Below are positions 1-64,000 of a stretch of 64,000 nt of DNA, in pieces. Below the pieces are notes generated by a model, which did no database searches, was not told where the DNA came from, and saw only the letters and a list, made by a program, of their open reading frames with translations. Source of the stretch: Roseobacter sp. (GTDB lineage: Bacteria > Pseudomonadota > Alphaproteobacteria > Rhodobacterales > Rhodobacteraceae); NCBI GenBank assembly GCA_002731875.1, contig PCCY01000021.1, forward strand, positions 775,678 through 839,677. Reading direction: 5' to 3'. A program made the position numbers and the translations under genes. How positions within the stretch are numbered: position 1 is the stretch's first letter; each line of letters opens with the position of its first letter.

Positions 1-345
1 CAAAAGCCGCGCACGGTCGACTTTTTGCGGCAAATTCGCATCAGAAGTAAAACGCATGGAAGCACCTTGATCGACCCACAACATCACCGACTGGGCAATC
101 TGCCATTCCGATTCACGGACGAACTCCTGATCGCCCATGGCCGACCGACGGTGATCTATTCGGCGGCGGCTGTCGCCGATCTGTGCCGGGCGGTATTGCC
201 AGAAATCATCGCCGACGCCAGCCCGACGGCGACCATGCGCGCCCAACAGCACGGCCCCGGCCAAGTGCTCGGCGCGCGCCAACAAGGCGGGCAGGCGCGC
301 TGCCTCGACTTCGGCTTTGGCGCGAAGGGCGATTGAACTGGTCAC
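1..345 (-). CDS. DUF58 domain-containing protein (N-terminal part, runs off left edge)
   Basis: The first 115 codons of a DUF58 protein are present; the rest lies beyond the left edge. I translated it from a GTG start at 345 that overlaps the moxR stop by four bases (GTGA). The conserved family block is clear: GRRRAGVGDDFWQYRPAQ, then DSRRRIDHRRSA and REXEWQ-like RESEWQ followed by LWVDQGASM, the beginning of the vWA-like fold. DUF58 proteins are usually coupled to MoxR AAA+ ATPases and vWA/membrane proteins, thought to act as chaperone or metal-insertion systems; the exact substrate is unknown. The coupling to moxR here fits that pattern. Confidence 0.9.
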   Translation of the reverse strand, partial: MTSSIALRAKAEVEAARLPALLARAEHLAGAVLLGAHGRRRAGVGDDFWQYRPAQIGDSRRRIDHRRSAMGDQEFVRESEWQIAQSVMLWVDQGASMRFTSDANLPQKVDRARLL

Positions 346-1349
346 GCGGCGGCCTTTTTCCCAGGCAGATTGTCAGCGGTATCATCGATCAGTTTCGCCA
401 AACTGTCCCCGCGCGCGCGGGCGGCGAAATTAAGCGCCATGCGATGGGTCAATACCGGGCGTGCCATGTCGATCACGTCTTCGACCGATGGGGCGAGGCG
501 ACCGTGCAGTAGCGCTCTTGCGCGGACTGTCAGCATCAGCGCTTGCGCGGCCCGCGGCCCCGGACCCCAAGAAACGGTGTCGCGCACCTGCTGGCTTGCA
601 TCGGCTTCGCCCGGACGGAAGGCGCGGACCAGATCAAGGATCATTTCCACGACTGAATCGCCTACCGGCATTTGGCGTAACAACGTTTGGGCGGAAACCA
701 GTTCCTGTGTGGTGAACACCGGCGTGGCTTGCGCATCGGTATCCCCGGTGGTGGCAAGAAGAATATCACGTTCGGTCTCGCGGTCAGGATAGGCGACATC
801 AATCTGCACCATGAACCGGTCAAGCTGGGCCTCGGGCAGCGGATATGTGCCTTCCTGTTCGATCGGGTTTTGAGTCGCCAATACGTGAAATGGATGGCCA
901 AGCGCCCGGTCCTTGCCAGCGACAGTTACGGTCTTTTCCTGCATCGCCTGTAACAGCGCCGACTGGGTACGCGGAGAGGCGCGGTTTATTTCATCAGCCA
1001 TCAGCAACTGGCAGAAGATCGGGCCTTCGATGAACCGAAAGGCCCGGGTCCCGTCAGCCGTAGTATCCAGCACCTCAGAACCTAGAATATCCGCCGGCAT
1101 CAGGTCGGGGGTGAACTGCACCCGGTTCCCTGCGAGGCCCATCACCGTACCCAGTGTTTCGACCAGTCGTGTTTTGCCCAGACCCGGCAACCCGATCAAT
1201 AACCCGTGACCTCCGCACAACAGTGCCGTCAGGGTCAGGTCGACAACGCGTTGCTGGCCGATGAAGCGGTTATTTATCGATGTCTTGGCCTGCGCCAGCT
1301 TTTCACCAAGCGTTTCGATTTCAGCGACCATATCGCGGGCTTGGGTCAT
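342..1349 (-). CDS. MoxR family AAA+ ATPase
   Basis: A 335-residue AAA+ ATPase of the MoxR family. Walker A is GLPGLGKT at about residues 53-60 and Walker B is LLMADE at about 115-120; sensor and arginine regions typical of MoxR follow (LATQNPIEQEGTYPLPEAQ). Such ATPases work with DUF58/vWA partners in protein complex maturation. I chose the ATG at 1349 because it gives the normal MoxR N-terminus; an in-frame extension to 1484 would read through the divergent promoter and the DUF1285 start. The stop overlaps the DUF58 GTG start by four bases, so the two are translationally coupled. Substrate unknown. Confidence 0.93.
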   Translation of the reverse strand: MTQARDMVAEIETLGEKLAQAKTSINNRFIGQQRVVDLTLTALLCGGHGLLIGLPGLGKTRLVETLGTVMGLAGNRVQFTPDLMPADILGSEVLDTTADGTRAFRFIEGPIFCQLLMADEINRASPRTQSALLQAMQEKTVTVAGKDRALGHPFHVLATQNPIEQEGTYPLPEAQLDRFMVQIDVAYPDRETERDILLATTGDTDAQATPVFTTQELVSAQTLLRQMPVGDSVVEMILDLVRAFRPGEADASQQVRDTVSWGPGPRAAQALMLTVRARALLHGRLAPSVEDVIDMARPVLTHRMALNFAARARGDSLAKLIDDTADNLPGKKAAA

Positions 1350-1372
1350 GACTTTTGCGTCCTTTGGATTAT

Positions 1373-1385
1373 ACTTGTTACAAGT
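1373..1385. promoter_or_regulatory. Perfect 13-bp palindrome in the moxR / DUF1285 divergent promoter region
   Basis: The sequence ACTTGTTACAAGT has two perfect 6-bp arms (ACTTGT and ACAAGT) around one base. It lies 24 bases upstream of the moxR start and about 35 bases upstream of the DUF1285 start, so it could be an operator acting on both genes. This is an inference from symmetry and position; no specific regulator is recognised. Confidence 0.35.
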
Positions 1386-1419
1386 GATTGTATCGCGTGA
1401 ACTGGAAATGGCAAAAGCA

Positions 1420-1998
1420 ATGAGTAGACAAAATACCGTTACCCCTACCGCAGAAGGGCTTGCTGCGTCTGTTTCTGCCTTCAAAACACGCGGATTGCCG
1501 CCGGTGGAGAAATGGAACCCGCCTTTTTGTGGCGATTTGGATATGCAAATAAAGCGTGACGGGACTTGGTTTTATCAAGGCACCCCCATCGGCCGTAAAA
1601 GATTGGTTAAACTTTTCGCGTCGATTCTAATACGCGAAGGTGACGAATACTTTCTGGTTACGCCTGTCGAAAAAGTCGGCATCAAGGTCGAAGACGCGCC
1701 CTTTGTTGCGATTGACTTTGAAGCATCCGGCAAAGGGCGGGATCAGTTGCTGACGTTCCAGACGAATCTCGATGATATCGCTGCCGCTGGACCGGACCTG
1801 CCTATTCGCTTTGTCCGCGACGCCGATACCCAGGAACCCTCCCCTTATGTGCGAATTCGCCGAAACCTTGAGGCATTGATCGACCGCAAAAGTTTTTACC
1901 GGCTGATCGAGCTGGGTGTGCACCACGACGGCTGGTTTGGCGTCTGGTCCGGGGGCGAATTTTTTGGCGTCATCCCGTCATCAGAGCTGCCCGACTAG
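1420..1998 (+). CDS. DUF1285 domain-containing protein
   Basis: A 192-residue protein of the DUF1285 family, soluble, no signal peptide. The family core is recognisable from GLPPVEKWNPPFCGDLDM through FFLVTPVEK-like YFLVTPVEKVGI to the C-terminal GVWSGGEFFGVIPSSEL. Function is unknown; structures of the family show a two-domain protein of possible metabolic or regulatory role. It is divergent from moxR, a common alphaproteobacterial arrangement. Two starts are possible: ATG 1408 and ATG 1420. I prefer 1420 because GGAA at 1404-1407 is better spaced for it, but the choice is weak. Confidence 0.85.
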   Translation: MSRQNTVTPTAEGLAASVSAFKTRGLPPVEKWNPPFCGDLDMQIKRDGTWFYQGTPIGRKRLVKLFASILIREGDEYFLVTPVEKVGIKVEDAPFVAIDFEASGKGRDQLLTFQTNLDDIAAAGPDLPIRFVRDADTQEPSPYVRIRRNLEALIDRKSFYRLIELGVHHDGWFGVWSGGEFFGVIPSSELPD

Positions 1999-2003
1999 CC
2001 CAC

Positions 2004-2037
2004 TTGGCAGCCGGGATACCTTGGTAGCCGGGATATC
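2004..2037. repeat. Two-copy 17-bp tandem repeat between convergent genes
   Basis: Two adjacent 17-bp units (2004-2020 and 2021-2037) differ at two positions, both C to T. They fill the short space between the stop of the DUF1285 gene and the stop of polA. No stem-loop with T-tract was seen, so it is not an obvious terminator. Probably a small local duplication. Confidence 0.6.
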
Positions 2038-2068
2038 GAGATTCGAGAGCTTTAGAAAAGGTGCGGGT

Positions 2069-4867
2069 TCAATGCGCCTCGGCCCAGTTCGTACCTACCC
2101 CGGCATCGACCGCCAGTTTCACATCCAGTTTTACCACCGGGTCCGCGGCATTTTCCATCACGTCACGCGCGGCTGCGATAAGATCGTCTTCGGCTCCTTT
2201 TTCGACCTCGAACAGTAATTCATCGTGAACCTGTAGCAACATGGTCGCCGGCAAGTGGTGTATCGCGGCGGGCATGCGGATCATGGCGCGGCGGATCACG
2301 TCGGCGGCGGTCCCCTGAATGGGGGCGTTGATCGCGGCACGCTGCGCAAACCCTGCCCGTGGACCTTTGGCCCCGATCTCGGGCGTGTGAATCTTGCGTC
2401 CAAACAACGTCTGAACGTATCCGTGTTCCTTGGCAAAAGCCTTGGTGTTGTCCATGTAATCGCGGATGCCGGGGAAGCGTTCAAAATATCGGTCGATAAA
2501 CCCTTGCGCTTCAGCTCTCGGAATTCTCAGATTGCGTGCCAGGCCAAAGCCCGAGATGCCGTAGATCACCCCAAAGTTAATCGCCTTGGCCTGCCGACGC
2601 ACATCCGCTGTCATCTCATCCAGCGGGACGCCGAACATTTCCGACGCCGTCATTGCGTGAATGTCCAACCCGTCCAAAAATGCCTGTTTCAGCGCGGGTA
2701 TGTTTGCCATATGGGCCAGTATACGGAGTTCGATTTGCGAATAGTCAAGCGCAACCAGAACCTTGCCGGGTTCCGCCACAAAAGCTTCGCGAATGCGGCG
2801 GCCTTCTTCGGACCTGATCGGGATGTTTTGCAAGTTCGGGTCTGTCGATGCCAGGCGCCCGGTAGAAGCGCCGGTGATCACATACGACGTGTGAACCCGT
2901 CCGGTGTCCTTGTTGATATGGTCCTGCAATGCATCGGTATAGGTGGACTTGAGCTTTGACAGTTGCCGCCAGTCCAACACGCGCCGCGGTAAATCGTGCT
3001 CGGTGGCAAGGTCCTCCAGCACATCAGCACCGGTCGCATATGCGCCGGTCTTGCCCCGCTTGCCCCCGTCAAGGCCCATGTCGCCGAATAGGATTTCGCC
3101 TAGTTGCTTCGGTGATCCGACGTTAAACTTTCGCCCGGCAAGCTCATAGATTTCGTCCTCAAGCGCCGCCATCTTCTGAGAAAACGCGTTCGACATGCGG
3201 CTCAGCGTGTCGCGGTCAACCTTGATGCCCGATCGCTCCATGCCCGCCAGCACGGGGACCAAAGGCCGCTCGAGCGTTTCGTAAACCTTCGTAACCTGGG
3301 CACGGTGCAGTTGCGGTTTGAACAGCTGCCACAAACGCAGGGTGATATCGGCGTCTTCGGCGGCGTATCTGACCGCATCGGTCAGGGGCACCTTGTCAAA
3401 TGTCACTGCGGATTTCCCCGAACCCAGCAAGGGTTTGATCGGGATCGGGGTATGCGACAGGTACCTTTCCGACAACGTGTCCATGCCGTGGCCGTGCAAC
3501 CCTGCGTGCATTGCGTAAGACATCAGCATGGTATCATCAATGGGCGCGACGGTGATGCCAAGCTGGGCAAAAATCTTGGCATCGTATTTCATATTCTGCC
3601 CGATCTTCAAGATCGCGGGGTCTTCCAGCATCGGGGTCAAGATATCCAGCGCCTCTGCCACGGGCATCTGCCCCTGTGCCAACTCGTCAGAGCCAAAAAG
3701 ATCGTCCCCCGCGTTTGCCTTGTGAATCAGTGGTATATAGCAGGCCTCGCCGGGCTGGACGGCTAGGGAAATGCCGACAAGCTGGGCAATCATTTCATCA
3801 AGCCCGGTGGTTTCGGTGTCTACTGCGACATAACCATATTCGTAGACCTTTTCGATCCATCCACGCAACGCCGCGGCGTCTGCGACATGCTCATATCGGT
3901 CGGGGGCAAAAGGCACTTCGGACACAGCCGGCCCATCCTCCACGACAGGCACCTGCGCGATCACCGGCGGCTCTTTCCCCAAAATGTCGGCTACCCGCTT
4001 GGACAATGTGCGGAATTCCATTTCGCCAAGAAACCCCAACAGCGTGTCCGGATCGGGGTCGCGCACCTCCAGATCGTCCAGTGTGAAATCCAGGGGGGTG
4101 CTTTCATCAAGCTGCACAAGCCGCCGCGACAACCTTATCTGCTCTGCGTGATCTAGCAACGTCTGCCGCCGCTTCGGCTGTTTGATCTCTGCGGCACGTT
4201 CCAGCAAGGAATCCAGGTCACCGTACTCATTGATCAAAAGCGCAGCAGTCTTGATCCCGATACCGGGGGCTCCGGGGACGTTGTCAACGGAATCCCCGGC
4301 CAAAGCCTGCACATCCACCACCCGGTCAGGATAGACCCCGAACTTTTCGAATACCCCCTCGCGATCAAAGGTCCGGTTCTTCATGGCGTCGAGCATCTCG
4401 ACCCCGTCGCCAACCAACTGCATCAGATCCTTGTCCGAACTTATGATGGTGCACCGACCGCCGGCGCGGCGGGCCTGAACCGCCAGGGTGGCGATAATGT
4501 CATCCGCCTCGAAACCTTCCTTTTCCTTGCACGCAATGTTGAACGCTTCGGTTGCATGCCGGGTCAATGATATCTGAGGCCGCAGGTCTGCGGGCATTTC
4601 CTCCCGGTTGGCTTTGTAGTGCTCATACATCTCGTTGCGAAACGTGTGGCTGCCCTTATCGAAAATCACCGCGACATGTGTCGGAGCGTCAGGTCCGGTG
4701 TTGCCTTCGACATAGCGCTGCAACATGTTGCAAAATCCGGCGACCGCTCCTATCGGCATGCCATCCGATTTTCGGGTCAGGGGCGGCAACGCATGATAGG
4801 CACGGAAAATAAACGCCGACCCGTCGATCAGATGCAGATGGTGACCTTTGCCAAATGTGCCAGACAT
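2069..4867 (-). CDS. polA: DNA polymerase I
   Basis: A 932-residue PolA with all three domains: the 5'-3' exonuclease (about residues 10-290, with SSDKDLMQL and GDSVDNVPGAPGIG), a 3'-5' proofreading domain whose first motif DTETTG is intact at about 350-355, and the polymerase domain with motif A (LDYSQIELRILAH), the O-helix (RRQAKAINFGVIYGISGFG) and motif C (QVHDELLFEV). It fills gaps in Okazaki fragment and repair synthesis. The ATG at 4867 is preceded by a good AAGGAGC site, so the in-frame extension upstream is rejected. The retained proofreading motif suggests an active exonuclease. Confidence 0.97.
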   Translation of the reverse strand: MSGTFGKGHHLHLIDGSAFIFRAYHALPPLTRKSDGMPIGAVAGFCNMLQRYVEGNTGPDAPTHVAVIFDKGSHTFRNEMYEHYKANREEMPADLRPQISLTRHATEAFNIACKEKEGFEADDIIATLAVQARRAGGRCTIISSDKDLMQLVGDGVEMLDAMKNRTFDREGVFEKFGVYPDRVVDVQALAGDSVDNVPGAPGIGIKTAALLINEYGDLDSLLERAAEIKQPKRRQTLLDHAEQIRLSRRLVQLDESTPLDFTLDDLEVRDPDPDTLLGFLGEMEFRTLSKRVADILGKEPPVIAQVPVVEDGPAVSEVPFAPDRYEHVADAAALRGWIEKVYEYGYVAVDTETTGLDEMIAQLVGISLAVQPGEACYIPLIHKANAGDDLFGSDELAQGQMPVAEALDILTPMLEDPAILKIGQNMKYDAKIFAQLGITVAPIDDTMLMSYAMHAGLHGHGMDTLSERYLSHTPIPIKPLLGSGKSAVTFDKVPLTDAVRYAAEDADITLRLWQLFKPQLHRAQVTKVYETLERPLVPVLAGMERSGIKVDRDTLSRMSNAFSQKMAALEDEIYELAGRKFNVGSPKQLGEILFGDMGLDGGKRGKTGAYATGADVLEDLATEHDLPRRVLDWRQLSKLKSTYTDALQDHINKDTGRVHTSYVITGASTGRLASTDPNLQNIPIRSEEGRRIREAFVAEPGKVLVALDYSQIELRILAHMANIPALKQAFLDGLDIHAMTASEMFGVPLDEMTADVRRQAKAINFGVIYGISGFGLARNLRIPRAEAQGFIDRYFERFPGIRDYMDNTKAFAKEHGYVQTLFGRKIHTPEIGAKGPRAGFAQRAAINAPIQGTAADVIRRAMIRMPAAIHHLPATMLLQVHDELLFEVEKGAEDDLIAAARDVMENAADPVVKLDVKLAVDAGVGTNWAEAH

Positions 4868-4992
4868 AACGGTGCTCCTTGAATGTTTAGCCGCCTTTTG
4901 CCACGAAGACACCCGTCCTGCCAGCGGACATGTAGCAAACCGCCGGTTTCATTTTGCCAGATAAACTCCCCGCGGAGCGTCCCAGCCCGGCC

Positions 4993-5673
4993 TCACTCGC
5001 CGTGGTATAGGTCGAATGACAGGCTGACCGATAGCGGCAGCGGCGTCCATATCCCAAATCGCACCCGCGCAGCGCGCAGCTGTTCTCCGATCCACACATT
5101 GCAGGTGCGCAGGATATTGAACCGACCACGCGCGGCAAGGAAAACATCGCTTGACGTATAGCCTTTCACGTCGATCCGATCCGGCAGTTCCTCGGGGGTC
5201 AACGCAAAGCTTTCCCAAATCCCGTCCAGAAGAGCGCGGTATTCTGTTTCTGCAAGACGCAGGTGTCGGATTGGCAGATCCTTATACAATTCTCCGGCTA
5301 CATCGACCCGCAACACCGAATCGTCGCCAATGATGCCGCGCCAGACGTTGCCCAGGCTCAGATCACTATAGGTGGGGGTTTCGGTGTAAAATCTCCGTGC
5401 CCCCCAACCGATCACCAGCCAGCGCGCCTGAGGCGCGGTTAGCGGAATACCGGCTTGCGCCAGACCGGCAAAACGCGCGCGCGAAAGATCGTCGATCGGC
5501 AATAGAATGTCATAATGTATGGGGCCACGAAGCAGTAAAACATCCCGGGTCAATTCGTGCCCATCGACCCCAGGTTCGGCCGAGCGGGCAATCATCGCAC
5601 CATAGATTGCCGCCATCAGATACAGCGCTGGCAAGATCGCCAGCAGCCCAAGCCATCGCGACAGTTTTTTCAG
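4993..5673 (-). CDS. DUF2459 family membrane-anchored protein, probable CTG start
   Basis: About 226 residues: one N-terminal transmembrane segment (roughly [18 protein letters not shown]) followed by an extracytoplasmic domain of the DUF2459 type ([47 protein letters not shown]). Function is unknown; the family was first noted near urease genes in other bacteria. No ATG gives a normal N-terminus. CTG at 5673 overlaps the stop of the upstream zinc-finger gene as CTGA, a typical coupled junction, so I propose a CTG start. The alternative ATG at 5724 would overlap the upstream gene by 55 bases. Confidence 0.72.
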
Positions 5674-5849
5674 ACTTTGCCCTCGAAGTCTTGGTGAATG
5701 AACTTGCAATCGCAATACCCGCATTCCACCCAGCCCTTGTCCTGCGGAATTTGCAGCCAGACACGGGGATGGCCCAATGCACCTTCTCCGCCATCGCAGG
5801 CGACGCGCCAAGTATGGACAATACGGGTTTCGGGGGCTTGCGATATCAT
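5670..5849 (-). CDS. Small zinc-finger protein (zf-CHCC type)
   Basis: A 59-residue protein resembling the zf-CHCC family, which includes the NDUFS6-like zinc subunit of complex I. Visible zinc ligands are the C in WRVACDG, the H in LGHPRV and the two cysteines in CGYCDCKF. In alphaproteobacteria these free-standing proteins are common and poorly characterised. I chose the ATG at 5849 because AAGGA sits seven bases upstream and the length matches the family; an ATG at 5879 would add ten residues. It is coupled to the downstream DUF2459 gene. The 185 bases to gpmI hold the divergent promoters. Confidence 0.8.
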
Positions 5850-6034
5850 GCTGTTGTCCTTGGCTTTGGATGCGTTCATCTTATGACCAAACCGGACAGA
5901 CAGGGCAAGGGTGGGCCGCAGATTTTGGCTCATAGTTCTCTACAAGTTTGTAATCTTCAATGAAACCGGTTCACCATCGGCTGCACAATGGTTAAAAGAC
6001 GACCAAACCGCCTATAAACCGGAGCAGTTCCAGC

Positions 6035-7558
6035 ATGAATACCCCTAAACCTGTCGTCTTATGTATACTCGACGGTTGGGGCCAGCGCGATGACCCGTTG
6101 GGCAACGCGCCTTTGCTGGCGAACACGCCTCATTTTGATCGGATAATGCGGACATCCCCTCATGCTACGCTGACCACCTTCGGCCCTGATGTAGGCTTGC
6201 CGGAAGGGCAGATGGGCAATTCCGAAGTCGGACACATGAATATCGGTGCCGGGCGGGTCGTGGCAATGGATCTGGGCCAGATCGACCTTGCGATCGCGCA
6301 AGGTTCGTTCGCGCAGCACCCCCCGTTGCTTGACTATATCGGCGAGCTGAAAAAGACCGGGGGCACGGCCCATCTGATGGGGGTCATCTCTGACGGTGGC
6401 GTGCATGGCCATCTCGATCATATGATCGCCGCGGTCAGAGTATTGCAGCGCCATGCCATTCCCGTTGCGATTCATGCGCTTACGGACGGGCGCGACGTGG
6501 CACCGCGATCGGCTCTCGGATATCTTGATACATTGCAAGCAGCCGTGAACGAATCAGAGAACGCACGCATTGTCACGGTTGTCGGGCGCTATTTCGCGAT
6601 GGACCGTGATAACCGATGGGATCGTATCGAAAAAGCCTTTGACGCCATCGTGAATGGTAAAGGGCCTAGCGCGGCAACTGCATCCGGTGCGGTGACGACG
6701 GCTTATGAATCAGGTGAAAGTGACGAATTCATCACCCCGACGGTGTTGGAGGGCTATGCCGGAGCCAAAGACGGTGATGCACTGTTCTGTCTCAACTTTC
6801 GTGCTGATCGGGCCCGGGAAATCATGGCTGCAATCGGCGCACCCGATTTTGCGGCGTTTTCCGTGGGTCACCGTCCTGATTGGGCGGCGTTGATGGGTAT
6901 GGCGGAATACTCGGATGCGCATAACGCCTATATGACGACGATGTACCCCAAGGCAGAGATCGTGAACACGCTTGGGGCTTGGGTGGCGCAAAAGGGCCTG
7001 CGTCAGTTCCGGTTGGCAGAAACTGAAAAATATCCGCATGTCACGTTCTTTCTGAATGGCGGGGTCGAAGAACCCGAGGCTGGCGAAGACCGGTTCATGC
7101 CGAAATCGCCTGCGGTGGCGACCTATGACATGCAACCCGAGATGTCGTCGTCGCAGGTGACGGATGCTTTTGTGCAGGCGATTGAACAGCGCTATGATTT
7201 GATAGTCGTGAATTATGCCAATCCCGATATGGTCGGTCACACAGGCGATCTTCCAGCGGCAATAGCCGCCTGCGAAGCCGTTGATGAAGGTCTTGGGCGG
7301 GTATTGAAGGCTCTGGAAACTGCGGGCGGGGCAATGATCATCACCGCCGACCACGGCAATTGTGAAACCATGATAGACCCTGAAACTGGTGGTCCCCATA
7401 CCGCTCATACACTGAACCCTGTTCCTGTAGCGGTAGTAGGGGCACCCGCGGTCACCGGGCTTCGCACGGGCCGGTTGGCGGATCTGGCACCCACCTTGCT
7501 GGCGTTGATGGGGTTGCCGCAACCTGATGAAATGACGGGAAAGTCACTGATAAAATGA
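6035..7558 (+). CDS. gpmI: 2,3-bisphosphoglycerate-independent phosphoglycerate mutase
   Basis: A 507-residue iPGM, the cofactor-independent enzyme that interconverts 3- and 2-phosphoglycerate using two manganese ions. The N-terminal metal site VLCILDGWG and the nucleophilic serine motif MGNSEVGHMNIGAGR are present, as are DGRDVAPRSA, NFRADRARE and the C-terminal metal ligands in TADHGNCE and HTAHTLNPVP. Length is normal. It begins an operon with envC and ctpA; its stop overlaps the envC start by three bases (ATGATG). Confidence 0.97.
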   Translation: MNTPKPVVLCILDGWGQRDDPLGNAPLLANTPHFDRIMRTSPHATLTTFGPDVGLPEGQMGNSEVGHMNIGAGRVVAMDLGQIDLAIAQGSFAQHPPLLDYIGELKKTGGTAHLMGVISDGGVHGHLDHMIAAVRVLQRHAIPVAIHALTDGRDVAPRSALGYLDTLQAAVNESENARIVTVVGRYFAMDRDNRWDRIEKAFDAIVNGKGPSAATASGAVTTAYESGESDEFITPTVLEGYAGAKDGDALFCLNFRADRAREIMAAIGAPDFAAFSVGHRPDWAALMGMAEYSDAHNAYMTTMYPKAEIVNTLGAWVAQKGLRQFRLAETEKYPHVTFFLNGGVEEPEAGEDRFMPKSPAVATYDMQPEMSSSQVTDAFVQAIEQRYDLIVVNYANPDMVGHTGDLPAAIAACEAVDEGLGRVLKALETAGGAMIITADHGNCETMIDPETGGPHTAHTLNPVPVAVVGAPAVTGLRTGRLADLAPTLLALMGLPQPDEMTGKSLIK

Positions 7559-8685
7559 TGCGCAGGCTTGCCCTTGTCATGCTGATATGGCCCTTTGCCG
7601 CTTTCGCGCAATCCGAGGCCGCAGATCAGGCGCGCCGGGCCATGGCGGACTTGGAAACCGCCTCAGCAGCCTTGGCGGCGGCAGATGGGGCCCGCGACAG
7701 GGTAAAGGCCTTGACCCAAACCATTCAGGCGTTCGAGGTCGGCTTGGGCGCGATGCGCGAAGGGTTGCGTCAGGCGGCGATCAACGAAGCGCAGCTAAGC
7801 AAAAAGCTGGCGTCGCGCGACGGTGAAGTCGCGCAATTGTTGGGGGTCTTGCAAACCATGGGGGGCAATCCGTCGCCGACGTTGTTCTTGCATCCTCAGG
7901 GGCCGGTGGGCACTGCCAGAGCGGGTATGTTGTTGGCAGAACTGACACCTGCGCTGAACTCTCGTGCCGACGCTCTGCGCAATGACCTCAACGAGGTGCA
8001 GATGTTGCGGACCTTGCAGGCTGACGCCGCGATGCGTCTGCAAGAGGGCCTGACCGAAGTCCAAAGGGCGCGTACCGATCTGAATCAAGCAATGGCGAAT
8101 CGGACCGATCTGCCCAAACGCTTTACCGAAGACCCTGTCCGTACCGCGATTCTCATATCGACCTCTGAAACATTGTCGGGCTTCGCCAGCGGTTTGTCCG
8201 AGATGACGTCAGATCAAATTGACCCGGCCCCCGTGGATTTCGACGGTCAAATCGGTAGTCTGACGTTGCCTGTGCAAGGGGTCATACTTCGCCGTGCCAA
8301 CGAAACAGATGCGGCGGGCGTGACGCGGCCGGGGCTTATTCTGGCCACCCGGCCCCAGGCGATTGTCACCTCGCCAACCGCTGCGACGATCCGCTATACC
8401 GGACCGCTGCTGGATCTGGGCAATGTGGTCATTCTTGAACCGCGGGCGAATACATTGTTTGTCCTCGCTGGGCTGGATGTGGTGTATGGCACCGCCGGGC
8501 AGGTGATCGGTTCGGGCACGCCCATCGGGTTGATGGGCGGTGGGCCCGCCAACCGTGACAACGCGCTGTCACCAAATGGTGATGGGGCTGGCATGGAGCG
8601 TTCAGAAACGCTCTATATAGAAGTAAGAGAAAATAACGTGACACAGGACCCTTCAGAATGGTTCCGAACCGACAAGGATGGATAA
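7555..8685 (+). CDS. envC: EnvC-like murein hydrolase activator (degenerate LytM/M23)
   Basis: A 376-residue exported protein: signal peptide MRRLALVMLIWPFAAFAQS, a long coiled-coil region (about 20-190) rich in A, L, R and Q, and a C-terminal LytM/M23-like domain (about 245-350). The canonical zinc ligands HxxxD and HxH are not visible; the position of the HxH reads VLAGL. This is as in EnvC-type activators, which stimulate amidases rather than cutting peptidoglycan themselves. Two consecutive ATGs (7555, 7558) overlap the gpmI stop. Activation of a cell-division amidase is inferred from the family. Confidence 0.87.
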   Translation: MMRRLALVMLIWPFAAFAQSEAADQARRAMADLETASAALAAADGARDRVKALTQTIQAFEVGLGAMREGLRQAAINEAQLSKKLASRDGEVAQLLGVLQTMGGNPSPTLFLHPQGPVGTARAGMLLAELTPALNSRADALRNDLNEVQMLRTLQADAAMRLQEGLTEVQRARTDLNQAMANRTDLPKRFTEDPVRTAILISTSETLSGFASGLSEMTSDQIDPAPVDFDGQIGSLTLPVQGVILRRANETDAAGVTRPGLILATRPQAIVTSPTAATIRYTGPLLDLGNVVILEPRANTLFVLAGLDVVYGTAGQVIGSGTPIGLMGGGPANRDNALSPNGDGAGMERSETLYIEVRENNVTQDPSEWFRTDKDG

Positions 8686-8689
8686 AACA

Positions 8690-10027
8690 ATGAAGAAATT
8701 TGTGATGGCTGCGGTGGGAGGAACGCTGGCAGGCGTGATCGCCACCACCCAGATTGCAGGCCCCTTGCTGGCGCAGGAAACGGCAAAGACCGGAAACGTT
8801 TACGAACAACTGGATCTGTTCGGAGACATTTTTGAACGAATCCGCGCCCAATACGTCGAAGAGGTCGACACCGAAGAACTGATCGAAGCCGCCATTAACG
8901 GAATGTTGACGTCTCTTGATCCGCACTCGAGCTATCTGTCGCCCAAAGACGCGCTGAAGATGCGGGATCAGACCAGAGGCGAATTCGGCGGATTGGGGAT
9001 CGAGGTCACCCAGGAAGAAGGCTTTGTAAAAGTTGTGTCGCCAATTGACGGCACACCCGCCGCAGAGGCCGGTATTGAGGCGGGCGATTTCATCACCCAC
9101 GTCAACGGAGAAAGTCTGCTGGGGCTGACCCTGGACGACGCGGTGGAATTGATGCGTGGCCCGGTCGGGTCCGAAATCGTCATTACCGTGGTCCGGGAAG
9201 GCGAAACCGAACCATTCGATGTGACGTTGACCCGTGACACGATCCAACTGACAGCCGTACGCGCCAGAACGGTCGGCAACGCCGTCGTGATGCGGGTAAC
9301 CACGTTTAACGAACAAACCTACCCCAAGCTGAAAGAAGGCCTGGAAGAGCAGATCAAGGCAGCGGGTGGCATTGATAACATCAGCGGCATCGTGGTCGAT
9401 TTGCGCAACAATCCCGGCGGTTTGCTGAATCAGGCGATCGCAGTTTCAGATGCATTCCTTGAGAGCGGTGAAATTGTAAGCACGCGCGGTCGGGATGCGG
9501 CGGAAGGCGACCGCACAAATGCCACCCCTGGCGATTTGGCGCAGGGCAAGCCGATCGTTGTCTTGATCAATGGCGGTTCCGCTTCGGCATCCGAGATTGT
9601 CGCGGGCGCGCTTCAGGATCATCGTCGGGCGATCATCGTCGGCACCAAGAGCTTTGGCAAAGGATCTGTCCAGACCATCATGCCTCTGCGCGGTGAAGGC
9701 GCCATGCGGCTTACCACGGCGCGTTATTACACGCCGTCGGGACGGTCGATACAGGCTTTGGGCGTATCCCCCGACATCATCGTGGCCCAGCCTCCGGCGA
9801 AACCGGCCAGCACCGAGGACGAACAGTCTAAATCTCGTCCACTGCGTTCCGAGGCCGATCTGCGTGGCAGTCTGAACAACGACAGTCTGACGGATGATCA
9901 AGTCGACCAGATCATGGAAGACCGCGCAAAGGCAGAAGAAGCGGCCAAGCTGCGCGAAGAAGACTACCAGCTGGCCTATGCCATCGACATTCTCAAGGGT
10001 TTGTCAGCGCTAGGCCCAAAAGAATAA
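8690..10027 (+). CDS. ctpA: S41 family C-terminal processing peptidase
   Basis: A 445-residue periplasmic protease. Signal peptide (MKKFVMAAVGGTLAGVIATT and following), the SLDPHSSYL region, a PDZ domain at about 85-170 (GGLGIEV, GIEAGDFITHVNG), and the S41 catalytic core with the serine motif GSASASEI at about 296-303 and the lysine motif KSFGKGSVQT. It trims or degrades exported proteins by their C-termini. I chose the ATG at 8690, preceded by AAGGATGG; an ATG at 8678 lies four codons earlier. Last gene of the gpmI operon, followed by a terminator. Confidence 0.95.
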   Translation: MKKFVMAAVGGTLAGVIATTQIAGPLLAQETAKTGNVYEQLDLFGDIFERIRAQYVEEVDTEELIEAAINGMLTSLDPHSSYLSPKDALKMRDQTRGEFGGLGIEVTQEEGFVKVVSPIDGTPAAEAGIEAGDFITHVNGESLLGLTLDDAVELMRGPVGSEIVITVVREGETEPFDVTLTRDTIQLTAVRARTVGNAVVMRVTTFNEQTYPKLKEGLEEQIKAAGGIDNISGIVVDLRNNPGGLLNQAIAVSDAFLESGEIVSTRGRDAAEGDRTNATPGDLAQGKPIVVLINGGSASASEIVAGALQDHRRAIIVGTKSFGKGSVQTIMPLRGEGAMRLTTARYYTPSGRSIQALGVSPDIIVAQPPAKPASTEDEQSKSRPLRSEADLRGSLNNDSLTDDQVDQIMEDRAKAEEAAKLREEDYQLAYAIDILKGLSALGPKE

Positions 10028-10055
10028 CGGGCAACCATTTGTTCGGAATGTCAGA

Positions 10056-10084
10056 AAGCCGGCCCAGTATCAGGGCCGGCTTTT
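10056..10084. terminator. Rho-independent terminator after ctpA
   Basis: A perfect 10-bp stem (AAGCCGGCCC at 10056-10065 and its complement at 10073-10082) with a 7-base loop, followed by T residues. It sits between the convergent ctpA and ktrB genes. The arms begin with A and end with T, so it may work in both directions. Confidence 0.9.
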
Positions 10085-10106
10085 GCTTGGGTACCATAGC
10101 CTGTGG

Positions 10107-11450
10107 TTAACCGAGATAGATCTTGCCGTCGGGATAGCGTACGCGCGGAACCGATTGGGTCGCCAGAAAAAAGCCGATCGTCAGGGGGCCTACGCGCCCC
10201 AAAAACATCATCAGCATGATGACCGATCTACCTGTCAGGTCAAGATCGGCAGTTGCCCCCCGCGAAAGACCGACGGTGCCGAACGCCGACGTTACTTCGA
10301 AGGCAAGATCGAGAAACTCTCCATCGTGGCTTATGGACGTGACAAAAATTCCTGTCAGCACCAGCAGAATGCTGATTGTCGTCAAAGCCATCACCTTGAA
10401 AACCTCATCAGACCCCATTGACCTTCCGAAAGCATGTAGGCTGGTGCTGCGACGGAAAAACGCGATGGTCGCGAGGATCAGGACAATAAGGGTAGTTACC
10501 TTGATCCCGCCCGCCGTCGAGGTGCTGCCCCCGCCCACCAACATCAGGGTCATGGTCATCAGTGCCGTGCTTTCATGAACATCGGCGTAGTCGATTGTAT
10601 TGAACCCGGCGGTTCTGGGGGACACGGCTTGAAACCAGCTTGCCCATATCTTGCTGGGGGTGGTTCCCAAATGGCCCAACGTTGATGGGTTGTGCCATTC
10701 CAGCACTGCAAACATCATCCAGCCGAACAATATCAGTACAACCGTACCCGCAAGCATGAGTTTGCTGTGAAGGCTTAACCCATGCCAACTACGCTTTTCC
10801 CATACGTCGGCCAGAACGATAAACCCAAGACCGCCAAGTATGAACAATGCCGGTATGACCAGGTTGACGATGGGGTCGCCGACCCAATTGGTCAGGTTGT
10901 CCGGGAACAGGGAAAACCCTGCGTTATTGAATGCGGAAACACTGTGGAAGATTGCCTGCCATATGCCGCGGCTCCAGCCCATTTCCGGTACGAAAACAAA
11001 GCAGAGAAACAGGGCACCGACGGCTTCGGCAATAAAGGCGATCTTTAGAATCGCCTGCACCAACGACGTCAGGTTATAAAAGCTCGATTGGTTCAGGTCT
11101 TCACGAAGGATAATTCTTTGAGGCATGCCCAGCGGGATGCCGAGGGCTGACAAAAGCAGAACGGCGAAGGTCATCAACCCCAGTCCACCCATCTGGATCA
11201 GCACCACGATGACCAGTTGGCCGAAAAAGTTGAATGTGCTGCCGACATCCACGACCGACAGTCCGGTCACCGTGACCGCCGAAGTCGAGGTGAACAGTGC
11301 ATCCGCCAAGGTAATGCCGGCCTTGTTCGCCAACGGTGACCACAGCACCAGTGCGCCGACCACGATCAGTGTGAAATAAATCAGGACGAGTACCGCAGGC
11401 GGTGGCAACCGCCACCACTTTTGACCGGGGTTGCGATAGATGGCTTTCAA
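10107..11450 (-). CDS. ktrB: KtrB/TrkH-type potassium channel subunit, TTG start
   Basis: A 447-residue membrane protein of the TrkH/KtrB superfamily, with four M1-P-M2 repeats. Selectivity-filter-like segments include TSTSAVTVTGLSVVD, HSVSAFNNAGFSLF, SPRTAGFNTID and SAFGTVGLSRG, each with the conserved glycine. It forms the ion-conducting part of a sodium- or ATP-regulated potassium uptake system. The first codon is TTG at 11450, overlapping the ktrA stop as TTGA. Length and the single-RCK partner favour Ktr over the longer Trk type. Confidence 0.93.
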   Translation of the reverse strand: MKAIYRNPGQKWWRLPPPAVLVLIYFTLIVVGALVLWSPLANKAGITLADALFTSTSAVTVTGLSVVDVGSTFNFFGQLVIVVLIQMGGLGLMTFAVLLLSALGIPLGMPQRIILREDLNQSSFYNLTSLVQAILKIAFIAEAVGALFLCFVFVPEMGWSRGIWQAIFHSVSAFNNAGFSLFPDNLTNWVGDPIVNLVIPALFILGGLGFIVLADVWEKRSWHGLSLHSKLMLAGTVVLILFGWMMFAVLEWHNPSTLGHLGTTPSKIWASWFQAVSPRTAGFNTIDYADVHESTALMTMTLMLVGGGSTSTAGGIKVTTLIVLILATIAFFRRSTSLHAFGRSMGSDEVFKVMALTTISILLVLTGIFVTSISHDGEFLDLAFEVTSAFGTVGLSRGATADLDLTGRSVIMLMMFLGRVGPLTIGFFLATQSVPRVRYPDGKIYLG

Positions 11451-12109
11451 AGGCTTGCCGCGAAATTGCGCAGGTCGGTCCGCTGGCCAAGGAGGATCAG
11501 CAGATCATCGCGCTGCAAGGTGCAGTCCTGACCATCGCGTCCGATATATTCGGTGCCACGCATCACGCCGATGCAACGCAGATTGAACTTGCTGGAGTGG
11601 GTCAGTGTCTCAAGTCTCTTGCCTTCCAACGATTCCGGAATGCGAAAATTGACCACGTGATAGCCGTTCCCCAAGCTAACATAGTCGCGCACCAACGGGT
11701 TGTGGATGACCTGAGCGATGTGTTGGCCAACCTCCACCTCGGGGTGGATAACGCGGTCTACACCAAGCTTGCTTAGAATACGGTGATGGGTCTTGGTTTT
11801 CGCCTTGGCCCAGATTGTTTCGACGCCCAGCAGTTTCAAGTTGATGGCAGACAGGATGCTTGACTCAAGATCCGACCCCATCGCAACCAGAGCCATGGAA
11901 CAGTCACCTAAGCCGGCCTCGCGCAGCGCGGCGTCATCACGGGCGTCTACAATTACGGCCTGACTAAGCTTTTCCACGTGGTTGCTGACGCGCTGTTCGT
12001 TCAGGTCCACACCAATCACGTAGTTGCCAAAGCGTTGCAGCTCGGTTGCGACGGTGGAGCCGAAGTTTCCCAGCCCGATCACGCCTATGGTACGTCGCTT
12101 CGCCGCCAT
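11447..12109 (-). CDS. ktrA: KtrA-type potassium uptake regulatory subunit
   Basis: A 220-residue cytoplasmic RCK protein. The N-terminal Rossmann motif GVIGLGNFGSTVA binds nucleotide, and the acidic end of the second strand is VIGVDLNEQ; a TrkA-C domain follows from about residue 140. It gates KtrB in response to nucleotides. The ATG at 12109 has AGGAG six bases upstream, so the seven-residue extension is rejected. The stop overlaps the ktrB TTG by four bases, giving equal, coupled expression of the two subunits. Confidence 0.94.
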   Translation of the reverse strand: MAAKRRTIGVIGLGNFGSTVATELQRFGNYVIGVDLNEQRVSNHVEKLSQAVIVDARDDAALREAGLGDCSMALVAMGSDLESSILSAINLKLLGVETIWAKAKTKTHHRILSKLGVDRVIHPEVEVGQHIAQVIHNPLVRDYVSLGNGYHVVNFRIPESLEGKRLETLTHSSKFNLRCIGVMRGTEYIGRDGQDCTLQRDDLLILLGQRTDLRNFAASL

Positions 12110-12188
12110 CAGGTACTCCTCATTCACCATTCACATGTCTTAACCGGTGAATATATCGTGTCATCGGGCGGAACAAGGTGCAGTAATT

Positions 12189-12560
12189 TCAGCGGGTTTC
12201 GACACAGTGGCGACGGAACGCCCGCTTTAGCATGTCGAGTTCCGCTCGAAGCAAGTCCATTTCGTTACGCAAGTCCACACTTGATACGTCATCACCAATC
12301 AAGACCACATTCCCGAGCTTCCTTTCGGACTTTCGGTCTATCACAAGAATTGTCTGGATGCCGTCGGCTATGGCTGCCGCTGGCACGGGTATCGATAAGA
12401 CCCAGTGGTTCGCCGCCTCGTTGTGCACCAATTTTACGTCTGCAAGTTCGGTATTTGCATGGGTGACAGACAGCTCAGGTTTCACATCGCCTGCATCTGT
12501 GATGATCCCTTGCCACACGCCCTCAAGCATCCGGGTTTTGGTCAGTTTTAAAGAGGTCAT
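12189..12560 (-). CDS. Conserved roseobacter protein of unknown function
   Basis: A 123-residue soluble protein without signal peptide or membrane segment. The first 90 residues look like a beta-rich domain (VWQGIITDAG, HWVLSIPVPAAAIADG, TILVIDRKSERKLG); the end is a predicted helix, EMDLLRAELDMLKRAFRRHC. I recognise the C-terminal helix as a feature of a family common in Rhodobacteraceae but know no function. AGGA lies upstream of the ATG. It is ten bases downstream of the DUF6478 gene, so the two probably share an mRNA. Confidence 0.75.
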   Translation of the reverse strand: MTSLKLTKTRMLEGVWQGIITDAGDVKPELSVTHANTELADVKLVHNEAANHWVLSIPVPAAAIADGIQTILVIDRKSERKLGNVVLIGDDVSSVDLRNEMDLLRAELDMLKRAFRRHCVETR

Positions 12561-12570
12561 CCGGTGTATC

Positions 12571-13344
12571 CTAAAGCTTCGCGCGGGGGGAACGGGAAAA
12601 TGTCAGATCGCGCAGTATTATCTCGTTCATTTCGGGCCCCTCGAATATCAGGTCAATCCAAGCTTTCTCAACGCGCTTTTCGTTAAGGTTGGTATAGGCC
12701 AGATCGAATTCGACTGTGATATCCTTTTGATCCAAAGGTAATTCACGAACGATTTGTTCGGTGTTCGGGCCGTGTCGGATGTTCAGCCGGGCAAATATTT
12801 CGATCGGTTGTTCTGTTTCGATGATCGCATCAAGGCGCAGCAAATGAGACTTGGCAAGGCCTTCCGTGCAGTCTTCGGGAAGTTCCAGCACCAGGGAAAG
12901 GAACGTCCCGTCGAAACGGTATACCTCCAACCGCAAACCGTATGGGGCCAGATCCGCTTCGCGAAGGTTACGAAGCTGTCTTACCCCCATCTCCGAGAGG
13001 GTGCAGTCATGAAACAATGTCAATTCATCGCCGATGGCGGATTTGGAAATGGCGGAGGCAATTCCCGGTTTCGGTAATGGTCCGCGCCAGATTTGCGGAC
13101 GCCAGAGCCAATCGGCGTTGTGAGGTTTGAAAAATTTATCCGACCCAACTAGAGGTTTTGCCAAGCGGTATTCAGCAACATGTATCAGATGATCCAGATA
13201 ACCCTTGAGCTTTCTGGCACGCCGAGATTGTTTTTGGAGAGTGACAAGATCGACAGTTTTTGCCCGCTCGGCTTTGTCTGCCCATCTGCGCATGATCCGC
13301 GCAGACAGTGCCCTGTCGAAAAGCCGAGTATCAAATTTAGCCAT
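12571..13344 (-). CDS. DUF6478-like protein
   Basis: A 257-residue soluble protein typical of Rhodobacteraceae. It starts with a basic helical segment (LSARIMRRWADKAERAKTVDL, shortened here) and contains the family blocks WLWRPQIWRGPL, TLFHDCTLSEMGVRQLRN and LVLELPEDC. The C-terminal half is beta-rich and may bind carbohydrate or protein; function unknown. Several in-frame starts exist; ATG 13344 gives the family-like MAKFDTRLFDRAL beginning, with only a weak AGG upstream. ATG 13359 is the alternative. The longer frame to 13611 overlaps the next gene and is rejected. Confidence 0.75.
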   Translation of the reverse strand: MAKFDTRLFDRALSARIMRRWADKAERAKTVDLVTLQKQSRRARKLKGYLDHLIHVAEYRLAKPLVGSDKFFKPHNADWLWRPQIWRGPLPKPGIASAISKSAIGDELTLFHDCTLSEMGVRQLRNLREADLAPYGLRLEVYRFDGTFLSLVLELPEDCTEGLAKSHLLRLDAIIETEQPIEIFARLNIRHGPNTEQIVRELPLDQKDITVEFDLAYTNLNEKRVEKAWIDLIFEGPEMNEIILRDLTFSRSPRAKL

Positions 13345-13442
13345 AGCTGCCTGCTGCATGGGGTTGATCAGAGGATCGTTTTCAACAACCCTAGCTGCTG
13401 AGAGATTTTGGTTCAAACAAATTGGGTGGACAGTCGAAAGCG

Positions 13443-14057
13443 TTAGCGCCGCGTAGTGACCAGGGTTTTCGGTTCTGGGGTTGCCGCTATGCTGCGTTCG
13501 ACAAGTTGCAGCAACACCGCACGGCCGGTAGCGGTGACGACTTGACCATTTTGGGGGCCATAAACTGCAATGCCCGCTATCTGGGATCCGATACGCACGA
13601 TCGCCCGCCACTGAAAGGCCGATAGTCCTTCTATGGGTACGCGGCCTTGTGCCCTGAACACGACCTGATCATCTGATTGTTGGACGTTGCTCAGTTTTTG
13701 CAGCGCCGCTGCACCCGCAATCTGCTTGGCACTGGGCAAGGGCCCGGTCTGCGCGTTCGTCAGGCTGACGGTAATCAAGCCAAGAGGGGCCCCGCCAGCC
13801 GCCGATGGAACGCCAAGACCGTCACAGCGGGCCATCACAGCGAACCGAGGTTCGAGGCTGGACCGGTCAATGCAAAAGCCGGAGGGTGCCACCAGAACGA
13901 CGCCATCCGCCATACGTGCCCGTGAAACCGGAGCCGCTGTTTCACCCGCTGCGCGAGACCCAGTCGCCCCTGGCCCGAAGCCCTGACCCGCTTCGCAGGC
14001 GACGAGGGTCAACAGGCCAAAAGCGACAAGCGGACCTTTAAAGGTCCATGTAGTCAT
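13443..14057 (-). CDS. Putative lipoprotein downstream of ilvD
   Basis: A 204-residue exported protein. The N-terminus has a lipobox, LLTLVAC, placing the lipidated cysteine at residue 21, so it is probably anchored to a membrane. The mature part contains two cysteines (SGFCIDRSS and MARCDGLG) that could form a disulfide. No enzyme motif is seen. Its start overlaps the end of ilvD by 20 bases, an order I know from other roseobacters. Function unknown. Confidence 0.75.
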
Positions 14058-15804
14058 GGGTTTCAGCCTTACCTCCAGGATGGGTCACCGCACCCAGATA
14101 TGTTGGCCCAACAAGCTGAGCGTATTTCCACAAGGCACCGCTTTGATAGTTTGTGGCTCGAGGACCGGGCCAGGCTTCTTTGCGCTTGGCCATTTCCTCG
14201 TCGCTGACATCGACCGAAATTGATCCAGTCATCGCGTTCAGCGTGATCATGTCGCCCTCTTTCAGCAATGCGATCGGGCCGCCGTATGCAGCCTCTGGTC
14301 CGACGTGACCGACGCAGAACCCACGGGTCGCCCCAGAAAAGCGCCCGTCGGTGATCAGTGCCACTTTCTTGCCCATCCCCTGGCCAGACAGGGCCGCGGT
14401 TGTGGCCAGCATTTCGCGCATGCCGGGCCCGCCGGCAGGCCCTTCGTTACGGATAACAAATACATCGCCTTCTTTGTAGGCGCGGTTCTGCACTGCTTCA
14501 AACGCGTCCTGTTCGCATTCAAAAATCAAGGCGGGGCCGGTGAAAACGATGTCGTCCTCGGACATGCCGGCGATTTTCACGATTGCGCCTTCGGGGGCAA
14601 GGTTGCCCTTGAGCCCAACGACGCCGCCTGTCTTGCTGATGGGGGTCGCGATCGAATGAATGACCTTGCCATCTGCTTCGCGTTCGATCATGTCCAGCTC
14701 TTCGCCGACAGAGCGTCCGGATGCGGTCATGCAGTCGGTGTGAATCAGGCCGGCTTTGCGCAGTTCCTTCATCACCACAGGCACGCCGCCTGCATCGTAC
14801 AGGTCTTTGGCCACATGCGACCCGCCGGGCTTCATATCGACAAAATAGGGGGTGTCGCGGAAGATTTCGCAGACATCATCAAGGAAGAAGTCGATGCCCG
14901 CCTCGTGTGCCATGGCGGGAAGGTGCAGGCCTGCATTGGTTGACCCACCGGTACAGGCAACGATCCGGGCGGCATTTTCAAAGGCCTGCCGGGTACAGAT
15001 ATCACGGGCACGGATGTTCTTTTCGATCAGGTTCATAACCGCTTCGCCAGAGGCAGCGGCGTATGCATCGCGCGACACATAAGGTGCCGGCATGCCGGAA
15101 GAGTTCATGAGCGCCAAACCGATTGCCTCTGACACGCAGGCCATCGTGTTTGCGGTAAACTGGCCCCCGCAGGCACCGGCGGTCGGGCAGGCGACGCGCT
15201 CGAGGATATCGAGCGCCGCTTGGGACATCGTGCCGTTTTGGTAGTTGCCCACGGCCTCGAACATGTCTTGTACCGTCAGGTCACGGTTGGCAAAATCCGC
15301 CGGGACATCAGCCCCTTCGGGCGCTTTGCCAGGCAGGATCGACCCGCCATAAAGGAAAACGGAAGGGACATTCAGGCGCAGCATCGCCATCATCATGCCA
15401 GGGAGCGACTTGTCACAGCCAGCAAGCCCCACGATCGCGTCATAGCAATGACCGCGCATGGTTAATTCAACAGTATCGGCAATCGCTTCGCGAGAAGCCA
15501 ACGAAGATCGCATGCCTTCGTGACCCATCGCGATCCCGTCCGTTACGGTGATCGTAGTGAATTCGCGGGGTGTACCTTGTTGCGCTTTCACACCCAATTT
15601 TACGGCCTGGGCCTGACGATTCAGCGAGATGTTGCAGGGCGCGGCTTCGTTCCAGCAGGTCGCGACGCCGACCAGCGGCTGGTGAATCTCTTCTTCGGTC
15701 ATGCCCATCGCGTAATAATACGACCGGTGCGGCGCGCGCTCTGGCCCCTCTGTAACATGACGACTTGGTAATTTGGATTTATCGAAACGGCTGTTGGTGG
15801 ACAT
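14038..15804 (-). CDS. ilvD: Dihydroxy-acid dehydratase
   Basis: A 588-residue dehydratase that converts dihydroxy acids to 2-keto acids in valine, leucine and isoleucine synthesis, using an iron-sulfur cluster and magnesium. Cluster cysteines are in [20 protein letters not shown] and [16 protein letters not shown]; the C-terminal [16 protein letters not shown] motif is also present. The ATG at 15804 follows a GGGAGG site; an extension to 15864 lacks one. Divergent from the ABC-like gene at 15958. Confidence 0.96.
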
Positions 15805-15957
15805 CAGAAAGCCTCCCTGAATGGACATTTCCATTGGAATAGCCACCCAGCCGTGCCGCTGCAAGGCTCAAGCGGCCAGTTGAATAGCTCAGCCCTTGCC
15901 ATTAGGTGTTTACGCAATATTAGGCACCGTGCCGTCCCTCAGCGAAAGCCGCGCCGC

Positions 15958-18900
15958 ATGGAGCGATCAATCTTTTCCTTTATTTGGAAGTATTCACGCC
16001 GCGACCAGCTTGTTCTACTGGCTTTCACGCTGATCACTTTTCCCTTTCTGTACGTGTCGCTCGAGTTACCCAAACGCATCATCAACGATGCCATCGGGGC
16101 CAAGAGCGACGCGATAGATATTTGGGGCATTCAGCTGAGCCAAGTGCAGTTTCTTCTGGTGTTGTGCTTTGCCTACCTTGGTGCGGTTCTTGCGCATGGT
16201 CTGTTGAAAATGCGCCTGAACACGATGAAGGGCGTATTGTCTGAACGTTTGCTAAGACGTTTCAGGTATATGCTTATCGCACGGATGATGCGGTTTCCGC
16301 GCAGCTATTTCGAAAATACCAGTCAGGGCGAATTGGTATCCATGGTCACCTCCGAGGCAGAACCGATGGGCGGGCTCATGGGGGATGCGGTCGCGCAACC
16401 GGTGTTTCAGGCCGGCCAGATGTTGATCATTCTGGTGTTTCTGTTTGTACAATCGCTTTGGTTCGGGTTGGCGGGTGTCGCGCTGATCCCGTTGCAGGCC
16501 TATCTGATCCCGATGCTGCAACGTCAGATTAACCTGCTCAACAAGGAACGGATCAAAGAAGTACGGTTGTTTTCGTCTGAAATCGGCGAAACGGCGGCGG
16601 GGATCAGCGATCTTCGTACCAATGGGGGTTGGCGGTACCGGCTGGCGACATTCACCGACCGGCTGGGCCGGTTGTTCGACATTCGGTTCCAGATTTACCA
16701 GAAAAAGTTCTTCATGAAGTTTCTCAACAACTTCATCACCCAACTTACCCCGTTTTTCTTTTATGCCGTGGGCGGTTATCTGGCCATCAAGGGGCAGATA
16801 ACAGTAGGTGCGCTGGTTGCGGCGCTTGCGGCCTATAAGGACCTGTCGAACCCCTGGAAAGAGCTGCTGACCTATTACAATCAGACGCAGGACATGGCTG
16901 TGCGATGGGAAGTCGTGGTGGAACGGTTTGCGCCCAGAGGCATGATCGCCCAGGAACTTATCGAAGGAGAACCGGTCGAAATTCCGCACTTGCGGGGCAC
17001 GATCAAGCTGGAACATATCTCGGTTCGCGGTACCGATGGCAGTGCGATTCTGGAGGATATCAACCTTGAGATACCCAAAGGGTCACGGGTGGCGATGAAG
17101 ATACCCAGCCAGACCGAACGTAACGCGATGGCCGAACTGCTTACCCGCGAGATATCTCCCAGCAGAGGTCGCGTCATGATCGCCGATCATGATTTGGCAG
17201 ATCTGCATCAGGCAGTCCTGGCGGCCCGCATCGGTTACGCACAGGGGGGGTCATACATGTTTCAGGGCAATGTCGGTGACAACCTGTTGATGCCTCTGCG
17301 CACCAGCCCCAAGACCGTGCTTTGGGACCCCCAGCGGATGGACCGCGATGCGATCGAGACATTAAGATCGGGCAACAGTCGTGACAGTACGAAAGCAGAT
17401 TGGCTGGATCCAGGCATCGCGGACTTGAACACCATCGAGGACATCAACGATTGGTGGTATGAACTGGTAAAGGCGATCGGCACAGAGGAAATCATGTTTC
17501 GCCGCATGGTGACCAATCCGATGGACCCGAACCAAAACCCAGAGCTGGCCGCGAACGTTGTTGCCTTGCGCGGCGAAGTTCATGAACGGCTTAAAGAACA
17601 GGGTCTAGACAAGGTAGTCTACCGATTTGACCCCGACCGGTTCAACCCGGCCTTGCCGCTTGGGGGTAATGTGATGTTCGCGGCCCCGGTTCGCAGTATC
17701 ACGCAAGCCGGTCTGGCGATGGAACGCGGGTTTCTGGCGATGCTGGTTGAACATGGGCTGGCCGAACAGGCCATTGCCATTTCACAGACACTTGTCGAAA
17801 CGTTGCACCATACATTTGGCAGGGATGGCACGGACCACCCCTTGTTCACGGCGCTTGGTATCGAAGAGGACCTGTACGAACAGCTTGTCGACATCGCCTC
17901 ACGCCGCCGCAACGAAGGCGACGCCGTGCTGAGCGAAGATGAATTTTCGCTACTGCTGACTATCCCGTTCGCGTTCACAGCCGAACAGATCGGTCCGGCT
18001 TTCCCCGAAAACTTCAAGCAAGAGATCCTGTCGATCCGCAAGAACAAGGGTGCCCTTATACGCGAAAAGGCCAGAGATCTTTTTACTCCGATCACGCCCG
18101 ACAAGTATCTGCCCCGCATGACCGTGCTGGAAAATGCGCTGTATGGCCGCATTTCGGCCGTCGCCGGATTGCAGGCCGATCTGGTGCTCGATGTGGTTTC
18201 GGACGTGTTCAAGTCGCACGGGCTGCATCAGGCGGTGGCGATCAATGCGCTAAACTTCCCGACGACCTTGGGCGGCACGAATATGCCCGCCTTGTTTCAG
18301 GAGCGCATGTCTTTTGCCCGAGCCGCGATAAAGCGCCCGGATGTGCTGATAATGAACCATTCGCTAGCGGGACATGATGCAGCGTCTTTGGGCAGGTTGC
18401 GTAATCAGTTGAGCGAACTGTTGCCGGAAATGACGCAAATCTATCTGGAAAGCCATTTTGACAGCCCCAGCGATTTTGACATGTCCATCGAGATCAGAGG
18501 AGGTCGCGTGGACGGTGTCGCACAGATCGATACGCCGAGCCGGGAAGACACCATTTCGGATGATCTAAGGCGCAAGCTGCGCATCATTGCGCGTAACGAG
18601 CTTTTCAATAATCTTGATCCGCGCAATCAGCGTTTGCTTGCCTTTGCCGCGCAGTGGATTTCGATCGAGAAGGGTGGTCAGATATTCGCCATGGGGCAAA
18701 GGCCGGATGCAGTTTATCTGTGCCTGTCAGGCAAGAGCGAACTCAATTGGGTAGATCCGAACGGGGCAAGCCATCACGTGTCTACTGTGGAAGCAGGCAG
18801 GTTGATCGGCGACCTTGCAGTGTTGATGAACGAACCGCGGCAATTTGACTTTATCGCAGTCGAAGACAGTAGCTTTTTGAGGATCGGGGCCGATCAGTTC

Positions 18901-19059
18901 CGGTCGGTCGTCGAAAATGACAAGGTTATTCTGCTAAGCCTGCTGCGCACGGTTTCCAGCCACCTGACCGGGGCCGCCGACTTGTTACGCACCGCGGGAA
19001 TAGACATCCCGCGCACCGGTGAGAATTTACCGGTACCACTTGGGGATAAACGCTCGTGA
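15958..19059 (+). CDS. Degenerate ABC exporter-like protein with cyclic nucleotide-binding domain
   Basis: A 1033-residue protein in three parts. Residues about 10-320 form a six-helix type I ABC exporter membrane domain. Residues about 345-840 align in outline with an ABC ATPase, but the key motifs are lost: the Walker A position (about 377-390) reads MKIPSQTERN without GKS/T, the signature position reads ALFQERMSFARA, and Walker B reads DVLIMNHS (795-802) with N and H for the usual D and E. A helical stretch of roughly 270 residues is inserted between the Q-loop region and the second half. Residues about 880-1005 form a CRP-like cNMP-binding domain. ATP hydrolysis seems unlikely. It is coupled to a CPBP protease. 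Function unknown. Confidence 0.88.
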   Translation: MERSIFSFIWKYSRRDQLVLLAFTLITFPFLYVSLELPKRIINDAIGAKSDAIDIWGIQLSQVQFLLVLCFAYLGAVLAHGLLKMRLNTMKGVLSERLLRRFRYMLIARMMRFPRSYFENTSQGELVSMVTSEAEPMGGLMGDAVAQPVFQAGQMLIILVFLFVQSLWFGLAGVALIPLQAYLIPMLQRQINLLNKERIKEVRLFSSEIGETAAGISDLRTNGGWRYRLATFTDRLGRLFDIRFQIYQKKFFMKFLNNFITQLTPFFFYAVGGYLAIKGQITVGALVAALAAYKDLSNPWKELLTYYNQTQDMAVRWEVVVERFAPRGMIAQELIEGEPVEIPHLRGTIKLEHISVRGTDGSAILEDINLEIPKGSRVAMKIPSQTERNAMAELLTREISPSRGRVMIADHDLADLHQAVLAARIGYAQGGSYMFQGNVGDNLLMPLRTSPKTVLWDPQRMDRDAIETLRSGNSRDSTKADWLDPGIADLNTIEDINDWWYELVKAIGTEEIMFRRMVTNPMDPNQNPELAANVVALRGEVHERLKEQGLDKVVYRFDPDRFNPALPLGGNVMFAAPVRSITQAGLAMERGFLAMLVEHGLAEQAIAISQTLVETLHHTFGRDGTDHPLFTALGIEEDLYEQLVDIASRRRNEGDAVLSEDEFSLLLTIPFAFTAEQIGPAFPENFKQEILSIRKNKGALIREKARDLFTPITPDKYLPRMTVLENALYGRISAVAGLQADLVLDVVSDVFKSHGLHQAVAINALNFPTTLGGTNMPALFQERMSFARAAIKRPDVLIMNHSLAGHDAASLGRLRNQLSELLPEMTQIYLESHFDSPSDFDMSIEIRGGRVDGVAQIDTPSREDTISDDLRRKLRIIARNELFNNLDPRNQRLLAFAAQWISIEKGGQIFAMGQRPDAVYLCLSGKSELNWVDPNGASHHVSTVEAGRLIGDLAVLMNEPRQFDFIAVEDSSFLRIGADQFRSVVENDKVILLSLLRTVSSHLTGAADLLRTAGIDIPRTGENLPVPLGDKRS

Positions 19060-19946
19060 ACAGATATTCAGCCCATGCGGCGTTTTATGCGCCAGCAATT
19101 CCAAGTGCTGCGGTTTGGCGTGTCGTCATTGGTTTCTTGGCGGCCTCGGCAATTTATCTGTTGCTGAATAATCTTTTATTTGGCGCGGTCTTTTCAGTTC
19201 TGGGCGCGCAAAGTGACGCGTTCTACCAAGATATCATGGCGGGGCGCACCCCGTTCGCGATGCTGTTGCTGTTGGGAAGCTTCGGGTTGATGATCACCGG
19301 TGTGGCCGTGGTGACCCGTCTCATCCACCGGCGTTCTTTCCTGGGCCTGATCGGGCCTATGGAACTGGCTTTGTCCCAGTTCGGCGCAGTTTTGGGGGTA
19401 ATGGTGTTGCTGAACGCAGCAATATACATTCTGCCCCCTTGGGACATGGGAGCAGACTATGTTCCAAACATGGAATTTTCCAAGTGGGTCCTGCTGCTGC
19501 CCTTTTCTCTCATCGGGGTGCTGATTCAGGTCACGGCTGAGGAAATGGTTTTCCGCGGCTACGTTCAGCAACAGCTTGCCGCGCGCTTCCGGTCTCCGCT
19601 TGTCTGGATGGTGTTGCCTGCTGCGCTGTTTGCCCTGGGCCATTACCTGCCTGACCAAGCGGGCGAAAATGCATTTCTCATTGCGCTATGGGCCGGGGTG
19701 TTCGGCATGCTGATGGCTGACCTCACGGCGCGGTCAGGGTCGTTGGGTCCGGCGATTGCCGTGCACTTTTCAAACAACGTTGCCGCTATCGTGTTTATCT
19801 CGATGCCGGATGACCTGTCGGGGTTGGCCTTGTACCTGACCCCGTTTGGAATGGACAATCCCGAAGAGCTGCGCGCATGGTTGCCTGTTGATTTTGCCCT
19901 CATGCTAGTAACCTGGCTAGCAGCCCGGCTGGCGATCCGCCGTTGA
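19056..19946 (+). CDS. CPBP family intramembrane metalloprotease
   Basis: A 296-residue polytopic membrane protein of the CPBP (ABI/Rce1-like) family. The catalytic motifs are intact: EEMVFRG at 162-168, a histidine in FALGHYL at 196 and HFSNN at 237-241. The GTG start overlaps the stop of the ABC-like gene (GTGA), so the two proteins are made together. The family cleaves or binds membrane substrates; here the substrate is unknown, but the coupling suggests that it acts with the degenerate ABC protein. Confidence 0.92.
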   Translation: MNRYSAHAAFYAPAIPSAAVWRVVIGFLAASAIYLLLNNLLFGAVFSVLGAQSDAFYQDIMAGRTPFAMLLLLGSFGLMITGVAVVTRLIHRRSFLGLIGPMELALSQFGAVLGVMVLLNAAIYILPPWDMGADYVPNMEFSKWVLLLPFSLIGVLIQVTAEEMVFRGYVQQQLAARFRSPLVWMVLPAALFALGHYLPDQAGENAFLIALWAGVFGMLMADLTARSGSLGPAIAVHFSNNVAAIVFISMPDDLSGLALYLTPFGMDNPEELRAWLPVDFALMLVTWLAARLAIRR

Positions 19947-20004
19947 TTGCAATTTCGCCCACGCCAGCTTATCTGAAAGTCGAAACTGAAAGCAAAGGTT
20001 CGCC

Positions 20005-20949
20005 ATGAACTGGATCAACAACTACGTTCGCCCTCATATCAATTCAATCTTCTCGCGCCGCGAGACGCCTGACAATCTTTGGACCAAGTGCGAAGAATGC
20101 GGGACCATGTTGTTCCACCGCGAGGTGTCAGACAACCTGAATGTATGCACAAGCTGTGGCCACCACATGGCGATCACCCCACGTGCGCGGTTTAAGGCAT
20201 TGTTCGACGGAGGCGTGTTCGTAGAGGTTAAGGTGCCAGCACCGACGCCTGATCCGCTCCATTTCCGCGACCAAAAGAAGTATCCCGACCGACTGAAAGC
20301 TGCGCAGAAACAAACGTCCGAGGCCGAGGCAATGCTGGTTGCGAAGGGTGAAATCGGGCGCACGCAGATTGTTGCAGCGGGGCAGGACTTTTCGTTCATG
20401 GCCGGGTCGATGGGGATGTATGTCGGGAACGCCATAATTGCTGCGGCACAAGAAGCCGTGAAGTTGAAGGCACCGCTAATTCTGTTTTCCGCTGCGGGAG
20501 GTGCGCGGATGCAAGAAGGCATTCTTAGCCTCATGCAGATGCCCCGGACGACGGTCGCAGTCCAGATGCTGAAGGAAGCCGGATTGCCGTATATCGTCGT
20601 GCTGACCCATCCGACGACGGGTGGGGTAACGGCGAGCTATGCGATGTTAGGGGACGTTCAAATCGCCGAGCCCGGTGCCTTGATCTGTTTTGCAGGTCCC
20701 CGCGTTATCGAACAGACGATCCGCGAGAAGCTGCCTGAGGGTTTTCAACGTGCGGAATACCTCCTGGACCACGGGATGCTGGACCGGGTGACCCCGCGCA
20801 CCAAGCTGCGCGATGAGCTGATCGAGATCACCCGCATGCTGATGAAGCTGCCCCCTGCGGTGCGCGGTGATTTGCCGCCTCCTACCGAAGGAGGTGATTT
20901 ACCGCATGCTCTGTCAGAGGGTAACAAGGCGGAAAAAGCCAAGAAATGA
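20005..20949 (+). CDS. accD: Acetyl-CoA carboxylase carboxyltransferase subunit beta
   Basis: A 314-residue beta subunit of the carboxyltransferase, which moves the carboxyl group from biotin to acetyl-CoA in the first step of fatty acid synthesis. The N-terminal zinc ribbon CEECG and CTSCGHH is present, followed by the crotonase-fold core (GGARMQEG, LTHPTTGGVTASYAMLGDV, FAGPRVIEQTI). The stop overlaps folC (ATGA), a common bacterial operon. The C-terminal tail is charged and poorly conserved, as usual. Confidence 0.97.
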   Translation: MNWINNYVRPHINSIFSRRETPDNLWTKCEECGTMLFHREVSDNLNVCTSCGHHMAITPRARFKALFDGGVFVEVKVPAPTPDPLHFRDQKKYPDRLKAAQKQTSEAEAMLVAKGEIGRTQIVAAGQDFSFMAGSMGMYVGNAIIAAAQEAVKLKAPLILFSAAGGARMQEGILSLMQMPRTTVAVQMLKEAGLPYIVVLTHPTTGGVTASYAMLGDVQIAEPGALICFAGPRVIEQTIREKLPEGFQRAEYLLDHGMLDRVTPRTKLRDELIEITRMLMKLPPAVRGDLPPPTEGGDLPHALSEGNKAEKAKK

Positions 20950-22220
20950 CGCGCTCAGGCTCTGATGTGGTGCTGGCGCGCATGATGGCGCTGCATCCCA
21001 AGATCATCGACCTGACGCTTGACCGGATGTGGCGGTTGCTGGACGCATTGGGAAATCCCCAGGATCAACTTCCGCCGGTGATACATATCGCGGGCACCAA
21101 TGGAAAAGGGTCGACACAGGCCATGATCCGGGCGGGCCTTGAAGATGCAGGCCACCGGGTCCATGCCTATACCTCGCCGCATCTGGCGCGGTTTCATGAG
21201 CGCATCCGGGTCGCAGGAGAGCTGATTTCAGAAGACGCGCTGACAGCTATCCTGGACGAATGTTATGACGTGAATGCTGGCCGGGATATTACGTATTTCG
21301 AGATAACCACCTGTGCCGCTTTTCTTGCCTTTGCGCGTACGCCCGCGGATTTTACATTGTTGGAAGTGGGGCTTGGCGGTCGCCTGGACGCGACAAATGT
21401 CGTGCGGCAACCGGCGCTGACGATCATCACTCCGGTGTCGATCGACCATCAGCAATATCTGGGCAATACGCTGGCCGAGATAGCTGGTGAAAAGGCCGGC
21501 ATCATCAAACGCCAGGTGCCTTGCATCATCGGTCCACAGGAAGATGCGGCACTGCAAGTCATTGAAGCCCAGGCCGCCCGACATCGCGCCCCGGTATTGG
21601 CAAGCGGGCAGCACTGGCACGTGGCGGAAGAGGCCGGCAGAATGGTCTATCAGGATGAAACCGGGTTGCTCGATTTGCCGCGCCCCAACCTGTTGGGCGC
21701 ACACCAGATTTCCAATGCAGGGGCCGCTTTGACGGCTTTGCGTCATCTTGGGATCGCAGCGCCACATTGCGAGGCCGCCGTCACGCGAGCCGAGTGGCCG
21801 GCGCGTATGCAGCGGCTGCGCAAGGGGCCGCTGACTGATAGCGCTCCGCTGGCCGAAATATGGCTGGACGGGGGGCATAATCCTGCCGCTGGCCAAGCGA
21901 TTTCCAAGCTGTTGGCAGACATGCCGAAACGGCCCACCTACTTGATCTGCGGTATGCTGAACACCAAGGATATCGGCGGGTACTTGCGGCCACTGGCCGC
22001 GCATGCCGACCACCTCTATGCGGTCTCGATCCCGGGCGAAGCAGCCACCCTGCCAGCGCATCAGACAGCCGTCGCCGCCCAAGAAGCGGGCATGGCGGCA
22101 AGCGAGGCATCCTGCGTACTGGATGCACTGAGCGAAATTGTTGCGCGAACGCCTCAGGCGCGGGTGCTGATCTGCGGGTCGCTGTACCTCGCAGGGGGTA
22201 TCCTTCGCGAAAACGGATAA
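20946..22220 (+). CDS. folC: Folylpolyglutamate synthase / dihydrofolate synthase
   Basis: A 424-residue Mur-ligase-family enzyme that adds glutamate to dihydropteroate and folates. The P-loop IAGTNGKGSTQAM is at about residues 46-58, with the family motifs TSPHLARFHERIRV, LLEVGLGGRLDATN and SIDHQQYLGNTLAEIAGEK, then LDGGHNPAAG in the C-terminal domain. The start overlaps the accD stop by four bases. Length is normal. Confidence 0.96.
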   Translation: MTRSGSDVVLARMMALHPKIIDLTLDRMWRLLDALGNPQDQLPPVIHIAGTNGKGSTQAMIRAGLEDAGHRVHAYTSPHLARFHERIRVAGELISEDALTAILDECYDVNAGRDITYFEITTCAAFLAFARTPADFTLLEVGLGGRLDATNVVRQPALTIITPVSIDHQQYLGNTLAEIAGEKAGIIKRQVPCIIGPQEDAALQVIEAQAARHRAPVLASGQHWHVAEEAGRMVYQDETGLLDLPRPNLLGAHQISNAGAALTALRHLGIAAPHCEAAVTRAEWPARMQRLRKGPLTDSAPLAEIWLDGGHNPAAGQAISKLLADMPKRPTYLICGMLNTKDIGGYLRPLAAHADHLYAVSIPGEAATLPAHQTAVAAQEAGMAASEASCVLDALSEIVARTPQARVLICGSLYLAGGILRENG

Positions 22221-22319
22221 CTTTTTAAACGTTATATCCCGTGCTGTTTACGAACTATAGCACCCTGTCTGCATAAGGTCGCGAGGTGATAACTCTTGTC
22301 CTTTGGGGGGACTATAACA

Positions 22320-22973
22320 ATGACCGATGCGAAAAAGAATTTTAGTACTATACAACTCGTCTTCATCCAGGTTGGATTGCTGGCCGTATTTACCGGGACC
22401 AGCCAGTTTTTTGAAGTTCAATGGGGGACAGTGTTCGATCGCGGCCAAGTGTCGACACGCGAGGGCAGGCTGCCCGCTGAAGAACCGGGCGGGAGTGTAG
22501 AATCGCCGGCGGCCTTGCTGGCACAGATGTACAACGACCCGTATTCAGATGTCTCTGAAACGGTGGACGTCGTCGTTAAATCCTACGAAAATACGGCCAA
22601 GGGACGGGTGCTTGCGTCTTACCTAGTATGGGCGATCAGCTCGGCGAAACCTGACGGTTATATCGATACTTTGTTGAACAGTGCCGCGAAAAACGGTGAT
22701 TTCAACATACCGGAAGCCCTGCTTACGCTGTCGGGGCGTTTGGATACCCCCAGTTTGTTGAAATCGGTCCTTTTAGCCGGGGAACGGGAAAAGCCAAAGG
22801 CACCCCCCCGGGCGCAACAGCACCTACTCAAGCTGTCCGATAGCCTCGCGGGGTTATCCCTGACGTATTATGGTAATCCGCAGGCGCACATGCGCATTTC
22901 GGATGCGAATGAGGTCATGCCGCGGATCGCGGAAGCGCAAGTCGGGCAGATTGTTGAAATTCCTGGCTTTTAA
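22320..22973 (+). CDS. Membrane-anchored protein with LysM-like C-terminus
   Basis: A 217-residue protein. It has one N-terminal membrane segment (about residues 11-30, IQLVFIQVGLLAVFTGTSQF) and then a mostly helical middle. The end, about 175-217, resembles a LysM motif: DSLAGLSLTYYGNPQAHMRI then ANEVMPRIAEAQVGQIVEIPGF split by a short gap. LysM domains bind peptidoglycan, so the protein may link membrane and wall; this is inferred. Start ATG 22320 is preferred to an upstream TTG at 22296. The stop overlaps the convergent zapE stop (TTAA). Confidence 0.7.
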   Translation: MTDAKKNFSTIQLVFIQVGLLAVFTGTSQFFEVQWGTVFDRGQVSTREGRLPAEEPGGSVESPAALLAQMYNDPYSDVSETVDVVVKSYENTAKGRVLASYLVWAISSAKPDGYIDTLLNSAAKNGDFNIPEALLTLSGRLDTPSLLKSVLLAGEREKPKAPPRAQQHLLKLSDSLAGLSLTYYGNPQAHMRISDANEVMPRIAEAQVGQIVEIPGF

Positions 22974-24028
22974 TTGCCCCAGTCTTCAGCCTGCATTTCC
23001 CGTAAACGCGAAGCTGTGCGTTCAAATTCAAACGTCCCTTCGCCTTCAAGGTATAACATTTCAGGGGGCGCTGCGGCAGAACAGATCAGTCTGACTTTTG
23101 CTTCGTACAAGGCGTCGATCAAGGTAACAAACCGCTTGGCTTCGTTAAAATTTGACCGGCCCAAACAAGGAATGTTGTCCAACATCAACACGCGAATTGC
23201 CTCTGCCAATGCAAGATAGTCCGCGGCACCCAGGGGTTTTCCGCACAGCGCATGAAAACCGGCTCGGGCGATCCCGTTGCGGAATTGGGGTATAGCCACG
23301 TCACGGCCCTTAACGCGAATGATCAGCTCGTCACCCGCGCCGCCGGCCAGATCGTCCCAGACTGCATCCATCGCCGCGCGGCTTTCGGCATTGACAGGGG
23401 TGAAATATGACTGAGCACCGGCCAATCTATCCTGCCGATAGTCATGCAAGCTGATCAACTCTTCGACTTCCATCCGGTCCTTGATCAATTCAATGAAGGG
23501 CAGGAAAATAGAGCGGTTCAAACCGTCTTTGTAAAGATCATCGGGCGGGCGGTTCGACGTAGTGACCACCACCACGCCCGCTGAAAAAAGCGCTTGGAAC
23601 AAGCGTCCCACGATCATTGCATCGGTTATGTCGGTAATCTGCATCTCATCAAATGCCAGCAGCCGCACGGTTGCGGCGATGTCGGCGGCAACCGGGGCGA
23701 TAGCATCATCCACGCCGGTCTTGCGAACCTCATGCATGGCATTGTGAATTTCTTGCATAAAGGCGTGAAAATGCACACGACGGGTCGGAACGTCGCGCAT
23801 GTTTTGCGCAAACATGTCCATTAGCATGGATTTGCCTCTGCCGACGCCCCCCCACAGGTACAGCCCCTTGGGCGGTTCGGGTGCGCGTTTGAAAAACCCT
23901 TTTTTCTCGGGCGTCAACAAGGCCGTGCGGATGCGATCAAACTGAGGCAGGATCGCCATCTGAGCGGGATCAGGCGTAAGGCTGCCGTCCGCAACGCGTT
24001 GATCATAAAGGGTACGCAAAGTTGTCAT
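22970..24028 (-). CDS. zapE: ZapE/AFG1-like ATPase
   Basis: A 352-residue ATPase of the AFG1/ZapE family. Walker A is GGVGRGKSMLMDMF at about residues 59-72, Walker B is LAFDEMQITD, and the arginine-bearing segment TSNRPPDDLYKDGLNR is typical. In E. coli ZapE is a Z-ring-associated ATPase, and the mitochondrial homologue AFG1 acts in protein quality control. Its 3' end overlaps that of the convergent LysM-like gene by four bases. Confidence 0.94.
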   Translation of the reverse strand: MTTLRTLYDQRVADGSLTPDPAQMAILPQFDRIRTALLTPEKKGFFKRAPEPPKGLYLWGGVGRGKSMLMDMFAQNMRDVPTRRVHFHAFMQEIHNAMHEVRKTGVDDAIAPVAADIAATVRLLAFDEMQITDITDAMIVGRLFQALFSAGVVVVTTSNRPPDDLYKDGLNRSIFLPFIELIKDRMEVEELISLHDYRQDRLAGAQSYFTPVNAESRAAMDAVWDDLAGGAGDELIIRVKGRDVAIPQFRNGIARAGFHALCGKPLGAADYLALAEAIRVLMLDNIPCLGRSNFNEAKRFVTLIDALYEAKVRLICSAAAPPEMLYLEGEGTFEFERTASRLREMQAEDWGN

Positions 24029-24107
24029 GCCTGTGGCTTACAACGCTATGATCGGATTGAAAAGTGCGCCAGTGGGCAGCCGGTGAACGGAGCCTGAGCA
24101 ACATTGG

Positions 24108-25409
24108 ATGGAATTGACACCCCGTAAATCAAGGATAGTGTGGCGCGATCTCGGCGTGGAGCAACCGGTGGATAGAAAAACCTCGATATTTACCCCGGTT
24201 TTGATTGTGGGGTGCCTGATCGTGATGGTCAGTTTCGCCGTTCGCGCGTCTTTTGGCGTGTTTCAAATTCCAATCGCCGCTGAATTCGGCTGGCTGAGAT
24301 CGGAATTTTCACTGGCCATAGCGATTCAGAACCTGGCGTGGGGCATCGGTCAGCCAATTTTCGGTGCAATTGCGGAAAAAATCGGCGACCGCCGCGCGAT
24401 TGTTGCCGGATCGCTGGTTTATGCTATCGGCTTGGTGCTTTCTGCCAATGCGGTTTCCCCGATCGAACACCAAACCTATGCGTGGCTGATCGGGTTCGGA
24501 ATTGCGGGCACTGGTTTCGGGGTCATTCTGGCTGTTGTCGGGCGTGCCTCTACAGCGGACAACCGGTCGATGTCATTGGCTGTTGCAACGGCCGCAGGCA
24601 GTGCCGGGCAGGTTTTTGGTGCCCCCGTCGCGGAATGGATGCTGGGGTTTTTGACATGGCAAACAACGTTTGTGGTTTTTGCCGGGGCTATTCTAGCCAT
24701 GCTTCTGACCTTGCCGCTGATGCGTGCTCCGGAAATGGCAAGCAAAACCGAGCTTGAGGAAAGTCTGGGCCAAATCCTGGCCAAAGCCTTCAAAGACCCG
24801 AGCTTCAGCTTGATCTTTCTGGGGTTCTTCTCGTGCGGATATCAGTTGGCTTTTCTTACCGCGCATTTCCCTGCGTTCGTCACCGAGCTTAGCAGCCCGA
24901 TCCCGGTGGGCGGGTTTTTGCATAATATCGGGATAACCACGACCTCTGCCTTGGGCGCTGTCGCGATCTCGTTGATCGGCCTTTCCAACATCGCCGGGAC
25001 GCTTTTGGCCGGTTGGGCAGGCAAAAGGTTCTCAAAAAAGTATTTGTTGGCGGGGATCTACACCGGACGGACGGTGATATCTGCCCTGTTCATATTGCTG
25101 CCGATCACCCCGTTTTCGGTTATCGTGTTCTCGATCGCGATCGGTTCGTTATGGCTGGCTACAGTGCCGCTGACCAGTGGTTTGGTCGCACATATTTACG
25201 GTCTGCGATATATGGGAACGCTTTACGGCATCGTTTTCTTCAGCCATCAGCTGGGCAGCTTTCTGGGTGTCTGGCTTGGCGGGCGGCTGTATGATGTATA
25301 CGGCGGATATACTGCGGTTTGGTGGATAGGCGTTGGTGTCGGCGCGTTCAGCGCAATTGTGCATTTGCCCATTCGCGAGCGGCGGTTGACCGGGCTTGTG
25401 ACCGTCTAG
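24108..25409 (+). CDS. MFS transporter, MCT-like
   Basis: A 433-residue, 12-helix major facilitator with the A-motif-like loop GAIAEKIGDRRAIVAGS between helices 2 and 3, and EFGWLRSEFSLA after helix 1, a pattern typical of monocarboxylate/oxalate-type carriers. Substrate not predictable. The ATG at 24108 gives about 25 residues before helix 1; a shorter start is possible. The gene stands alone and meets the convergent hydrolase gene at a shared CTAG (stop TAG on both strands). Confidence 0.85.
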   Translation: MELTPRKSRIVWRDLGVEQPVDRKTSIFTPVLIVGCLIVMVSFAVRASFGVFQIPIAAEFGWLRSEFSLAIAIQNLAWGIGQPIFGAIAEKIGDRRAIVAGSLVYAIGLVLSANAVSPIEHQTYAWLIGFGIAGTGFGVILAVVGRASTADNRSMSLAVATAAGSAGQVFGAPVAEWMLGFLTWQTTFVVFAGAILAMLLTLPLMRAPEMASKTELEESLGQILAKAFKDPSFSLIFLGFFSCGYQLAFLTAHFPAFVTELSSPIPVGGFLHNIGITTTSALGAVAISLIGLSNIAGTLLAGWAGKRFSKKYLLAGIYTGRTVISALFILLPITPFSVIVFSIAIGSLWLATVPLTSGLVAHIYGLRYMGTLYGIVFFSHQLGSFLGVWLGGRLYDVYGGYTAVWWIGVGVGAFSAIVHLPIRERRLTGLVTV

Positions 25410-26335
25410 GCAGAAGGTTGAAGATATGCAGTCATTTCTTCGATCACCTGGGGCGCGTGGGTATACGGCAGGCCATGCCCGGCACCTGCAATCACCGCTT
25501 GTCGAGCGTCGCGGTTCCATTCTGCCAGACAGCCGATGGCAGAAGCGGGAATGACCTGGTCTTCAGCGGCCCATATCGCGAACACAGGTAAGCCCGCAGC
25601 CGAAATCGAGAGGTGCTCATCTCTCAGCACATCCGCTAGAATGCCGCGGCGGCTCGCCAGAATCGCGGCGACATAGCCCTTGTAGGCTGTTTGTTTTCTT
25701 TGCATGTCATATACATCGGGGACGCTGCTTGGCCGGTGTTGTTCTGCTTTGACAGCACGGTGAAACATTGACGGAAAAAGTGCCATCATCAGCCAGTCAC
25801 CCAGGATTGGGGTCTGGATGATAAAGCTCATCAGGCCACGTGAGGTCAGGCCCATGCCCGCGGGGGCCAGCAGGATCAGACGGGTGACCTTGTCAGGGAA
25901 CGCCGCGGCAAAGCATGTGGCGATCGAGCCGCCCATCGAATAGCCCACGACGGTAACGGGCTCTGTGACGTTCTGGTTTTCAAGGAGTTCCTCGAGCTGA
26001 CCGAGAAAAAAGTGACGGTCCTGCGCACCGCTGGGGCGGTCGGAATAGCCCCGTCCATACAGATCGTAGGTGAGGGTCCGGTACCCCATGGCGACCAGAC
26101 CTTTGGTGATCGCGCGCCAGGCAAAACTTGGGGTTGTCAGCCCGTGGATACACACCGCGATCGGACCCTCGGGGGGGCCGAGCCATTCAAAATGAGTTAC
26201 CCCCTGACTTAGTTCCACAAACTGCCCCGAGGCCCCGCCGCGGGTGACGTCTGTCATCGGTTTCCGGTACCGTTCGATCATTAAGGGAGCGGCGGCGATA
26301 CCCATCGCCACGAGCGCCAAGAAAAGCCACATCAT
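25406..26335 (-). CDS. Alpha/beta hydrolase with N-terminal membrane anchor
   Basis: A 309-residue alpha/beta hydrolase. A hydrophobic N-terminus (MMWLFLALVAMGIAAAPL) suggests a membrane anchor or signal. The oxyanion segment is CIHGLTTPS, the nucleophile elbow is VVGYSMGGS, an acidic residue lies in IWAAEDQVIP and the histidine in AGAGHGLPY. Substrate unknown. The start at 26335 makes a TGATG overlap with the stop of the upstream cyclodeaminase-like gene; a TTG at 26350 is the alternative. Confidence 0.88.
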   Translation of the reverse strand: MMWLFLALVAMGIAAAPLMIERYRKPMTDVTRGGASGQFVELSQGVTHFEWLGPPEGPIAVCIHGLTTPSFAWRAITKGLVAMGYRTLTYDLYGRGYSDRPSGAQDRHFFLGQLEELLENQNVTEPVTVVGYSMGGSIATCFAAAFPDKVTRLILLAPAGMGLTSRGLMSFIIQTPILGDWLMMALFPSMFHRAVKAEQHRPSSVPDVYDMQRKQTAYKGYVAAILASRRGILADVLRDEHLSISAAGLPVFAIWAAEDQVIPASAIGCLAEWNRDARQAVIAGAGHGLPYTHAPQVIEEMTAYLQPSA

Positions 26336-27252
26336 CAGCGCTTGCGCCAACGATCCAAGATGTAGCGGCTGGTCATCAGATCCAGATGTGCACCGCCGCC
26401 ATTCTTGAACACGGTAATCTCATCGACAGATCTTCTTTTGAACTGCGCCAGATCATAGTAATCTGCCAATATTGAATCGCGGGTGATTGCCCCGGATCCA
26501 AGCGGTATTTTCAGTTCTCCGATATGATCCACGGTGGTGTCGAAACTGTCGACAAAGACACGTGCACGGTTCAGTGCCACATCATCGACCTCGCGCATGT
26601 CGGGGCGATATGCCCCGATTAGATCAATATGTTGCCCGGGCTTGAGCCAGTCGCCCTTAATCAACGGCGACGTAGACATCGTGGCGCAGGTCACGATGTC
26701 AGCCGCGCGCACGGCAGTCTCAAGATCCTGGACCACACGGAGCCCGGGAATGTCGGCCGCCATCGCTGCGGCATTCGGCGCGGATCGGTTCCAGATCAGG
26801 AATTGCGCGTCGGGGAACAGCGACGAATAGGCTGCGTGCAAGCCACGCCCCTGGGTGCCAGCCCCAACGATCAAAATATTCTTGCTGTCAGGGCGGGCCA
26901 GTAAACGTGCGGCCAGCAGACTATCGCCCGCCGTCTTCCACTTGGTCACCAGGTGAAAATCCACCAGAGCCTCGAGCGCCCCGTCCGCGTCCCCATAAAG
27001 CGAGACCCCGCCATTCACCATTGGCACACCCTTTGCGGGGTTTCCGGGAAACACGGTCGCAGATTTTACCGCCAGCCCCAGCCCGTCAATCCATGCCGCG
27101 CGGTTCAATAACGTATCTTTGCCGCGGTACAGAAAGGTATCAGCGATTTCAGCCTTGGGTTGATCGTGTCCGGATATCAGTGCATCGGTCAGCTCAAGCC
27201 AGTCGAGTTGCGCTTCGCCAGCGTCGAAAGGGATGATCTCAATCTGGGTCAT
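26335..27252 (-). CDS. Ornithine cyclodeaminase family protein
   Basis: A 305-residue member of the ornithine cyclodeaminase / mu-crystallin family. The NAD(P)-binding motif is ILIVGAGTQGRG and is followed by IWNRSAP; the substrate region KSATVFPGNPAKG and the block IGAYRPDMREVDD are typical. Family members act as ornithine cyclodeaminases, alanine dehydrogenases or ketimine reductases; the exact reaction is not clear here. ATGA overlap with the HAD gene upstream and TGATG with the hydrolase downstream show one coupled operon. Confidence 0.9.
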   Translation of the reverse strand: MTQIEIIPFDAGEAQLDWLELTDALISGHDQPKAEIADTFLYRGKDTLLNRAAWIDGLGLAVKSATVFPGNPAKGVPMVNGGVSLYGDADGALEALVDFHLVTKWKTAGDSLLAARLLARPDSKNILIVGAGTQGRGLHAAYSSLFPDAQFLIWNRSAPNAAAMAADIPGLRVVQDLETAVRAADIVTCATMSTSPLIKGDWLKPGQHIDLIGAYRPDMREVDDVALNRARVFVDSFDTTVDHIGELKIPLGSGAITRDSILADYYDLAQFKRRSVDEITVFKNGGGAHLDLMTSRYILDRWRKR

Positions 27253-27869
27253 GCCGCGTCCTCCGGCGATAGCAAGCCTTCGTCGACCAGTCGTGCCGCC
27301 CACCCGGTAGGACCTTCAAATAGATGGGTTTGCCAGCCCCGAACACGTGCGGCGGCGATATTATCAGGGCGATCATCCGTGAAAAGGAGCGCATCGGGGG
27401 AAAGCCCGGTCTGCTGTTCGACCGCGGCAAAAATTTCGGGGTCTGGTTTGATCATGCGCAGATGACCGGAAATGAAATCGCGGTCGAATTCACGGAGGAA
27501 CGGATAATGCCGCGCCGCGAGATCGTAGGATTGGATACCAAAGTTGGTGAGCGAAAATACCGGGATATTATTGCTTTGCAGTGCCTTCATCAGACGCACA
27601 GAATGGTGAATGACCGGGGAGGCCATTTCGATCCAGCGATCATGCCAAAGGCGTATTTCATCGCGCCATTCTGGAGTGGAATCCGCGGTCGCATAGATTG
27701 TATCGGTAAAATGCTCGCCGCTATCGACGCGGTCATTCATCGCGTGCAAATCTACAGCTGCGAACATGGCTTGGCGACGATCCGCGCCGATCACGGAATC
27801 AAAGAACCTTTCGGGCTGCCATTCAATCAAGACATTTCCAATATCGAATACGACTGCGGCGGGTTTCAT
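27249..27869 (-). CDS. HAD family hydrolase (HAD-IA, YihX-like)
   Basis: A 206-residue haloacid dehalogenase-like hydrolase. Motif I is VVFDIGNVLIEW, motif II is FSLTNFG, the lysine of motif III lies in GHLRMIKPDPEIF and motif IV is LLFTDDRPDNI. The DxGN form of motif I is as in YihX-type sugar phosphatases, where the second aspartate of DxD is replaced. It is probably a phosphatase of a small metabolite. First gene of the three-gene coupled operon running to 25406. Confidence 0.9.
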   Translation of the reverse strand: MKPAAVVFDIGNVLIEWQPERFFDSVIGADRRQAMFAAVDLHAMNDRVDSGEHFTDTIYATADSTPEWRDEIRLWHDRWIEMASPVIHHSVRLMKALQSNNIPVFSLTNFGIQSYDLAARHYPFLREFDRDFISGHLRMIKPDPEIFAAVEQQTGLSPDALLFTDDRPDNIAAARVRGWQTHLFEGPTGWAARLVDEGLLSPEDAA

Positions 27870-27943
27870 TGCGGATCCTGTCAGTAGATGGCGAAGTTAT
27901 GGGAAAACTTCACACAGTAAGGGTAAGAGGAGAGCGAGAGCTT

Positions 27944-28393
27944 TCAGCGTTGCGCCAAGCGCATCTCACGTTCCAGCGCTTCCAAAAAACGCGAGCGGTC
28001 CGCCTTTGTAAAGCCTTTGCCGCCTCCTTGTCTGAAAGGATCGGCGGCACGCAAATCTGTCATCAGATCACGGGTCGCCAAAACGTTGCCGATATTGGCA
28101 GCGGTCAAGGCTTCGCCGTTATGTTTTAACACCCGCGCGCCTGCCTCGATACAGCGCGCGGCCAACGGAATGTCGCCGGTCACCACAACATCGCCGGGGC
28201 CGCAGCGGTCGGCTATCCAGATATCGGCAATATCGGGGCCATCAGGGACGATGATCGTTTCTACCAGCGGATTTTGCGACGGTCGCAACCCGCCGTTCGA
28301 GACGACATACATGCGGACCTTGTGACGTGTGGCAACACGCTCGGCTTCTGCTTTTACGGGGCACGCATCGGCATCAATGAAGAGGGAAGTCAT
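27944..28393 (-). CDS. YaiI/YqxD family protein (DUF188)
   Basis: A 149-residue protein of the UPF0178/DUF188 family, a PIN/NYN-like nuclease fold of unknown role. The family blocks are [48 protein letters not shown] and [19 protein letters not shown] chose the ATG at 28393, which yields the standard N-terminus [12 protein letters not shown] and clears the fghA stop by ten bases. It probably shares the fghA transcript. Confidence 0.92.
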
Positions 28394-28403
28394 CGGCGCT
28401 GTG

Positions 28404-29237
28404 TCAATCGGCATAGAGCGCATCGGCGTGAAACGCGACGTGATCTTCCATGAAAGTGGAAATAAAGAAATAGCTGTGATCATAGCCGGGTTGCATGCGG
28501 AATATTCCGTTTTGTCGCCGTTTTGCCAGCGCCGCGGCCAAGGCTTCCGGCTTTAACAAGTCGAGAAACTGGTCGTTTGTCCCCTGATCAATCAGGATTG
28601 GACCATCAAACCCGTTCTCGGCCATCAAGAGCGTTGCGTCGTGTTTGCCCCAGGTTTCTTCATCAGTGCCGAGATATGCGGAGAGTTGCTTGCGCCCCCA
28701 ATCACTGTTGGTCGGATTGGCAATGGGCGCGAAGGCGGAGACCGAGGTGAAACGCCCCGGCAGGTTCATCGCAAGGGTAAGGGCACCGTGCCCCCCCATC
28801 GAATGGCCGCAGATTGCCTGGCGGCTCATGTCGAGCGCGAAATTTTCAGACAGCAGGGCCGGAAGTTCGTCAGCAATATAGTCCCACATCTGAAAATGTG
28901 TTTGCCACGGGCCTTGAGTCGCGTTGATGTAGAACCCGGCACCTTTACCTAAATCGTAGGCATCATCGTCGGGCACGTCCTGGCCGCGCGGGGATGTATC
29001 GGGAAAGACAACCGCGATGCCATGTTCAGCCGCCCAGGCCTGGGCACCGGCTTTGGTCATCGCGTTTTCATGGGTGCAGGTCAGCCCGGAGAGAAACCAC
29101 AAAAGAGGTACCGGCCCCTGCTTTGCCTCTTCGGGCAGGAACAGGCCAAACGTCATGTCGCATTTGCAGGAGGTCGACGTGTGGGCATATACCCCCTGAA
29201 TGCCTTGGAAGCTGGTATTTTCCGAAATGGTTTTCAT
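28404..29237 (-). CDS. fghA: S-formylglutathione hydrolase
   Basis: A 277-residue esterase-D-like hydrolase that releases formate and glutathione in glutathione-dependent formaldehyde detoxification. The nucleophile motif is [12 protein letters not shown]; acid and histidine lie in [11 protein letters not shown] and GYDHSYFFI; the N-terminal [13 protein letters not shown] and [13 protein letters not shown] are family hallmarks. AAAGGAG precedes the ATG. The usual partner adhC/flhA is not in the window. Confidence 0.96.
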
Positions 29238-29289
29238 GGCGGGCTCCTTTAGGAATGTCTGTTCTAGGGCTATCGGGCATTGACGAGCG

Positions 29290-29335
29290 CGGCAAGGGAG
29301 GCCCGCTCCGCGGGGGAGTATTTTTAAAAGGGTGA
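29290..29335 (-). repeat. GC-rich hairpin element, possible terminator
   Basis: Between the AEC transporter stop and the fghA start there is a GC-rich inverted-repeat block (CCCGCTCCGCGGG) followed on the plus strand by GGAGTATTTTT. A similar block ending in CCCCCGGAGTTTATTT lies at 41555-41610. From memory, such elements are frequent between roseobacter genes. Read on the minus strand, this one stands just after the AEC transporter stop-less flank and may act as a terminator or mRNA-stability element; this is inferred. Confidence 0.4.
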
Positions 29336-29338
29336 ATG

Positions 29339-30268
29339 TTACACGGCCGTCACCCAGGCGATGACGATGCTGACCGTGAAAATACTGAGAGCGGTGGACA
29401 CTAAAATAGCGGCTGAAACACGTTGCGGGCCCACATTATAGTGCTGGGCCAACATGTATACATTGCCGGCCACCGGAAGAGCGGCCGCAGATATGATGAC
29501 ACCCGCCTTGTAGGGGTCGACGTGAAACAGCGCGAAAGCCGCGATTGCGACGAAGGCGGGGTGGAGGATCAGTTTGCAAAAGGTCAGCCAGCCGGCAACT
29601 TGAAGCTTTTCGGCCGACTTGGTCGCGAGCGAAGCGCCAATGGCGAACAGCGCGCCCGGGGTGGCGGCTCCGCCGAGGATCATCAGAAAGTCATTCATCG
29701 GGTCAGGGATGGGGATACGAAGACCTGACCAGACGAAGCCAAGCCCCATGGCGACGATCATCGGATTCTTGATGAGGCCCATGCTGATCGTGCGAAGGAC
29801 GCGCATGCTCATCTGGCCGTCGCGCGAGCCTGTGATAAGGATGACGATGAGGCTGGAGAACACGATCAAGTCTATGGCCAGGACCAATACGACCGGGCCA
29901 ATTGCTTCGGGACCAAGCAACAGGGTAAGCATCGGCACGCCGAGAAACCCGGTGTTGCCAATTACGGCGCATTGCGCTTCCATTGCGTTGCTGGCGACAT
30001 CCAGATTGCGCAGGAAACCCACCATGCTGGCAATGCCATAGACGAAGGCCGTGCCCCAAAGGTAGGCGGCTACAAGTCGGTTATCCCACACGTCGGCCAA
30101 GGACAGGCTGGCTGAAAAGTGAAACAGCATCGCCGACAGGGCGAAGTAGAACACGAATTTCGTCAGGTAGGCCGTGGCTTCCGCAGTGAAAAAGCGGGTG
30201 CGACCGGCCCAGTACCCGAGCCCGATGAGCGCAAAAAACGGTAGGGTTTTGAGGAAGATCGCAAACAT
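29339..30268 (-). CDS. AEC family transporter
   Basis: A 309-residue auxin-efflux-carrier-family protein with about ten hydrophobic segments in two repeats of five. Recognisable parts are ALIGLGYWAGR near the N-terminus, the NTGFLGVPM motif and the C-terminal GALFAIGASLATKS and SAAALPVAGNVYMLAQ. AEC proteins export or import small organic anions such as malonate or auxin; substrate unknown here. It stands 67 bases downstream of mbfA on the same strand. Confidence 0.88.
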   Translation of the reverse strand: MFAIFLKTLPFFALIGLGYWAGRTRFFTAEATAYLTKFVFYFALSAMLFHFSASLSLADVWDNRLVAAYLWGTAFVYGIASMVGFLRNLDVASNAMEAQCAVIGNTGFLGVPMLTLLLGPEAIGPVVLVLAIDLIVFSSLIVILITGSRDGQMSMRVLRTISMGLIKNPMIVAMGLGFVWSGLRIPIPDPMNDFLMILGGAATPGALFAIGASLATKSAEKLQVAGWLTFCKLILHPAFVAIAAFALFHVDPYKAGVIISAAALPVAGNVYMLAQHYNVGPQRVSAAILVSTALSIFTVSIVIAWVTAV

Positions 30269-30335
30269 CAGGAAGTGTTAGCTGTCGCGGGCACAGGGTG
30301 CAACGGTACAGCTGGGCCCAATGCGTATTTTTAGA

Positions 30336-31310
30336 TCATCCAGAGCCAATAAGAACACCTACCGCAAAAACCAGTGCCCCGCCAAGCACGACCTGGAAGG
30401 CGGCGCGAAAGAAAGGCGTGTTCATGTAGCGGTTTTGTATCCAGGCAATGGCCCACAGCTCTATGAACACCACGCCGAACGCGATGATCGTCGCGGTCCA
30501 GAAGTCCGTGATAAGATAGGGCAAAGCGTGACCCAGCCCGCCCAGTGTGGTCATGACGCCGGCGGCCAAGCCGCGCTTGATCGGCGAGCCACGGCCCGAA
30601 ATCTGGCCGTCGTCCGATGCCGCTTCGGTAAACCCCATCGAGATACCCGCGCCGACCGAGGCCGCAAGGCCGACGAGGAAGGTGGTCCAGGTATTTTGGG
30701 TCGCAAAGGCTGTGGCGAAGATCGGGGCGAGTGTCGAAACCGACCCATCCATCAGCCCGGCCAGGCCCGGTTGCACCCAAGTCAAGATAAACTGGCGGTG
30801 TGCTTCGGAATTTTCCTTCACGATGGTGTCGTCGGTCAGGTGTTCGTCGCTCAGGTTTTCCGCAGTAAGCTGGTGGCCTGCTTCGGCGGCGGCCAGATCT
30901 CCGAGCAATTTGCGCGTGGACGCGTCGGAACTGCGTGCCGCCGCCAAAAGGTAGAAGCGTTCGGCTGCTTGCTCCATCGCATTGGCTTCGGCGCGAATAC
31001 GGTCGAGGCCGAGGTTTTCGATCAGCCAGACGGGTGTGCGAGCGTAGTACCCCGATACGTGCTCGCGACGGATAAGCGGAATGACACTGCCGAACCTTTT
31101 GCTATGAAGATCTATCAACTGCTGTCGATGGCTGTCTTCTTCGGTTGCCATGCCGTCGAAGACGGCCGCACTGTCTGGATATTCGCTGCGCAGATTTTCG
31201 GCGTATCCACGGTATATGCGCGCATCGTCTTCTTCGGAAGAGATGGCGAGAGCGATTATTTCCTGTTCTGTCAGATCATCAAAACGTTTGCGGTTTAGGA
31301 AGGAACGCAT
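30336..31310 (-). CDS. mbfA: Membrane-bound ferritin-like iron exporter MbfA
   Basis: A 324-residue fusion of an N-terminal erythrin/ferritin-like domain (about 10-150) and a C-terminal VIT1/CCC1-type membrane domain (about 170-324). The di-iron-type residues are in SSEEDDARIY, ATEEDSHRQQ, NAMEQAAERFY and AEAGHQ; the transporter part has LAGLMDGSVSTLAP and GAGISMGFTEAASDDG. Homologues in Bradyrhizobium and Agrobacterium export iron and protect against iron and acid/peroxide stress, and are controlled by Irr. An Irr-box-like palindrome lies 20 bases upstream. Confidence 0.95.
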   Translation of the reverse strand: MRSFLNRKRFDDLTEQEIIALAISSEEDDARIYRGYAENLRSEYPDSAAVFDGMATEEDSHRQQLIDLHSKRFGSVIPLIRREHVSGYYARTPVWLIENLGLDRIRAEANAMEQAAERFYLLAAARSSDASTRKLLGDLAAAEAGHQLTAENLSDEHLTDDTIVKENSEAHRQFILTWVQPGLAGLMDGSVSTLAPIFATAFATQNTWTTFLVGLAASVGAGISMGFTEAASDDGQISGRGSPIKRGLAAGVMTTLGGLGHALPYLITDFWTATIIAFGVVFIELWAIAWIQNRYMNTPFFRAAFQVVLGGALVFAVGVLIGSG

Positions 31311-31329
31311 GAGGGCACTTTCTTGCAGC

Positions 31330-31346
31330 TTAGAATAATTCTAAGC
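31330..31346. promoter_or_regulatory. Perfect 17-bp palindrome resembling an Irr box (ICE)
   Basis: CTTAGAATAATTCTAAG is a perfect palindrome of 8-bp arms around a central A. Its core TTAGAA-N3-TTCTAA matches the iron control element that I know for the alphaproteobacterial heme-dependent regulator Irr. It ends 20 bases before the mbfA start codon, a position fitting repression. mbfA is an established Irr target in rhizobia. Binding here is inferred. Confidence 0.82.
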
Positions 31347-31447
31347 ACTGGACTGAATGGAGGCAACCCGTTTCGGATTGGAATTGAATTCGCTTTAGGA
31401 ACTAAACAGAACGGTTTATATCCGAAATCGCATACGGCGGAGAATAC

Positions 31448-32065
31448 ATGACCCTTGTTCCAGACAAAATCCACAGAGGCAGAAAATTTGACCAGGTGCT
31501 TGCAGGTGCACGCCAGGTTTTCATGGCTGATGGTTTTGAAGGAGCAAGCGTGGACGAGATTGCCCGGGTGGCACAGGTGTCCAAGGCGACCTTGTACAGT
31601 TACTTTCCAGACAAACGCCTGTTGTTCATGGAGGTCGCCAACGTCGAATGTGTGAGGCAGTCGCGGTATGCCCTGGACAGCATTAACCCCGAAGACGCGC
31701 CCCATAAGGTATTAGGCCAGGCCGGGCGGCATTTTCTTCGGTTTGTCACATCGACTTTTGGGCAGCAGATGTATCGGTTGTGCGTGGCAGAGTCAGATCG
31801 ATTTCCTGAGCTGGGACAAAGGTTTTACCATTCTGGCCCGGCGGTTGTAAGGCGAGAGATGGCCACCTATTTTCTCACCGCGATGGCGCGGGGGGAGTTG
31901 AAGATTGACGATCCTTTGTTGGCCGCAGACCAGTTTGGCGAACTTTGCAAGGCTGACCTGTTTTTGCGGTTAACATTCGGCGTCATCGATACGGTAAAGG
32001 AAGAGGAAATCGACCGGGTCGTCGATAGCGCAGTCGAGATGTTCATGGCGCGGTATGGCACTTAG
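31448..32065 (+). CDS. TetR family transcriptional regulator
   Basis: A 205-residue TetR regulator. The N-terminal helix-turn-helix is clear: ADGFEGASVDEIARVAQVSK then ATLYSYFPDKRLLF. The C-terminal ligand domain resembles the TetR_C group with FGQQMYRLCVAESDRFPELG. It is convergent with paaK (3' ends overlap by four bases) and divergent from mbfA. It could regulate paaIK, or itself; the neighbouring promoter with mbfA contains an 8-bp inverted repeat (31372-31379 and 31420-31427) that might be its site. Ligand unknown. Confidence 0.9.
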   Translation: MTLVPDKIHRGRKFDQVLAGARQVFMADGFEGASVDEIARVAQVSKATLYSYFPDKRLLFMEVANVECVRQSRYALDSINPEDAPHKVLGQAGRHFLRFVTSTFGQQMYRLCVAESDRFPELGQRFYHSGPAVVRREMATYFLTAMARGELKIDDPLLAADQFGELCKADLFLRLTFGVIDTVKEEEIDRVVDSAVEMFMARYGT

Positions 32066-33372
32066 TGCCGGGTGCGTTTGTCGATAATTCGGATCGCCTT
32101 TCCCTCTGACCGTGCCACCGCGCCTTGGTTAACCACGTCGATGGTAACACTGATGCCCACCGTGTCCTTGATCCGTGCGGCAAGTGATTTCGCGACAGCG
32201 GCGCGGGCGTCGGCCCCAACGCTCGCATCGGTGCATTCACACAAGACATGAAGTTGATCCATGCGCCCGGGGTTGTCGAGATGAATTTGGAAATGCGGGG
32301 CCAAGCCCGGAGTGGCCATCAGCGCTTCTTCGATCTGGGTAGGAAAGACGTTGACGCCGCGCAGGATGATCATGTCATCGCTGCGCCCGGTCACTTTTTC
32401 CATCCGGCGCATTGTGCGGGCAGTGCCGGCAAGCAAGCGGCTGAGGTCGCGGGTGCGATAGCGAATGATCGGAAAAGCTTCCTTGGTGAGGGAGGTGAAC
32501 ACCAGTTCGCCTTTTTCACCGTCGGCGACGGGGCGACCGGTCACAGGGTCAATCACTTCGGGGTAGAAGTGGTCTTCCCAGATGTGCAGCCCGTCTTTGG
32601 TTTCCACACATTCACACGATACACCGGGACCAATAATTTCGGATAGCCCATAAATGTCTACCGCATGCATGTCAAAGGCCTGCTCGATCTCGAGCCGCAT
32701 CGCATTTGTCCAAGGCTCAGCGCCGAAAATGCCGACATCAAGGGAGGATTGGCGCGGGTCGATACCCTGGCGGGCATATTCATCCAGGATCGACAGGGCA
32801 TATGAAGGAGTCACGGTGATCCCGTTGGGTTTGAAATCTTCAATAAGGCGAACCTGACGTTGTGTCATGCCGCCGGAAATTGGTACGGTGCAGACACCCA
32901 ATGCATCAGCGCCCAAGTGGATGCCCAAACCCCCGGTAAACAAGCCATAACCATAGGCATTATGGAGCATGTCACCCCGCTTTAAGCCCGCTGCGCGCAA
33001 AGATCGCGCGACCACGCTTCCCCAGTGGGACAGATCGTTTTCGGTATAACCCACAACCGTAGGCTGGCCAGTGGTCCCCGATGAGGCGTGAACGCGTGCC
33101 AGTTGGTCGCGCGGTACCGCACACATGCCGAAAGGATAGTTGTCACGCAGATCGGTTTTTACCGTGAAGGGGAATTTGGACAGATCATCGAGGCTGCTTA
33201 GATCATCGGGGTGCACCTTCGCTTCGTCAAAGCTCTTTCGATAAAACGCCACGTTGTCATAAGCGTGGCGCAGCGACCATTTCAGGCGGTCGAGTTGCAG
33301 GGCGCTGATTTCGTCGCGGCTTGCGATTTCGATCGGGTCGAGGCTGGATCTTGCGGGGGTGAGGTCCTTCAT
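32062..33372 (-). CDS. paaK: Phenylacetate-CoA ligase
   Basis: A 436-residue adenylate-forming ligase making phenylacetyl-CoA from phenylacetate, CoA and ATP, the first step of aerobic phenylacetate breakdown. Motifs include the P-loop-like HASSGTTGQPTVVGYT, the acceptor block AYGYGLFTGGLG, IYGLSEIIGPGVS, the hinge region YRTRDLSRL and the C-terminal GRSDDMIILRGVNVFPTQIE. Length is normal. The ATG overlaps the paaI stop by four bases. The ring-oxygenating genes (paaABCDE) are not in the window. Confidence 0.96.
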   Translation of the reverse strand: MKDLTPARSSLDPIEIASRDEISALQLDRLKWSLRHAYDNVAFYRKSFDEAKVHPDDLSSLDDLSKFPFTVKTDLRDNYPFGMCAVPRDQLARVHASSGTTGQPTVVGYTENDLSHWGSVVARSLRAAGLKRGDMLHNAYGYGLFTGGLGIHLGADALGVCTVPISGGMTQRQVRLIEDFKPNGITVTPSYALSILDEYARQGIDPRQSSLDVGIFGAEPWTNAMRLEIEQAFDMHAVDIYGLSEIIGPGVSCECVETKDGLHIWEDHFYPEVIDPVTGRPVADGEKGELVFTSLTKEAFPIIRYRTRDLSRLLAGTARTMRRMEKVTGRSDDMIILRGVNVFPTQIEEALMATPGLAPHFQIHLDNPGRMDQLHVLCECTDASVGADARAAVAKSLAARIKDTVGISVTIDVVNQGAVARSEGKAIRIIDKRTRH

Positions 33373-33806
33373 TCTGACTTTTCCTCTGGAAAATGCTGAC
33401 CGGAAATAGTTCGGGACAGGCCCCGGAACAATGCGATGGTGCGACCGTCCTGGCCCGTGACCGTGACATCATATATACCTGAACGCCCGGTTCTGGACTG
33501 TTCGATGGCTTGAGCGGTCAAGCGTTCGCCGGATCGGGCAGGCGCAAGATATGTGATCTGGTTTTGCATAGCGACGACCAGTTGATTGTACGAATTACAG
33601 GCGAACGCAAAGGCACTGTCGGCGAGCGTGAAGATATAGCCACCATGACAGATGCCATGCCCGTTCAGCATGTCAGCGGTCACCGTCATGGTGAGATCGG
33701 CTTGACCCGGTGCTGTTCTCTCAAGCCGAATACCCAGACTTTTGCTGGCGTTATCCTTTGCCCACATCGCAGCGGCGGATTTCTCAGCGCGATTTTGAGG
33801 TGTCAT
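33369..33806 (-). CDS. paaI: Hydroxyphenylacetyl-CoA thioesterase PaaI
   Basis: A 145-residue hotdog-fold thioesterase. The family motif HGICHGGYIFTLADSAFAFA contains the catalytic acid and the conserved histidine. It hydrolyses stalled phenylacetyl-CoA ring-oxidation products, freeing CoA. It is coupled to paaK by an ATGA overlap. The 116 bases upstream, toward the DUF2794 gene, contain the divergent promoter. Confidence 0.95.
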   Translation of the reverse strand: MTPQNRAEKSAAAMWAKDNASKSLGIRLERTAPGQADLTMTVTADMLNGHGICHGGYIFTLADSAFAFACNSYNQLVVAMQNQITYLAPARSGERLTAQAIEQSRTGRSGIYDVTVTGQDGRTIALFRGLSRTISGQHFPEEKSE

Positions 33807-33922
33807 GCCGTGCAGCCTTTATGTTTCACTGGGTGTAGTATTGCGAAATATTTGTAACGCTTTCAAGATATTTGATCCGCTGGCCTCTTGATTTGATCCG
33901 TGAAGAGCGCAACTGTCAAAGG

Positions 33923-34273
33923 ATGACTTTCCATATCCATTCCTCCCAGCCGCCGACTGACCCTGTCCCGGAACAAATTGCTTTCCATCGGACGGAGTTG
34001 GCTCCGATCCTGTCTCTTTATGGCCGAATGGTCGCCGCAGGCGAGTGGCGCGATTACGGGATATCCTGTCTAAGAGAGGTTGCGGTGTTTTCGATATTTC
34101 GGCGCACGGCAGAGATGCCGCTGTACCGGATCGAAAAGCGTCCGAAGTTACGCATGAAACAAGGGATGTATGCGGTCATCGGACCAAACGGTCAGGTATT
34201 GCGACGCGGGCACGACCTGAGCGCCGTGCTGCGCGTGCTGGAACGTAAGTTCATCAAGGCGGTAGAGAATTGA
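33923..34273 (+). CDS. DUF2794 domain-containing protein
   Basis: A 116-residue soluble protein of the alphaproteobacterial DUF2794 family. The core is recognisable: QIAFHRTELAPILSLYGRMV, AAGEWRDYGIS, EVAVFSIFRR, PLYRIEKRPKLRMKQGMYAV and GHDLSAVLRVL. Function unknown; the conserved basic residues hint at nucleic acid or phosphate binding, which is speculation. ATG 33923 gives the family-like N-terminus; an earlier TTG at 33872 is less likely. Confidence 0.88.
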   Translation: MTFHIHSSQPPTDPVPEQIAFHRTELAPILSLYGRMVAAGEWRDYGISCLREVAVFSIFRRTAEMPLYRIEKRPKLRMKQGMYAVIGPNGQVLRRGHDLSAVLRVLERKFIKAVEN

Positions 34274-34322
34274 GCGCCCCACCATGATGCGACCGGGTAT
34301 GGATTTAAGTCCATTTGGAATA

Positions 34323-35102
34323 TCATAGACGTTTATGTGCCGTAACAGGCCCATCCGTTCGTGCGATACGCTGCACTGCGTCACCGATAGGTTCATATGT
34401 TACAGCCATATGATGTGCGTTCGCGTGGATCAGCATGTCGGGGCCAGTTATCAGGGCGACATGGCCTTTCCAGAACAGGAGGTCATTGCGCATATACGCG
34501 GAGCCAGGGGGGCACGCCCAACCCAATTGGGATTTTTGTTGATCGCTGTCGGCTGGGCTGGGTATGTTGCATGCCAGCAAGGCCGCTTGAACCAGGCCTG
34601 AGCAGTCGATGCCCCAAGAACTATTGCCGCCCCAGAGATATGGGGTACCCAAAAAGAGACCGGCAACGGAGGCGGGGTCATGGCTGGTTTGCGTCAGCGG
34701 TGTCAAATGCTGGAGAGGGATATAGCCCAAGCTGGTCTTTGCGAAACTGGCGGCTTCGCTCTGGACCGATACCCGGCTTGCGAAACTCAAAGAACTGCGA
34801 TCGGCCGATTTAAAGTCGGGTTGACTGTAGGCATGCGTGGCTCTTGCGGACACCCAATGTGTTGCTTGAAGTTGTGGCCCAATTGCGGTGTTTTGCATGT
34901 AACCGCAGTAGCTATCCTTTGCCAGCTGGACATAGGACCACGACCCGAAGTCACCCAAAACCGTTAAGGTGTCGCCGGACAACGACTGGCGTTCGCGAGG
35001 GCCGCGCGGATGCTGGCACAGGTCAGCGACAGGGCTGATCACTTGGCCCGCGGAACGCATCGTCACCAGGGCCGGGTCGGGGTGGAGCCGGTAATCGGTC
35101 AT
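34323..35102 (-). CDS. NlpC/P60 (C40) family peptidase with SH3-like domains, no signal peptide
   Basis: A 259-residue cysteine peptidase. Two bacterial SH3-like regions (about 20-75 and 85-135) precede the C40 domain, with the catalytic cysteine in GIDCSGLVQ, the histidine in GHVALITG and a third polar residue in LIHANAHH. YLWGGNSSWG is the usual lead-in. No signal peptide is visible, so it probably acts in the cytosol, as YkfC-type enzymes that cleave imported cell-wall peptides do. The ATG overlaps the aminopeptidase stop (ATGA), so the two are coupled. Confidence 0.9.
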   Translation of the reverse strand: MTDYRLHPDPALVTMRSAGQVISPVADLCQHPRGPRERQSLSGDTLTVLGDFGSWSYVQLAKDSYCGYMQNTAIGPQLQATHWVSARATHAYSQPDFKSADRSSLSFASRVSVQSEAASFAKTSLGYIPLQHLTPLTQTSHDPASVAGLFLGTPYLWGGNSSWGIDCSGLVQAALLACNIPSPADSDQQKSQLGWACPPGSAYMRNDLLFWKGHVALITGPDMLIHANAHHMAVTYEPIGDAVQRIARTDGPVTAHKRL

Positions 35103-36481
35103 TTGCAAAGCAGAGTTTCCAAGGTTGACAGCAGGGCGCGGGTTGCCTGGCCGACCCCACCCTTGGGGCGGGCGGGGGCAGGGGTCGGTTGCCATCCGTA
35201 AATGTCAAAATGCGCGTATGAGCTTGCGGTGACGAAGCGGCGCAAAAATAGTGCCGCGGTTATCGACCCGGCAAACCCGCCAGACGGTGCGTTGTCAAGG
35301 TCAGCGATGCCGGGTTCGATCATCGGTTCATACGGCGCATGGAAAGGCATGCGCCACACCGGATCGGATTGCTGGCACGCCGCTGTTTCGAGGGATGTGA
35401 CAAAGGCAGAGTCGTTGCTGAAATACGGAGCAAGATCAGGGCCGACTGCGACCCGTGCTGCGCCTGTCAGCGTTGCCATCGAAATGATTTGGTCGGGTTG
35501 ATCCTCGTCCGCCAGCGCCAATGCGTCTGCCAATACCAAGCGCCCTTCGGCATCGGTATTGTTGATCTCAATCGTCTGGCCCTTACGAGAGGTCAGGATA
35601 TCCTGGGGCCGAAAGGCATTGCCTGAAACAGAGTTTTCCACCGCAGGGATCAAGACCCTGAGCTGTAGGTTCAGGCCAATGGCCATAATCATGTGAGCCA
35701 GGCCGAGCACGGCGGCGGCCCCGCCCATGTCTTTTTTCATGAGCCCCATTGAGGCACCAGGTTTGAGGTTGAGCCCGCCCGTATCAAAGCAGACGCCCTT
35801 GCCGACCAGCGTGATTTTCTTACCCTCGGTACCCCATTTGAGGTCGATCAGCCGTGGCGCACGGTCAGCAGCGCGGCCGACGGCATGGATAAGCGGGAAA
35901 TTATTTGTAAGCAGGTCGTCGCCCACCAAAACGTCTATATTTGCACCATGTTGCTTTGCCAGGTCGCGTGCAGCAGTTTCCAGATCGGGGGGGCCCATAT
36001 CGGACGCTGGCGTGTTGATGAGATCGCGGGTTAGAAATTCGCCCTGGGCCTGGGCGGTTATACGTGCGGCATCTATCCCCGCCGGCGCCACCAGCTGCGC
36101 CTTCATCGGCGTAGCCCGGGCATAACGGTCGAAACGATAAGAGGCGAGAAGCCAGCCTAGGCTTTCGATCGCCAGCTCTGCGGGGGCCAGGCTGCTTTCG
36201 AGATGATAGACCCCGGTCGGCAGATTGGTCGCAGCGCCCGCCAGATGGAAGCGGCCGCGTTCGCGGGTAGATGGTGTGCCATAACCTGCCAACGCGCACT
36301 GAAGGGTACCGTCAGGATTTGGCATGGCCAGGGCCTGTCCCAAACCGCCTGTGAAGCCGTTGATATCGACCCAGGCAGCGACTGGCCCCGACTGTGTTTT
36401 CAGCCAATCACTTAGTTGATCCTGAGCGATAAGATACAGCGGGATCGACGTGTGGGTCGGGTCGGCGAAGTGGGCGGACAT
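35099..36481 (-). CDS. M17 family leucyl aminopeptidase
   Basis: A 460-residue M17 aminopeptidase. The di-metal active site is intact: VGKGVCFDTGGLNLKP, SMGLMKKDMGGAA and the signature NTDAEGRLVLADAL. It removes N-terminal residues from peptides in the cytosol. The ATG at 36481 follows AAAGG; an extension to 36538 is rejected. Coupling to the NlpC/P60 gene suggests a joint role in degrading murein-derived peptides, which is an inference. Confidence 0.93.
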   Translation of the reverse strand: MSAHFADPTHTSIPLYLIAQDQLSDWLKTQSGPVAAWVDINGFTGGLGQALAMPNPDGTLQCALAGYGTPSTRERGRFHLAGAATNLPTGVYHLESSLAPAELAIESLGWLLASYRFDRYARATPMKAQLVAPAGIDAARITAQAQGEFLTRDLINTPASDMGPPDLETAARDLAKQHGANIDVLVGDDLLTNNFPLIHAVGRAADRAPRLIDLKWGTEGKKITLVGKGVCFDTGGLNLKPGASMGLMKKDMGGAAAVLGLAHMIMAIGLNLQLRVLIPAVENSVSGNAFRPQDILTSRKGQTIEINNTDAEGRLVLADALALADEDQPDQIISMATLTGAARVAVGPDLAPYFSNDSAFVTSLETAACQQSDPVWRMPFHAPYEPMIEPGIADLDNAPSGGFAGSITAALFLRRFVTASSYAHFDIYGWQPTPAPARPKGGVGQATRALLSTLETLLCK

Positions 36482-36548
36482 AGAACGGGACCTTTCGGGC
36501 AAATATTTTTGCCGCAGCCTAATCCTATCCTCTGCCACCGCAAGCCCG

Positions 36549-36926
36549 TCAGTACGACGAAGCGGGCATATCCAAGATGGCGGTCAGTGAACGTTCGCCT
36601 ACCCGTATCAGCCTTCTCAGGGTTGCGGCCACGGCGACATGGTCGTTTTGATCGATCGACATGGTAACATCGTGTGCGACAGCGGTCAGCTGGGCTAGAC
36701 CTACCTGATCCGCGATAGCGATCAAGGAACGGCTGTTCTTGCGCAGTTCGCCCCAATTTGAAGCATGAAAAAGCCTGTCACAATGGGATATGCGCAAGGC
36801 AAGTTCCTCCATCGTGCGCGAAACGACATCTTCGGCGTCCGCCTCGCCCAGTTGCGCATAGAGAGAGCCGAGTCGTACGTGGTCGACGCAGACTTGTTCG
36901 GTAGGTCGCATTTGCAAAATCTGCAT
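36549..36926 (-). CDS. Conserved roseobacter helical protein (Hpt-like)
   Basis: A 125-residue, mostly helical soluble protein. Recognisable segments are VVSRTMEELALRISHCDR, ELRKNSRSLIAIADQVGL and a C-terminal LIRVGERSLTAILD. The pattern of four to five helices resembles a histidine phosphotransfer bundle, but the expected HxxKG motif is absent. I know it as a frequent neighbour of the M17 aminopeptidase in roseobacters. AAAGGTG stands before ATG 36926. Function unknown. Confidence 0.75.
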   Translation of the reverse strand: MQILQMRPTEQVCVDHVRLGSLYAQLGEADAEDVVSRTMEELALRISHCDRLFHASNWGELRKNSRSLIAIADQVGLAQLTAVAHDVTMSIDQNDHVAVAATLRRLIRVGERSLTAILDMPASSY

Positions 36927-37073
36927 TTTATCACCTTTTGATACCGCCCCCACGATATGGGATGACCATAGAGGGATAGAGATTTTCAAATGGTTTAAGC
37001 CTGCGTATATTATTGCTCGAATGTGATAAGAATTCAGAGTATCCCGTTAAAAATACAAAGAGGCGAGACGCAT

Positions 37074-37724
37074 ATGGACACGACTAAACCCCTGCCCTCA
37101 TATCTGGTGCAAAGGTATCATGGGTGGAAAGCAACGAGTTACGCTGAGAATCAAGCGTGGTATCGGCGCTTGGCAAGCGACGGTCAGCATCCCCGCGCGA
37201 TGGTGATTTCCTGTTGTGACAGTCGGGTGCATGTTACGTCGATTTTCGGTGCTGACCAGGGTGAATTCTTTATTCACCGCAATATTGCCAACCTGGTCCC
37301 GCCCTACCAACCTGACGGCGAACAGCACGGGACGTCTGCCGCGGTTGAATATGCCGTGCAAGTGCTGAAAGTCGCCCACCTCATCGTGCTGGGGCACTCT
37401 AGTTGCGGTGGGGTGCAGGGGTGTATCGATATGTGCCAGGGCAAAGCGCCCGGACTGGATGCCAAAGACAGTTTTGTCGGGCGATGGATGGATATTCTGC
37501 GCCCGAAGTACGATATCGTCGCGGACATCGAGGACCCCCAAGAGCAGGTGCGCCAGCTTGAAAAGCATGCGGTGATGACGTCGCTTGAAAACCTGATGAC
37601 GTTTCCATGGATCGAGCAAAAGGTAAAAGCCGGCGAACTGACACTGCACGGGCTGTGGACCGATATCGGTGAAGGGGGGCTGGAATATTACAGCGCCGAC
37701 AAGGAAATGTTCCTTCCGGTCTGA
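37074..37724 (+). CDS. Beta-class carbonic anhydrase
   Basis: A 216-residue beta-carbonic anhydrase, converting CO2 and bicarbonate. The zinc ligands and dyad are in SCCDSRVH and GHSSCGGVQG; NIANLVPPY is also typical. It supplies bicarbonate to carboxylases such as acetyl-CoA carboxylase. AAAGAGGCGAG precedes ATG 37074. The gene lies before the membrane NYN gene and close to asd, an order I recognise from related genomes. Confidence 0.95.
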   Translation: MDTTKPLPSYLVQRYHGWKATSYAENQAWYRRLASDGQHPRAMVISCCDSRVHVTSIFGADQGEFFIHRNIANLVPPYQPDGEQHGTSAAVEYAVQVLKVAHLIVLGHSSCGGVQGCIDMCQGKAPGLDAKDSFVGRWMDILRPKYDIVADIEDPQEQVRQLEKHAVMTSLENLMTFPWIEQKVKAGELTLHGLWTDIGEGGLEYYSADKEMFLPV

Positions 37725-37799
37725 CAGCGGCCTATTTCCAAGGTACGAGGAAGCAAGTTTAGCCTTGTCTATATAGGCACTGGCTGGTTTCCTCGTGTC

Positions 37800-38399
37800 A
37801 TGATTGCGCCAGCCCTCATATTTATCGTCTCGATATTTGGTGTCGTCTTTGCATTCTCGCAACCGGTAACCAGCGATTTGATTCTGTTGGCAGGACCGAG
37901 CGCGATAGCAAGCGTCATCCTGCTGCTCAGGGAAGCCCAAAGGTGGCTGGCAAAACAGGACAAATACAACGCCCCCAAGGCAGTTGTCATTGACGGCTCA
38001 AATGTCATGTACTGGTTTGATGGTACGCCCCGCATCGAGCCGGTGCAGGATGTGGTGCACCATCTATCAAGGCTCGGTTTCGCGCCGGAAGTTTTCTTTG
38101 ATGCAAATGCGGGGTATCTCTTTGCAGGGCAATATCTGGGAAGCAAACCGTTAGGCAGGCTTTTGAACTTGCCGACCGGCTCGGTTACTGTCGTGCCAAA
38201 GGGTGACGCAGCCGACCCCTATATCCTGCATGCCGCTCAGGATACGGACGCGATCATCATCACAAACGACAACTACAGAGACTGGGTTTCGCAATTCCCT
38301 TTTGCGTCGGAGCCGGGGCGTTTGATCAAGGGTACATTCCAAGAGGGCGAGCTTTGCTTCGATCTTCCCACCACGGGGACCAACCCGAACGCCGGATAG
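37800..38399 (+). CDS. Membrane-anchored Zc3h12a-like NYN ribonuclease domain protein
   Basis: A 199-residue protein with two hydrophobic segments (about 3-20 and 26-44) and a cytoplasmic NYN/PIN-like domain. The domain carries the metal-binding pattern of the Zc3h12a/Regnase group: VVIDGSNVMYW (62-72), an aspartate in EVFFDANAG, GDAADPYILHAA, and TDAIIITNDNYRDW (149-162). The NDNYRD element is a hallmark of that group. RNA cleavage at the membrane is inferred. Followed by a strong bidirectional terminator. Confidence 0.83.
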   Translation: MIAPALIFIVSIFGVVFAFSQPVTSDLILLAGPSAIASVILLLREAQRWLAKQDKYNAPKAVVIDGSNVMYWFDGTPRIEPVQDVVHHLSRLGFAPEVFFDANAGYLFAGQYLGSKPLGRLLNLPTGSVTVVPKGDAADPYILHAAQDTDAIIITNDNYRDWVSQFPFASEPGRLIKGTFQEGELCFDLPTTGTNPNAG

Positions 38400-38402
38400 C
38401 AA

Positions 38403-38427
38403 AAAGGCCTGCGCTAGGCAGGCCTTT
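38403..38427. terminator. Bidirectional rho-independent terminator
   Basis: A perfect 10-bp stem (AAAGGCCTGC at 38403-38412 and its complement at 38418-38427) with a 5-base loop. A run of A residues lies to the left and T residues end the right arm. It separates the convergent NYN gene and asd and can serve both. Confidence 0.88.
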
Positions 38428-38450
38428 CAATGCAAGAGATAACTTGGCGT

Positions 38451-39473
38451 TCAACCTTTTTTCAAGACTTCGCGGCCCAACAGTTCCGCAATCTGCACAG
38501 CGTTCAACGCCGCCCCTTTACGCAAATTGTCGCTGACGCACCATAGGTTCAATCCGTTGTCGATGGTGCTGTCCTGACGGATACGGCTGATAAATGTGGC
38601 GAAATCCCCGGCACATTCGATCGGTGTGACGTACCCACCGTCTTCGCGTTTATCGATTACCATGACACCCGGCGCTTCGCGGAGGATGTCGCGGGCTTCA
38701 TTCTCGTCCAGATGGTCTTCGAATTCGATGTTGATCGATTCGGCGTGGCCCACGAAGACCGGCACGCGTACGCAAGTCGCCGTCACCTTGATTTTGGGGT
38801 CAACGATTTTTTTCGTCTCGACCATCATTTTCCACTCTTCTTTCGTGTCGCCGCTGTCCATGAAGACATCGATATGCGGAATCACGTTGAAGGCGATTTG
38901 CTTGGTGAACTTCTTTGCCGGCTTGTCGTCGGTAGGGTTGTAGATCGACTTGGTCTGATCCCACAGCTCGTCCATGCCTTCCTTGCCCGCACCGGACACT
39001 GACTGATAGGTCGATACCACGACACGCTTGATCGTCGCACGGTCGTGCAGAGGCTTGAGCGCCACAACCATCTGGGCTGTCGAACAGTTCGGGTTCGCGA
39101 TGATATTCTTTTTGGAATAATCATGGATAGCGTGGGCGTTTACCTCGGGCACGATCAATGGGATATCCGGGTCATAGCGGTACAGCGACGAATTATCGAT
39201 GACCACGCAGCCGGCATTGGCGGCCTTGGGGGCGTATTTCTTGGTCGCCTCGGAACCGACGGCGAACAATGCAATGTCCCAGCCCGTGAAATCGAACGTA
39301 TCAAGGTCTTTCGTCTTGAGCGTCTTGTCGCCAAAGCTGACCTCGGTTCCCAGGGACTTGCGTGACGCAAGCGCCACGATCTCATCTACAGGAAAATGGC
39401 GCTCGGCCAGAATGTTCAGCATTTCACGGCCCACATTGCCTGTGGCGCCCGCGATGACGACGCGATAACCCAT
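38451..39473 (-). CDS. asd: Aspartate-semialdehyde dehydrogenase
   Basis: A 340-residue dehydrogenase reducing aspartyl phosphate to the semialdehyde with NADPH, the branch point to lysine/diaminopimelate, threonine and methionine. The N-terminal VVIAGATGNVGREML binds NADP, the catalytic cysteine is in ANPNCSTAQM, and RVPVFVGHAESINIEF holds the C-terminal catalytic histidine. Full length. Single gene, facing the NYN gene across a shared terminator. Confidence 0.97.
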   Translation of the reverse strand: MGYRVVIAGATGNVGREMLNILAERHFPVDEIVALASRKSLGTEVSFGDKTLKTKDLDTFDFTGWDIALFAVGSEATKKYAPKAANAGCVVIDNSSLYRYDPDIPLIVPEVNAHAIHDYSKKNIIANPNCSTAQMVVALKPLHDRATIKRVVVSTYQSVSGAGKEGMDELWDQTKSIYNPTDDKPAKKFTKQIAFNVIPHIDVFMDSGDTKEEWKMMVETKKIVDPKIKVTATCVRVPVFVGHAESINIEFEDHLDENEARDILREAPGVMVIDKREDGGYVTPIECAGDFATFISRIRQDSTIDNGLNLWCVSDNLRKGAALNAVQIAELLGREVLKKG

Positions 39474-39549
39474 CTTAAAACTCCAATACTAAAATGTGAT
39501 GGTGCGGGCCTCTTATACCGCTTGGGGCTGCGGGGGAAGGGGGCCTGAC

Positions 39550-40725
39550 CTATTCATTGGTTTCACGAGAAAAGAGGTAGATGAACAGCCCTGCGGCCAT
39601 GAGCGCCGCAAACAGGGTAAAAATCACCACATAAGGGGTTTGCAGATTGGTTGCAGGCTGACTGGCGGCATAAGCCTTACCTGACAAAAACTGCGCGACG
39701 CCGACACCGCCGATGCTGCACAGGTTCAGCAAGGTCATCCCGCGCCCTATCAACTGTGGCGGCAGAAATTTCCGGCCATGCGATATGACCAACGCATAGG
39801 TCGCGCCGAAAAAGCCAACCGCCGCCATAAAGACTGTGGACAACACCAGACTGCTGGCGGGGTAGATGACCAGACCGATCAGGGCCGCAAGATTGAAAGT
39901 GGTGGCAATGATGACGATCAACTTTGTGCTGCCGATCAGCTTGTCCAACGGTCCGTATGCAAACGTACCGATGACCATCGCAATCCCCATCAACAAGGTT
40001 GCGATACCGATCTGGTGTGCGTCTGCGGCAAAGACGTCCTCGAAGTATGGTCCGATCCAAAGACCACGCAAAGCACCCAGCTGGGCATAGCTCACGCTCA
40101 TGATCGGGAAGATGAACCAAAGCGCCTTAATCTTGAGCACCGCAAGCAGGCTGCCGCGCTCTTCGCCTTCGGGGGTAGCAGGGTCATGGACAAAGGCCCA
40201 GATCCCCAAGGCCGTAAGGGTGGTGATGGCACAAAGCGCCCAAAGCGAAGCGCGCCAACCGATCGTCTCGGCTGCGATGGCCGTCGGGTAGGATGCCACA
40301 AGATTACCGAAGGTCCCGACCCCCACCATCACTGACGCCAATACCACAAATCGCGCTGGCGGAAATTCGCGGGCAAAAATGTAGTAGGATGCCATCAGCA
40401 CCGGAGCACAGCCAATTCCGATGAGGACCATCGCAAAGTCGATATGCACCGGTTGGGTGGCCATCGCGAACAGTGCCGCGCCGCCGCCGCCGCCGATAAG
40501 CAACAGGACGGCAGACGTTCGGCGGGGTCCGATCGTATCGAGAGCCCACCCTACCGGCAGTTGCATGGCTGCGAATGCGAAGAACCACAGACCGGATGCA
40601 AAAGCCAGATCTTCGGGGTTGGCACCGATGTCAGCCCGCAAGAACGGGCTGAGCACGGCAAGGAAGGCCCGGAAAAACTGGCTGAGCACATAGGCCAGCC
40701 CCAACAGCATGATCCCGCGCATCAT
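39550..40725 (-). CDS. MFS transporter
   Basis: A 391-residue, 12-helix major facilitator. Loop 2-3 reads GWALDTIGPRRTSAVLL, a shortened motif A, and a glycine run GGGGGAA follows in helix 3. The start ATG 40725 overlaps the aldolase stop (ATGA); a longer frame to 40743 is rejected for that reason. Coupling suggests that it imports a substrate for the HpcH/HpaI aldolase, perhaps a hydroxy or keto acid; this is inferred. Confidence 0.86.
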   Translation of the reverse strand: MMRGIMLLGLAYVLSQFFRAFLAVLSPFLRADIGANPEDLAFASGLWFFAFAAMQLPVGWALDTIGPRRTSAVLLLIGGGGGAALFAMATQPVHIDFAMVLIGIGCAPVLMASYYIFAREFPPARFVVLASVMVGVGTFGNLVASYPTAIAAETIGWRASLWALCAITTLTALGIWAFVHDPATPEGEERGSLLAVLKIKALWFIFPIMSVSYAQLGALRGLWIGPYFEDVFAADAHQIGIATLLMGIAMVIGTFAYGPLDKLIGSTKLIVIIATTFNLAALIGLVIYPASSLVLSTVFMAAVGFFGATYALVISHGRKFLPPQLIGRGMTLLNLCSIGGVGVAQFLSGKAYAASQPATNLQTPYVVIFTLFAALMAAGLFIYLFSRETNE

Positions 40726-41498
40726 GCTTTGGGCGCTTTCCATTTGGCGGCCAACGCTTGTGCGGCATGACTTAGTATCAAGCTATCCGCACCCACCGCG
40801 ACAAAGCGTGCACCGGCGTTGATTGCGTCTTCGGTCATTGGATCATGCGTGGAAAGAATGCCCGGGGCCTTGCCAGCAGCCGCGATTTTTTTCAGCGCTA
40901 CCATTATCGCGTGTTGAACATCGGCGTGAAGCAGATCGCCCATATGGCCCATGTCCGCTGCCAGATCAGCCGGGCCAATGAAGACGCCGTCGATGCCGTC
41001 GATCGCAAGAATATCATCCAGGTTTTCCAGCCCCCTCAGGCTTTCGACCTGCACCAGCAGACAAATTTCTGCGTCAGCGGTGGTGCCGTAATCGGCGATT
41101 TGCGAAAACCGCGCGGCACGGGTCAAGGCGTAGCCGACACCGCGATCACCGGAGGGAGGGTAGGTGACGTCTCGTACCAACTGGCGGGCTTGATCGGCGT
41201 TATCGACCATGGGCACCAGGATCGTTTGTGCGCCGGCATCAAGTATCTGTTTGATCAGGTAGGTTTCGCCGACAGGAACCCGCACGACCGGATGGCTTTG
41301 CGATGCTTCAAGAACCTGAAGTTGCGCGGTGATGGAACGCAGATCGTTTGGCGCATGTTCCCCGTCGATCACCAACCAGTCGAAGCCCGTGGTTCCTATG
41401 AGTTCGGCACTGAAGGTGTCTGCCAGACCGAGCCAGCATCCAAAAACTGTTGTGCCCTCGTTAAGGGCTTGCTTGAAGCGATTGCGTGGTGCCGGCAT
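40722..41498 (-). CDS. HpcH/HpaI aldolase family protein
   Basis: A 258-residue class II pyruvate aldolase-like protein, similar to 4-hydroxy-2-oxoheptanedioate aldolase. Visible features are FDWLVIDGEHAPND, the substrate arginine in HPVVRVPVG, the metal ligand in LVQVES and the metal-binding IDGVFIGPADLAADMG. It cleaves a 4-hydroxy-2-oxo acid to pyruvate and an aldehyde; the exact substrate is unknown because no hpa/hpc genes are nearby. Coupled to the downstream MFS gene. Confidence 0.9.
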   Translation of the reverse strand: MPAPRNRFKQALNEGTTVFGCWLGLADTFSAELIGTTGFDWLVIDGEHAPNDLRSITAQLQVLEASQSHPVVRVPVGETYLIKQILDAGAQTILVPMVDNADQARQLVRDVTYPPSGDRGVGYALTRAARFSQIADYGTTADAEICLLVQVESLRGLENLDDILAIDGIDGVFIGPADLAADMGHMGDLLHADVQHAIMVALKKIAAAGKAPGILSTHDPMTEDAINAGARFVAVGADSLILSHAAQALAAKWKAPKA

Positions 41499-41554
41499 GA
41501 CGGGGTCCCTGGGGTTGTGACAGTAGCCGCACCCTAGGGCCAGAAATCGCGGGC

Positions 41555-41610
41555 TGTCCAGAGGGGCGCTGCCCCCATCCCCCTGTCGGGGGCTTCCCCC
41601 GGAGTTTATT
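41555..41610 (-). repeat. GC-rich multi-hairpin element downstream of the winged-helix gene
   Basis: The block contains GGGGC-GCT-GCCCC (41563-41575), then CCCCC (41579-41583), GGGGG (41588-41592) and CCCCC (41596-41600), so the middle G-run can pair with either C-run. It ends in GGAGTTTATTT. It lies between the stop of the gene at 41628 and the start of the aldolase gene, both minus, so it probably terminates transcription from the former. A related block stands at 29290-29335. Confidence 0.5.
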
Positions 41611-41627
41611 TCGCAAAATGAAAGGGG

Positions 41628-42332
41628 TTAGATGACCTTGATCACATCTTTGTCGATGGCTAGCATATAACCGCGCCGCGCAATGTTTTTGACCAGGAGT
41701 TCCGAAACGATTTGGTTGCCCAAGGTATCGCGCAGGCGTTTGATGCGTGTGGCACCTGCGGCTTCGTCGCAATCGGCCGCGATTTTGCCAGAGATCATTC
41801 CTTCGATTTCGGACCCGGATAGAACATCGTCATCCATCCGGGCTTCGGCAAGTACCGACATCGTTTCCATGGCGGCGGCGGTCAATTTGAAACCTAGATT
41901 GTTGAGATAAACGGTGTTTTCTTCACGGCTGATGAGCAGGGAGTTGACCTGGATCCCGACACGTTCGATCTGGGCCATGCGCTGGTTGTAGCTGACCAGC
42001 ATGATCAGGAAAACAAGGGCCGCGATGAGCATGGCAGTCGCAAAGACCAGAAGTACGATGATCACGATACGGTAGCTGGAAAGAGTTTCGGAAAACGCAC
42101 TGCCCGATTGCGCGAGGATTTCGAGCAGTTTGATTTCGGCCTGGGTGGTCAGATCATCGTTTTCCACAAAGATGCGTTCGACCTGGGCGTTGAACGCGTT
42201 GGCGTCAGGCAGCGCCCAGAGCAGCAAGCCGGCCCCGATAAGCAGAATCGCGGTGACCGCAGCGATGCCGCCGCCGACAAAGCGGCCTCCCTTGCGGCGC
42301 ATTTCAGAAGCGAAGGAAGTTTGATCCGGCAC
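41628..42332 (-). CDS. Membrane-integrated protein with OmpR-type winged-helix domain
   Basis: About 234 residues from a GTG at 42332, preceded by AAAGGAAAG. Order: basic N-terminus, TM1 (20-41), a loop of about 45 residues (42-86) probably in the periplasm, TM2 (87-113), a short linker and a C-terminal domain (135-227). That domain follows the OmpR/PhoB winged-helix pattern: VYLNNLGFKLTAAAMETMSV, then GATRIKRLRDTLGNQ as the recognition helix region and VKNIARRGYMLAID as the wing. It looks like a one-component membrane regulator; DNA binding is inferred. Alternative starts: GTG 42362 and ATG 42302. Confidence 0.72.
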   Translation of the reverse strand: MPDQTSFASEMRRKGGRFVGGGIAAVTAILLIGAGLLLWALPDANAFNAQVERIFVENDDLTTQAEIKLLEILAQSGSAFSETLSSYRIVIIVLLVFATAMLIAALVFLIMLVSYNQRMAQIERVGIQVNSLLISREENTVYLNNLGFKLTAAAMETMSVLAEARMDDDVLSGSEIEGMISGKIAADCDEAAGATRIKRLRDTLGNQIVSELLVKNIARRGYMLAIDKDVIKVI

Positions 42333-42597
42333 TTTCTTTCCTTTGGTTGAGCCCTTCGTCACCGAAAACGGAAACGATGGTCAGAAGCGTCCAGCCGTTC
42401 GCCGCGAGCCGTTGGGCGAGTTCGGCCTGGGCGGCAGCACGGCTACATTCGCCGGATACCTGCGCCACACCATAGTGGAGGCGCAAGGGGTTTTCTTGCT
42501 TTGCCTTGTAATCGGCATAGCAGCCAGCCGCTTGGGCGGGCAGTGCGGCAAGCCCCAGCCCGGTCGCGGCGATGATGGGAATAAGGAAATGTTTCAT
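42304..42597 (-). CDS. Small secreted protein of a roseobacter family
   Basis: A 97-residue protein with a signal peptide (MKHFLIPIIAATGLGLAALP, then AQA) and a mature part with two cysteines (GCYADYKA and GECSRAAA), probably a disulfide. Other recognisable segments are NPLRLHYGVAQ, LAANGWTLLTIVSVFG and a C-terminal NFLRF. I know this as a common small family in Rhodobacteraceae with no function. It overlaps the next gene by 29 bases or so and is probably co-transcribed with it. Confidence 0.78.
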   Translation of the reverse strand: MKHFLIPIIAATGLGLAALPAQAAGCYADYKAKQENPLRLHYGVAQVSGECSRAAAQAELAQRLAANGWTLLTIVSVFGDEGLNQRKESAGSNFLRF

Positions 42598-42623
42598 GTC
42601 GGCGAGACTGCGCTTTTCCTGAT

Positions 42624-42638
42624 GGATATTCAATATCC
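42624..42638. promoter_or_regulatory. 15-bp inverted repeat upstream of the small secreted protein gene
   Basis: GGATATT and AATATCC form perfect 7-bp arms around one base. The site is 27 bases upstream of the start at 42597 and in the divergent region shared with the gene at 42784. It may be an operator; the neighbouring membrane winged-helix protein is a possible, unproven, binder. Confidence 0.3.
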
Positions 42639-42783
42639 GTTGGCCCTCGGGGCGATTGATATCGGATAGCAAGCGGGCGTTATTGCTTGACGCGAGGGGG
42701 TAGGCCCATTTGGTTCTCACGGCCCTCGCTCTGGTGGCTGTGTATGGGGCCAGGCCCGCGACCCCTCAGGAAAGGAACAGACT

Positions 42784-43461
42784 ATGCACCGTAGATTCAT
42801 AGCAATAATCGTCGCCAGTGCGATAGCCGTGACCGCCGCGACGGTCAGCCCCGCCATTGCGGGCAGCAAGGAAAGAGATTTGGCCCGCATTGCCGCGGGC
42901 GTGTTGGGGGTAGCAATTATCGGCAAGCTGATTCACGACAACAACAAACGCAAAGAAGCCCGCCAGCAGGCTGTAACACGCCAGTATGCCGACCCCGTAC
43001 CTGTCTACCGCGCCCCTCGCGCCAAGCATCGCGAGCACGTCGACCGCGAACCTGTATATCGTGCGCCGCGCGCCGAGCATCGCGAGCATGCCAAGCCCGC
43101 GCCGGTTCACCGTGTGCCACGTGCCGAGCAGCACCACGATCATCCCCAGCCAAAGCACCGGGTACCCCGCGTCGGTACGGGCAACCACATCGAACCGCGC
43201 CCGTTGCCCGAAGCATACCGCCGTCAACAGAACTACTCCCGCGTTGACGAGAAGCTGCTTCCGCAGGAATGTTTCCAAAGTTTCGATACGCGCAGCGGCC
43301 GAGTACTGATGTTCGGCGAGCGCTGTCTTCAGCAGAATTACCAATATGCAAACCGTCTGCCGCAACAGTGTGGTCAGGAAATCAGGACCCACAACGGGAG
43401 ACAGTACGGTTATGACGCCCGCTGCTTGCGCAACGCGGGATACAGTTTGGCGCGTGGATAA
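42784..43461 (+). CDS. Secreted basic, His-rich repeat protein with two Cys-pair modules
   Basis: A 225-residue exported protein. Signal peptide (about 1-26) ends in SPAIAGS; a glycine-rich hydrophobic stretch (IAAGVLGVAIIGKLI) follows. Residues 73-123 are three tandem 17-residue units of the form PVYRAPRAKHREHVDRE, rich in P, R and H. The end holds two related modules, each C-x17-18-C: ECFQSFDTRSGRVLMFGERC and a second around QQCGQEIRTHNGRQYGYDAR-C. GGAAAGGA precedes the ATG. Function unknown; metal binding by the His-rich part is a guess. A strong terminator follows. Confidence 0.8.
   Translation: MHRRFIAIIVASAIAVTAATVSPAIAGSKERDLARIAAGVLGVAIIGKLIHDNNKRKEARQQAVTRQYADPVPVYRAPRAKHREHVDREPVYRAPRAEHREHAKPAPVHRVPRAEQHHDHPQPKHRVPRVGTGNHIEPRPLPEAYRRQQNYSRVDEKLLPQECFQSFDTRSGRVLMFGERCLQQNYQYANRLPQQCGQEIRTHNGRQYGYDARCLRNAGYSLARG
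43000..43152 (+). repeat. Three in-frame 51-bp tandem repeats
   Basis: Units at 43000-43050, 43051-43101 and 43102-43152 code for three 17-residue repeats starting PVYRAPRA, PVYRAPRA and PVHRVPRA. The first two are closest; the third is decayed. The unit length is a multiple of three, so the number can change without a frameshift. Confidence 0.85.
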
Positions 43462-43511
43462 TTCCTGAGCGCCAAAGTCGGGTGGTGTGTATGTTTTGCC
43501 ACCTGAGTGAG

Positions 43512-43544
43512 AAGGGAGAGGTGTTCGGGCACCTCTCCCTTTTT
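43512..43544 (+). terminator. Strong rho-independent terminator
   Basis: A perfect 12-bp stem (AAGGGAGAGGTG at 43512-43523 and its complement at 43530-43541) with a TTCGGG loop, followed by T residues. It ends the transcript of the repeat-rich secreted protein gene. Confidence 0.93.
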
Positions 43545-43651
43545 GGTTTGCCCTCAGCCTTTGAACTGACGCCTATGATGAATGCGCGACTAAGGTGGTT
43601 TCCCGCGATTAAAGGCTTGAGGTTTCTTGCTGGCTGGGTTTTCCAAGGCGC

Positions 43652-44269
43652 ATGATACCGGATTTCACATTTGAACGCGCAGCCCATGCCCGGGGATATG
43701 CCCGCGTGGCAGGGGTTGACGAGGTCGGGCGCGGCCCCTTGGCAGGGCCGGTGACCGCGGCGGCTGTGGTGCTGGACCCCAGCCGAATACCTGACGGTCT
43801 GAACGATTCAAAGAAACTTACCAAGCGGGGGCGCGAACGGCTGTATCAGGTGATCCTGTCGGTGGCGGATGTCAGCGTCGCGCATGCTTCGGTCGAAGAA
43901 ATCGAAGAGTTGAACATATTGCGTGCGAGTCACCTCGCCATGGTTCGCGCGCTTGAAGGGCTTAAAACTCCGGCCGATTACGCGTTGATCGACGGCAACA
44001 TGATACCGAATGGCCTGAGCATTGCGTCCGAAGCAATCATCAAGGGCGACGCCCGGTCGCAATCTATTTCTGCGGCCTCAATTATGGCAAAAATATGTCG
44101 GGATTGTGTCATGTTGTCCCTGGCGCAACAGCACCCCGGTTATGGGTGGGAAACAAACATGGGATACGGGTCAAAAAGCCACATAGAAGCGCTAGGAAAA
44201 ATCGGGGTGACCCCACACCATAGACGTTTGTTCAAACCCGTCTACAATATCTTGTATCAAGATAAATAA
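43652..44269 (+). CDS. rnhB: Ribonuclease HII
   Basis: A 205-residue RNase HII, removing ribonucleotides and RNA primers from DNA. The acidic active site is in AGVDEVGRGPLAGPV, LNDSKKL and ALIDGNMI; the C-terminal YGSKSHIEALGKIGVTPHHR is characteristic. Full length. It lies about 100 bases before the ccrM gene. Confidence 0.96.
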   Translation: MIPDFTFERAAHARGYARVAGVDEVGRGPLAGPVTAAAVVLDPSRIPDGLNDSKKLTKRGRERLYQVILSVADVSVAHASVEEIEELNILRASHLAMVRALEGLKTPADYALIDGNMIPNGLSIASEAIIKGDARSQSISAASIMAKICRDCVMLSLAQQHPGYGWETNMGYGSKSHIEALGKIGVTPHHRRLFKPVYNILYQDK

Positions 44270-44279
44270 CCAACCATTT

Positions 44280-44284
44280 GATTC
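44280..44284. promoter_or_regulatory. GANTC site in the ccrM upstream region
   Basis: A single GATTC lies 87 bases before the ccrM start. GANTC is the target of CcrM itself. In Caulobacter, methylation of such sites in the ccrM promoter lowers its expression, so autoregulation is possible here. A five-base match can occur by chance. Confidence 0.35.
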
Positions 44285-44298
44285 AAAAAAGAAATTGA

Positions 44299-45477
<1,179 letters not shown>

Positions 45478-45558
45478 CCCACTCTCATCCATTTTTGAAC
45501 ACCGCCGGTGCCCTGCCGTCTTCAACCGAAGGCGTGCCTATAAGGGTGCTCACCTTGG

Positions 45559-45583
45559 CCCCGCCTGTTGGCGGGGTCTTTTT
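45559..45583 (+). terminator. Rho-independent terminator after ccrM
   Basis: A 7-bp GC stem (CCCCGCC at 45559-45565 and GGCGGGG at 45570-45576) with a TGTT loop, followed by TCTTTTT. It is 82 bases after the ccrM stop. Nothing else is seen in the 219 bases between ccrM and the LysE gene besides the latter's promoter. Confidence 0.9.
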
Positions 45584-45696
45584 CCATTCAAAACGCATGA
45601 TCTGCGGCCGCGCAAAAATCTTTCAATTCGAACCGTCATGCTATAGCCAAACAAGCATCTTCGTATGACAGCTTTTCAAGCAAGGTTGGCGCAAAA

Positions 45697-46323
45697 ATGA
45701 TTCCCTTCGATCTGGCTTTTCTGTTCGTAGGTGTCGCATTCGCTTTGGCGTTGGTTCCTGGACCCGACAATATATTTGTCCTGACGCAATCCGCGTTGCA
45801 TGGCCGTATTGCCGGGCTTATCGTGACGATGGGGCTGGCATCGGGGTTGATCTTTCACACAACGGCAGTGGCCTTGGGTGTGGCGGTGATTTTCCAGACC
45901 TCTCAATACGCTTTTTCAGCTCTCAAGTATGCGGGTGCTGCCTATCTTCTGTATCTGGCATGGAAAGCTTTCCGGGCGTCATCCGGGCAATTTTCCGCAG
46001 GGAAAACACCGGCGGAAACCGCGCCCAGGCTTTTTCTGCGCGGCCTGATCATGAACATAACCAACCCGAAGATTACGATATTCTTCCTTGCGTTTCTGCC
46101 GCAGTTTGTTGACCCACAACGTGGATCAATCGTCGGGCAGTTCTATCAGCTTGGCGCGTTGATGGTTTTGGCGACGTTGTGCGTCTTCGGGTTTGTGGCT
46201 GTCGCGGCGGGGTTATTGGGTGACTGGCTGAAAAGCTCGCCTCGTGCCCAGATCTGGATCAACCGGCTGTCCGGTTTCGTCTTCGTCTCCTTGGCCGTGA
46301 AGCTGGCTTGGGCTGACAAATGA
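45697..46323 (+). CDS. LysE/RhtB family amino acid exporter
   Basis: A 208-residue, six-helix membrane protein of the LysE superfamily. The typical N-terminal ALALVPGPDNIFVLTQ, the loop KYAGAAYLLYLAWKAFR and the NITNPKITIFFLAFLPQF motif are present. It probably exports an amino acid or derivative; substrate unknown. Preceded by AAGGTTGG and the ccrM terminator, so expressed on its own. It converges with alkB. Confidence 0.93.
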   Translation: MIPFDLAFLFVGVAFALALVPGPDNIFVLTQSALHGRIAGLIVTMGLASGLIFHTTAVALGVAVIFQTSQYAFSALKYAGAAYLLYLAWKAFRASSGQFSAGKTPAETAPRLFLRGLIMNITNPKITIFFLAFLPQFVDPQRGSIVGQFYQLGALMVLATLCVFGFVAVAAGLLGDWLKSSPRAQIWINRLSGFVFVSLAVKLAWADK

Positions 46324-46441
46324 CCGATTTGGGTTGGCGGGTGCGTACAATATCGTCCGGCGATCAAATCCGTTGCTCCGCCCGTTTGATCTATCTGCAC
46401 ATTCAGCAAGCCGTTGAAATTCGGCCCTCGCCTTCAACACA

Positions 46442-47593
46442 TCACCGGGGGTAGGGTGTCAGTCCCTTGTTGTACGGCGTCCAGTCGGTGATTTCAGGAT
46501 AATACATCTCGCGCCATTTGCGCACACGCGGGTTCATCACGTGGCGCCACACCCACGGCATCATCGCCACCATGGTCATGATCGGATAGCCAAAAGGCAG
46601 TTGCGGCGCGTCCGCCTTTCCGTAGGTCTGTAAGACCGGAAAGCGGCGATCGGGTTTATAGTGATGATCAGAATGGCGCTGAAGGTTGATCAGCAGCCAA
46701 TTTGACGCGCGATGCGCAGCGTTCCAGGAATGACGGGGCTGTACGTGTTCGTATTTGCCTTCGCCAAGGTGTTTGCGGGTCAGCCCATAATGTTCAATGT
46801 AGTTCACCAGCTCCAGCTGCCAAATCGCCACCCCTGCCTGGATCAGAAACAAGCCAAGGCCAACCCATCCGCCCAGGATCAATGCAAGTATTAGGAACCC
46901 GCCCTGAAGCGACCAATATCGAAAGAATGGGTTGCTTGAGGAAGTCCAAGGTTTGTCTTTCCGGGCAAGCATTTCTTTTTCGGCCCGAAAGCTTGATTTC
47001 AGTGACTGCTTAAGCACGCGCGGATAGAACCGATGGAACCCTTCATTGTAGAACGCGGTCACCGGGTCGCGCGGCGTTGCCACATAGCGATGATGCACCA
47101 AAAGGTGCTCTGACCGAAAATGCGAATACAACACCATCGCAAGCAGGATATCTGCCCACCACCGTTCTAGCTTGTTTTTCTGGTGCATCAGTTCATGAGA
47201 GTAATTGATGCCGATCGTGCCCGTCATCACGCCGATGCCCAGAAAGATCAGCGCCTTTTCCCATCCGCCCAAATGCGCAGCTTGGGGGACGTACCAGACC
47301 AGTCCGAACACGGTAAAAAACTGTGCGGGCATCCATGCTATCGGGATAATTCTATACCAAAACAAATCATCATCGGTGGCTGAGGTATCGGCGTTCTCAA
47401 GGTTCAATCCGGCAATGCCGTCGATAACCGAAAACAGATACCAGGTTAACAAGGGCAACAGGATGACGGACCAGCCTCCGACGAACGCGGTGAGCCATGC
47501 CAGGGGAATCAGGGCGAACGAAAGCGCAAAAGGCAAAGCACGTTTGAACTGAGCCAGCTGATCTACGCTAACCATCGAGTGCTGAGGTGCCAT
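46442..47593 (-). CDS. alkB: Alkane 1-monooxygenase
   Basis: A 383-residue integral-membrane di-iron hydroxylase that oxidises the terminal carbon of n-alkanes. The histidine boxes are complete: HELMHQ, HLLVHHRYVATPRD and LQRHSDHHYKP, plus NYIEHYGL. About six membrane segments are visible. It needs rubredoxin and its reductase, which are not nearby. ATG 47593 has AAGG upstream; a TTG at 47608 is the rejected extension. The gene stands alone, between lysE and mutY. Confidence 0.94.
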   Translation of the reverse strand: MAPQHSMVSVDQLAQFKRALPFALSFALIPLAWLTAFVGGWSVILLPLLTWYLFSVIDGIAGLNLENADTSATDDDLFWYRIIPIAWMPAQFFTVFGLVWYVPQAAHLGGWEKALIFLGIGVMTGTIGINYSHELMHQKNKLERWWADILLAMVLYSHFRSEHLLVHHRYVATPRDPVTAFYNEGFHRFYPRVLKQSLKSSFRAEKEMLARKDKPWTSSSNPFFRYWSLQGGFLILALILGGWVGLGLFLIQAGVAIWQLELVNYIEHYGLTRKHLGEGKYEHVQPRHSWNAAHRASNWLLINLQRHSDHHYKPDRRFPVLQTYGKADAPQLPFGYPIMTMVAMMPWVWRHVMNPRVRKWREMYYPEITDWTPYNKGLTPYPR

Positions 47594-47668
47594 CTTTCTA
47601 ACCTTCAATCTGTGGTGCCCTGATGTGGTGGCGCGGGAACCCTCTGCTGCGATGATGCCACGCCATTG

Positions 47669-48733
47669 CTATTGTATCAAATCAAAGGCTTTTCGCATTA
47701 CCGTCGGGAGATCTGACGGGCGAAAATCTGATACCGGGATAAACCGACCCGTTTCCGGAGTAGGATCGCCCGCAAGATCGGCCCGCATGACGGTCAACAT
47801 CAGGTGAAAGTGGGTGAAGGTATGACGTACTTCTCCTGCTGCCTCATGCCATTGAGCCTCGATCGGGGCCCGGCCAGCGGGGCGAGATCCGGTCGCATCA
47901 ACCCAGTCTGAACCAGGCCAGCCCAGCATCCCGCCCAACAAGCCCTTGTCAGGGCGCGTTTCCAGAAGCCACGCTCCATCTTCGCGGCGTGCGAGATACA
48001 CCGTGCCATGGCGGATCGGTTTGGCCTTCTTGGGAAGCTTCCTCGGCAATTCGGCTGCCGTTCCCATTTTTCGTGCAAGACAAGGTTCACGCCACGGACA
48101 GATTCCGCAGGCGGGGGATTTAGGGGTGCAGATTGTAGCGCCCAGATCCATGATCGCCTGGGCATAATCGCCAGAACGATATGAAGGGGTAAGTGCCTGT
48201 GCTTTGGCCATCAACTCCGGCTTGGCGGCAGGCAAAGGGGTGTGAATATCGTGAAGACGCGCCATGACACGTTCGACATTTCCATCCAGAACGGTATAGG
48301 GCAGATCAAAAGCGATGGAAGACACCGCTGAGGCGGTGTAGGGGCCGATTCCCGGCAATTTCAGCAAAGCGGCATGGTCTGCCGGAAACTGTCCGTTATG
48401 TTGTTCCACCACAGCACGAGCGCATTTGAGCAGGTTACGCGCGCGGGCATAATAGCCAAGGCCCGCCCATTCGCCCATTACATCCGCGTCCGGGGCAGCG
48501 GCCAGATCCTGTAGGGTTGGCCAACGTGAGGTGAAGCGTTGAAAATATTCGCGCACGGTGGCAACGGTGGTTTGTTGCAGCATGACCTCGCTAAGCCAAA
48601 TGCGATAGGGATCGGGTCGCACACCTGCCGCGCGATCTGCCGGGGATACCCGCCACGGCATAATGCGGGCATGGGTGTCATACCAATCAAGCAAACTGTC
48701 GGGTAGCGAACAGGTAGCGGCTGTGTCACGCAA
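47669..48733 (-). CDS. mutY: A/G-specific adenine DNA glycosylase, TTG start
   Basis: A 354-residue MutY, removing adenine mispaired with 8-oxoguanine. The catalytic glutamate lies in WLSEVMLQQTTVATV, the helix-hairpin-helix is LPGIGPYTASAVSSIAF with the catalytic aspartate in VLDGNVERV, and the cluster cysteines are CTPKSPACGICPWREPC. A NUDIX-like C-terminal domain contains GGMLGWPGS and HTFTHFHL. No ATG fits; TTG at 48733 with AGAAGG upstream gives the normal length. Divergent from the DUF721 gene. Confidence 0.94.
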   Translation of the reverse strand: MRDTAATCSLPDSLLDWYDTHARIMPWRVSPADRAAGVRPDPYRIWLSEVMLQQTTVATVREYFQRFTSRWPTLQDLAAAPDADVMGEWAGLGYYARARNLLKCARAVVEQHNGQFPADHAALLKLPGIGPYTASAVSSIAFDLPYTVLDGNVERVMARLHDIHTPLPAAKPELMAKAQALTPSYRSGDYAQAIMDLGATICTPKSPACGICPWREPCLARKMGTAAELPRKLPKKAKPIRHGTVYLARREDGAWLLETRPDKGLLGGMLGWPGSDWVDATGSRPAGRAPIEAQWHEAAGEVRHTFTHFHLMLTVMRADLAGDPTPETGRFIPVSDFRPSDLPTVMRKAFDLIQ

Positions 48734-48817
48734 TCTTTATGACCTTCTCGGTTTGGTTTGGCTGGCGATATAGTACGGGATCGTTATGTTGTGGTTAGTC
48801 ATTCAGGAAAGATAGTC

Positions 48818-49327
48818 ATGCCGGCACGGCGTACCAGTACAAAAGGCTTCAAAAGGACAGATAGCTTGCTTTCCGCAAAGATACGGCAGGCCAGCGAAAG
48901 CCGTGGTTTCGCCCAATCCAGGCTTTTGACCCAATGGGCCGAAATCGCCGGTCAGGATGTATCGTCCATCTCGCGCCCGGTCGAGGTAAGTTATGGTCGT
49001 GGCGGAATGGGCGCTACATTGACCCTGCTGACAACCGGCGCGAATGCGCCGATACTCGAGATGCAAAAAGAGCAGCTGCGCGCCAAGGTCAATTCTGTTT
49101 ACGGGTACAATGCGATCGCTCGGGTTCGTATTACGCAGACGGCGGCTACGGGCTTTGCAGAAGGGCAGGTCGCCTTCGACGCCAAACCCAAAACCCGACG
49201 CGAACCACCGTCCGATCCGGTGACACGACAGCGCGCCATGGATACTGTCGGACCTGTTGCTAACGAAAGCCTTCGCGATGCCCTTGCACGTCTGGGCGAG
49301 AACATATTGAACAAGACCAAACGCTGA
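48818..49327 (+). CDS. DUF721 domain-containing protein
   Basis: A 169-residue protein of the DUF721 (DciA-like) superfamily, with LLTQWAEIAGQDVSSISRPV and the block LTLLTTGANAPILEMQKEQL then NSVYGYNAIARVRI. In alphaproteobacteria it is usually found between mutY and a DsbA-like gene, as here. DciA proteins help load the replicative helicase; whether this variant does is unproven. ATG 48818 follows AGGAAAG. Confidence 0.9.
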   Translation: MPARRTSTKGFKRTDSLLSAKIRQASESRGFAQSRLLTQWAEIAGQDVSSISRPVEVSYGRGGMGATLTLLTTGANAPILEMQKEQLRAKVNSVYGYNAIARVRITQTAATGFAEGQVAFDAKPKTRREPPSDPVTRQRAMDTVGPVANESLRDALARLGENILNKTKR

Positions 49328-49340
49328 TAAAGGAAATTAA

Positions 49341-50024
49341 ATGAAACGCTCTTTCCCAATTCTTGCGGCTGTTGCCGCTGTGGCTGCGGGTGGCTGGTTC
49401 GCCCTTGGCGGAACAGACACTGCGAACAGCACTACCTTTAGCCCTCTGGTAAGTGCCGCAAACGCACAAACTACTGAGGCCGCCGAAATCGACACATCCA
49501 CGATCAAGGAAATGACCCTTGGGAATGCGGATTCCAAAGTACAGATGATCGAATACGCCTCTTACACTTGTCCGCACTGCGCGGCGTTTGATCAGGGGCC
49601 ATACAAACAACTCAAGGCCGAATATATTGATACCGACAAGATCGGTTTTACCTACCGCGAGGTATACTTTGATCGCTATGGCCTTTGGGCGTCGATGGTG
49701 GCCCGTTGCGGCGAAGAAGATAAATTCTTTGGCATCACCGATCTGATCTATGCCGGTCAATCTGAATGGGTCCGCGCTGGCGAACCCGCCGCGATCGTGG
49801 GTGAGCTGCGCAAGATCGGACGCCTCGCGGGGATCGATAACGACACCCTTGAAGCATGTTTGCAGGACAGTGAAAAAGCACAGACGCTGGTGGCTTGGTG
49901 GGAAGAAAACCAAAAGGCCGACGACATCAACAGCACGCCGAGCTTTATCATTAACGGCAAAAAATATTCCAACATGCCCTATGCCGAGATGAAAGGCATA
50001 CTCGACGCCGCATTGGAAAACTAA
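49341..50024 (+). CDS. DsbA family thiol:disulfide oxidoreductase
   Basis: A 227-residue exported thioredoxin-fold protein. A hydrophobic N-terminus (about 5-24) serves as signal or anchor. The redox motif is YTCPHCAAF and the cis-proline loop is STPSFIINGK. Length and order after DUF721 match the alphaproteobacterial DsbA-like group. It probably oxidises or isomerises disulfides in the periplasm. The stop overlaps the next start (TAATG). In many relatives smc follows; here a CoA-transferase gene does. Confidence 0.93.
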   Translation: MKRSFPILAAVAAVAAGGWFALGGTDTANSTTFSPLVSAANAQTTEAAEIDTSTIKEMTLGNADSKVQMIEYASYTCPHCAAFDQGPYKQLKAEYIDTDKIGFTYREVYFDRYGLWASMVARCGEEDKFFGITDLIYAGQSEWVRAGEPAAIVGELRKIGRLAGIDNDTLEACLQDSEKAQTLVAWWEENQKADDINSTPSFIINGKKYSNMPYAEMKGILDAALEN

Positions 50025-51136
50025 TGGCAGCTCCACTGGCAGGGCTCAAAGTGATTGAGCTGGCGCGGATTCTGGCAGGCCCTTGGGCCGGCCAGACACT
50101 TTCTGATCTTGGGTGCGAAGTTATCAAGGTGGAAAGCCCCGCAGGCGATGATACCCGCCAGTGGGGGCCACCCTTTATCGAACGCGACGGCGACAAGTCG
50201 GCGTCGTACTTTCATTCAGCAAACCGGGGCAAGGCGTCTGTCGTTGTTGATCTGACCACGGACGAAGGTCAGGCCAAAATGAAGGAGCTGTTGGCCGATG
50301 CTGACATCCTGATCGAGAACTTCAAAACTGGCGGACTGGCGAAATACGGGATGGATTACGCCAGTTTGTCCAAGCAGTTCCCCAAGCTAATTTACTGTTC
50401 GATCACCGGTTTCGGGCAGGACGGTCCCTATGCCCACCGCGCTGGCTATGATTTCATTATTCAGGGCATGTCCGGTTTAATGTCGATTACCGGCGAAGCG
50501 GACCGTCAGCCCCAAAAGCACGGCATGGCGATCACGGATATCTTCACCGGCATATATGCGACCACGGCAATTCTTGCGGCGGTGTATCAGCGCAATCAAA
50601 CGGGTGTGGGGCAACACATCGATATGGCTCTGCTTGATTGTGCCGTGGCCGTCACCGGCAATCAGGCAATGAACTATCTGACCACCGGAACAGCGCCGTC
50701 GCGGATGGGCAACGCGCACCCCAATTTGACCCCTTACGAAGTGTTCGAATCTTCTGACGGGCACCTGATCATCGCAACGGGGAACGACGGGCAGTTCCAG
50801 CGTCTTTGTCGTCTCCTGGGGCTCGACGATATGGCTGATGCATCGGAATACGCCAAGAATGCCGACCGGGTCGCCAACCGGCCCGAGATGATTCGCCGAC
50901 TGAACGGTGCGACGCAAGTGCGCACCCGGGATGATCTGCTTGCCGCGTGTGAAAAGCACGGCGTACCCGCAGGGCCGATCAACGATATGGCTGGTATGTT
51001 CGATGATCCGCAGGTTGTCGCCCGTGGCATGAAGATCGATCTTGAAGGGGTGCCGGGGATACGGTCGCCGTTCAAATTCTCGGGGGCGGAACTGGCTTTG
51101 CACCGCGCCGCGCCCAAGCTGGGGCAAGATGACTGA
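50024..51136 (+). CDS. CaiB/BaiF family (class III) CoA-transferase
   Basis: A 370-residue family III CoA-transferase. Typical features: GLKVIELARILAGPWAGQ, ANRGKASVVVDLTTDEG, YCSITGFGQDGPYAHRAGYD and the catalytic aspartate in QHIDMALLDCAV; C-terminal GVPAGPINDMAGMF. It moves CoA between organic acids; the substrates cannot be told. Its start shares one base with the dsbA-like stop, so the two are co-translated despite unrelated roles. Confidence 0.93.
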   Translation: MAAPLAGLKVIELARILAGPWAGQTLSDLGCEVIKVESPAGDDTRQWGPPFIERDGDKSASYFHSANRGKASVVVDLTTDEGQAKMKELLADADILIENFKTGGLAKYGMDYASLSKQFPKLIYCSITGFGQDGPYAHRAGYDFIIQGMSGLMSITGEADRQPQKHGMAITDIFTGIYATTAILAAVYQRNQTGVGQHIDMALLDCAVAVTGNQAMNYLTTGTAPSRMGNAHPNLTPYEVFESSDGHLIIATGNDGQFQRLCRLLGLDDMADASEYAKNADRVANRPEMIRRLNGATQVRTRDDLLAACEKHGVPAGPINDMAGMFDDPQVVARGMKIDLEGVPGIRSPFKFSGAELALHRAAPKLGQDD

Positions 51137-51200
51137 AGACACGCGGGCTGGTGCTGTGCTTGCAGCAGCAAACGGCCCGAAGGTTTCAAGGTCGATCAGC

Positions 51201-52193
51201 CTATTTGGGCAGAGGGAGACGGTCAAGCGCCTGGAACAGCGCATTGTCCGGGGCAAGTTTCAGCCGCACCGGTAGGGTTATCACCTTCATCCTGAAAGAC
51301 GCTGGCAGGCGAACTGCGTCCTTTTCAGTTGTAACTAGCTGAGCCTGTTTGGCGTCGGCATCAGCTTCGAGCCGGGCAAGCAGGGCGGTGCTGAGCGGCT
51401 GGTGATCGTCAAGTGCCTCAGCATGGATGATATGTGCGCCGAGGCCGCGCAATGTGCCAAAAAACTTTTCGGGGTGACCGATACCGGCGAAAGCCAAAGC
51501 ACGCATATCTGTCCAGTCCATTCCGGTTTGCAGAGGCACAAGCTCTGCCCGGACATGCGGTAACAGGTCCGGTAAAACGGACGTGTCAAAACCGGCCTGT
51601 TCATCAGGGTTGCCGATCGTCAAAACGATATCAGCGCGCGCCAGCCCTGTGCGTACCGGTTCGCGTAAGGGCCCGGCCGGAATGCACAAGCCATTGCCAA
51701 ACCCCTTGGCCGCGTCGACGACAACGATGCTTATATCATAGGCGACGCTTGGGTTTTGGAATCCATCATCCAACACGATCACGCTTGCGCCTGATTGAGC
51801 GGCTGCCCGGGCCCCGGCTGCGCGGTCCTGCGCTATCCAGACTTCGGCAAACGCGGCAAGCAACAATGGTTCGTCCCCAACCTGCGACGCCGTGTGCTTT
51901 GACGGGTCAACCAACAGAGGCCCGGTTTCCGTCCCCCCATACCCACGAGATATAATGTGGGGTGTATGGTATTTGTCGCGCAATCGTTCGACCACAGCCA
52001 TCACTGTGGGCGTCTTCCCTGTTCCACCAGCGTTGATATTGCCCACGCAGATCACGGGAATGTCCATCTGCAAAGGGGTGGTCGACGCAAGACGTTTCGC
52101 AGTCCCCATCGCATACAGCGCACCCAGCGGCTGGAGCATCCGCGCTCTCCAATCTGGCGTCGTTCGGTGCCAGAATTTCGGTGCCTTGGTCAT
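51201..52193 (-). CDS. lpxK: Tetraacyldisaccharide 4'-kinase
   Basis: A 330-residue lipid A kinase that phosphorylates the 4' position of the disaccharide precursor. The N-terminal membrane-associated region precedes the P-loop [30 protein letters not shown] and [14 protein letters not shown] are hallmark blocks. Acts at the inner membrane. The ATG overlaps the stop of the WaaA-like gene (ATGA). Confidence 0.96.
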
Positions 52194-53419
52194 CCTCGTC
52201 GTTCCCTTGTATCGAGAGTGTCTTGCACCAGATCGATTACCTTGTCGGTCAGTGCGGCACCGCGGCTGATAACATCCCAGCCGGCATGGGCCATGGTGGC
52301 GGCCTGGTCGGGGGCTATCAATCTGCTGACCGCCGTGCCCAGGGTCGTGGCGTCGTTTACGATACGGGCCGCACCCTCTGCGACAAGCCGCGTATATGAT
52401 GGCAGAAATCGACGGATTTTTGGCCCGTAAAGAACCGCCGACCCCAATGCGGCTGCCTCGAACGGGTCACACCCGCTGCCTTCGCTAACAAGGGAGCTGC
52501 CCAAGAACGATACGGGTGCCAGTCTGTAGAACAATCCGGCTTCGGCAGGATCGCCCGCAATCATGATCTGGGTCGATGCATCGGGATAGCCAAAGTCGCC
52601 CCATTTATGTACGCGAAAATCCTGGTCCGACATTCGGGCCGCAAAGCGGTTGGCCAGCGCGGCCTCGGCGGGCTGCAGGATCAACAGCAATCGGTGAGAC
52701 AACCGAAGGCTTTGGCGGTGTGCGGCCAAGACGGTGCCAAGTTCGCCTTCTAGCACTTGGTTCGCAAACCAGATCGGCCGTCCCACCAAGGCGCAGGACA
52801 AATCGGCGAGGTCCGATTCGTGACACGGAAGCGCTTGGCCGCCTGCAAGCAACGCCGAGGTAAGTTCGACATTTTTTCGGTCAAGCCCGAGACGGACCAG
52901 ACGGTGAAACCCCGCCTCGGAGCGTACCATGATTGCCGAGAAATGGGACAGCAAGCCGCGCGTGAGGTCGCTGAGCCATCGGTCCCTGCGACCGTCGAAG
53001 CCGTCGCTATCCCCGTCAATCAAGAACATCGGGCAACCGCGGTCAGCCATTTCGATAATCAGGTTGGGCATCAGGCGCCCCCATGCCCAGATACAGGTGT
53101 CGGGCTGCCAGTGATCCAGAAATAACTTTGTGCTGGTAGGGTGATCCTCGGGCGCGAAATCAATCAGGATCTTGCTGTTGCCTGACTGGGGCAGGTCGGA
53201 AGGTGTTGCTTGTTTAGGAATGGTTATCAATACAGACAGCCCGGGTCGGCTGCGGCACAGGCGCAAGGCCAGATCCTGAATCGCCAAAAGATTTCCCGGT
53301 TCGGGCGCATGGCACCACACCATTTCGCCCTTTGGACGATGGTCAATCGGTGAAAACGGCGCGGCACCGCCGCGTCCGGCAAAAGCACGATACGCCGCCA
53401 ATCCAAACGATCGCGCCAT
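52190..53419 (-). CDS. WaaA-like (Kdo-transferase-related) protein lacking the usual catalytic residues
   Basis: A 409-residue protein with the two-domain outline of WaaA glycosyltransferases, in the place waaA often takes before lpxK. The C-terminal domain is recognisable ([30 protein letters not shown]). However, the N-terminal base motif, normally SVGE, reads PEPGN; the second conserved acidic site, normally ETExWP, reads AWGRLMP; and the usual GGHNPLEP reads GSGCDPFEA. Normal Kdo transfer seems unlikely. It is coupled to lpxK, so a role in lipopolysaccharide assembly is inferred. Six bases separate it from DUF4170. Confidence 0.75.
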
Positions 53420-53425
53420 GAAATA

Positions 53426-53668
53426 TCAGCCCAGTTCTTCGGTCGAAGAGGCCGCTGCCTCTTCGTCGCGCAAGCGATGCAGATGTGCGATGAAATAGCG
53501 CATATGGGCGTTATCGACCGTTCGCTGCGCTTCGTTTTTCCACGCATCATAGGCGCTGGCATAGTTGGGGAAAATGCCGACAACATGAATATCTTCGACG
53601 TTTTTGAAGGCGGTTCCCGTGGGTGAAACCAGTTCACCGCCGAACACAAGGTGTAGACGCTGGGTCAT
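53426..53668 (-). CDS. DUF4170 domain-containing protein
   Basis: An 80-residue soluble protein of the DUF4170 family: LHLVFGGELVSP, EDIHVVGIFPNYASAYDAWK and MRYFIAHLHRLRDEE are typical. Function unknown; in many alphaproteobacteria it lies in the cysQ-waaA-lpxK cluster, as here. It is 54 bases downstream of cysQ and probably in the same mRNA. Confidence 0.92.
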   Translation of the reverse strand: MTQRLHLVFGGELVSPTGTAFKNVEDIHVVGIFPNYASAYDAWKNEAQRTVDNAHMRYFIAHLHRLRDEEAAASSTEELG

Positions 53669-53722
53669 ATTGCGATCCTTCGTTTCATACAGTTGGGCTT
53701 GGGTCTTGTCTAAGGCATAGGG

Positions 53723-54502
53723 TCACGTCTGGGCAAGACTGCCAAGCAGGGCCGCATGTACAGACGGTCCGCCCGCCAGCACACCGTTCAGCCGTGGGTC
53801 CGAATTATTGAACCGTAGCGCGGCCCCTGTCTTGTCGGTGCATATTCCGCCTGCTTCGGTCACGATCAACGCACCCGCCGCAATGTCCCATTCCCAGCTT
53901 TTGCGCAAGGTGACCATGCCATCGTACCGGCCTTGACCCACGAGGCCCAACCGGTACGCCAATGACGGGCGATGCGCCGATTTGAAGCCGGGTTCGCCGC
54001 CAGCCCAATGAACACCCGCCATGACGGGCTTGGTGGCCAGGACTGTCGCATGAACCAGATCGGTGGTTACCGAGGCTTTTATCGGCACATCGTTCAGCTT
54101 TGCCCCACCCCCTAAGGAAGCGGCATAAAGCCGGTCCAGCATGGGAAGGTACACAACAGCAGCGACTATTTCCCCGTCGCGGGCAACGGCAAGCGAATGC
54201 GACCAGGTATCGGCTCCTTCGATGAAACTGCGGGTTCCATCAATCGGGTCGACTATGAAGACATGCGACTGCCCCAGTCGGGCGGTATTGTCTTCGCTTT
54301 CCTCTGACAGCCATCCATAATCTGGTCGTGCCTGCAAAAGCCGCTCTTGCAGCATTGCATTTACGGCCAAGTCCGCTTCGGTCACAGGACCTGCCCCCTT
54401 CGGCTTGTCCCAACGCACAGCGGTCGCACCGGTGAACGAGAGAGCGACCCGACCAGCCTGCCGGGCGCAATCCATCAAAAGAGAGAGGTCATGTTCCGGC
54501 AA
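53723..54502 (-). CDS. cysQ: 3'(2'),5'-bisphosphate nucleotidase CysQ
   Basis: A 259-residue member of the inositol monophosphatase family. Metal-binding motifs are LSEESEDN, IVDPIDGTRSFI and the C-terminal WEWDIAAGALIVTEAGG. CysQ removes the phosphate from 3'-phosphoadenosine 5'-phosphate, a by-product of sulfate assimilation; other substrates of the family cannot be excluded. The start overlaps the end of the TldE-like gene by 14 bases. Confidence 0.92.
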   Translation of the reverse strand: MPEHDLSLLMDCARQAGRVALSFTGATAVRWDKPKGAGPVTEADLAVNAMLQERLLQARPDYGWLSEESEDNTARLGQSHVFIVDPIDGTRSFIEGADTWSHSLAVARDGEIVAAVVYLPMLDRLYAASLGGGAKLNDVPIKASVTTDLVHATVLATKPVMAGVHWAGGEPGFKSAHRPSLAYRLGLVGQGRYDGMVTLRKSWEWDIAAGALIVTEAGGICTDKTGAALRFNNSDPRLNGVLAGGPSVHAALLGSLAQT

Positions 54503-55835
54503 GGGTCATTCCCGGTACAAGCAAGGAAGGCACCACCCGGCTCAGGTGTTGACGGGCGTCGTTGGCAGCCAAGAAGTTGCCCAGCATGTCCCGCAAATTA
54601 CCCGCAATCGTACATTCGTTGATCGCATGGGTGACTTCACCATTCTCGACCCAAAGACCGGATGCCCCACGCGAATAATCACCTGTATTAGGGTTAATCG
54701 TAGACCCTATCATGGAAGTCACCAGCAGTCCGGTGCCCATGTCTTTTATCAGGTCCTCTCTTGCGGCTTCGCCTTGGGCCAGCGCAATATTCCATGTCGC
54801 GGGGCTCGGGTTGGTTCCGGGGCCGCGTGCCGCATTGGCGGTTGGGGGCAACCCCAGCTTTCGGGCCGCCGCCAGATCCAATGTCCAGCTTTTCAAGATG
54901 CCGTCCTCAACGATGACCCTTTTCGACGTCGGTAAGCCTTCGGCGTCAAACGGACGTGACCCCGGTGTGCGGGGGCGATGCGGGTCTTCGATCAGATAAA
55001 CTCCGGCGGGCAATACCTGTTGGTCCATCGCATCGCGCAACCAAGAGGCACCTCGCCCGATGGCCGCCCCGTTGATCGCGGCCAGCAGATGGCCGATCAG
55101 CGTCGAGGAAATGCGTTCATCGAACAACACCGGGAATGTTCCGGTTGGTGGCTTGCGGGCATCAAGGTGTGCAAGCGCGCGCGTGCCCGCCGACTCGCCG
55201 ATATCTTCAGCGCTGCGCAAATCTGCCTGAAAAACCCGGCTGTCGCCGTCATAGTCACGCTCCATCCCGGATCCCGCGCCGGCAATTGCCACACAAGACA
55301 GCCCCCGGTCCGTACGTCGGTATCCACCCTCGAAACCGTTGGTAGCGGCCAGAAAGACCCGTTGGGCACCATATCCCGCGCTCGCGGATTGGACCTGTGT
55401 CACGCCCTTGATCGCCAAGCTCGCGGCTTCGGCCCGAGCGGCGTCATCTTGCAAGGTTTCAGGTGTCGGTTCCGGTGAAGGGTCGCACAGTTCAAGCGAT
55501 TCAACATCCCACTGCGTCGCCAACTGGTCGGGGTCAGCAAGGCCGCTATAGGGATCTTCGGGCGCTTCCTTTGCCATGGCGATGGCGCGGACAGCCATTT
55601 CTTCAATGGTATTGTCAGAGGTATCTGAAGCGGACACATTGGCGGACCGCTTGCCGATGAAAACCCGTAAACCGATATCCACACCTTCGGAACGTTCGGC
55701 TTGCTCAAGCTTTCCGCCGCGTACATCGACGCTGATGGAACTGCCCCGAGCTGCCATCGCGTCCGCACTGTCTGCACCGGCTTTTTCCGCGGCGCGCAGC
55801 AACGCTTTGGTCAAGGTATCAAGGGATTGCGTCAT
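54489..55835 (-). CDS. pmbA: TldE/PmbA family protein
   Basis: A 448-residue TldD/PmbA family member. It lacks the HExxxH metal motif of TldD, which marks it as the TldE (PmbA) partner. Recognisable parts: VDIGLRVFIGKRSANVS, GTFPVLFDERISSTLIGHLL, SWLRDAMDQQVLPAG and TGLLVTSMIGSTINPNTGDY then SRGASGLWVENG. TldD/E heterodimers degrade unfolded small peptides and process some bacteriocins. tldD is not in the window. Confidence 0.94.
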   Translation of the reverse strand: MTQSLDTLTKALLRAAEKAGADSADAMAARGSSISVDVRGGKLEQAERSEGVDIGLRVFIGKRSANVSASDTSDNTIEEMAVRAIAMAKEAPEDPYSGLADPDQLATQWDVESLELCDPSPEPTPETLQDDAARAEAASLAIKGVTQVQSASAGYGAQRVFLAATNGFEGGYRRTDRGLSCVAIAGAGSGMERDYDGDSRVFQADLRSAEDIGESAGTRALAHLDARKPPTGTFPVLFDERISSTLIGHLLAAINGAAIGRGASWLRDAMDQQVLPAGVYLIEDPHRPRTPGSRPFDAEGLPTSKRVIVEDGILKSWTLDLAAARKLGLPPTANAARGPGTNPSPATWNIALAQGEAAREDLIKDMGTGLLVTSMIGSTINPNTGDYSRGASGLWVENGEVTHAINECTIAGNLRDMLGNFLAANDARQHLSRVVPSLLVPGMTLAGT

Positions 55836-55922
55836 GGAAGGCTCCTTGGGGGGATGGTAAGACTGCTAAAGCCCGACATGCAGGTCTGCAAGGGACGAAG
55901 AACGAGCCGAGGCAGGGGACCG

Positions 55923-57461
55923 CTATTTTATACGTTGGCCGTTTGCCAGAATCGATCCGTCACGGGTGAACTCGAGCCGGGATTTGAGAGTGTCCTGAGC
56001 AGCGTCGGGGACGGCAAATATCCCCAGAATCATTCGAGCGCCCATTGCGGTCTGGGCCGGAACCAGCCCTGAAGCTACCAATGTATCAAGCAAGGCACTG
56101 CCCCCGGTCAGTTTCAGGTCGACCGCCCCAACGGGTTTGAGAGTCCCGGGGTCAGGCTCGGACGTCGCATTGTCGAAGTTTACAGTGCCATTACCGGTCA
56201 GCTTGGCCCCAAGGGCTTCGATGATCAGCGAGTTGAGCTGGAACATATCCAGCTGGCCGGGAAGTGTGCCGGAATTCGCCATACTCTCTGCGGTCTGAGG
56301 GTCGAAGTAATCCATGAGCAAGGTAAGCTTGCCGGACAGGTCCAACGTCAGATTTGCCGGATCACGGGGCAACGCGCCCTGTGGGTCGATCAGGCCCCAG
56401 GTCGGATCGGACAAAGCGAGCCCATCCATGTTCAAACCAAGCGCAAAGTTCTGCGGGTCTGGCGACTTGGTCACCGGGGCGCTCAGATTGAATGCGGCAT
56501 TGTCGATAGCAAACGAAAGCGCGGCAGGAAGCTCCGGCGACTGGACCGAAACCGCCGTTCCCTGTCGCGTCCCGGCATAGCTCAGCCCGTCTGCGCTGGT
56601 CTCGACAGTCAGGGTGCTGCTTTCGGTAGCTGCCGCCACGGCAACATCGCCGTTGGCCGGATCTTCGATGTTCAAGGTAACCGTACTGTTGCCACCTGTT
56701 ATCTTGCCTGATGCGTCCATTCCCGCGCGCAGCATTCCAGCCATATCACTGACCTGCGCCAACCCCAGAGGAAGCACACCGTCGGACGCCATTTTCAGGT
56801 TCTTGGTCGTGCCTTCAATGACCGCCAGAGCGGGTTCATCAGGGTTTTTGAACCGCATGTTATATGTCACGGACGCGACCGTGGCATTTTGATCATAACT
56901 GCGCATGTTTCCCAAGCGTGACGTGGTGGTATTACGCACATCCATCATCGCGACATTCAAAAGCGCGTTCTGCGCCCCGTAGCTTTCATCACCGACGGTC
57001 AGTTGATCAAGGTTCAGGCCAAGCGCGCCTGCGCTGTAGGTGCTGGTCATGTCTGCGGGGTCGCCAGTCACCTGCATGTCATAACCGTTTTGGTTGATCG
57101 ACAACGCCATGCGTATCGCTTTGGCGTCCGGACCTGCTGGCGTGATCTCGACCACGACGGGCATGACCGCTGGCATGACAACCGAAACGGAGCCATCGCC
57201 ATTCTGTACAAAGTTCAGGGTTTCCAGAGACAGGGACATCTGCCCCTGGTCTGCGTCGGCGGCGAAATCGAACTGGATGTTACTGACGGCAAGCGTCGTA
57301 TCCTTGCTGTCTTCGGTGGCCGTCAGCTTATACCCCATGCCTTGCATGTAATCACGCCAATCCTGCCACACGTCGTTGGGCGTGACACCTGCCCAGGCAC
57401 CATGCGCGGTAAAAAACATGCCAAGGACGGCCGAACCAAAAATGGGGCGAAGATGGGTCAT
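55923..57461 (-). CDS. DUF2125 domain-containing exported protein
   Basis: A 512-residue exported protein with a signal peptide (about 1-24) and a long beta-rich body of AsmA-like character: repeated beta strands such as VTLNIEDPANGDVAVAAATE, LSFAIDNAAFNLSAPVTKS and LNSLIIEALGAKLTGNGTV. I recognise it as the DUF2125 family found in Rhodobacterales. Function unknown; resemblance to outer-membrane-related AsmA proteins suggests an envelope role. The 234 bases upstream to the SDR start hold divergent promoters but no clear motif. Confidence 0.85.
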   Translation of the reverse strand: MTHLRPIFGSAVLGMFFTAHGAWAGVTPNDVWQDWRDYMQGMGYKLTATEDSKDTTLAVSNIQFDFAADADQGQMSLSLETLNFVQNGDGSVSVVMPAVMPVVVEITPAGPDAKAIRMALSINQNGYDMQVTGDPADMTSTYSAGALGLNLDQLTVGDESYGAQNALLNVAMMDVRNTTTSRLGNMRSYDQNATVASVTYNMRFKNPDEPALAVIEGTTKNLKMASDGVLPLGLAQVSDMAGMLRAGMDASGKITGGNSTVTLNIEDPANGDVAVAAATESSTLTVETSADGLSYAGTRQGTAVSVQSPELPAALSFAIDNAAFNLSAPVTKSPDPQNFALGLNMDGLALSDPTWGLIDPQGALPRDPANLTLDLSGKLTLLMDYFDPQTAESMANSGTLPGQLDMFQLNSLIIEALGAKLTGNGTVNFDNATSEPDPGTLKPVGAVDLKLTGGSALLDTLVASGLVPAQTAMGARMILGIFAVPDAAQDTLKSRLEFTRDGSILANGQRIK

Positions 57462-57695
57462 TCTAGAAAATTCCTTTGTCGCGGATCAACGGCTAAGCTG
57501 TCCTAACAGATATTATGCATAAAGGTAATTCCCGCACTGTCCGTTACAAGGCACCGCCCTGCCGCGGGTCAGCATTGTTTCGCGCGTGCGGTGTGCTTTT
57601 AAATGGCGAACCACTATGTTGTTGCTTACCAATAAACTAATCCGGGTGCTGTGCCGTGCACTAATTCCCAGATCGCACAAAAAGGAAAGCATCAC

Positions 57696-58460
57696 ATGGC
57701 AAAACATTACATGGATATGACCGGCAAAACCGTTATGATCACCGGCGCAAGCCGTGGCATCGGGGCCGAAGCGGCTCGGGTCTTTGCCGAAGCAAATGCG
57801 AACGTGGTGCTTCTGGCGCGGTCGCAGGATGCGATCGCCGACCTGGCCGGAGAGATTGGCAAGACCGCAATCGCGATTCCCTGCAACGTTGCCCGCTTTG
57901 GCGAAATGTCGTCAGCGGTGGAAACTGCATTGGGTGCGTTTGGCAGTGTCGATGTTCTGATCAACAACGCCGGCGTCATTGAACCGATCTCGCATCTCGC
58001 GACCTCTGATCCCGACGAATGGGGCCAGGTAATCGATATCAATCTCAAGGGTGTCTATAACGGGATGCGCGCGGTTCTGCCGGTGATGAAGAACGCTAAG
58101 GGCGGGACGATCTTGACCATCAGCTCGGGAGCTGCTCATCACGCGATCGAGGCCTGGAGCCATTACTGTGCATCTAAAGCTGCGGTAAACATGCTTGGCC
58201 GTTCCGTTCATCTGGAGGAGGCGAGCAATGGCATTCGTGCAATCGGCCTGTCTCCGGGTACCGTCGCGACAAAGATGCAGCGCGAGATCAAAGCCAGCGG
58301 GATCAATCCGATCAGCATGCTGGCATGGGAAGACCACATTCCGGCAGATTGGCCCGCCCGTACATTGTTGTGGATGTGTAGCCCCGCAGCCGACAAGTTC
58401 TGCGGAGAGGAGATATCGCTGCGTGACGATGATATCCGCAAGGCGGTGGGCTTAATATGA
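57696..58460 (+). CDS. Short-chain dehydrogenase/reductase
   Basis: A 254-residue classical SDR. The cofactor motif is MITGASRGIGAEAA, then NNAGVIEPI, the catalytic serine in LTISSGAAHH and YCASKAAVN with the tyrosine and lysine. Substrate unknown. AAAAGGAAAG precedes ATG 57696. Its stop overlaps the enoyl-CoA hydratase start (ATGA), so the two may act on the same acyl or alcohol substrate. Confidence 0.92.
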   Translation: MAKHYMDMTGKTVMITGASRGIGAEAARVFAEANANVVLLARSQDAIADLAGEIGKTAIAIPCNVARFGEMSSAVETALGAFGSVDVLINNAGVIEPISHLATSDPDEWGQVIDINLKGVYNGMRAVLPVMKNAKGGTILTISSGAAHHAIEAWSHYCASKAAVNMLGRSVHLEEASNGIRAIGLSPGTVATKMQREIKASGINPISMLAWEDHIPADWPARTLLWMCSPAADKFCGEEISLRDDDIRKAVGLI

Positions 58461-59092
58461 TAGAATTTAGCCGCGAAGGTGCGATCTGGCAGGCCACGAT
58501 CAACCGACCCGACAAGGCGAATTCACTGACGCATGAGATGCTTGTGAATCTGGCGCAGTTCATGGAGGACGCGCAGTCAGCCCGCGCTGTCATCCTGACC
58601 GGAAATGGCAAGGTGTTCAGTGCGGGTGCGGACCTGAAGGAAGCGCAGGCCGGCCTTGCCGTTTCCGATATCTGGGAGCGGCTTTCGGGGGCTATTGCGG
58701 CGTTGCCTGGTCTGAGCATCTGTGCGCTGAACGGGACCCTTGCCGGCGGCGCCATGGGGATGGCGCTGGCCTGCGATCTGCGCATTGCCGTACCCGATGC
58801 CAAGTTCTTTTATCCGGTGATGAAGCTGGGCTTTCTACCGCAGCCCAGCGACCCTGCACGGATGTCGGCCCTGATCGGCCCATCACGAACAAAGCTGATC
58901 TTGATGGGAGGCCAGAGGGTCACGGCAGAGGAGGCGTTGATGTTCGGTCTGGTTGATCGGATTGTCACGTCAGAGGAATTGCTTGGCACAGCACATGCCA
59001 TCGCGGAGGATACCTTAGCGGCGTCACCGTCGATCGCGACGGGTATCAAGGCAATGTGTGACGTGGCACCGAGACCGACGGAACTACCCTAG
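58457..59092 (+). CDS. Short enoyl-CoA hydratase/isomerase family protein
   Basis: A 211-residue crotonase-fold protein. NRPDKANSLTHEML, GKVFSAGADLKEAQ and LAGGAMGMALACDLRIA are typical and the oxyanion hole is preserved. The family is usually 250-265 residues, so about 45 C-terminal residues, normally trimer-forming helices, are missing. At the first catalytic glutamate position (usually PE) it reads YPVMKLG. It may be an isomerase-like or inactive member. Stop TAG overlaps the stop of the convergent micro-lipoprotein gene. Confidence 0.85.
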   Translation: MIEFSREGAIWQATINRPDKANSLTHEMLVNLAQFMEDAQSARAVILTGNGKVFSAGADLKEAQAGLAVSDIWERLSGAIAALPGLSICALNGTLAGGAMGMALACDLRIAVPDAKFFYPVMKLGFLPQPSDPARMSALIGPSRTKLILMGGQRVTAEEALMFGLVDRIVTSEELLGTAHAIAEDTLAASPSIATGIKAMCDVAPRPTELP

Positions 59093-59166
59093 ATGAAAGG
59101 GACGAAGGGCACGCCGCACCCGGCAAACAGGGCGAACGGGGCAAGAGCGAAAATAATCCGCATCAT
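59089..59166 (-). CDS. 25-residue lipoprotein (micro-lipoprotein)
   Basis: A very short gene: two ATGs (59166, 59163), then RIIFALAPFALFAGCGVPF and VPFI before the TAG stop. AGGAG stands seven bases before the first ATG. The lipobox LFAGC would leave a mature lipopeptide of only nine residues (CGVPFVPFI). Similar tiny lipoproteins are, from memory, annotated in other Rhodobacteraceae. Its role is unknown. The strong ribosome binding site and exact lipobox argue against chance. Confidence 0.75.
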   Translation of the reverse strand: MMRIIFALAPFALFAGCGVPFVPFI

Positions 59167-59263
59167 GGGAATCTCCTGATTAAATATCCACCTGGATCGT
59201 GCAAAAGAACTATGGTTGCGCTAATGCTGATCTTTGTCACACAAAAGTTCCGAAAGCCATGCG

Positions 59264-60466
59264 ATGACCATAGATAATTCGCCCAACGGACATGCTGTCG
59301 TGGTCGGGGCCGGTCCTGCCGGATTGATGGCGGCGGAAACCCTGGCCCGGTCCGGGGTGTCAGTCACCATCTGCGAGCACAAGCCATCGGTGGGGCGCAA
59401 ATTTCTTATGGCAGGCAAGTCGGGGCTTAACCTGACCAAGATCGAAGACGATGCGTCTTTCCTGAACGCGTTCACAGAGGCCAAACCACTGTTGCAACCA
59501 ATGCTGGCCGGGTTCGATAGTGTAGCAATACAAAAATGGGCCGAAGACCTGGGGCAGACGCTGTTTACCGGTTCGACCGGGCGCGTGTTTCCTACTGTCA
59601 TGAAGGCGTCGCCCTTATTGCGGGCATGGCTTGCCCGCTTGGCGGGGGCAGGGGTGCAGATCAATACACGGTGGCAGTGGACAGGATGGCACGGCACTTC
59701 GTTGGCGTTCGCCACCCCCCAAGGGCAGCGCACCCTAGGCGCTGACGTAACGGTTCTTGCTCTTGGTGGTGCCAGTTGGGCGCGATTGGGTTCTACAGGG
59801 GAATGGGCAACGATTCTACGCGGCCAGGGCATCGATGTGGCTGCTTTTGAAGCTGCGAATGCAGGTGTTGCAGTGAACTGGTCTTCGCACATGGCACCCC
59901 ATTTCGGCGCTGCGCTCAAGGGTATAGCCTTGCGATCAGGCGCGCACCGCTCTCGGGGTGAGGCAATCATTGCGACGAAAGGCCTTGAAGGTGGGGGCAT
60001 TTATGCTGTCTCGCGCGGCGTGCGCGACGGGCATCCATTGGTTATTGACTTACTGCCTGACCAGAGTGTTGAGGCGTTGATCGCCAAGCTTGACCGACCC
60101 CGCGGCAGGATGAGTGTCTCAAATTACCTGCGAAAGGCGGTAAAGCTGGACGCTGCCAAGATCGGGCTATTGCAGGAAATGGCCCGGCCTCTGCCTCAGG
60201 ATTCCAGGGTACTTGCAGAGCTTCTCAAGGCGCTTTCGATGAAGAATGCAAAGCTGCGTCCGTTGGACGAGGCGATTTCCACCGCCGGGGGCATCCCCTT
60301 TGCCGCTGTCGATGAAACGCTGATGTTGAACGCTCGGCCGGACGTCTTTGTCGCCGGTGAAATGCTGGATTGGGAGGCTCCGACCGGAGGGTACCTGCTG
60401 TCGGCCTGCCTGGCGACAGGCCGATGGGCGGGACAACACGCCGCCGCGCGGGTTCGGAATGTCTAG
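59264..60466 (+). CDS. NAD(P)/FAD-dependent oxidoreductase, HI0933/BaiN family
   Basis: A 400-residue flavoprotein of the HI0933 family (TIGR03862-like subgroup). The FAD motif VVVGAGPAGLMAAETLARSG is near the N-terminus; KFLMAGKSGLNLTK, FTGSTGRVFPTVMKASPLL and the C-terminal GEMLDWEAPTGGYLLSACLA are family hallmarks. Substrate unknown in most bacteria. ATG 59264 gives the normal N-terminus. It converges with the GST gene, sharing a four-base overlap. Confidence 0.9.
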   Translation: MTIDNSPNGHAVVVGAGPAGLMAAETLARSGVSVTICEHKPSVGRKFLMAGKSGLNLTKIEDDASFLNAFTEAKPLLQPMLAGFDSVAIQKWAEDLGQTLFTGSTGRVFPTVMKASPLLRAWLARLAGAGVQINTRWQWTGWHGTSLAFATPQGQRTLGADVTVLALGGASWARLGSTGEWATILRGQGIDVAAFEAANAGVAVNWSSHMAPHFGAALKGIALRSGAHRSRGEAIIATKGLEGGGIYAVSRGVRDGHPLVIDLLPDQSVEALIAKLDRPRGRMSVSNYLRKAVKLDAAKIGLLQEMARPLPQDSRVLAELLKALSMKNAKLRPLDEAISTAGGIPFAAVDETLMLNARPDVFVAGEMLDWEAPTGGYLLSACLATGRWAGQHAAARVRNV

Positions 60467-61053
60467 TCTTCCTTGGTGGCTGCGGCTTTGAAGGCGGGAC
60501 GATCACGCATGGATTTGGCCCAATGCCCCAGCTTGTCATCGACCCGAGGAAAACCCGCGCCGATCGACCAGTTGATACAGTGGGTCGCCAGCAGATCGGG
60601 TACCGTCAGGCTGTCCCCGATCAGGTAAGCCCCCTCGAGTCTTTCCGACAGAATTGACGCCGAGCGGGCGAATTCAGCCTTGAGGCTGTCTTTGATTTCG
60701 GGGACGCGTTGTTCTTGCGGGAATACAAAGCTGTGTTTGGCGGCGGCCCACAGGATAGCGTCCATCTCGTCGATCAACCAAAACGTAAGAGCGTCCTGCT
60801 TAGCGCGTGCCGGGGTCCCGGCAGGGGCGGTCAGGGCCCCGTGCTTGTCCGCCAGATAATGCATGATCGCCACAGAATCGGTTAACACATCGTCACCCAC
60901 AAGCAGTGCAGGGATCTTACCGGACGGATTGTATTTCTTAGCCTCTTCTGACCGTGGCGCGCAGGCGATGTGGTTATAGGGCTGGCCGATTTCTTCCAGC
61001 ATCCACATCACCCGCATGGCGCGCGTTTTGGTTGCACCGATCACTGTGTACAT
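60463..61053 (-). CDS. Glutathione S-transferase family protein
   Basis: A 196-residue GST. N-terminal thioredoxin-like domain (TKTRAMRVMWMLEEIGQPYN, the proline-containing GKIPALLVGDDVLTDSVAIM) and an all-helical C-terminal domain ending in the cap region GAYLIGDSLTVPDLLATHCI. It may detoxify electrophiles or act in a specific pathway; not predictable. GGAGG-like site (TAGGAGGGAC) lies before the ATG. Confidence 0.92.
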   Translation of the reverse strand: MYTVIGATKTRAMRVMWMLEEIGQPYNHIACAPRSEEAKKYNPSGKIPALLVGDDVLTDSVAIMHYLADKHGALTAPAGTPARAKQDALTFWLIDEMDAILWAAAKHSFVFPQEQRVPEIKDSLKAEFARSASILSERLEGAYLIGDSLTVPDLLATHCINWSIGAGFPRVDDKLGHWAKSMRDRPAFKAAATKED

Positions 61054-61083
61054 TTTAGTCCCTCCTAAGCCGTCTACGATGAA

Positions 61084-62082
61084 TTAACGTTGTGCACCCA
61101 GCATTGCCAGGCGAATGAAGGCGCGCTCGACGAGCGCCATGGTCGGCGCATGTTGTCCGGCTGACCGCAGGGTCAGATCGGTATCGGTCAATACGGTCAA
61201 GGCTGTTTCCAACTTCAACGCCCCCCAGTTTTTCGCTTGCCGTATAGCACGGTCCCGGTCGCGCACGCCCCAAATTTGGCCGCCGGGGTTGCTGGCGATC
61301 CGATAAAGCGTGCGAAAATGTCTGGTCGCCATAATAATCAGCGTTACGGCATTCACCCCCTGTGCTTGCAGTTTGGCCATCACGGGGCCGATATCACCTG
61401 CGCGCGATTCAGCGACAATATGCAGAATGTCATCGACATCCGCTTCGGTCGAGGTTGGGGCGCAGTTCGCCACATCTTCGGCAGTAAGAGGGCGGTCATC
61501 GCCAAATTTATAGAGCGTAACTTTCTCCACCATTTGCCGAAAATCTCCGGGGTCGAGCACACGTGCCAGTTCACTGAGCGAGGCCATGGCCCCCGGTTCA
61601 GGGTTCAACTTTGCGTCTGCAAGAATGCGTTCTATCTCTGCCCGGTCCGGCGGATCATCATAGATTGGCGTGGCAAAAGCGGTCTTGTGCGCCTCAAAGG
61701 CTTTGAGCACTTTCGAAGTTTTCTTGAGATCTCCGGCGGTTACGACGATTTGCGCGTCGCCGGGTTGCCAGTCGGTCAACGCGTCGATCAGAATCTTGGC
61801 GATGTTGTCGTTTGCATCTTCGACAAGGGCGGCGCGGGGCCCGGGGAAAAAGCCGGTGGCTTTGATCGCGTCCAGCAGCATCGGTGCATCACGGCGCAAA
61901 TCGGCAGCCTGAATGCGAGTGAGACGCATTTCTTCTTCGGCATTTGCCCCCAACAGGTTCTTAAGGAACTCTTGCCGTTTGATGGCGACACGCATCGCGT
62001 CGCTGCCGTAAATCAACAACCCTGTCTTGCGTTGATCAGGTTTGGCAAAATAGGCATTCGCATCGCGTGGCGGCAGTTTCAT
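61084..62082 (-). CDS. holA: DNA polymerase III subunit delta
   Basis: A 332-residue delta subunit of the clamp loader. LLIYGSDAMRVAIKRQEFL near the N-terminus is characteristic, followed by ALVEDANDNIAKILIDALTD, and the C-terminal ALVERAFIRLA and similar helices. It opens the sliding clamp during replication. The start overlaps the lptE stop (ATGA), forming the standard leuS-lptE-holA operon. Confidence 0.95.
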   Translation of the reverse strand: MKLPPRDANAYFAKPDQRKTGLLIYGSDAMRVAIKRQEFLKNLLGANAEEEMRLTRIQAADLRRDAPMLLDAIKATGFFPGPRAALVEDANDNIAKILIDALTDWQPGDAQIVVTAGDLKKTSKVLKAFEAHKTAFATPIYDDPPDRAEIERILADAKLNPEPGAMASLSELARVLDPGDFRQMVEKVTLYKFGDDRPLTAEDVANCAPTSTEADVDDILHIVAESRAGDIGPVMAKLQAQGVNAVTLIIMATRHFRTLYRIASNPGGQIWGVRDRDRAIRQAKNWGALKLETALTVLTDTDLTLRSAGQHAPTMALVERAFIRLAMLGAQR

Positions 62083-62564
62083 CGGGAAAGGTTGGCCGCG
62101 TAAAGCTGCGTGACGATCTGATCCGCCAGCATTGTCATGAGCCGGGTTTGTGCGTCATGTTCCGCAGCGAGCGTCGCTACGGTCGTGCCGGTTGCCGAGT
62201 ATCCCGTGAAGTTTTCGACCGTGCCCGAGCTTTCGATCTGACCAGCGGTAAGATCACGCAAGATAAAATCGACCTTCCCAATCATATTGTACCGCGTGGT
62301 GTTGTTGGTGCGATCTATCGCCAGGCCTTCTTGGGCGATAGCGACTGTCAGTTCCAGCGCGAAATGCGGTGCCTGTGCCCGACCCAGCCGGGTCTCTATT
62401 TCGCGCACTAGGGTATAGCTGTAAACATCGTCGGGCGCTTCTACCTGGACGCTGTTGCGCAGGGCAGATCCGCTGCCGTTGTCGCCGTATACCGGTTGGA
62501 ACCCGCACGCCGCCAAGGCCAGCAGGGGCAGTGCCAATAGAAACCGGCACTTACGCAACAACAT
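62079..62564 (-). CDS. lptE: LPS-assembly lipoprotein LptE
   Basis: A 161-residue outer-membrane lipoprotein that plugs the LptD barrel for lipopolysaccharide export. The lipobox is LLALAACGF with the lipidated cysteine at about residue 20, followed by the family start GFQPVYG and the beta-strand pattern [13 protein letters not shown] and [16 protein letters not shown] 62564 gives a normal signal peptide; it overlaps the end of leuS by 14 bases. Confidence 0.93.
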
Positions 62565-64000
62565 TGACGATCCGTCCGGGCACAACGATCACCTTTTTGG
62601 GCGTAGCACCGTTAAGGGTGCGAATGACAGCTTCGTGGCTCAGCGCGAGTTTTTCAACCTCTTCTTTCGCCATGTCCGCGGGCACCTGAATTTCAGCACG
62701 TCGCTTGCCGTTGATTTGGATGGGAAGTGTTACGGTGTCATCTATCAACATCGCATCAAGCGCCTGTGGCCAAGGAGCTGTGGTGCAAAGCCCGATGCCG
62801 CCTTGGGCCGTCCAGATTTCCTCGGACAGATGAGGTGTCATCGGTGACATAAGCTGCGCCAATGTCATGACGGCTTCGCGCTGAGCAGCATGACCCGCTT
62901 TGGATTTTTGAAGAATGGCCGTGAAGGTATAAAGTTTTGCGATGGCGGCGTTAAAGCCGAACGAGTCGATGCCCATGGTCACATCATGGATGGTTTTGTG
63001 CATGGCCCGCAGAAGGTCATCGTCACCTTCGCCGGGGGTATCCGTACCCATCGCGCTGATGCGTTCGCTGATATTCCACACACGGTTGAGATGCTTGTGA
63101 GCGGCTTCGGCACCCGAGGCTGTCCATTCCACGTCACGTTCGGGCGGGGAATCGCTCAGGACAAACCAACGGGCCGTATCCGCACCATAGTTCGCGATGA
63201 TCCCCAACGGGTCCACCACGTTCTTTTTCGACTTTGACATCTTGGCAGAGGGCATGATCTCTACCTCGGTGCCGTCAGCCAGTTTCCCATCGGTCACATC
63301 CTCGGGAAGATGATAGACCGGGCGATTTTTGTCATCGCGGGTTAGATATATTTCGTGGGTGACCATGCCTTGGGTGAACAGGGCGTCAAAAGGTTCAATC
63401 GCCTTTTCAGGCAAATGGCCGGTGATGTGCATGGCACGGGCAAAAAAGCGGGAATAAAGAAGGTGGAGAATCGCATGTTCGATGCCGCCGATATATTGAT
63501 CGACGTTCATCCAATATTCAGCATCTTCCATGACGGTGGGCGTATCGGCGTGCGGCGCGGTAAAGCGGGCGAAATACCATGAAGAATCAACAAAGGTATC
63601 CATCGTATCGGTTTCGCGTTTGGCAGGTGCGCCGCAGGCAGGGCAGGTACAGTCGCGCCATGTCGGGTGACGGTCCAACGGATTGCCGGGCGTATCAAAG
63701 CTGACATCGTAGGGCAGTTCGATCGGCAGGTTTTCTTTCCTTTCGGGCACTACGCCGCAGGCATCGCAATGCACCACAGGGATAGGGCAACCCCAATATC
63801 GCTGACGTGACAGGCCCCAATCGCGCAAACGGAACTTGGTCACGCCTTGGCCGACACCCTGGGCTTCGCACGCATCAATTGCCGCTGCGATGGCATCTTC
63901 TCCGGTTTGCCACTTTTCGCCGGCAAATCCGCCGTTGTAGTAAACCGTTTCAGATTTTGCCGGAACATAGGCTTCTTCTAGCTTCGGGTTCGCATCTTCG
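62551..64000 (-). CDS. leuS: Leucyl-tRNA synthetase (C-terminal part, runs off right edge)
   Basis: The last 482 codons of LeuRS; the start lies beyond the right edge. The frame stays open to 63999, so the GTG at 63843 is internal. Visible are the end of the editing domain, the zinc-ribbon region ([21 protein letters not shown]), [17 protein letters not shown], the catalytic KMSKS loop [15 protein letters not shown], the anticodon-binding helical domain and the C-terminal extension. It charges tRNA-Leu and edits mischarged products. First gene of the leuS-lptE-holA operon. Confidence 0.97.

Follow-up and report, generated by a model that had tools for sequence, protein, structure and literature searches.

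The 64,000-nt stretch of Roseobacter sp. DNA analyzed here (the window) carries, on the + strand at positions 15958 to 19059, a gene for a 1033-residue protein combining the membrane domain of an ABC exporter, a degenerate nucleotide-binding domain (NBD) and a C-terminal cNMP-binding domain (ATG start; stop codon included in the coordinates). Since the motor has been lost and the gene is nonetheless under selection, the protein is probably not a pump but a membrane switch under the control of a signal. More specifically, we give about an even chance to its being a pseudo-exporter whose ABC membrane domain works independently of ATP and is controlled through the cNMP-binding domain. A pseudo-transporter with a cNMP-type sensor had been proposed in a first-pass annotation of this DNA, and this part of the proposal is supported by the uniform loss of ATPase residues and by strong purifying selection in close relatives. 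We found no paper on this protein in the open-licence PMC literature.

An exporter membrane domain attached to a degenerate ATPase

The membrane domain spans residues 1 to 325 (15958 to 16932, + strand), as judged from a Pfam ABC_membrane match at residues 54-291 (E 6.5e-21) and from the AlphaFold model, whose long helices were read as six (confidence is low at residues 145-164 and 295-301). The open reading frame and the six-helix exporter domain, the latter one of the features tested for in type I exporters, are thus as first described. The best NCBIfam profile is that of MsbA (E 5.2e-36, albeit at 124 bits against a curated cut-off of 602), and the best sequence match in the PDB is Sav1866 (E 1.4e-22). 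ABC exporters were also among the best 50 rows of a whole-model Foldseek search; however, TM-scores were low (0.19-0.34 by query) and this comparison therefore adds little. The Pfam ABC_tran match is weak and under cut-off (E 0.13). No peptidase domain was detected with Pfam, so a C39 domain of the HetC/PCAT or NHLM type is absent.

Three hallmarks of a functional type I exporter are missing from the protein: it has no Walker A GxxGxGK[S/T], no LSGGQ-type signature and no Walker B catalytic Glu. The corresponding segments, all on the + strand, read MKIPSQTERN (17095 to 17124), ALFQERMSF (18289 to 18315, with no LSGGQ-type residues) and DVLIMNHS (18340 to 18363), and the canonical residues that had been reported missing from them are indeed missing. 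The same residues were scored in an alignment of 79 named relatives from the fused branch (80 rows with the window protein). The Walker A Lys is absent from 80/80 rows, 70 of which have Arg instead, and none of the 79 relatives has the catalytic Glu at the aligned position. The statement that both Walker B acids are lost holds for the window protein, which lacks the Asp as well, but not for the branch as a whole, the Asp being kept in 46/79 relatives. No row has His at the aligned H-loop position; 23/80, the window among these, have a His one residue further on. A GK[S/T] string occurs in eight rows, sited off the aligned position, in the strand before the loop. A second set of 39 rows (the window counted twice; its 38 distinct rows overlap with the 79 relatives) yielded no GK[S/T] and a D-E pair in a single row, L024. 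Loss of the ATPase residues is thus uniform across the fused branch examined.

About 265 extra residues (alignment: residues 452-716; 17311 to 18105, + strand), previously described as an insert of some 270 residues, are located after the Q-loop "NLL" and before the signature. The extra length is real, but it is no foreign domain: for the most part it arises from a segment of the NBD that has been duplicated internally. Two further ENLLFG-type modules can be delimited on the + strand: the second at about residues 550-622 (17605 to 17823; hhalign of family profiles, and the model), the third at about residues 703-770 (18064 to 18267; hhalign), running into the signature. In one-to-one hhalign comparisons of family profiles, copies 2 and 3 match with 98% probability (E 1e-13 to 1e-14, single-comparison values), and in the AlphaFold model their strands and helices follow in the same order; copy 1 matches the others across 16-21 columns only. 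These matches were obtained with module boundaries set on the ENLLFG motif. A profile of the insert matched no PDB chain at E up to 1.

Selection on the individual domains

Despite the loss of catalytic residues, and despite one broken copy (in G561) and a possible second (in G623), the family is not decaying into pseudogenes, an explanation that we reject: an internal stop interrupts none of the 79 named copies, and dN/dS ranges from 0.005 to 0.091 over five domains in 12 pairs (59/60 values obtained by NG86; dS was in many cases close to 1 or higher; the pairs are made up of relatives of the window protein). Every domain is thus under purifying selection in close relatives. Constraint differs along the protein. 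Mean pairwise identity in 11 genomes is 83% for the membrane domain, 63 and 60% for the two NBD halves and 65%, barely above the NBD, for the cNMP domain; the one canonical exporter used as control gave 80 and 80%. The membrane domain is therefore as conserved as in this single control, and the NBD is relaxed.

A membrane domain standing so far above the other two, together with the existence of paralogues reduced to a membrane domain without an NBD (present in this genus, and also on plasmids of roseobacters), would fit a protein in which this domain alone is functional, as a lipid-binding or scrambling scaffold, with NBD and cNMP domain serving only to keep the dimer together. We regard this as unlikely, given that the cNMP domain is also under purifying selection and has an invariant Arg961.

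The cNMP-binding domain

The domain covers residues 902-988 (18661 to 18921, + strand; Pfam E 3.2e-14) and scores 53.1 bits with PF00027 against a cut-off of 27.5; its best PDB match (E 7e-11) is to a chain labelled Protein Kinase A. Its phosphate-binding cassette, IGDLAVLMNEPRQFDF (18805 to 18852, + strand), keeps the phosphate-binding Arg (Arg961), which is present in 80/80 rows. The cNMP-binding domain of the first-pass annotation is thereby confirmed. At the position of the ribose-binding Glu, the window protein has Asp952, as do all members of its clade (54/54 clade A rows); the Glu is present in 16/26 rows of clades B and C. Given this Asp and the Gln-Leu that mostly follows the cassette Arg in clade A, the pocket of these proteins may not take cAMP.

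A profile search for nucleotide cyclase genes found one in the flanks of 6/38 clade B/C/D loci and 3/29 outer loci, and none at 53 clade A loci; the profile was built from five of these same cyclases, and the search groups of 27 and 30 included the clade A locus L123 and a 100-base fetch.

Relationship to a wider exporter family

The protein is kin to a family of alphaproteobacterial exporters, most of which have a separate cNMP protein and usually lie beside glycosyltransferase genes. The family was detected in 131/385 genomes of the window's class; in a search of 398 genomes of the phylum, an unspecified number of them from outside the class, all 31 matches fell in that class. In a quick tree, made without bootstrap and containing four rows with very long branches, the fused Roseobacter-group branch forms one clade of 40 rows (SH-aLRT 100). 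A separate cNMP gene is present at 24/26 outer loci, and the motif GE/GD..R[TS]A was found by regular expression in 37/42 such cNMP ORFs, some of them overlapping. At least two glycosyltransferase-cluster genes are present at 20/26 outer loci and all five at 14/26. None was seen in the flanks of 53 clade A loci; hence, for clade A an envelope role is suggested by kinship and not by the neighbouring genes. By eye, no constant partner gene was seen in 14 loci of clades B, C and D, nor in a set of 13 loci that included membrane-only copies.

Among 39 outer proteins, a set that includes the best matches of a family search, the P-loop Ser/Thr is replaced by an acidic residue in 33, 25 combine this with Asn, Ser or Thr at the Walker B Asp, and one has a canonical ATPase. 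Homologues retaining GKS/T and DE at the aligned positions had been named in advance as evidence against a dead ATPase; the remote member L069 does retain GKT, D-E and H, but no examined member of the fused branch does.

Lost catalytic residues could also mean that the protein is the inactive half of a hetero-dimeric exporter with its partner encoded elsewhere, for example by another paralogue. Each of the 34 family genomes with a CPBP-linked copy (see below) does have one or more additional insert-bearing copies. However, the other copies examined are likewise dead, no further full-length copy was found in the Sulfitobacter-group genomes G011, G012, G013 and G016 among the candidates listed (at most 20 scored per genome), and no competent ABC half was recognized beside the window gene. 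This makes a hetero-dimer very unlikely.

The adjoining CPBP protease gene

The stop of the pseudo-exporter gene overlaps by 4 nt, as had been noted, a gene for a CPBP (Rce1-like) intramembrane protease (19056 to 19946, + strand; 296 residues, GTG start; PF02517, E 2.5e-17). Its active site, described as intact, is so: EEMVFRG, GHY and HFSNN are present in this protease, and EExxxRG, H, H and N are conserved in 68/68 homologues. The two genes had been interpreted as a sensor-protease module in which the pseudo-exporter recruits or controls the protease. Besides the retained active site, linkage speaks for this: CPBP lies directly downstream of the ABC gene in 34 family genomes (paired by eye) and is found at 51/54 named clade A loci (two lack it and one ends at a contig edge), overlapping or abutting the ABC gene at 47/51 (with the nearest in-frame start used, which favours overlap). 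Such regular linkage within clade A makes co-expression likely.

Other observations speak against a dedicated pair, however. At E up to 1e-12, a CPBP homologue is present in 209/295 family genomes, as against 61/295 with any ABC-insert match. In 10/10 examined genomes without the ABC gene at the locus (L071-L080, eight of them chosen for high CPBP identity), CPBP lies directly upstream of accD; four of these have a paralogue elsewhere. Conversely, L132, L172 and L011 have the ABC gene directly followed by accD with no CPBP between (at this locus), and a CPBP match is absent from all 38 paralogue loci retrieved. On the CPBP tree, presence of the ABC gene changes at least six times, two changes being forced by starred branches. 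The CPBP gene is therefore probably not a dedicated partner of the ABC protein, and we consider the sensor-protease module quite unlikely.

Comparison with known systems and possible mode of action

The window protein shares the ABC_membrane domain and overall exporter fold with the type I exporters MsbA, Sav1866 and PCAT1, but differs by its missing Walker A, signature and catalytic Glu, by the extra residues and by the cNMP tail. Regulatory ABC proteins of the SUR/CFTR type use the ABC fold in a non-pump role while still binding ATP; the window protein would share the non-pumping fold but has lost the P-loop. It resembles HetC in fusing an exporter to a cNMP-family domain, which in HetC is needed for function, is not stabilized by cAMP and binds ppGpp (PMC10986499). 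HetC differs in that its cNMP domain is N-terminal, that it includes a C39 peptidase and that the catalytic residue of its ATPase is essential. Degenerate-site exporters such as TM287/288 and TmrAB keep their function despite lost catalytic residues (review PMC7756269). They retain one competent site, whereas the window protein as a homodimer would have none. Matches to bacteriocin systems were below cut-off: the window protein with NHLM_micro_ABC1 (E 3.3e-33) and an outer-family cNMP protein with TIGR03896, "bacteriocin-type transport-associated protein" (E 3.5e-10). Unlike the NHLM/NHLP exporters, outer members adjoin glycosyltransferase rather than peptide genes, and the window protein has no peptidase domain.

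In the pseudo-exporter that we favour, the tail would bind a second messenger (in the first instance cAMP or cGMP, although another anionic ligand is possible), and the NBD with its repeated modules would serve as a scaffold relaying the signal in a homodimer. The membrane domain could then bind or release an ancestral lipid-linked or glycan-type ligand and, in this way, either gate a passive path or regulate an enzyme of the envelope. The neighbouring CPBP gene, at the same locus and probably on the same transcript, would have its own, wider-spread function. As to origin, we tentatively suggest, as a possibility, that in the fused Roseobacter-group lineage the ABC fold of a cNMP-coupled envelope-glycan exporter became an ATP-independent, second-messenger-gated receptor or gate, perhaps through an intermediate with an acidic P-loop and Asn/Ser/Thr in Walker B.

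A motorless transporter fold that is under selection and fused to a messenger sensor offers a testable trigger. The family, moreover, presents a natural series, from a canonical ATPase (1/39 outer proteins) through acidic P-loops paired with Asn, Ser or Thr at the Walker B Asp (25/39) to loss of the Walker A Lys and catalytic Glu (79/79 fused relatives), so that what an ABC fold is capable of in the absence of ATP can be tested directly. The family also draws attention to a conserved alphaproteobacterial glycosyltransferase-exporter-cNMP locus, found on Rhizobium and Sinorhizobium plasmids as well.

Architecture of the exporter gene and its neighbours

The window encodes a pseudo-ABC exporter of 1033 aa (15958-19059, + strand, ATG start, open frame) whose ORF shares a 4-nt overlap with that of a CPBP protease of 296 aa (19056-19946, + strand, GTG start, open frame); the two genes are probably co-transcribed. 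Pfam detects ABC_membrane (E 6.5e-21) and cNMP_binding (E 3.2e-14) in the exporter, finds its nucleotide-binding domain (NBD) only as a sub-threshold ABC_tran match (E 0.13) and classes the second ORF as Rce1-like/CPBP (E 2.5e-17). ORFs and domains thus agree with the first-pass annotation, which had described a 1033-aa exporter-type protein with a cNMP domain and a stop overlapping the CPBP start. The best NCBIfam profile is MsbA (E 5.2e-36), yet the score lies far below the curated cut-off for this family. Upstream is a divergent gene, presumably ilvD-like; accD and folC, named from annotated Ruegeria conchae homologues, lie downstream of CPBP. The closest named relatives come from Sulfitobacter (79% for S. 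litoralis), and a further one, matching at 96% over 723 aa, is found in a MAG that bears the name Roseobacter sp. HyVt-317. The names that annotated plasmid records give to relatives include "ABC transporter ATP-binding protein", "ABC transporter transmembrane domain-containing protein" and "cyclic nucleotide-binding domain-containing protein". No paper on this protein family was found in the openly licensed PMC literature. Three copies from the paralogue sub-clade C (L180, L184, L190) have Ile where the window protein has its start Met, the frame being open apart from this; they may use a rare start codon.

Loss of ATPase residues

As the same annotation had claimed, the ATPase residues are lost. 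In an alignment of the window protein with 79 named relatives, the Walker A position lacks Lys in all 80 rows (70 of them have Arg there), and no row has His in the H-loop column; His occurs one residue further on in 23 rows, the window among them. The catalytic Glu is missing in 79/79 relatives, while the Walker B Asp is retained in 46. A GK[S/T] string is present in 8 rows, located in the strand preceding the loop, off the aligned Walker A position. A second, overlapping set of 39 rows (window counted twice) covers the branch of fused Roseobacter-group proteins: GK[S/T] is found in none and D-E in a single row (L024). Homologues retaining both motifs, which would have spoken against the loss, are therefore not seen among the examined members of this branch, but one outer row from other lineages of the class, L069, is canonical at all motifs (1/39). 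The outer rows otherwise have Lys (24) or Arg (10) at Walker A, an acidic residue at the P-loop Ser/Thr position (33/39), N/S/T at the Walker B Asp (28/39; both replacements together in 25), the catalytic Glu in 21 and the His in 15. Judging from these counts in fused versus outer rows, ATPase-residue loss is the rule for the window's branch and an acid-swapped P-loop that for the wider protein family. Exporters in which one of the sites is degenerate are familiar from the literature (PMC7756269).

Constraint and the NBD insert

Values of dN/dS range from 0.005 to 0.091 among 12 pairs of relatives, none including the window (59 of 60 domain values obtained). Mean pairwise identity across 11 genomes is 83% for the membrane domain, 63 and 60% for the NBD halves, 69% for the insert, 65% for the cNMP domain and 37% for the last 29 aa; one canonical exporter from the same genomes, used as control, gives 80 and 80%. 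By these measures the membrane domain is under full constraint, and the rest of the protein is relaxed, though not free. Paralogues with the membrane domain alone exist. Four of them in same-genus genomes (L025, L026, L037, L040), 402-472 aa as first-start ORFs without NBD, have neighbours that look copper-handling when their sequences are read (multicopper-oxidase-, plastocyanin- and cytochrome-like); close kin lie on Phaeobacter, Leisingera and Pseudosulfitobacter plasmids.

The insert, previously noted as about 270 extra residues, comes after the Q-loop NLL and before the signature. The extra segment is present, but it contains duplicated NBD sequence. Profile windows placed on ENLLFG-like motifs were compared using outer rows or all rows: regions 2 and 3 align at 98% probability (E 1e-13 with outer rows, 1e-14 with all), regions 1 and 2 at 96% (21 columns) or 86% (16 columns), and regions 1 and 3 at 88% (17 columns) or 32% (18 columns). 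In the predicted model (63 sequences, mean pLDDT 80.1, pTM 0.65), copies 2 and 3 have an identical order of strands and helices. These profile matches and the shared order in the model lead to the conclusion that part of the NBD was duplicated, probably from the Q-loop/helical-subdomain region. The insert profile matched no PDB chain. As a family marker, it hits 131/385 genomes of the class and 31/398 of a phylum sample, all 31 from the window's class.

Association with the CPBP protease

CPBP directly follows the exporter gene in 34 genomes of the taxonomic-family sample (coordinates paired by eye); the two are on separate contigs in G491 and G623, and G561 has a broken fragment only. Among 54 named loci of clade A, the window's own branch, 51 have CPBP, L132 and L172 lack it and L123 stops at a contig end. 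In the L001-L020 set it is present in 17; L005 and L017 stop at contig ends, and in L011 the exporter gene runs directly into accD. Linkage to CPBP is regular within clade A, and none of the 38 paralogue loci has CPBP. Conversely, CPBP homologues occur in 209/295 family genomes, and in 10/10 fetched loci without the exporter (eight picked for high CPBP identity; four from genomes holding a paralogue elsewhere) CPBP is immediately upstream of accD, as a tandem pair in one. Exporter presence changes at least 6 times on the CPBP tree, 2 changes being forced by starred branches. The sensor-protease module proposed earlier is not supported as a dedicated pair: the two genes share a locus without forming an obligate module. 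Every one of the 34 genomes with a CPBP-linked copy has one or more additional insert-bearing paralogues, and such copies also occur in genomes without a linked one.

Ancestry

In a membrane-domain tree (69 rows, quick method), the fused Roseobacter-group proteins form one clade of 40 rows (SH-aLRT 100), with sub-clades A (accD locus; 92), B (96) and C/D (99). Outer loci mostly carry the cNMP protein as a separate gene (24/26); it is fused in L107, and no cNMP gene was seen in L108. Five cluster genes, including two clear glycosyltransferases and a histidine phosphatase, accompany these 26 loci: all five in 14, two to four in 6 and none in 6, one of which (L099) sits at a contig end. A third glycosyltransferase matches under the Pfam cut-off, a fourth is named only from an annotated homologue, and one cluster gene resembles exopolysaccharide EpsE (E 5.8e-50, under cut-off). 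On S. indolifex plasmid pDSM14862_a the clade B copy also has the set upstream of it. Four of the five genes have matches at L032, L035 and L036, all of clade B, and L167 gives a single weak match; none is found in the remaining 34/38 paralogue loci or in any of the 53 clade A loci. Plasmids of Sinorhizobium, Rhizobium and Azospirillum carry related sets, and one is also a neighbour of the canonical L069. Given these neighbourhoods, the ancestral role was most likely export of a glycan or lipid-linked glycan.

A conserved alphaproteobacterial locus (L021-L023, L087-L110, L111-L113) combines glycosyltransferases, histidine phosphatase, acid-swapped-P-loop ABC protein and a small cNMP protein. 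Fused-branch proteins at 52-54% identity (L166, L167, L168, L171, L183, L186) also turn up in MAGs assigned to Gammaproteobacteria, Granulosicoccus and Oceanospirillaceae, through either gene transfer or binning error.

The cNMP domain and a proposed mechanism

For the window's cNMP domain, the best match in the PDB is a protein kinase A chain (E 7e-11). Arg961, at the phosphate ligand position, is invariant (80/80 rows); the ribose Glu position holds Asp in 54/54 clade A rows and Glu in 16/26 B/C rows. Using a profile made from five of the cyclases found, nucleotide cyclase genes were detected beside 6/38 B/C/D loci (L024, L030, L033, L180, L195, L196) and 3/29 outer loci, and in the flanks of none of 53 clade A or 10 CPBP-only loci. 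Two cyclases carry CHASE2, with a FecR-domain gene close by. These neighbours mildly favour a cyclic-nucleotide ligand for the protein family and are silent for clade A.

Most likely, the protein is a homodimeric pseudo-exporter. Ligand binding to the cNMP tail would shift the NBD scaffold and hence the membrane domain, which would bind its ancestral lipid or glycan ligand and, as output, may gate a passive path or control an envelope enzyme. In this picture the architecture, residue losses, selection and kinship are direct findings, while the ligand, the homodimer, the relay and the output are inferences. A precedent is HetC, an exporter that requires a cNMP-family domain; in HetC this domain binds ppGpp (PMC10986499). 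Fusions of cNMP domains to MFS transporters are mentioned in PMC10710835. The cNMP domain is likewise part of two outer proteins, L107 (1037 aa) and L113 (1050 aa, on an Azospirillum ramasamyi plasmid); they are placed outside the fused Roseobacter clade on weakly supported branches, and represent either independent fusions or one older fusion.
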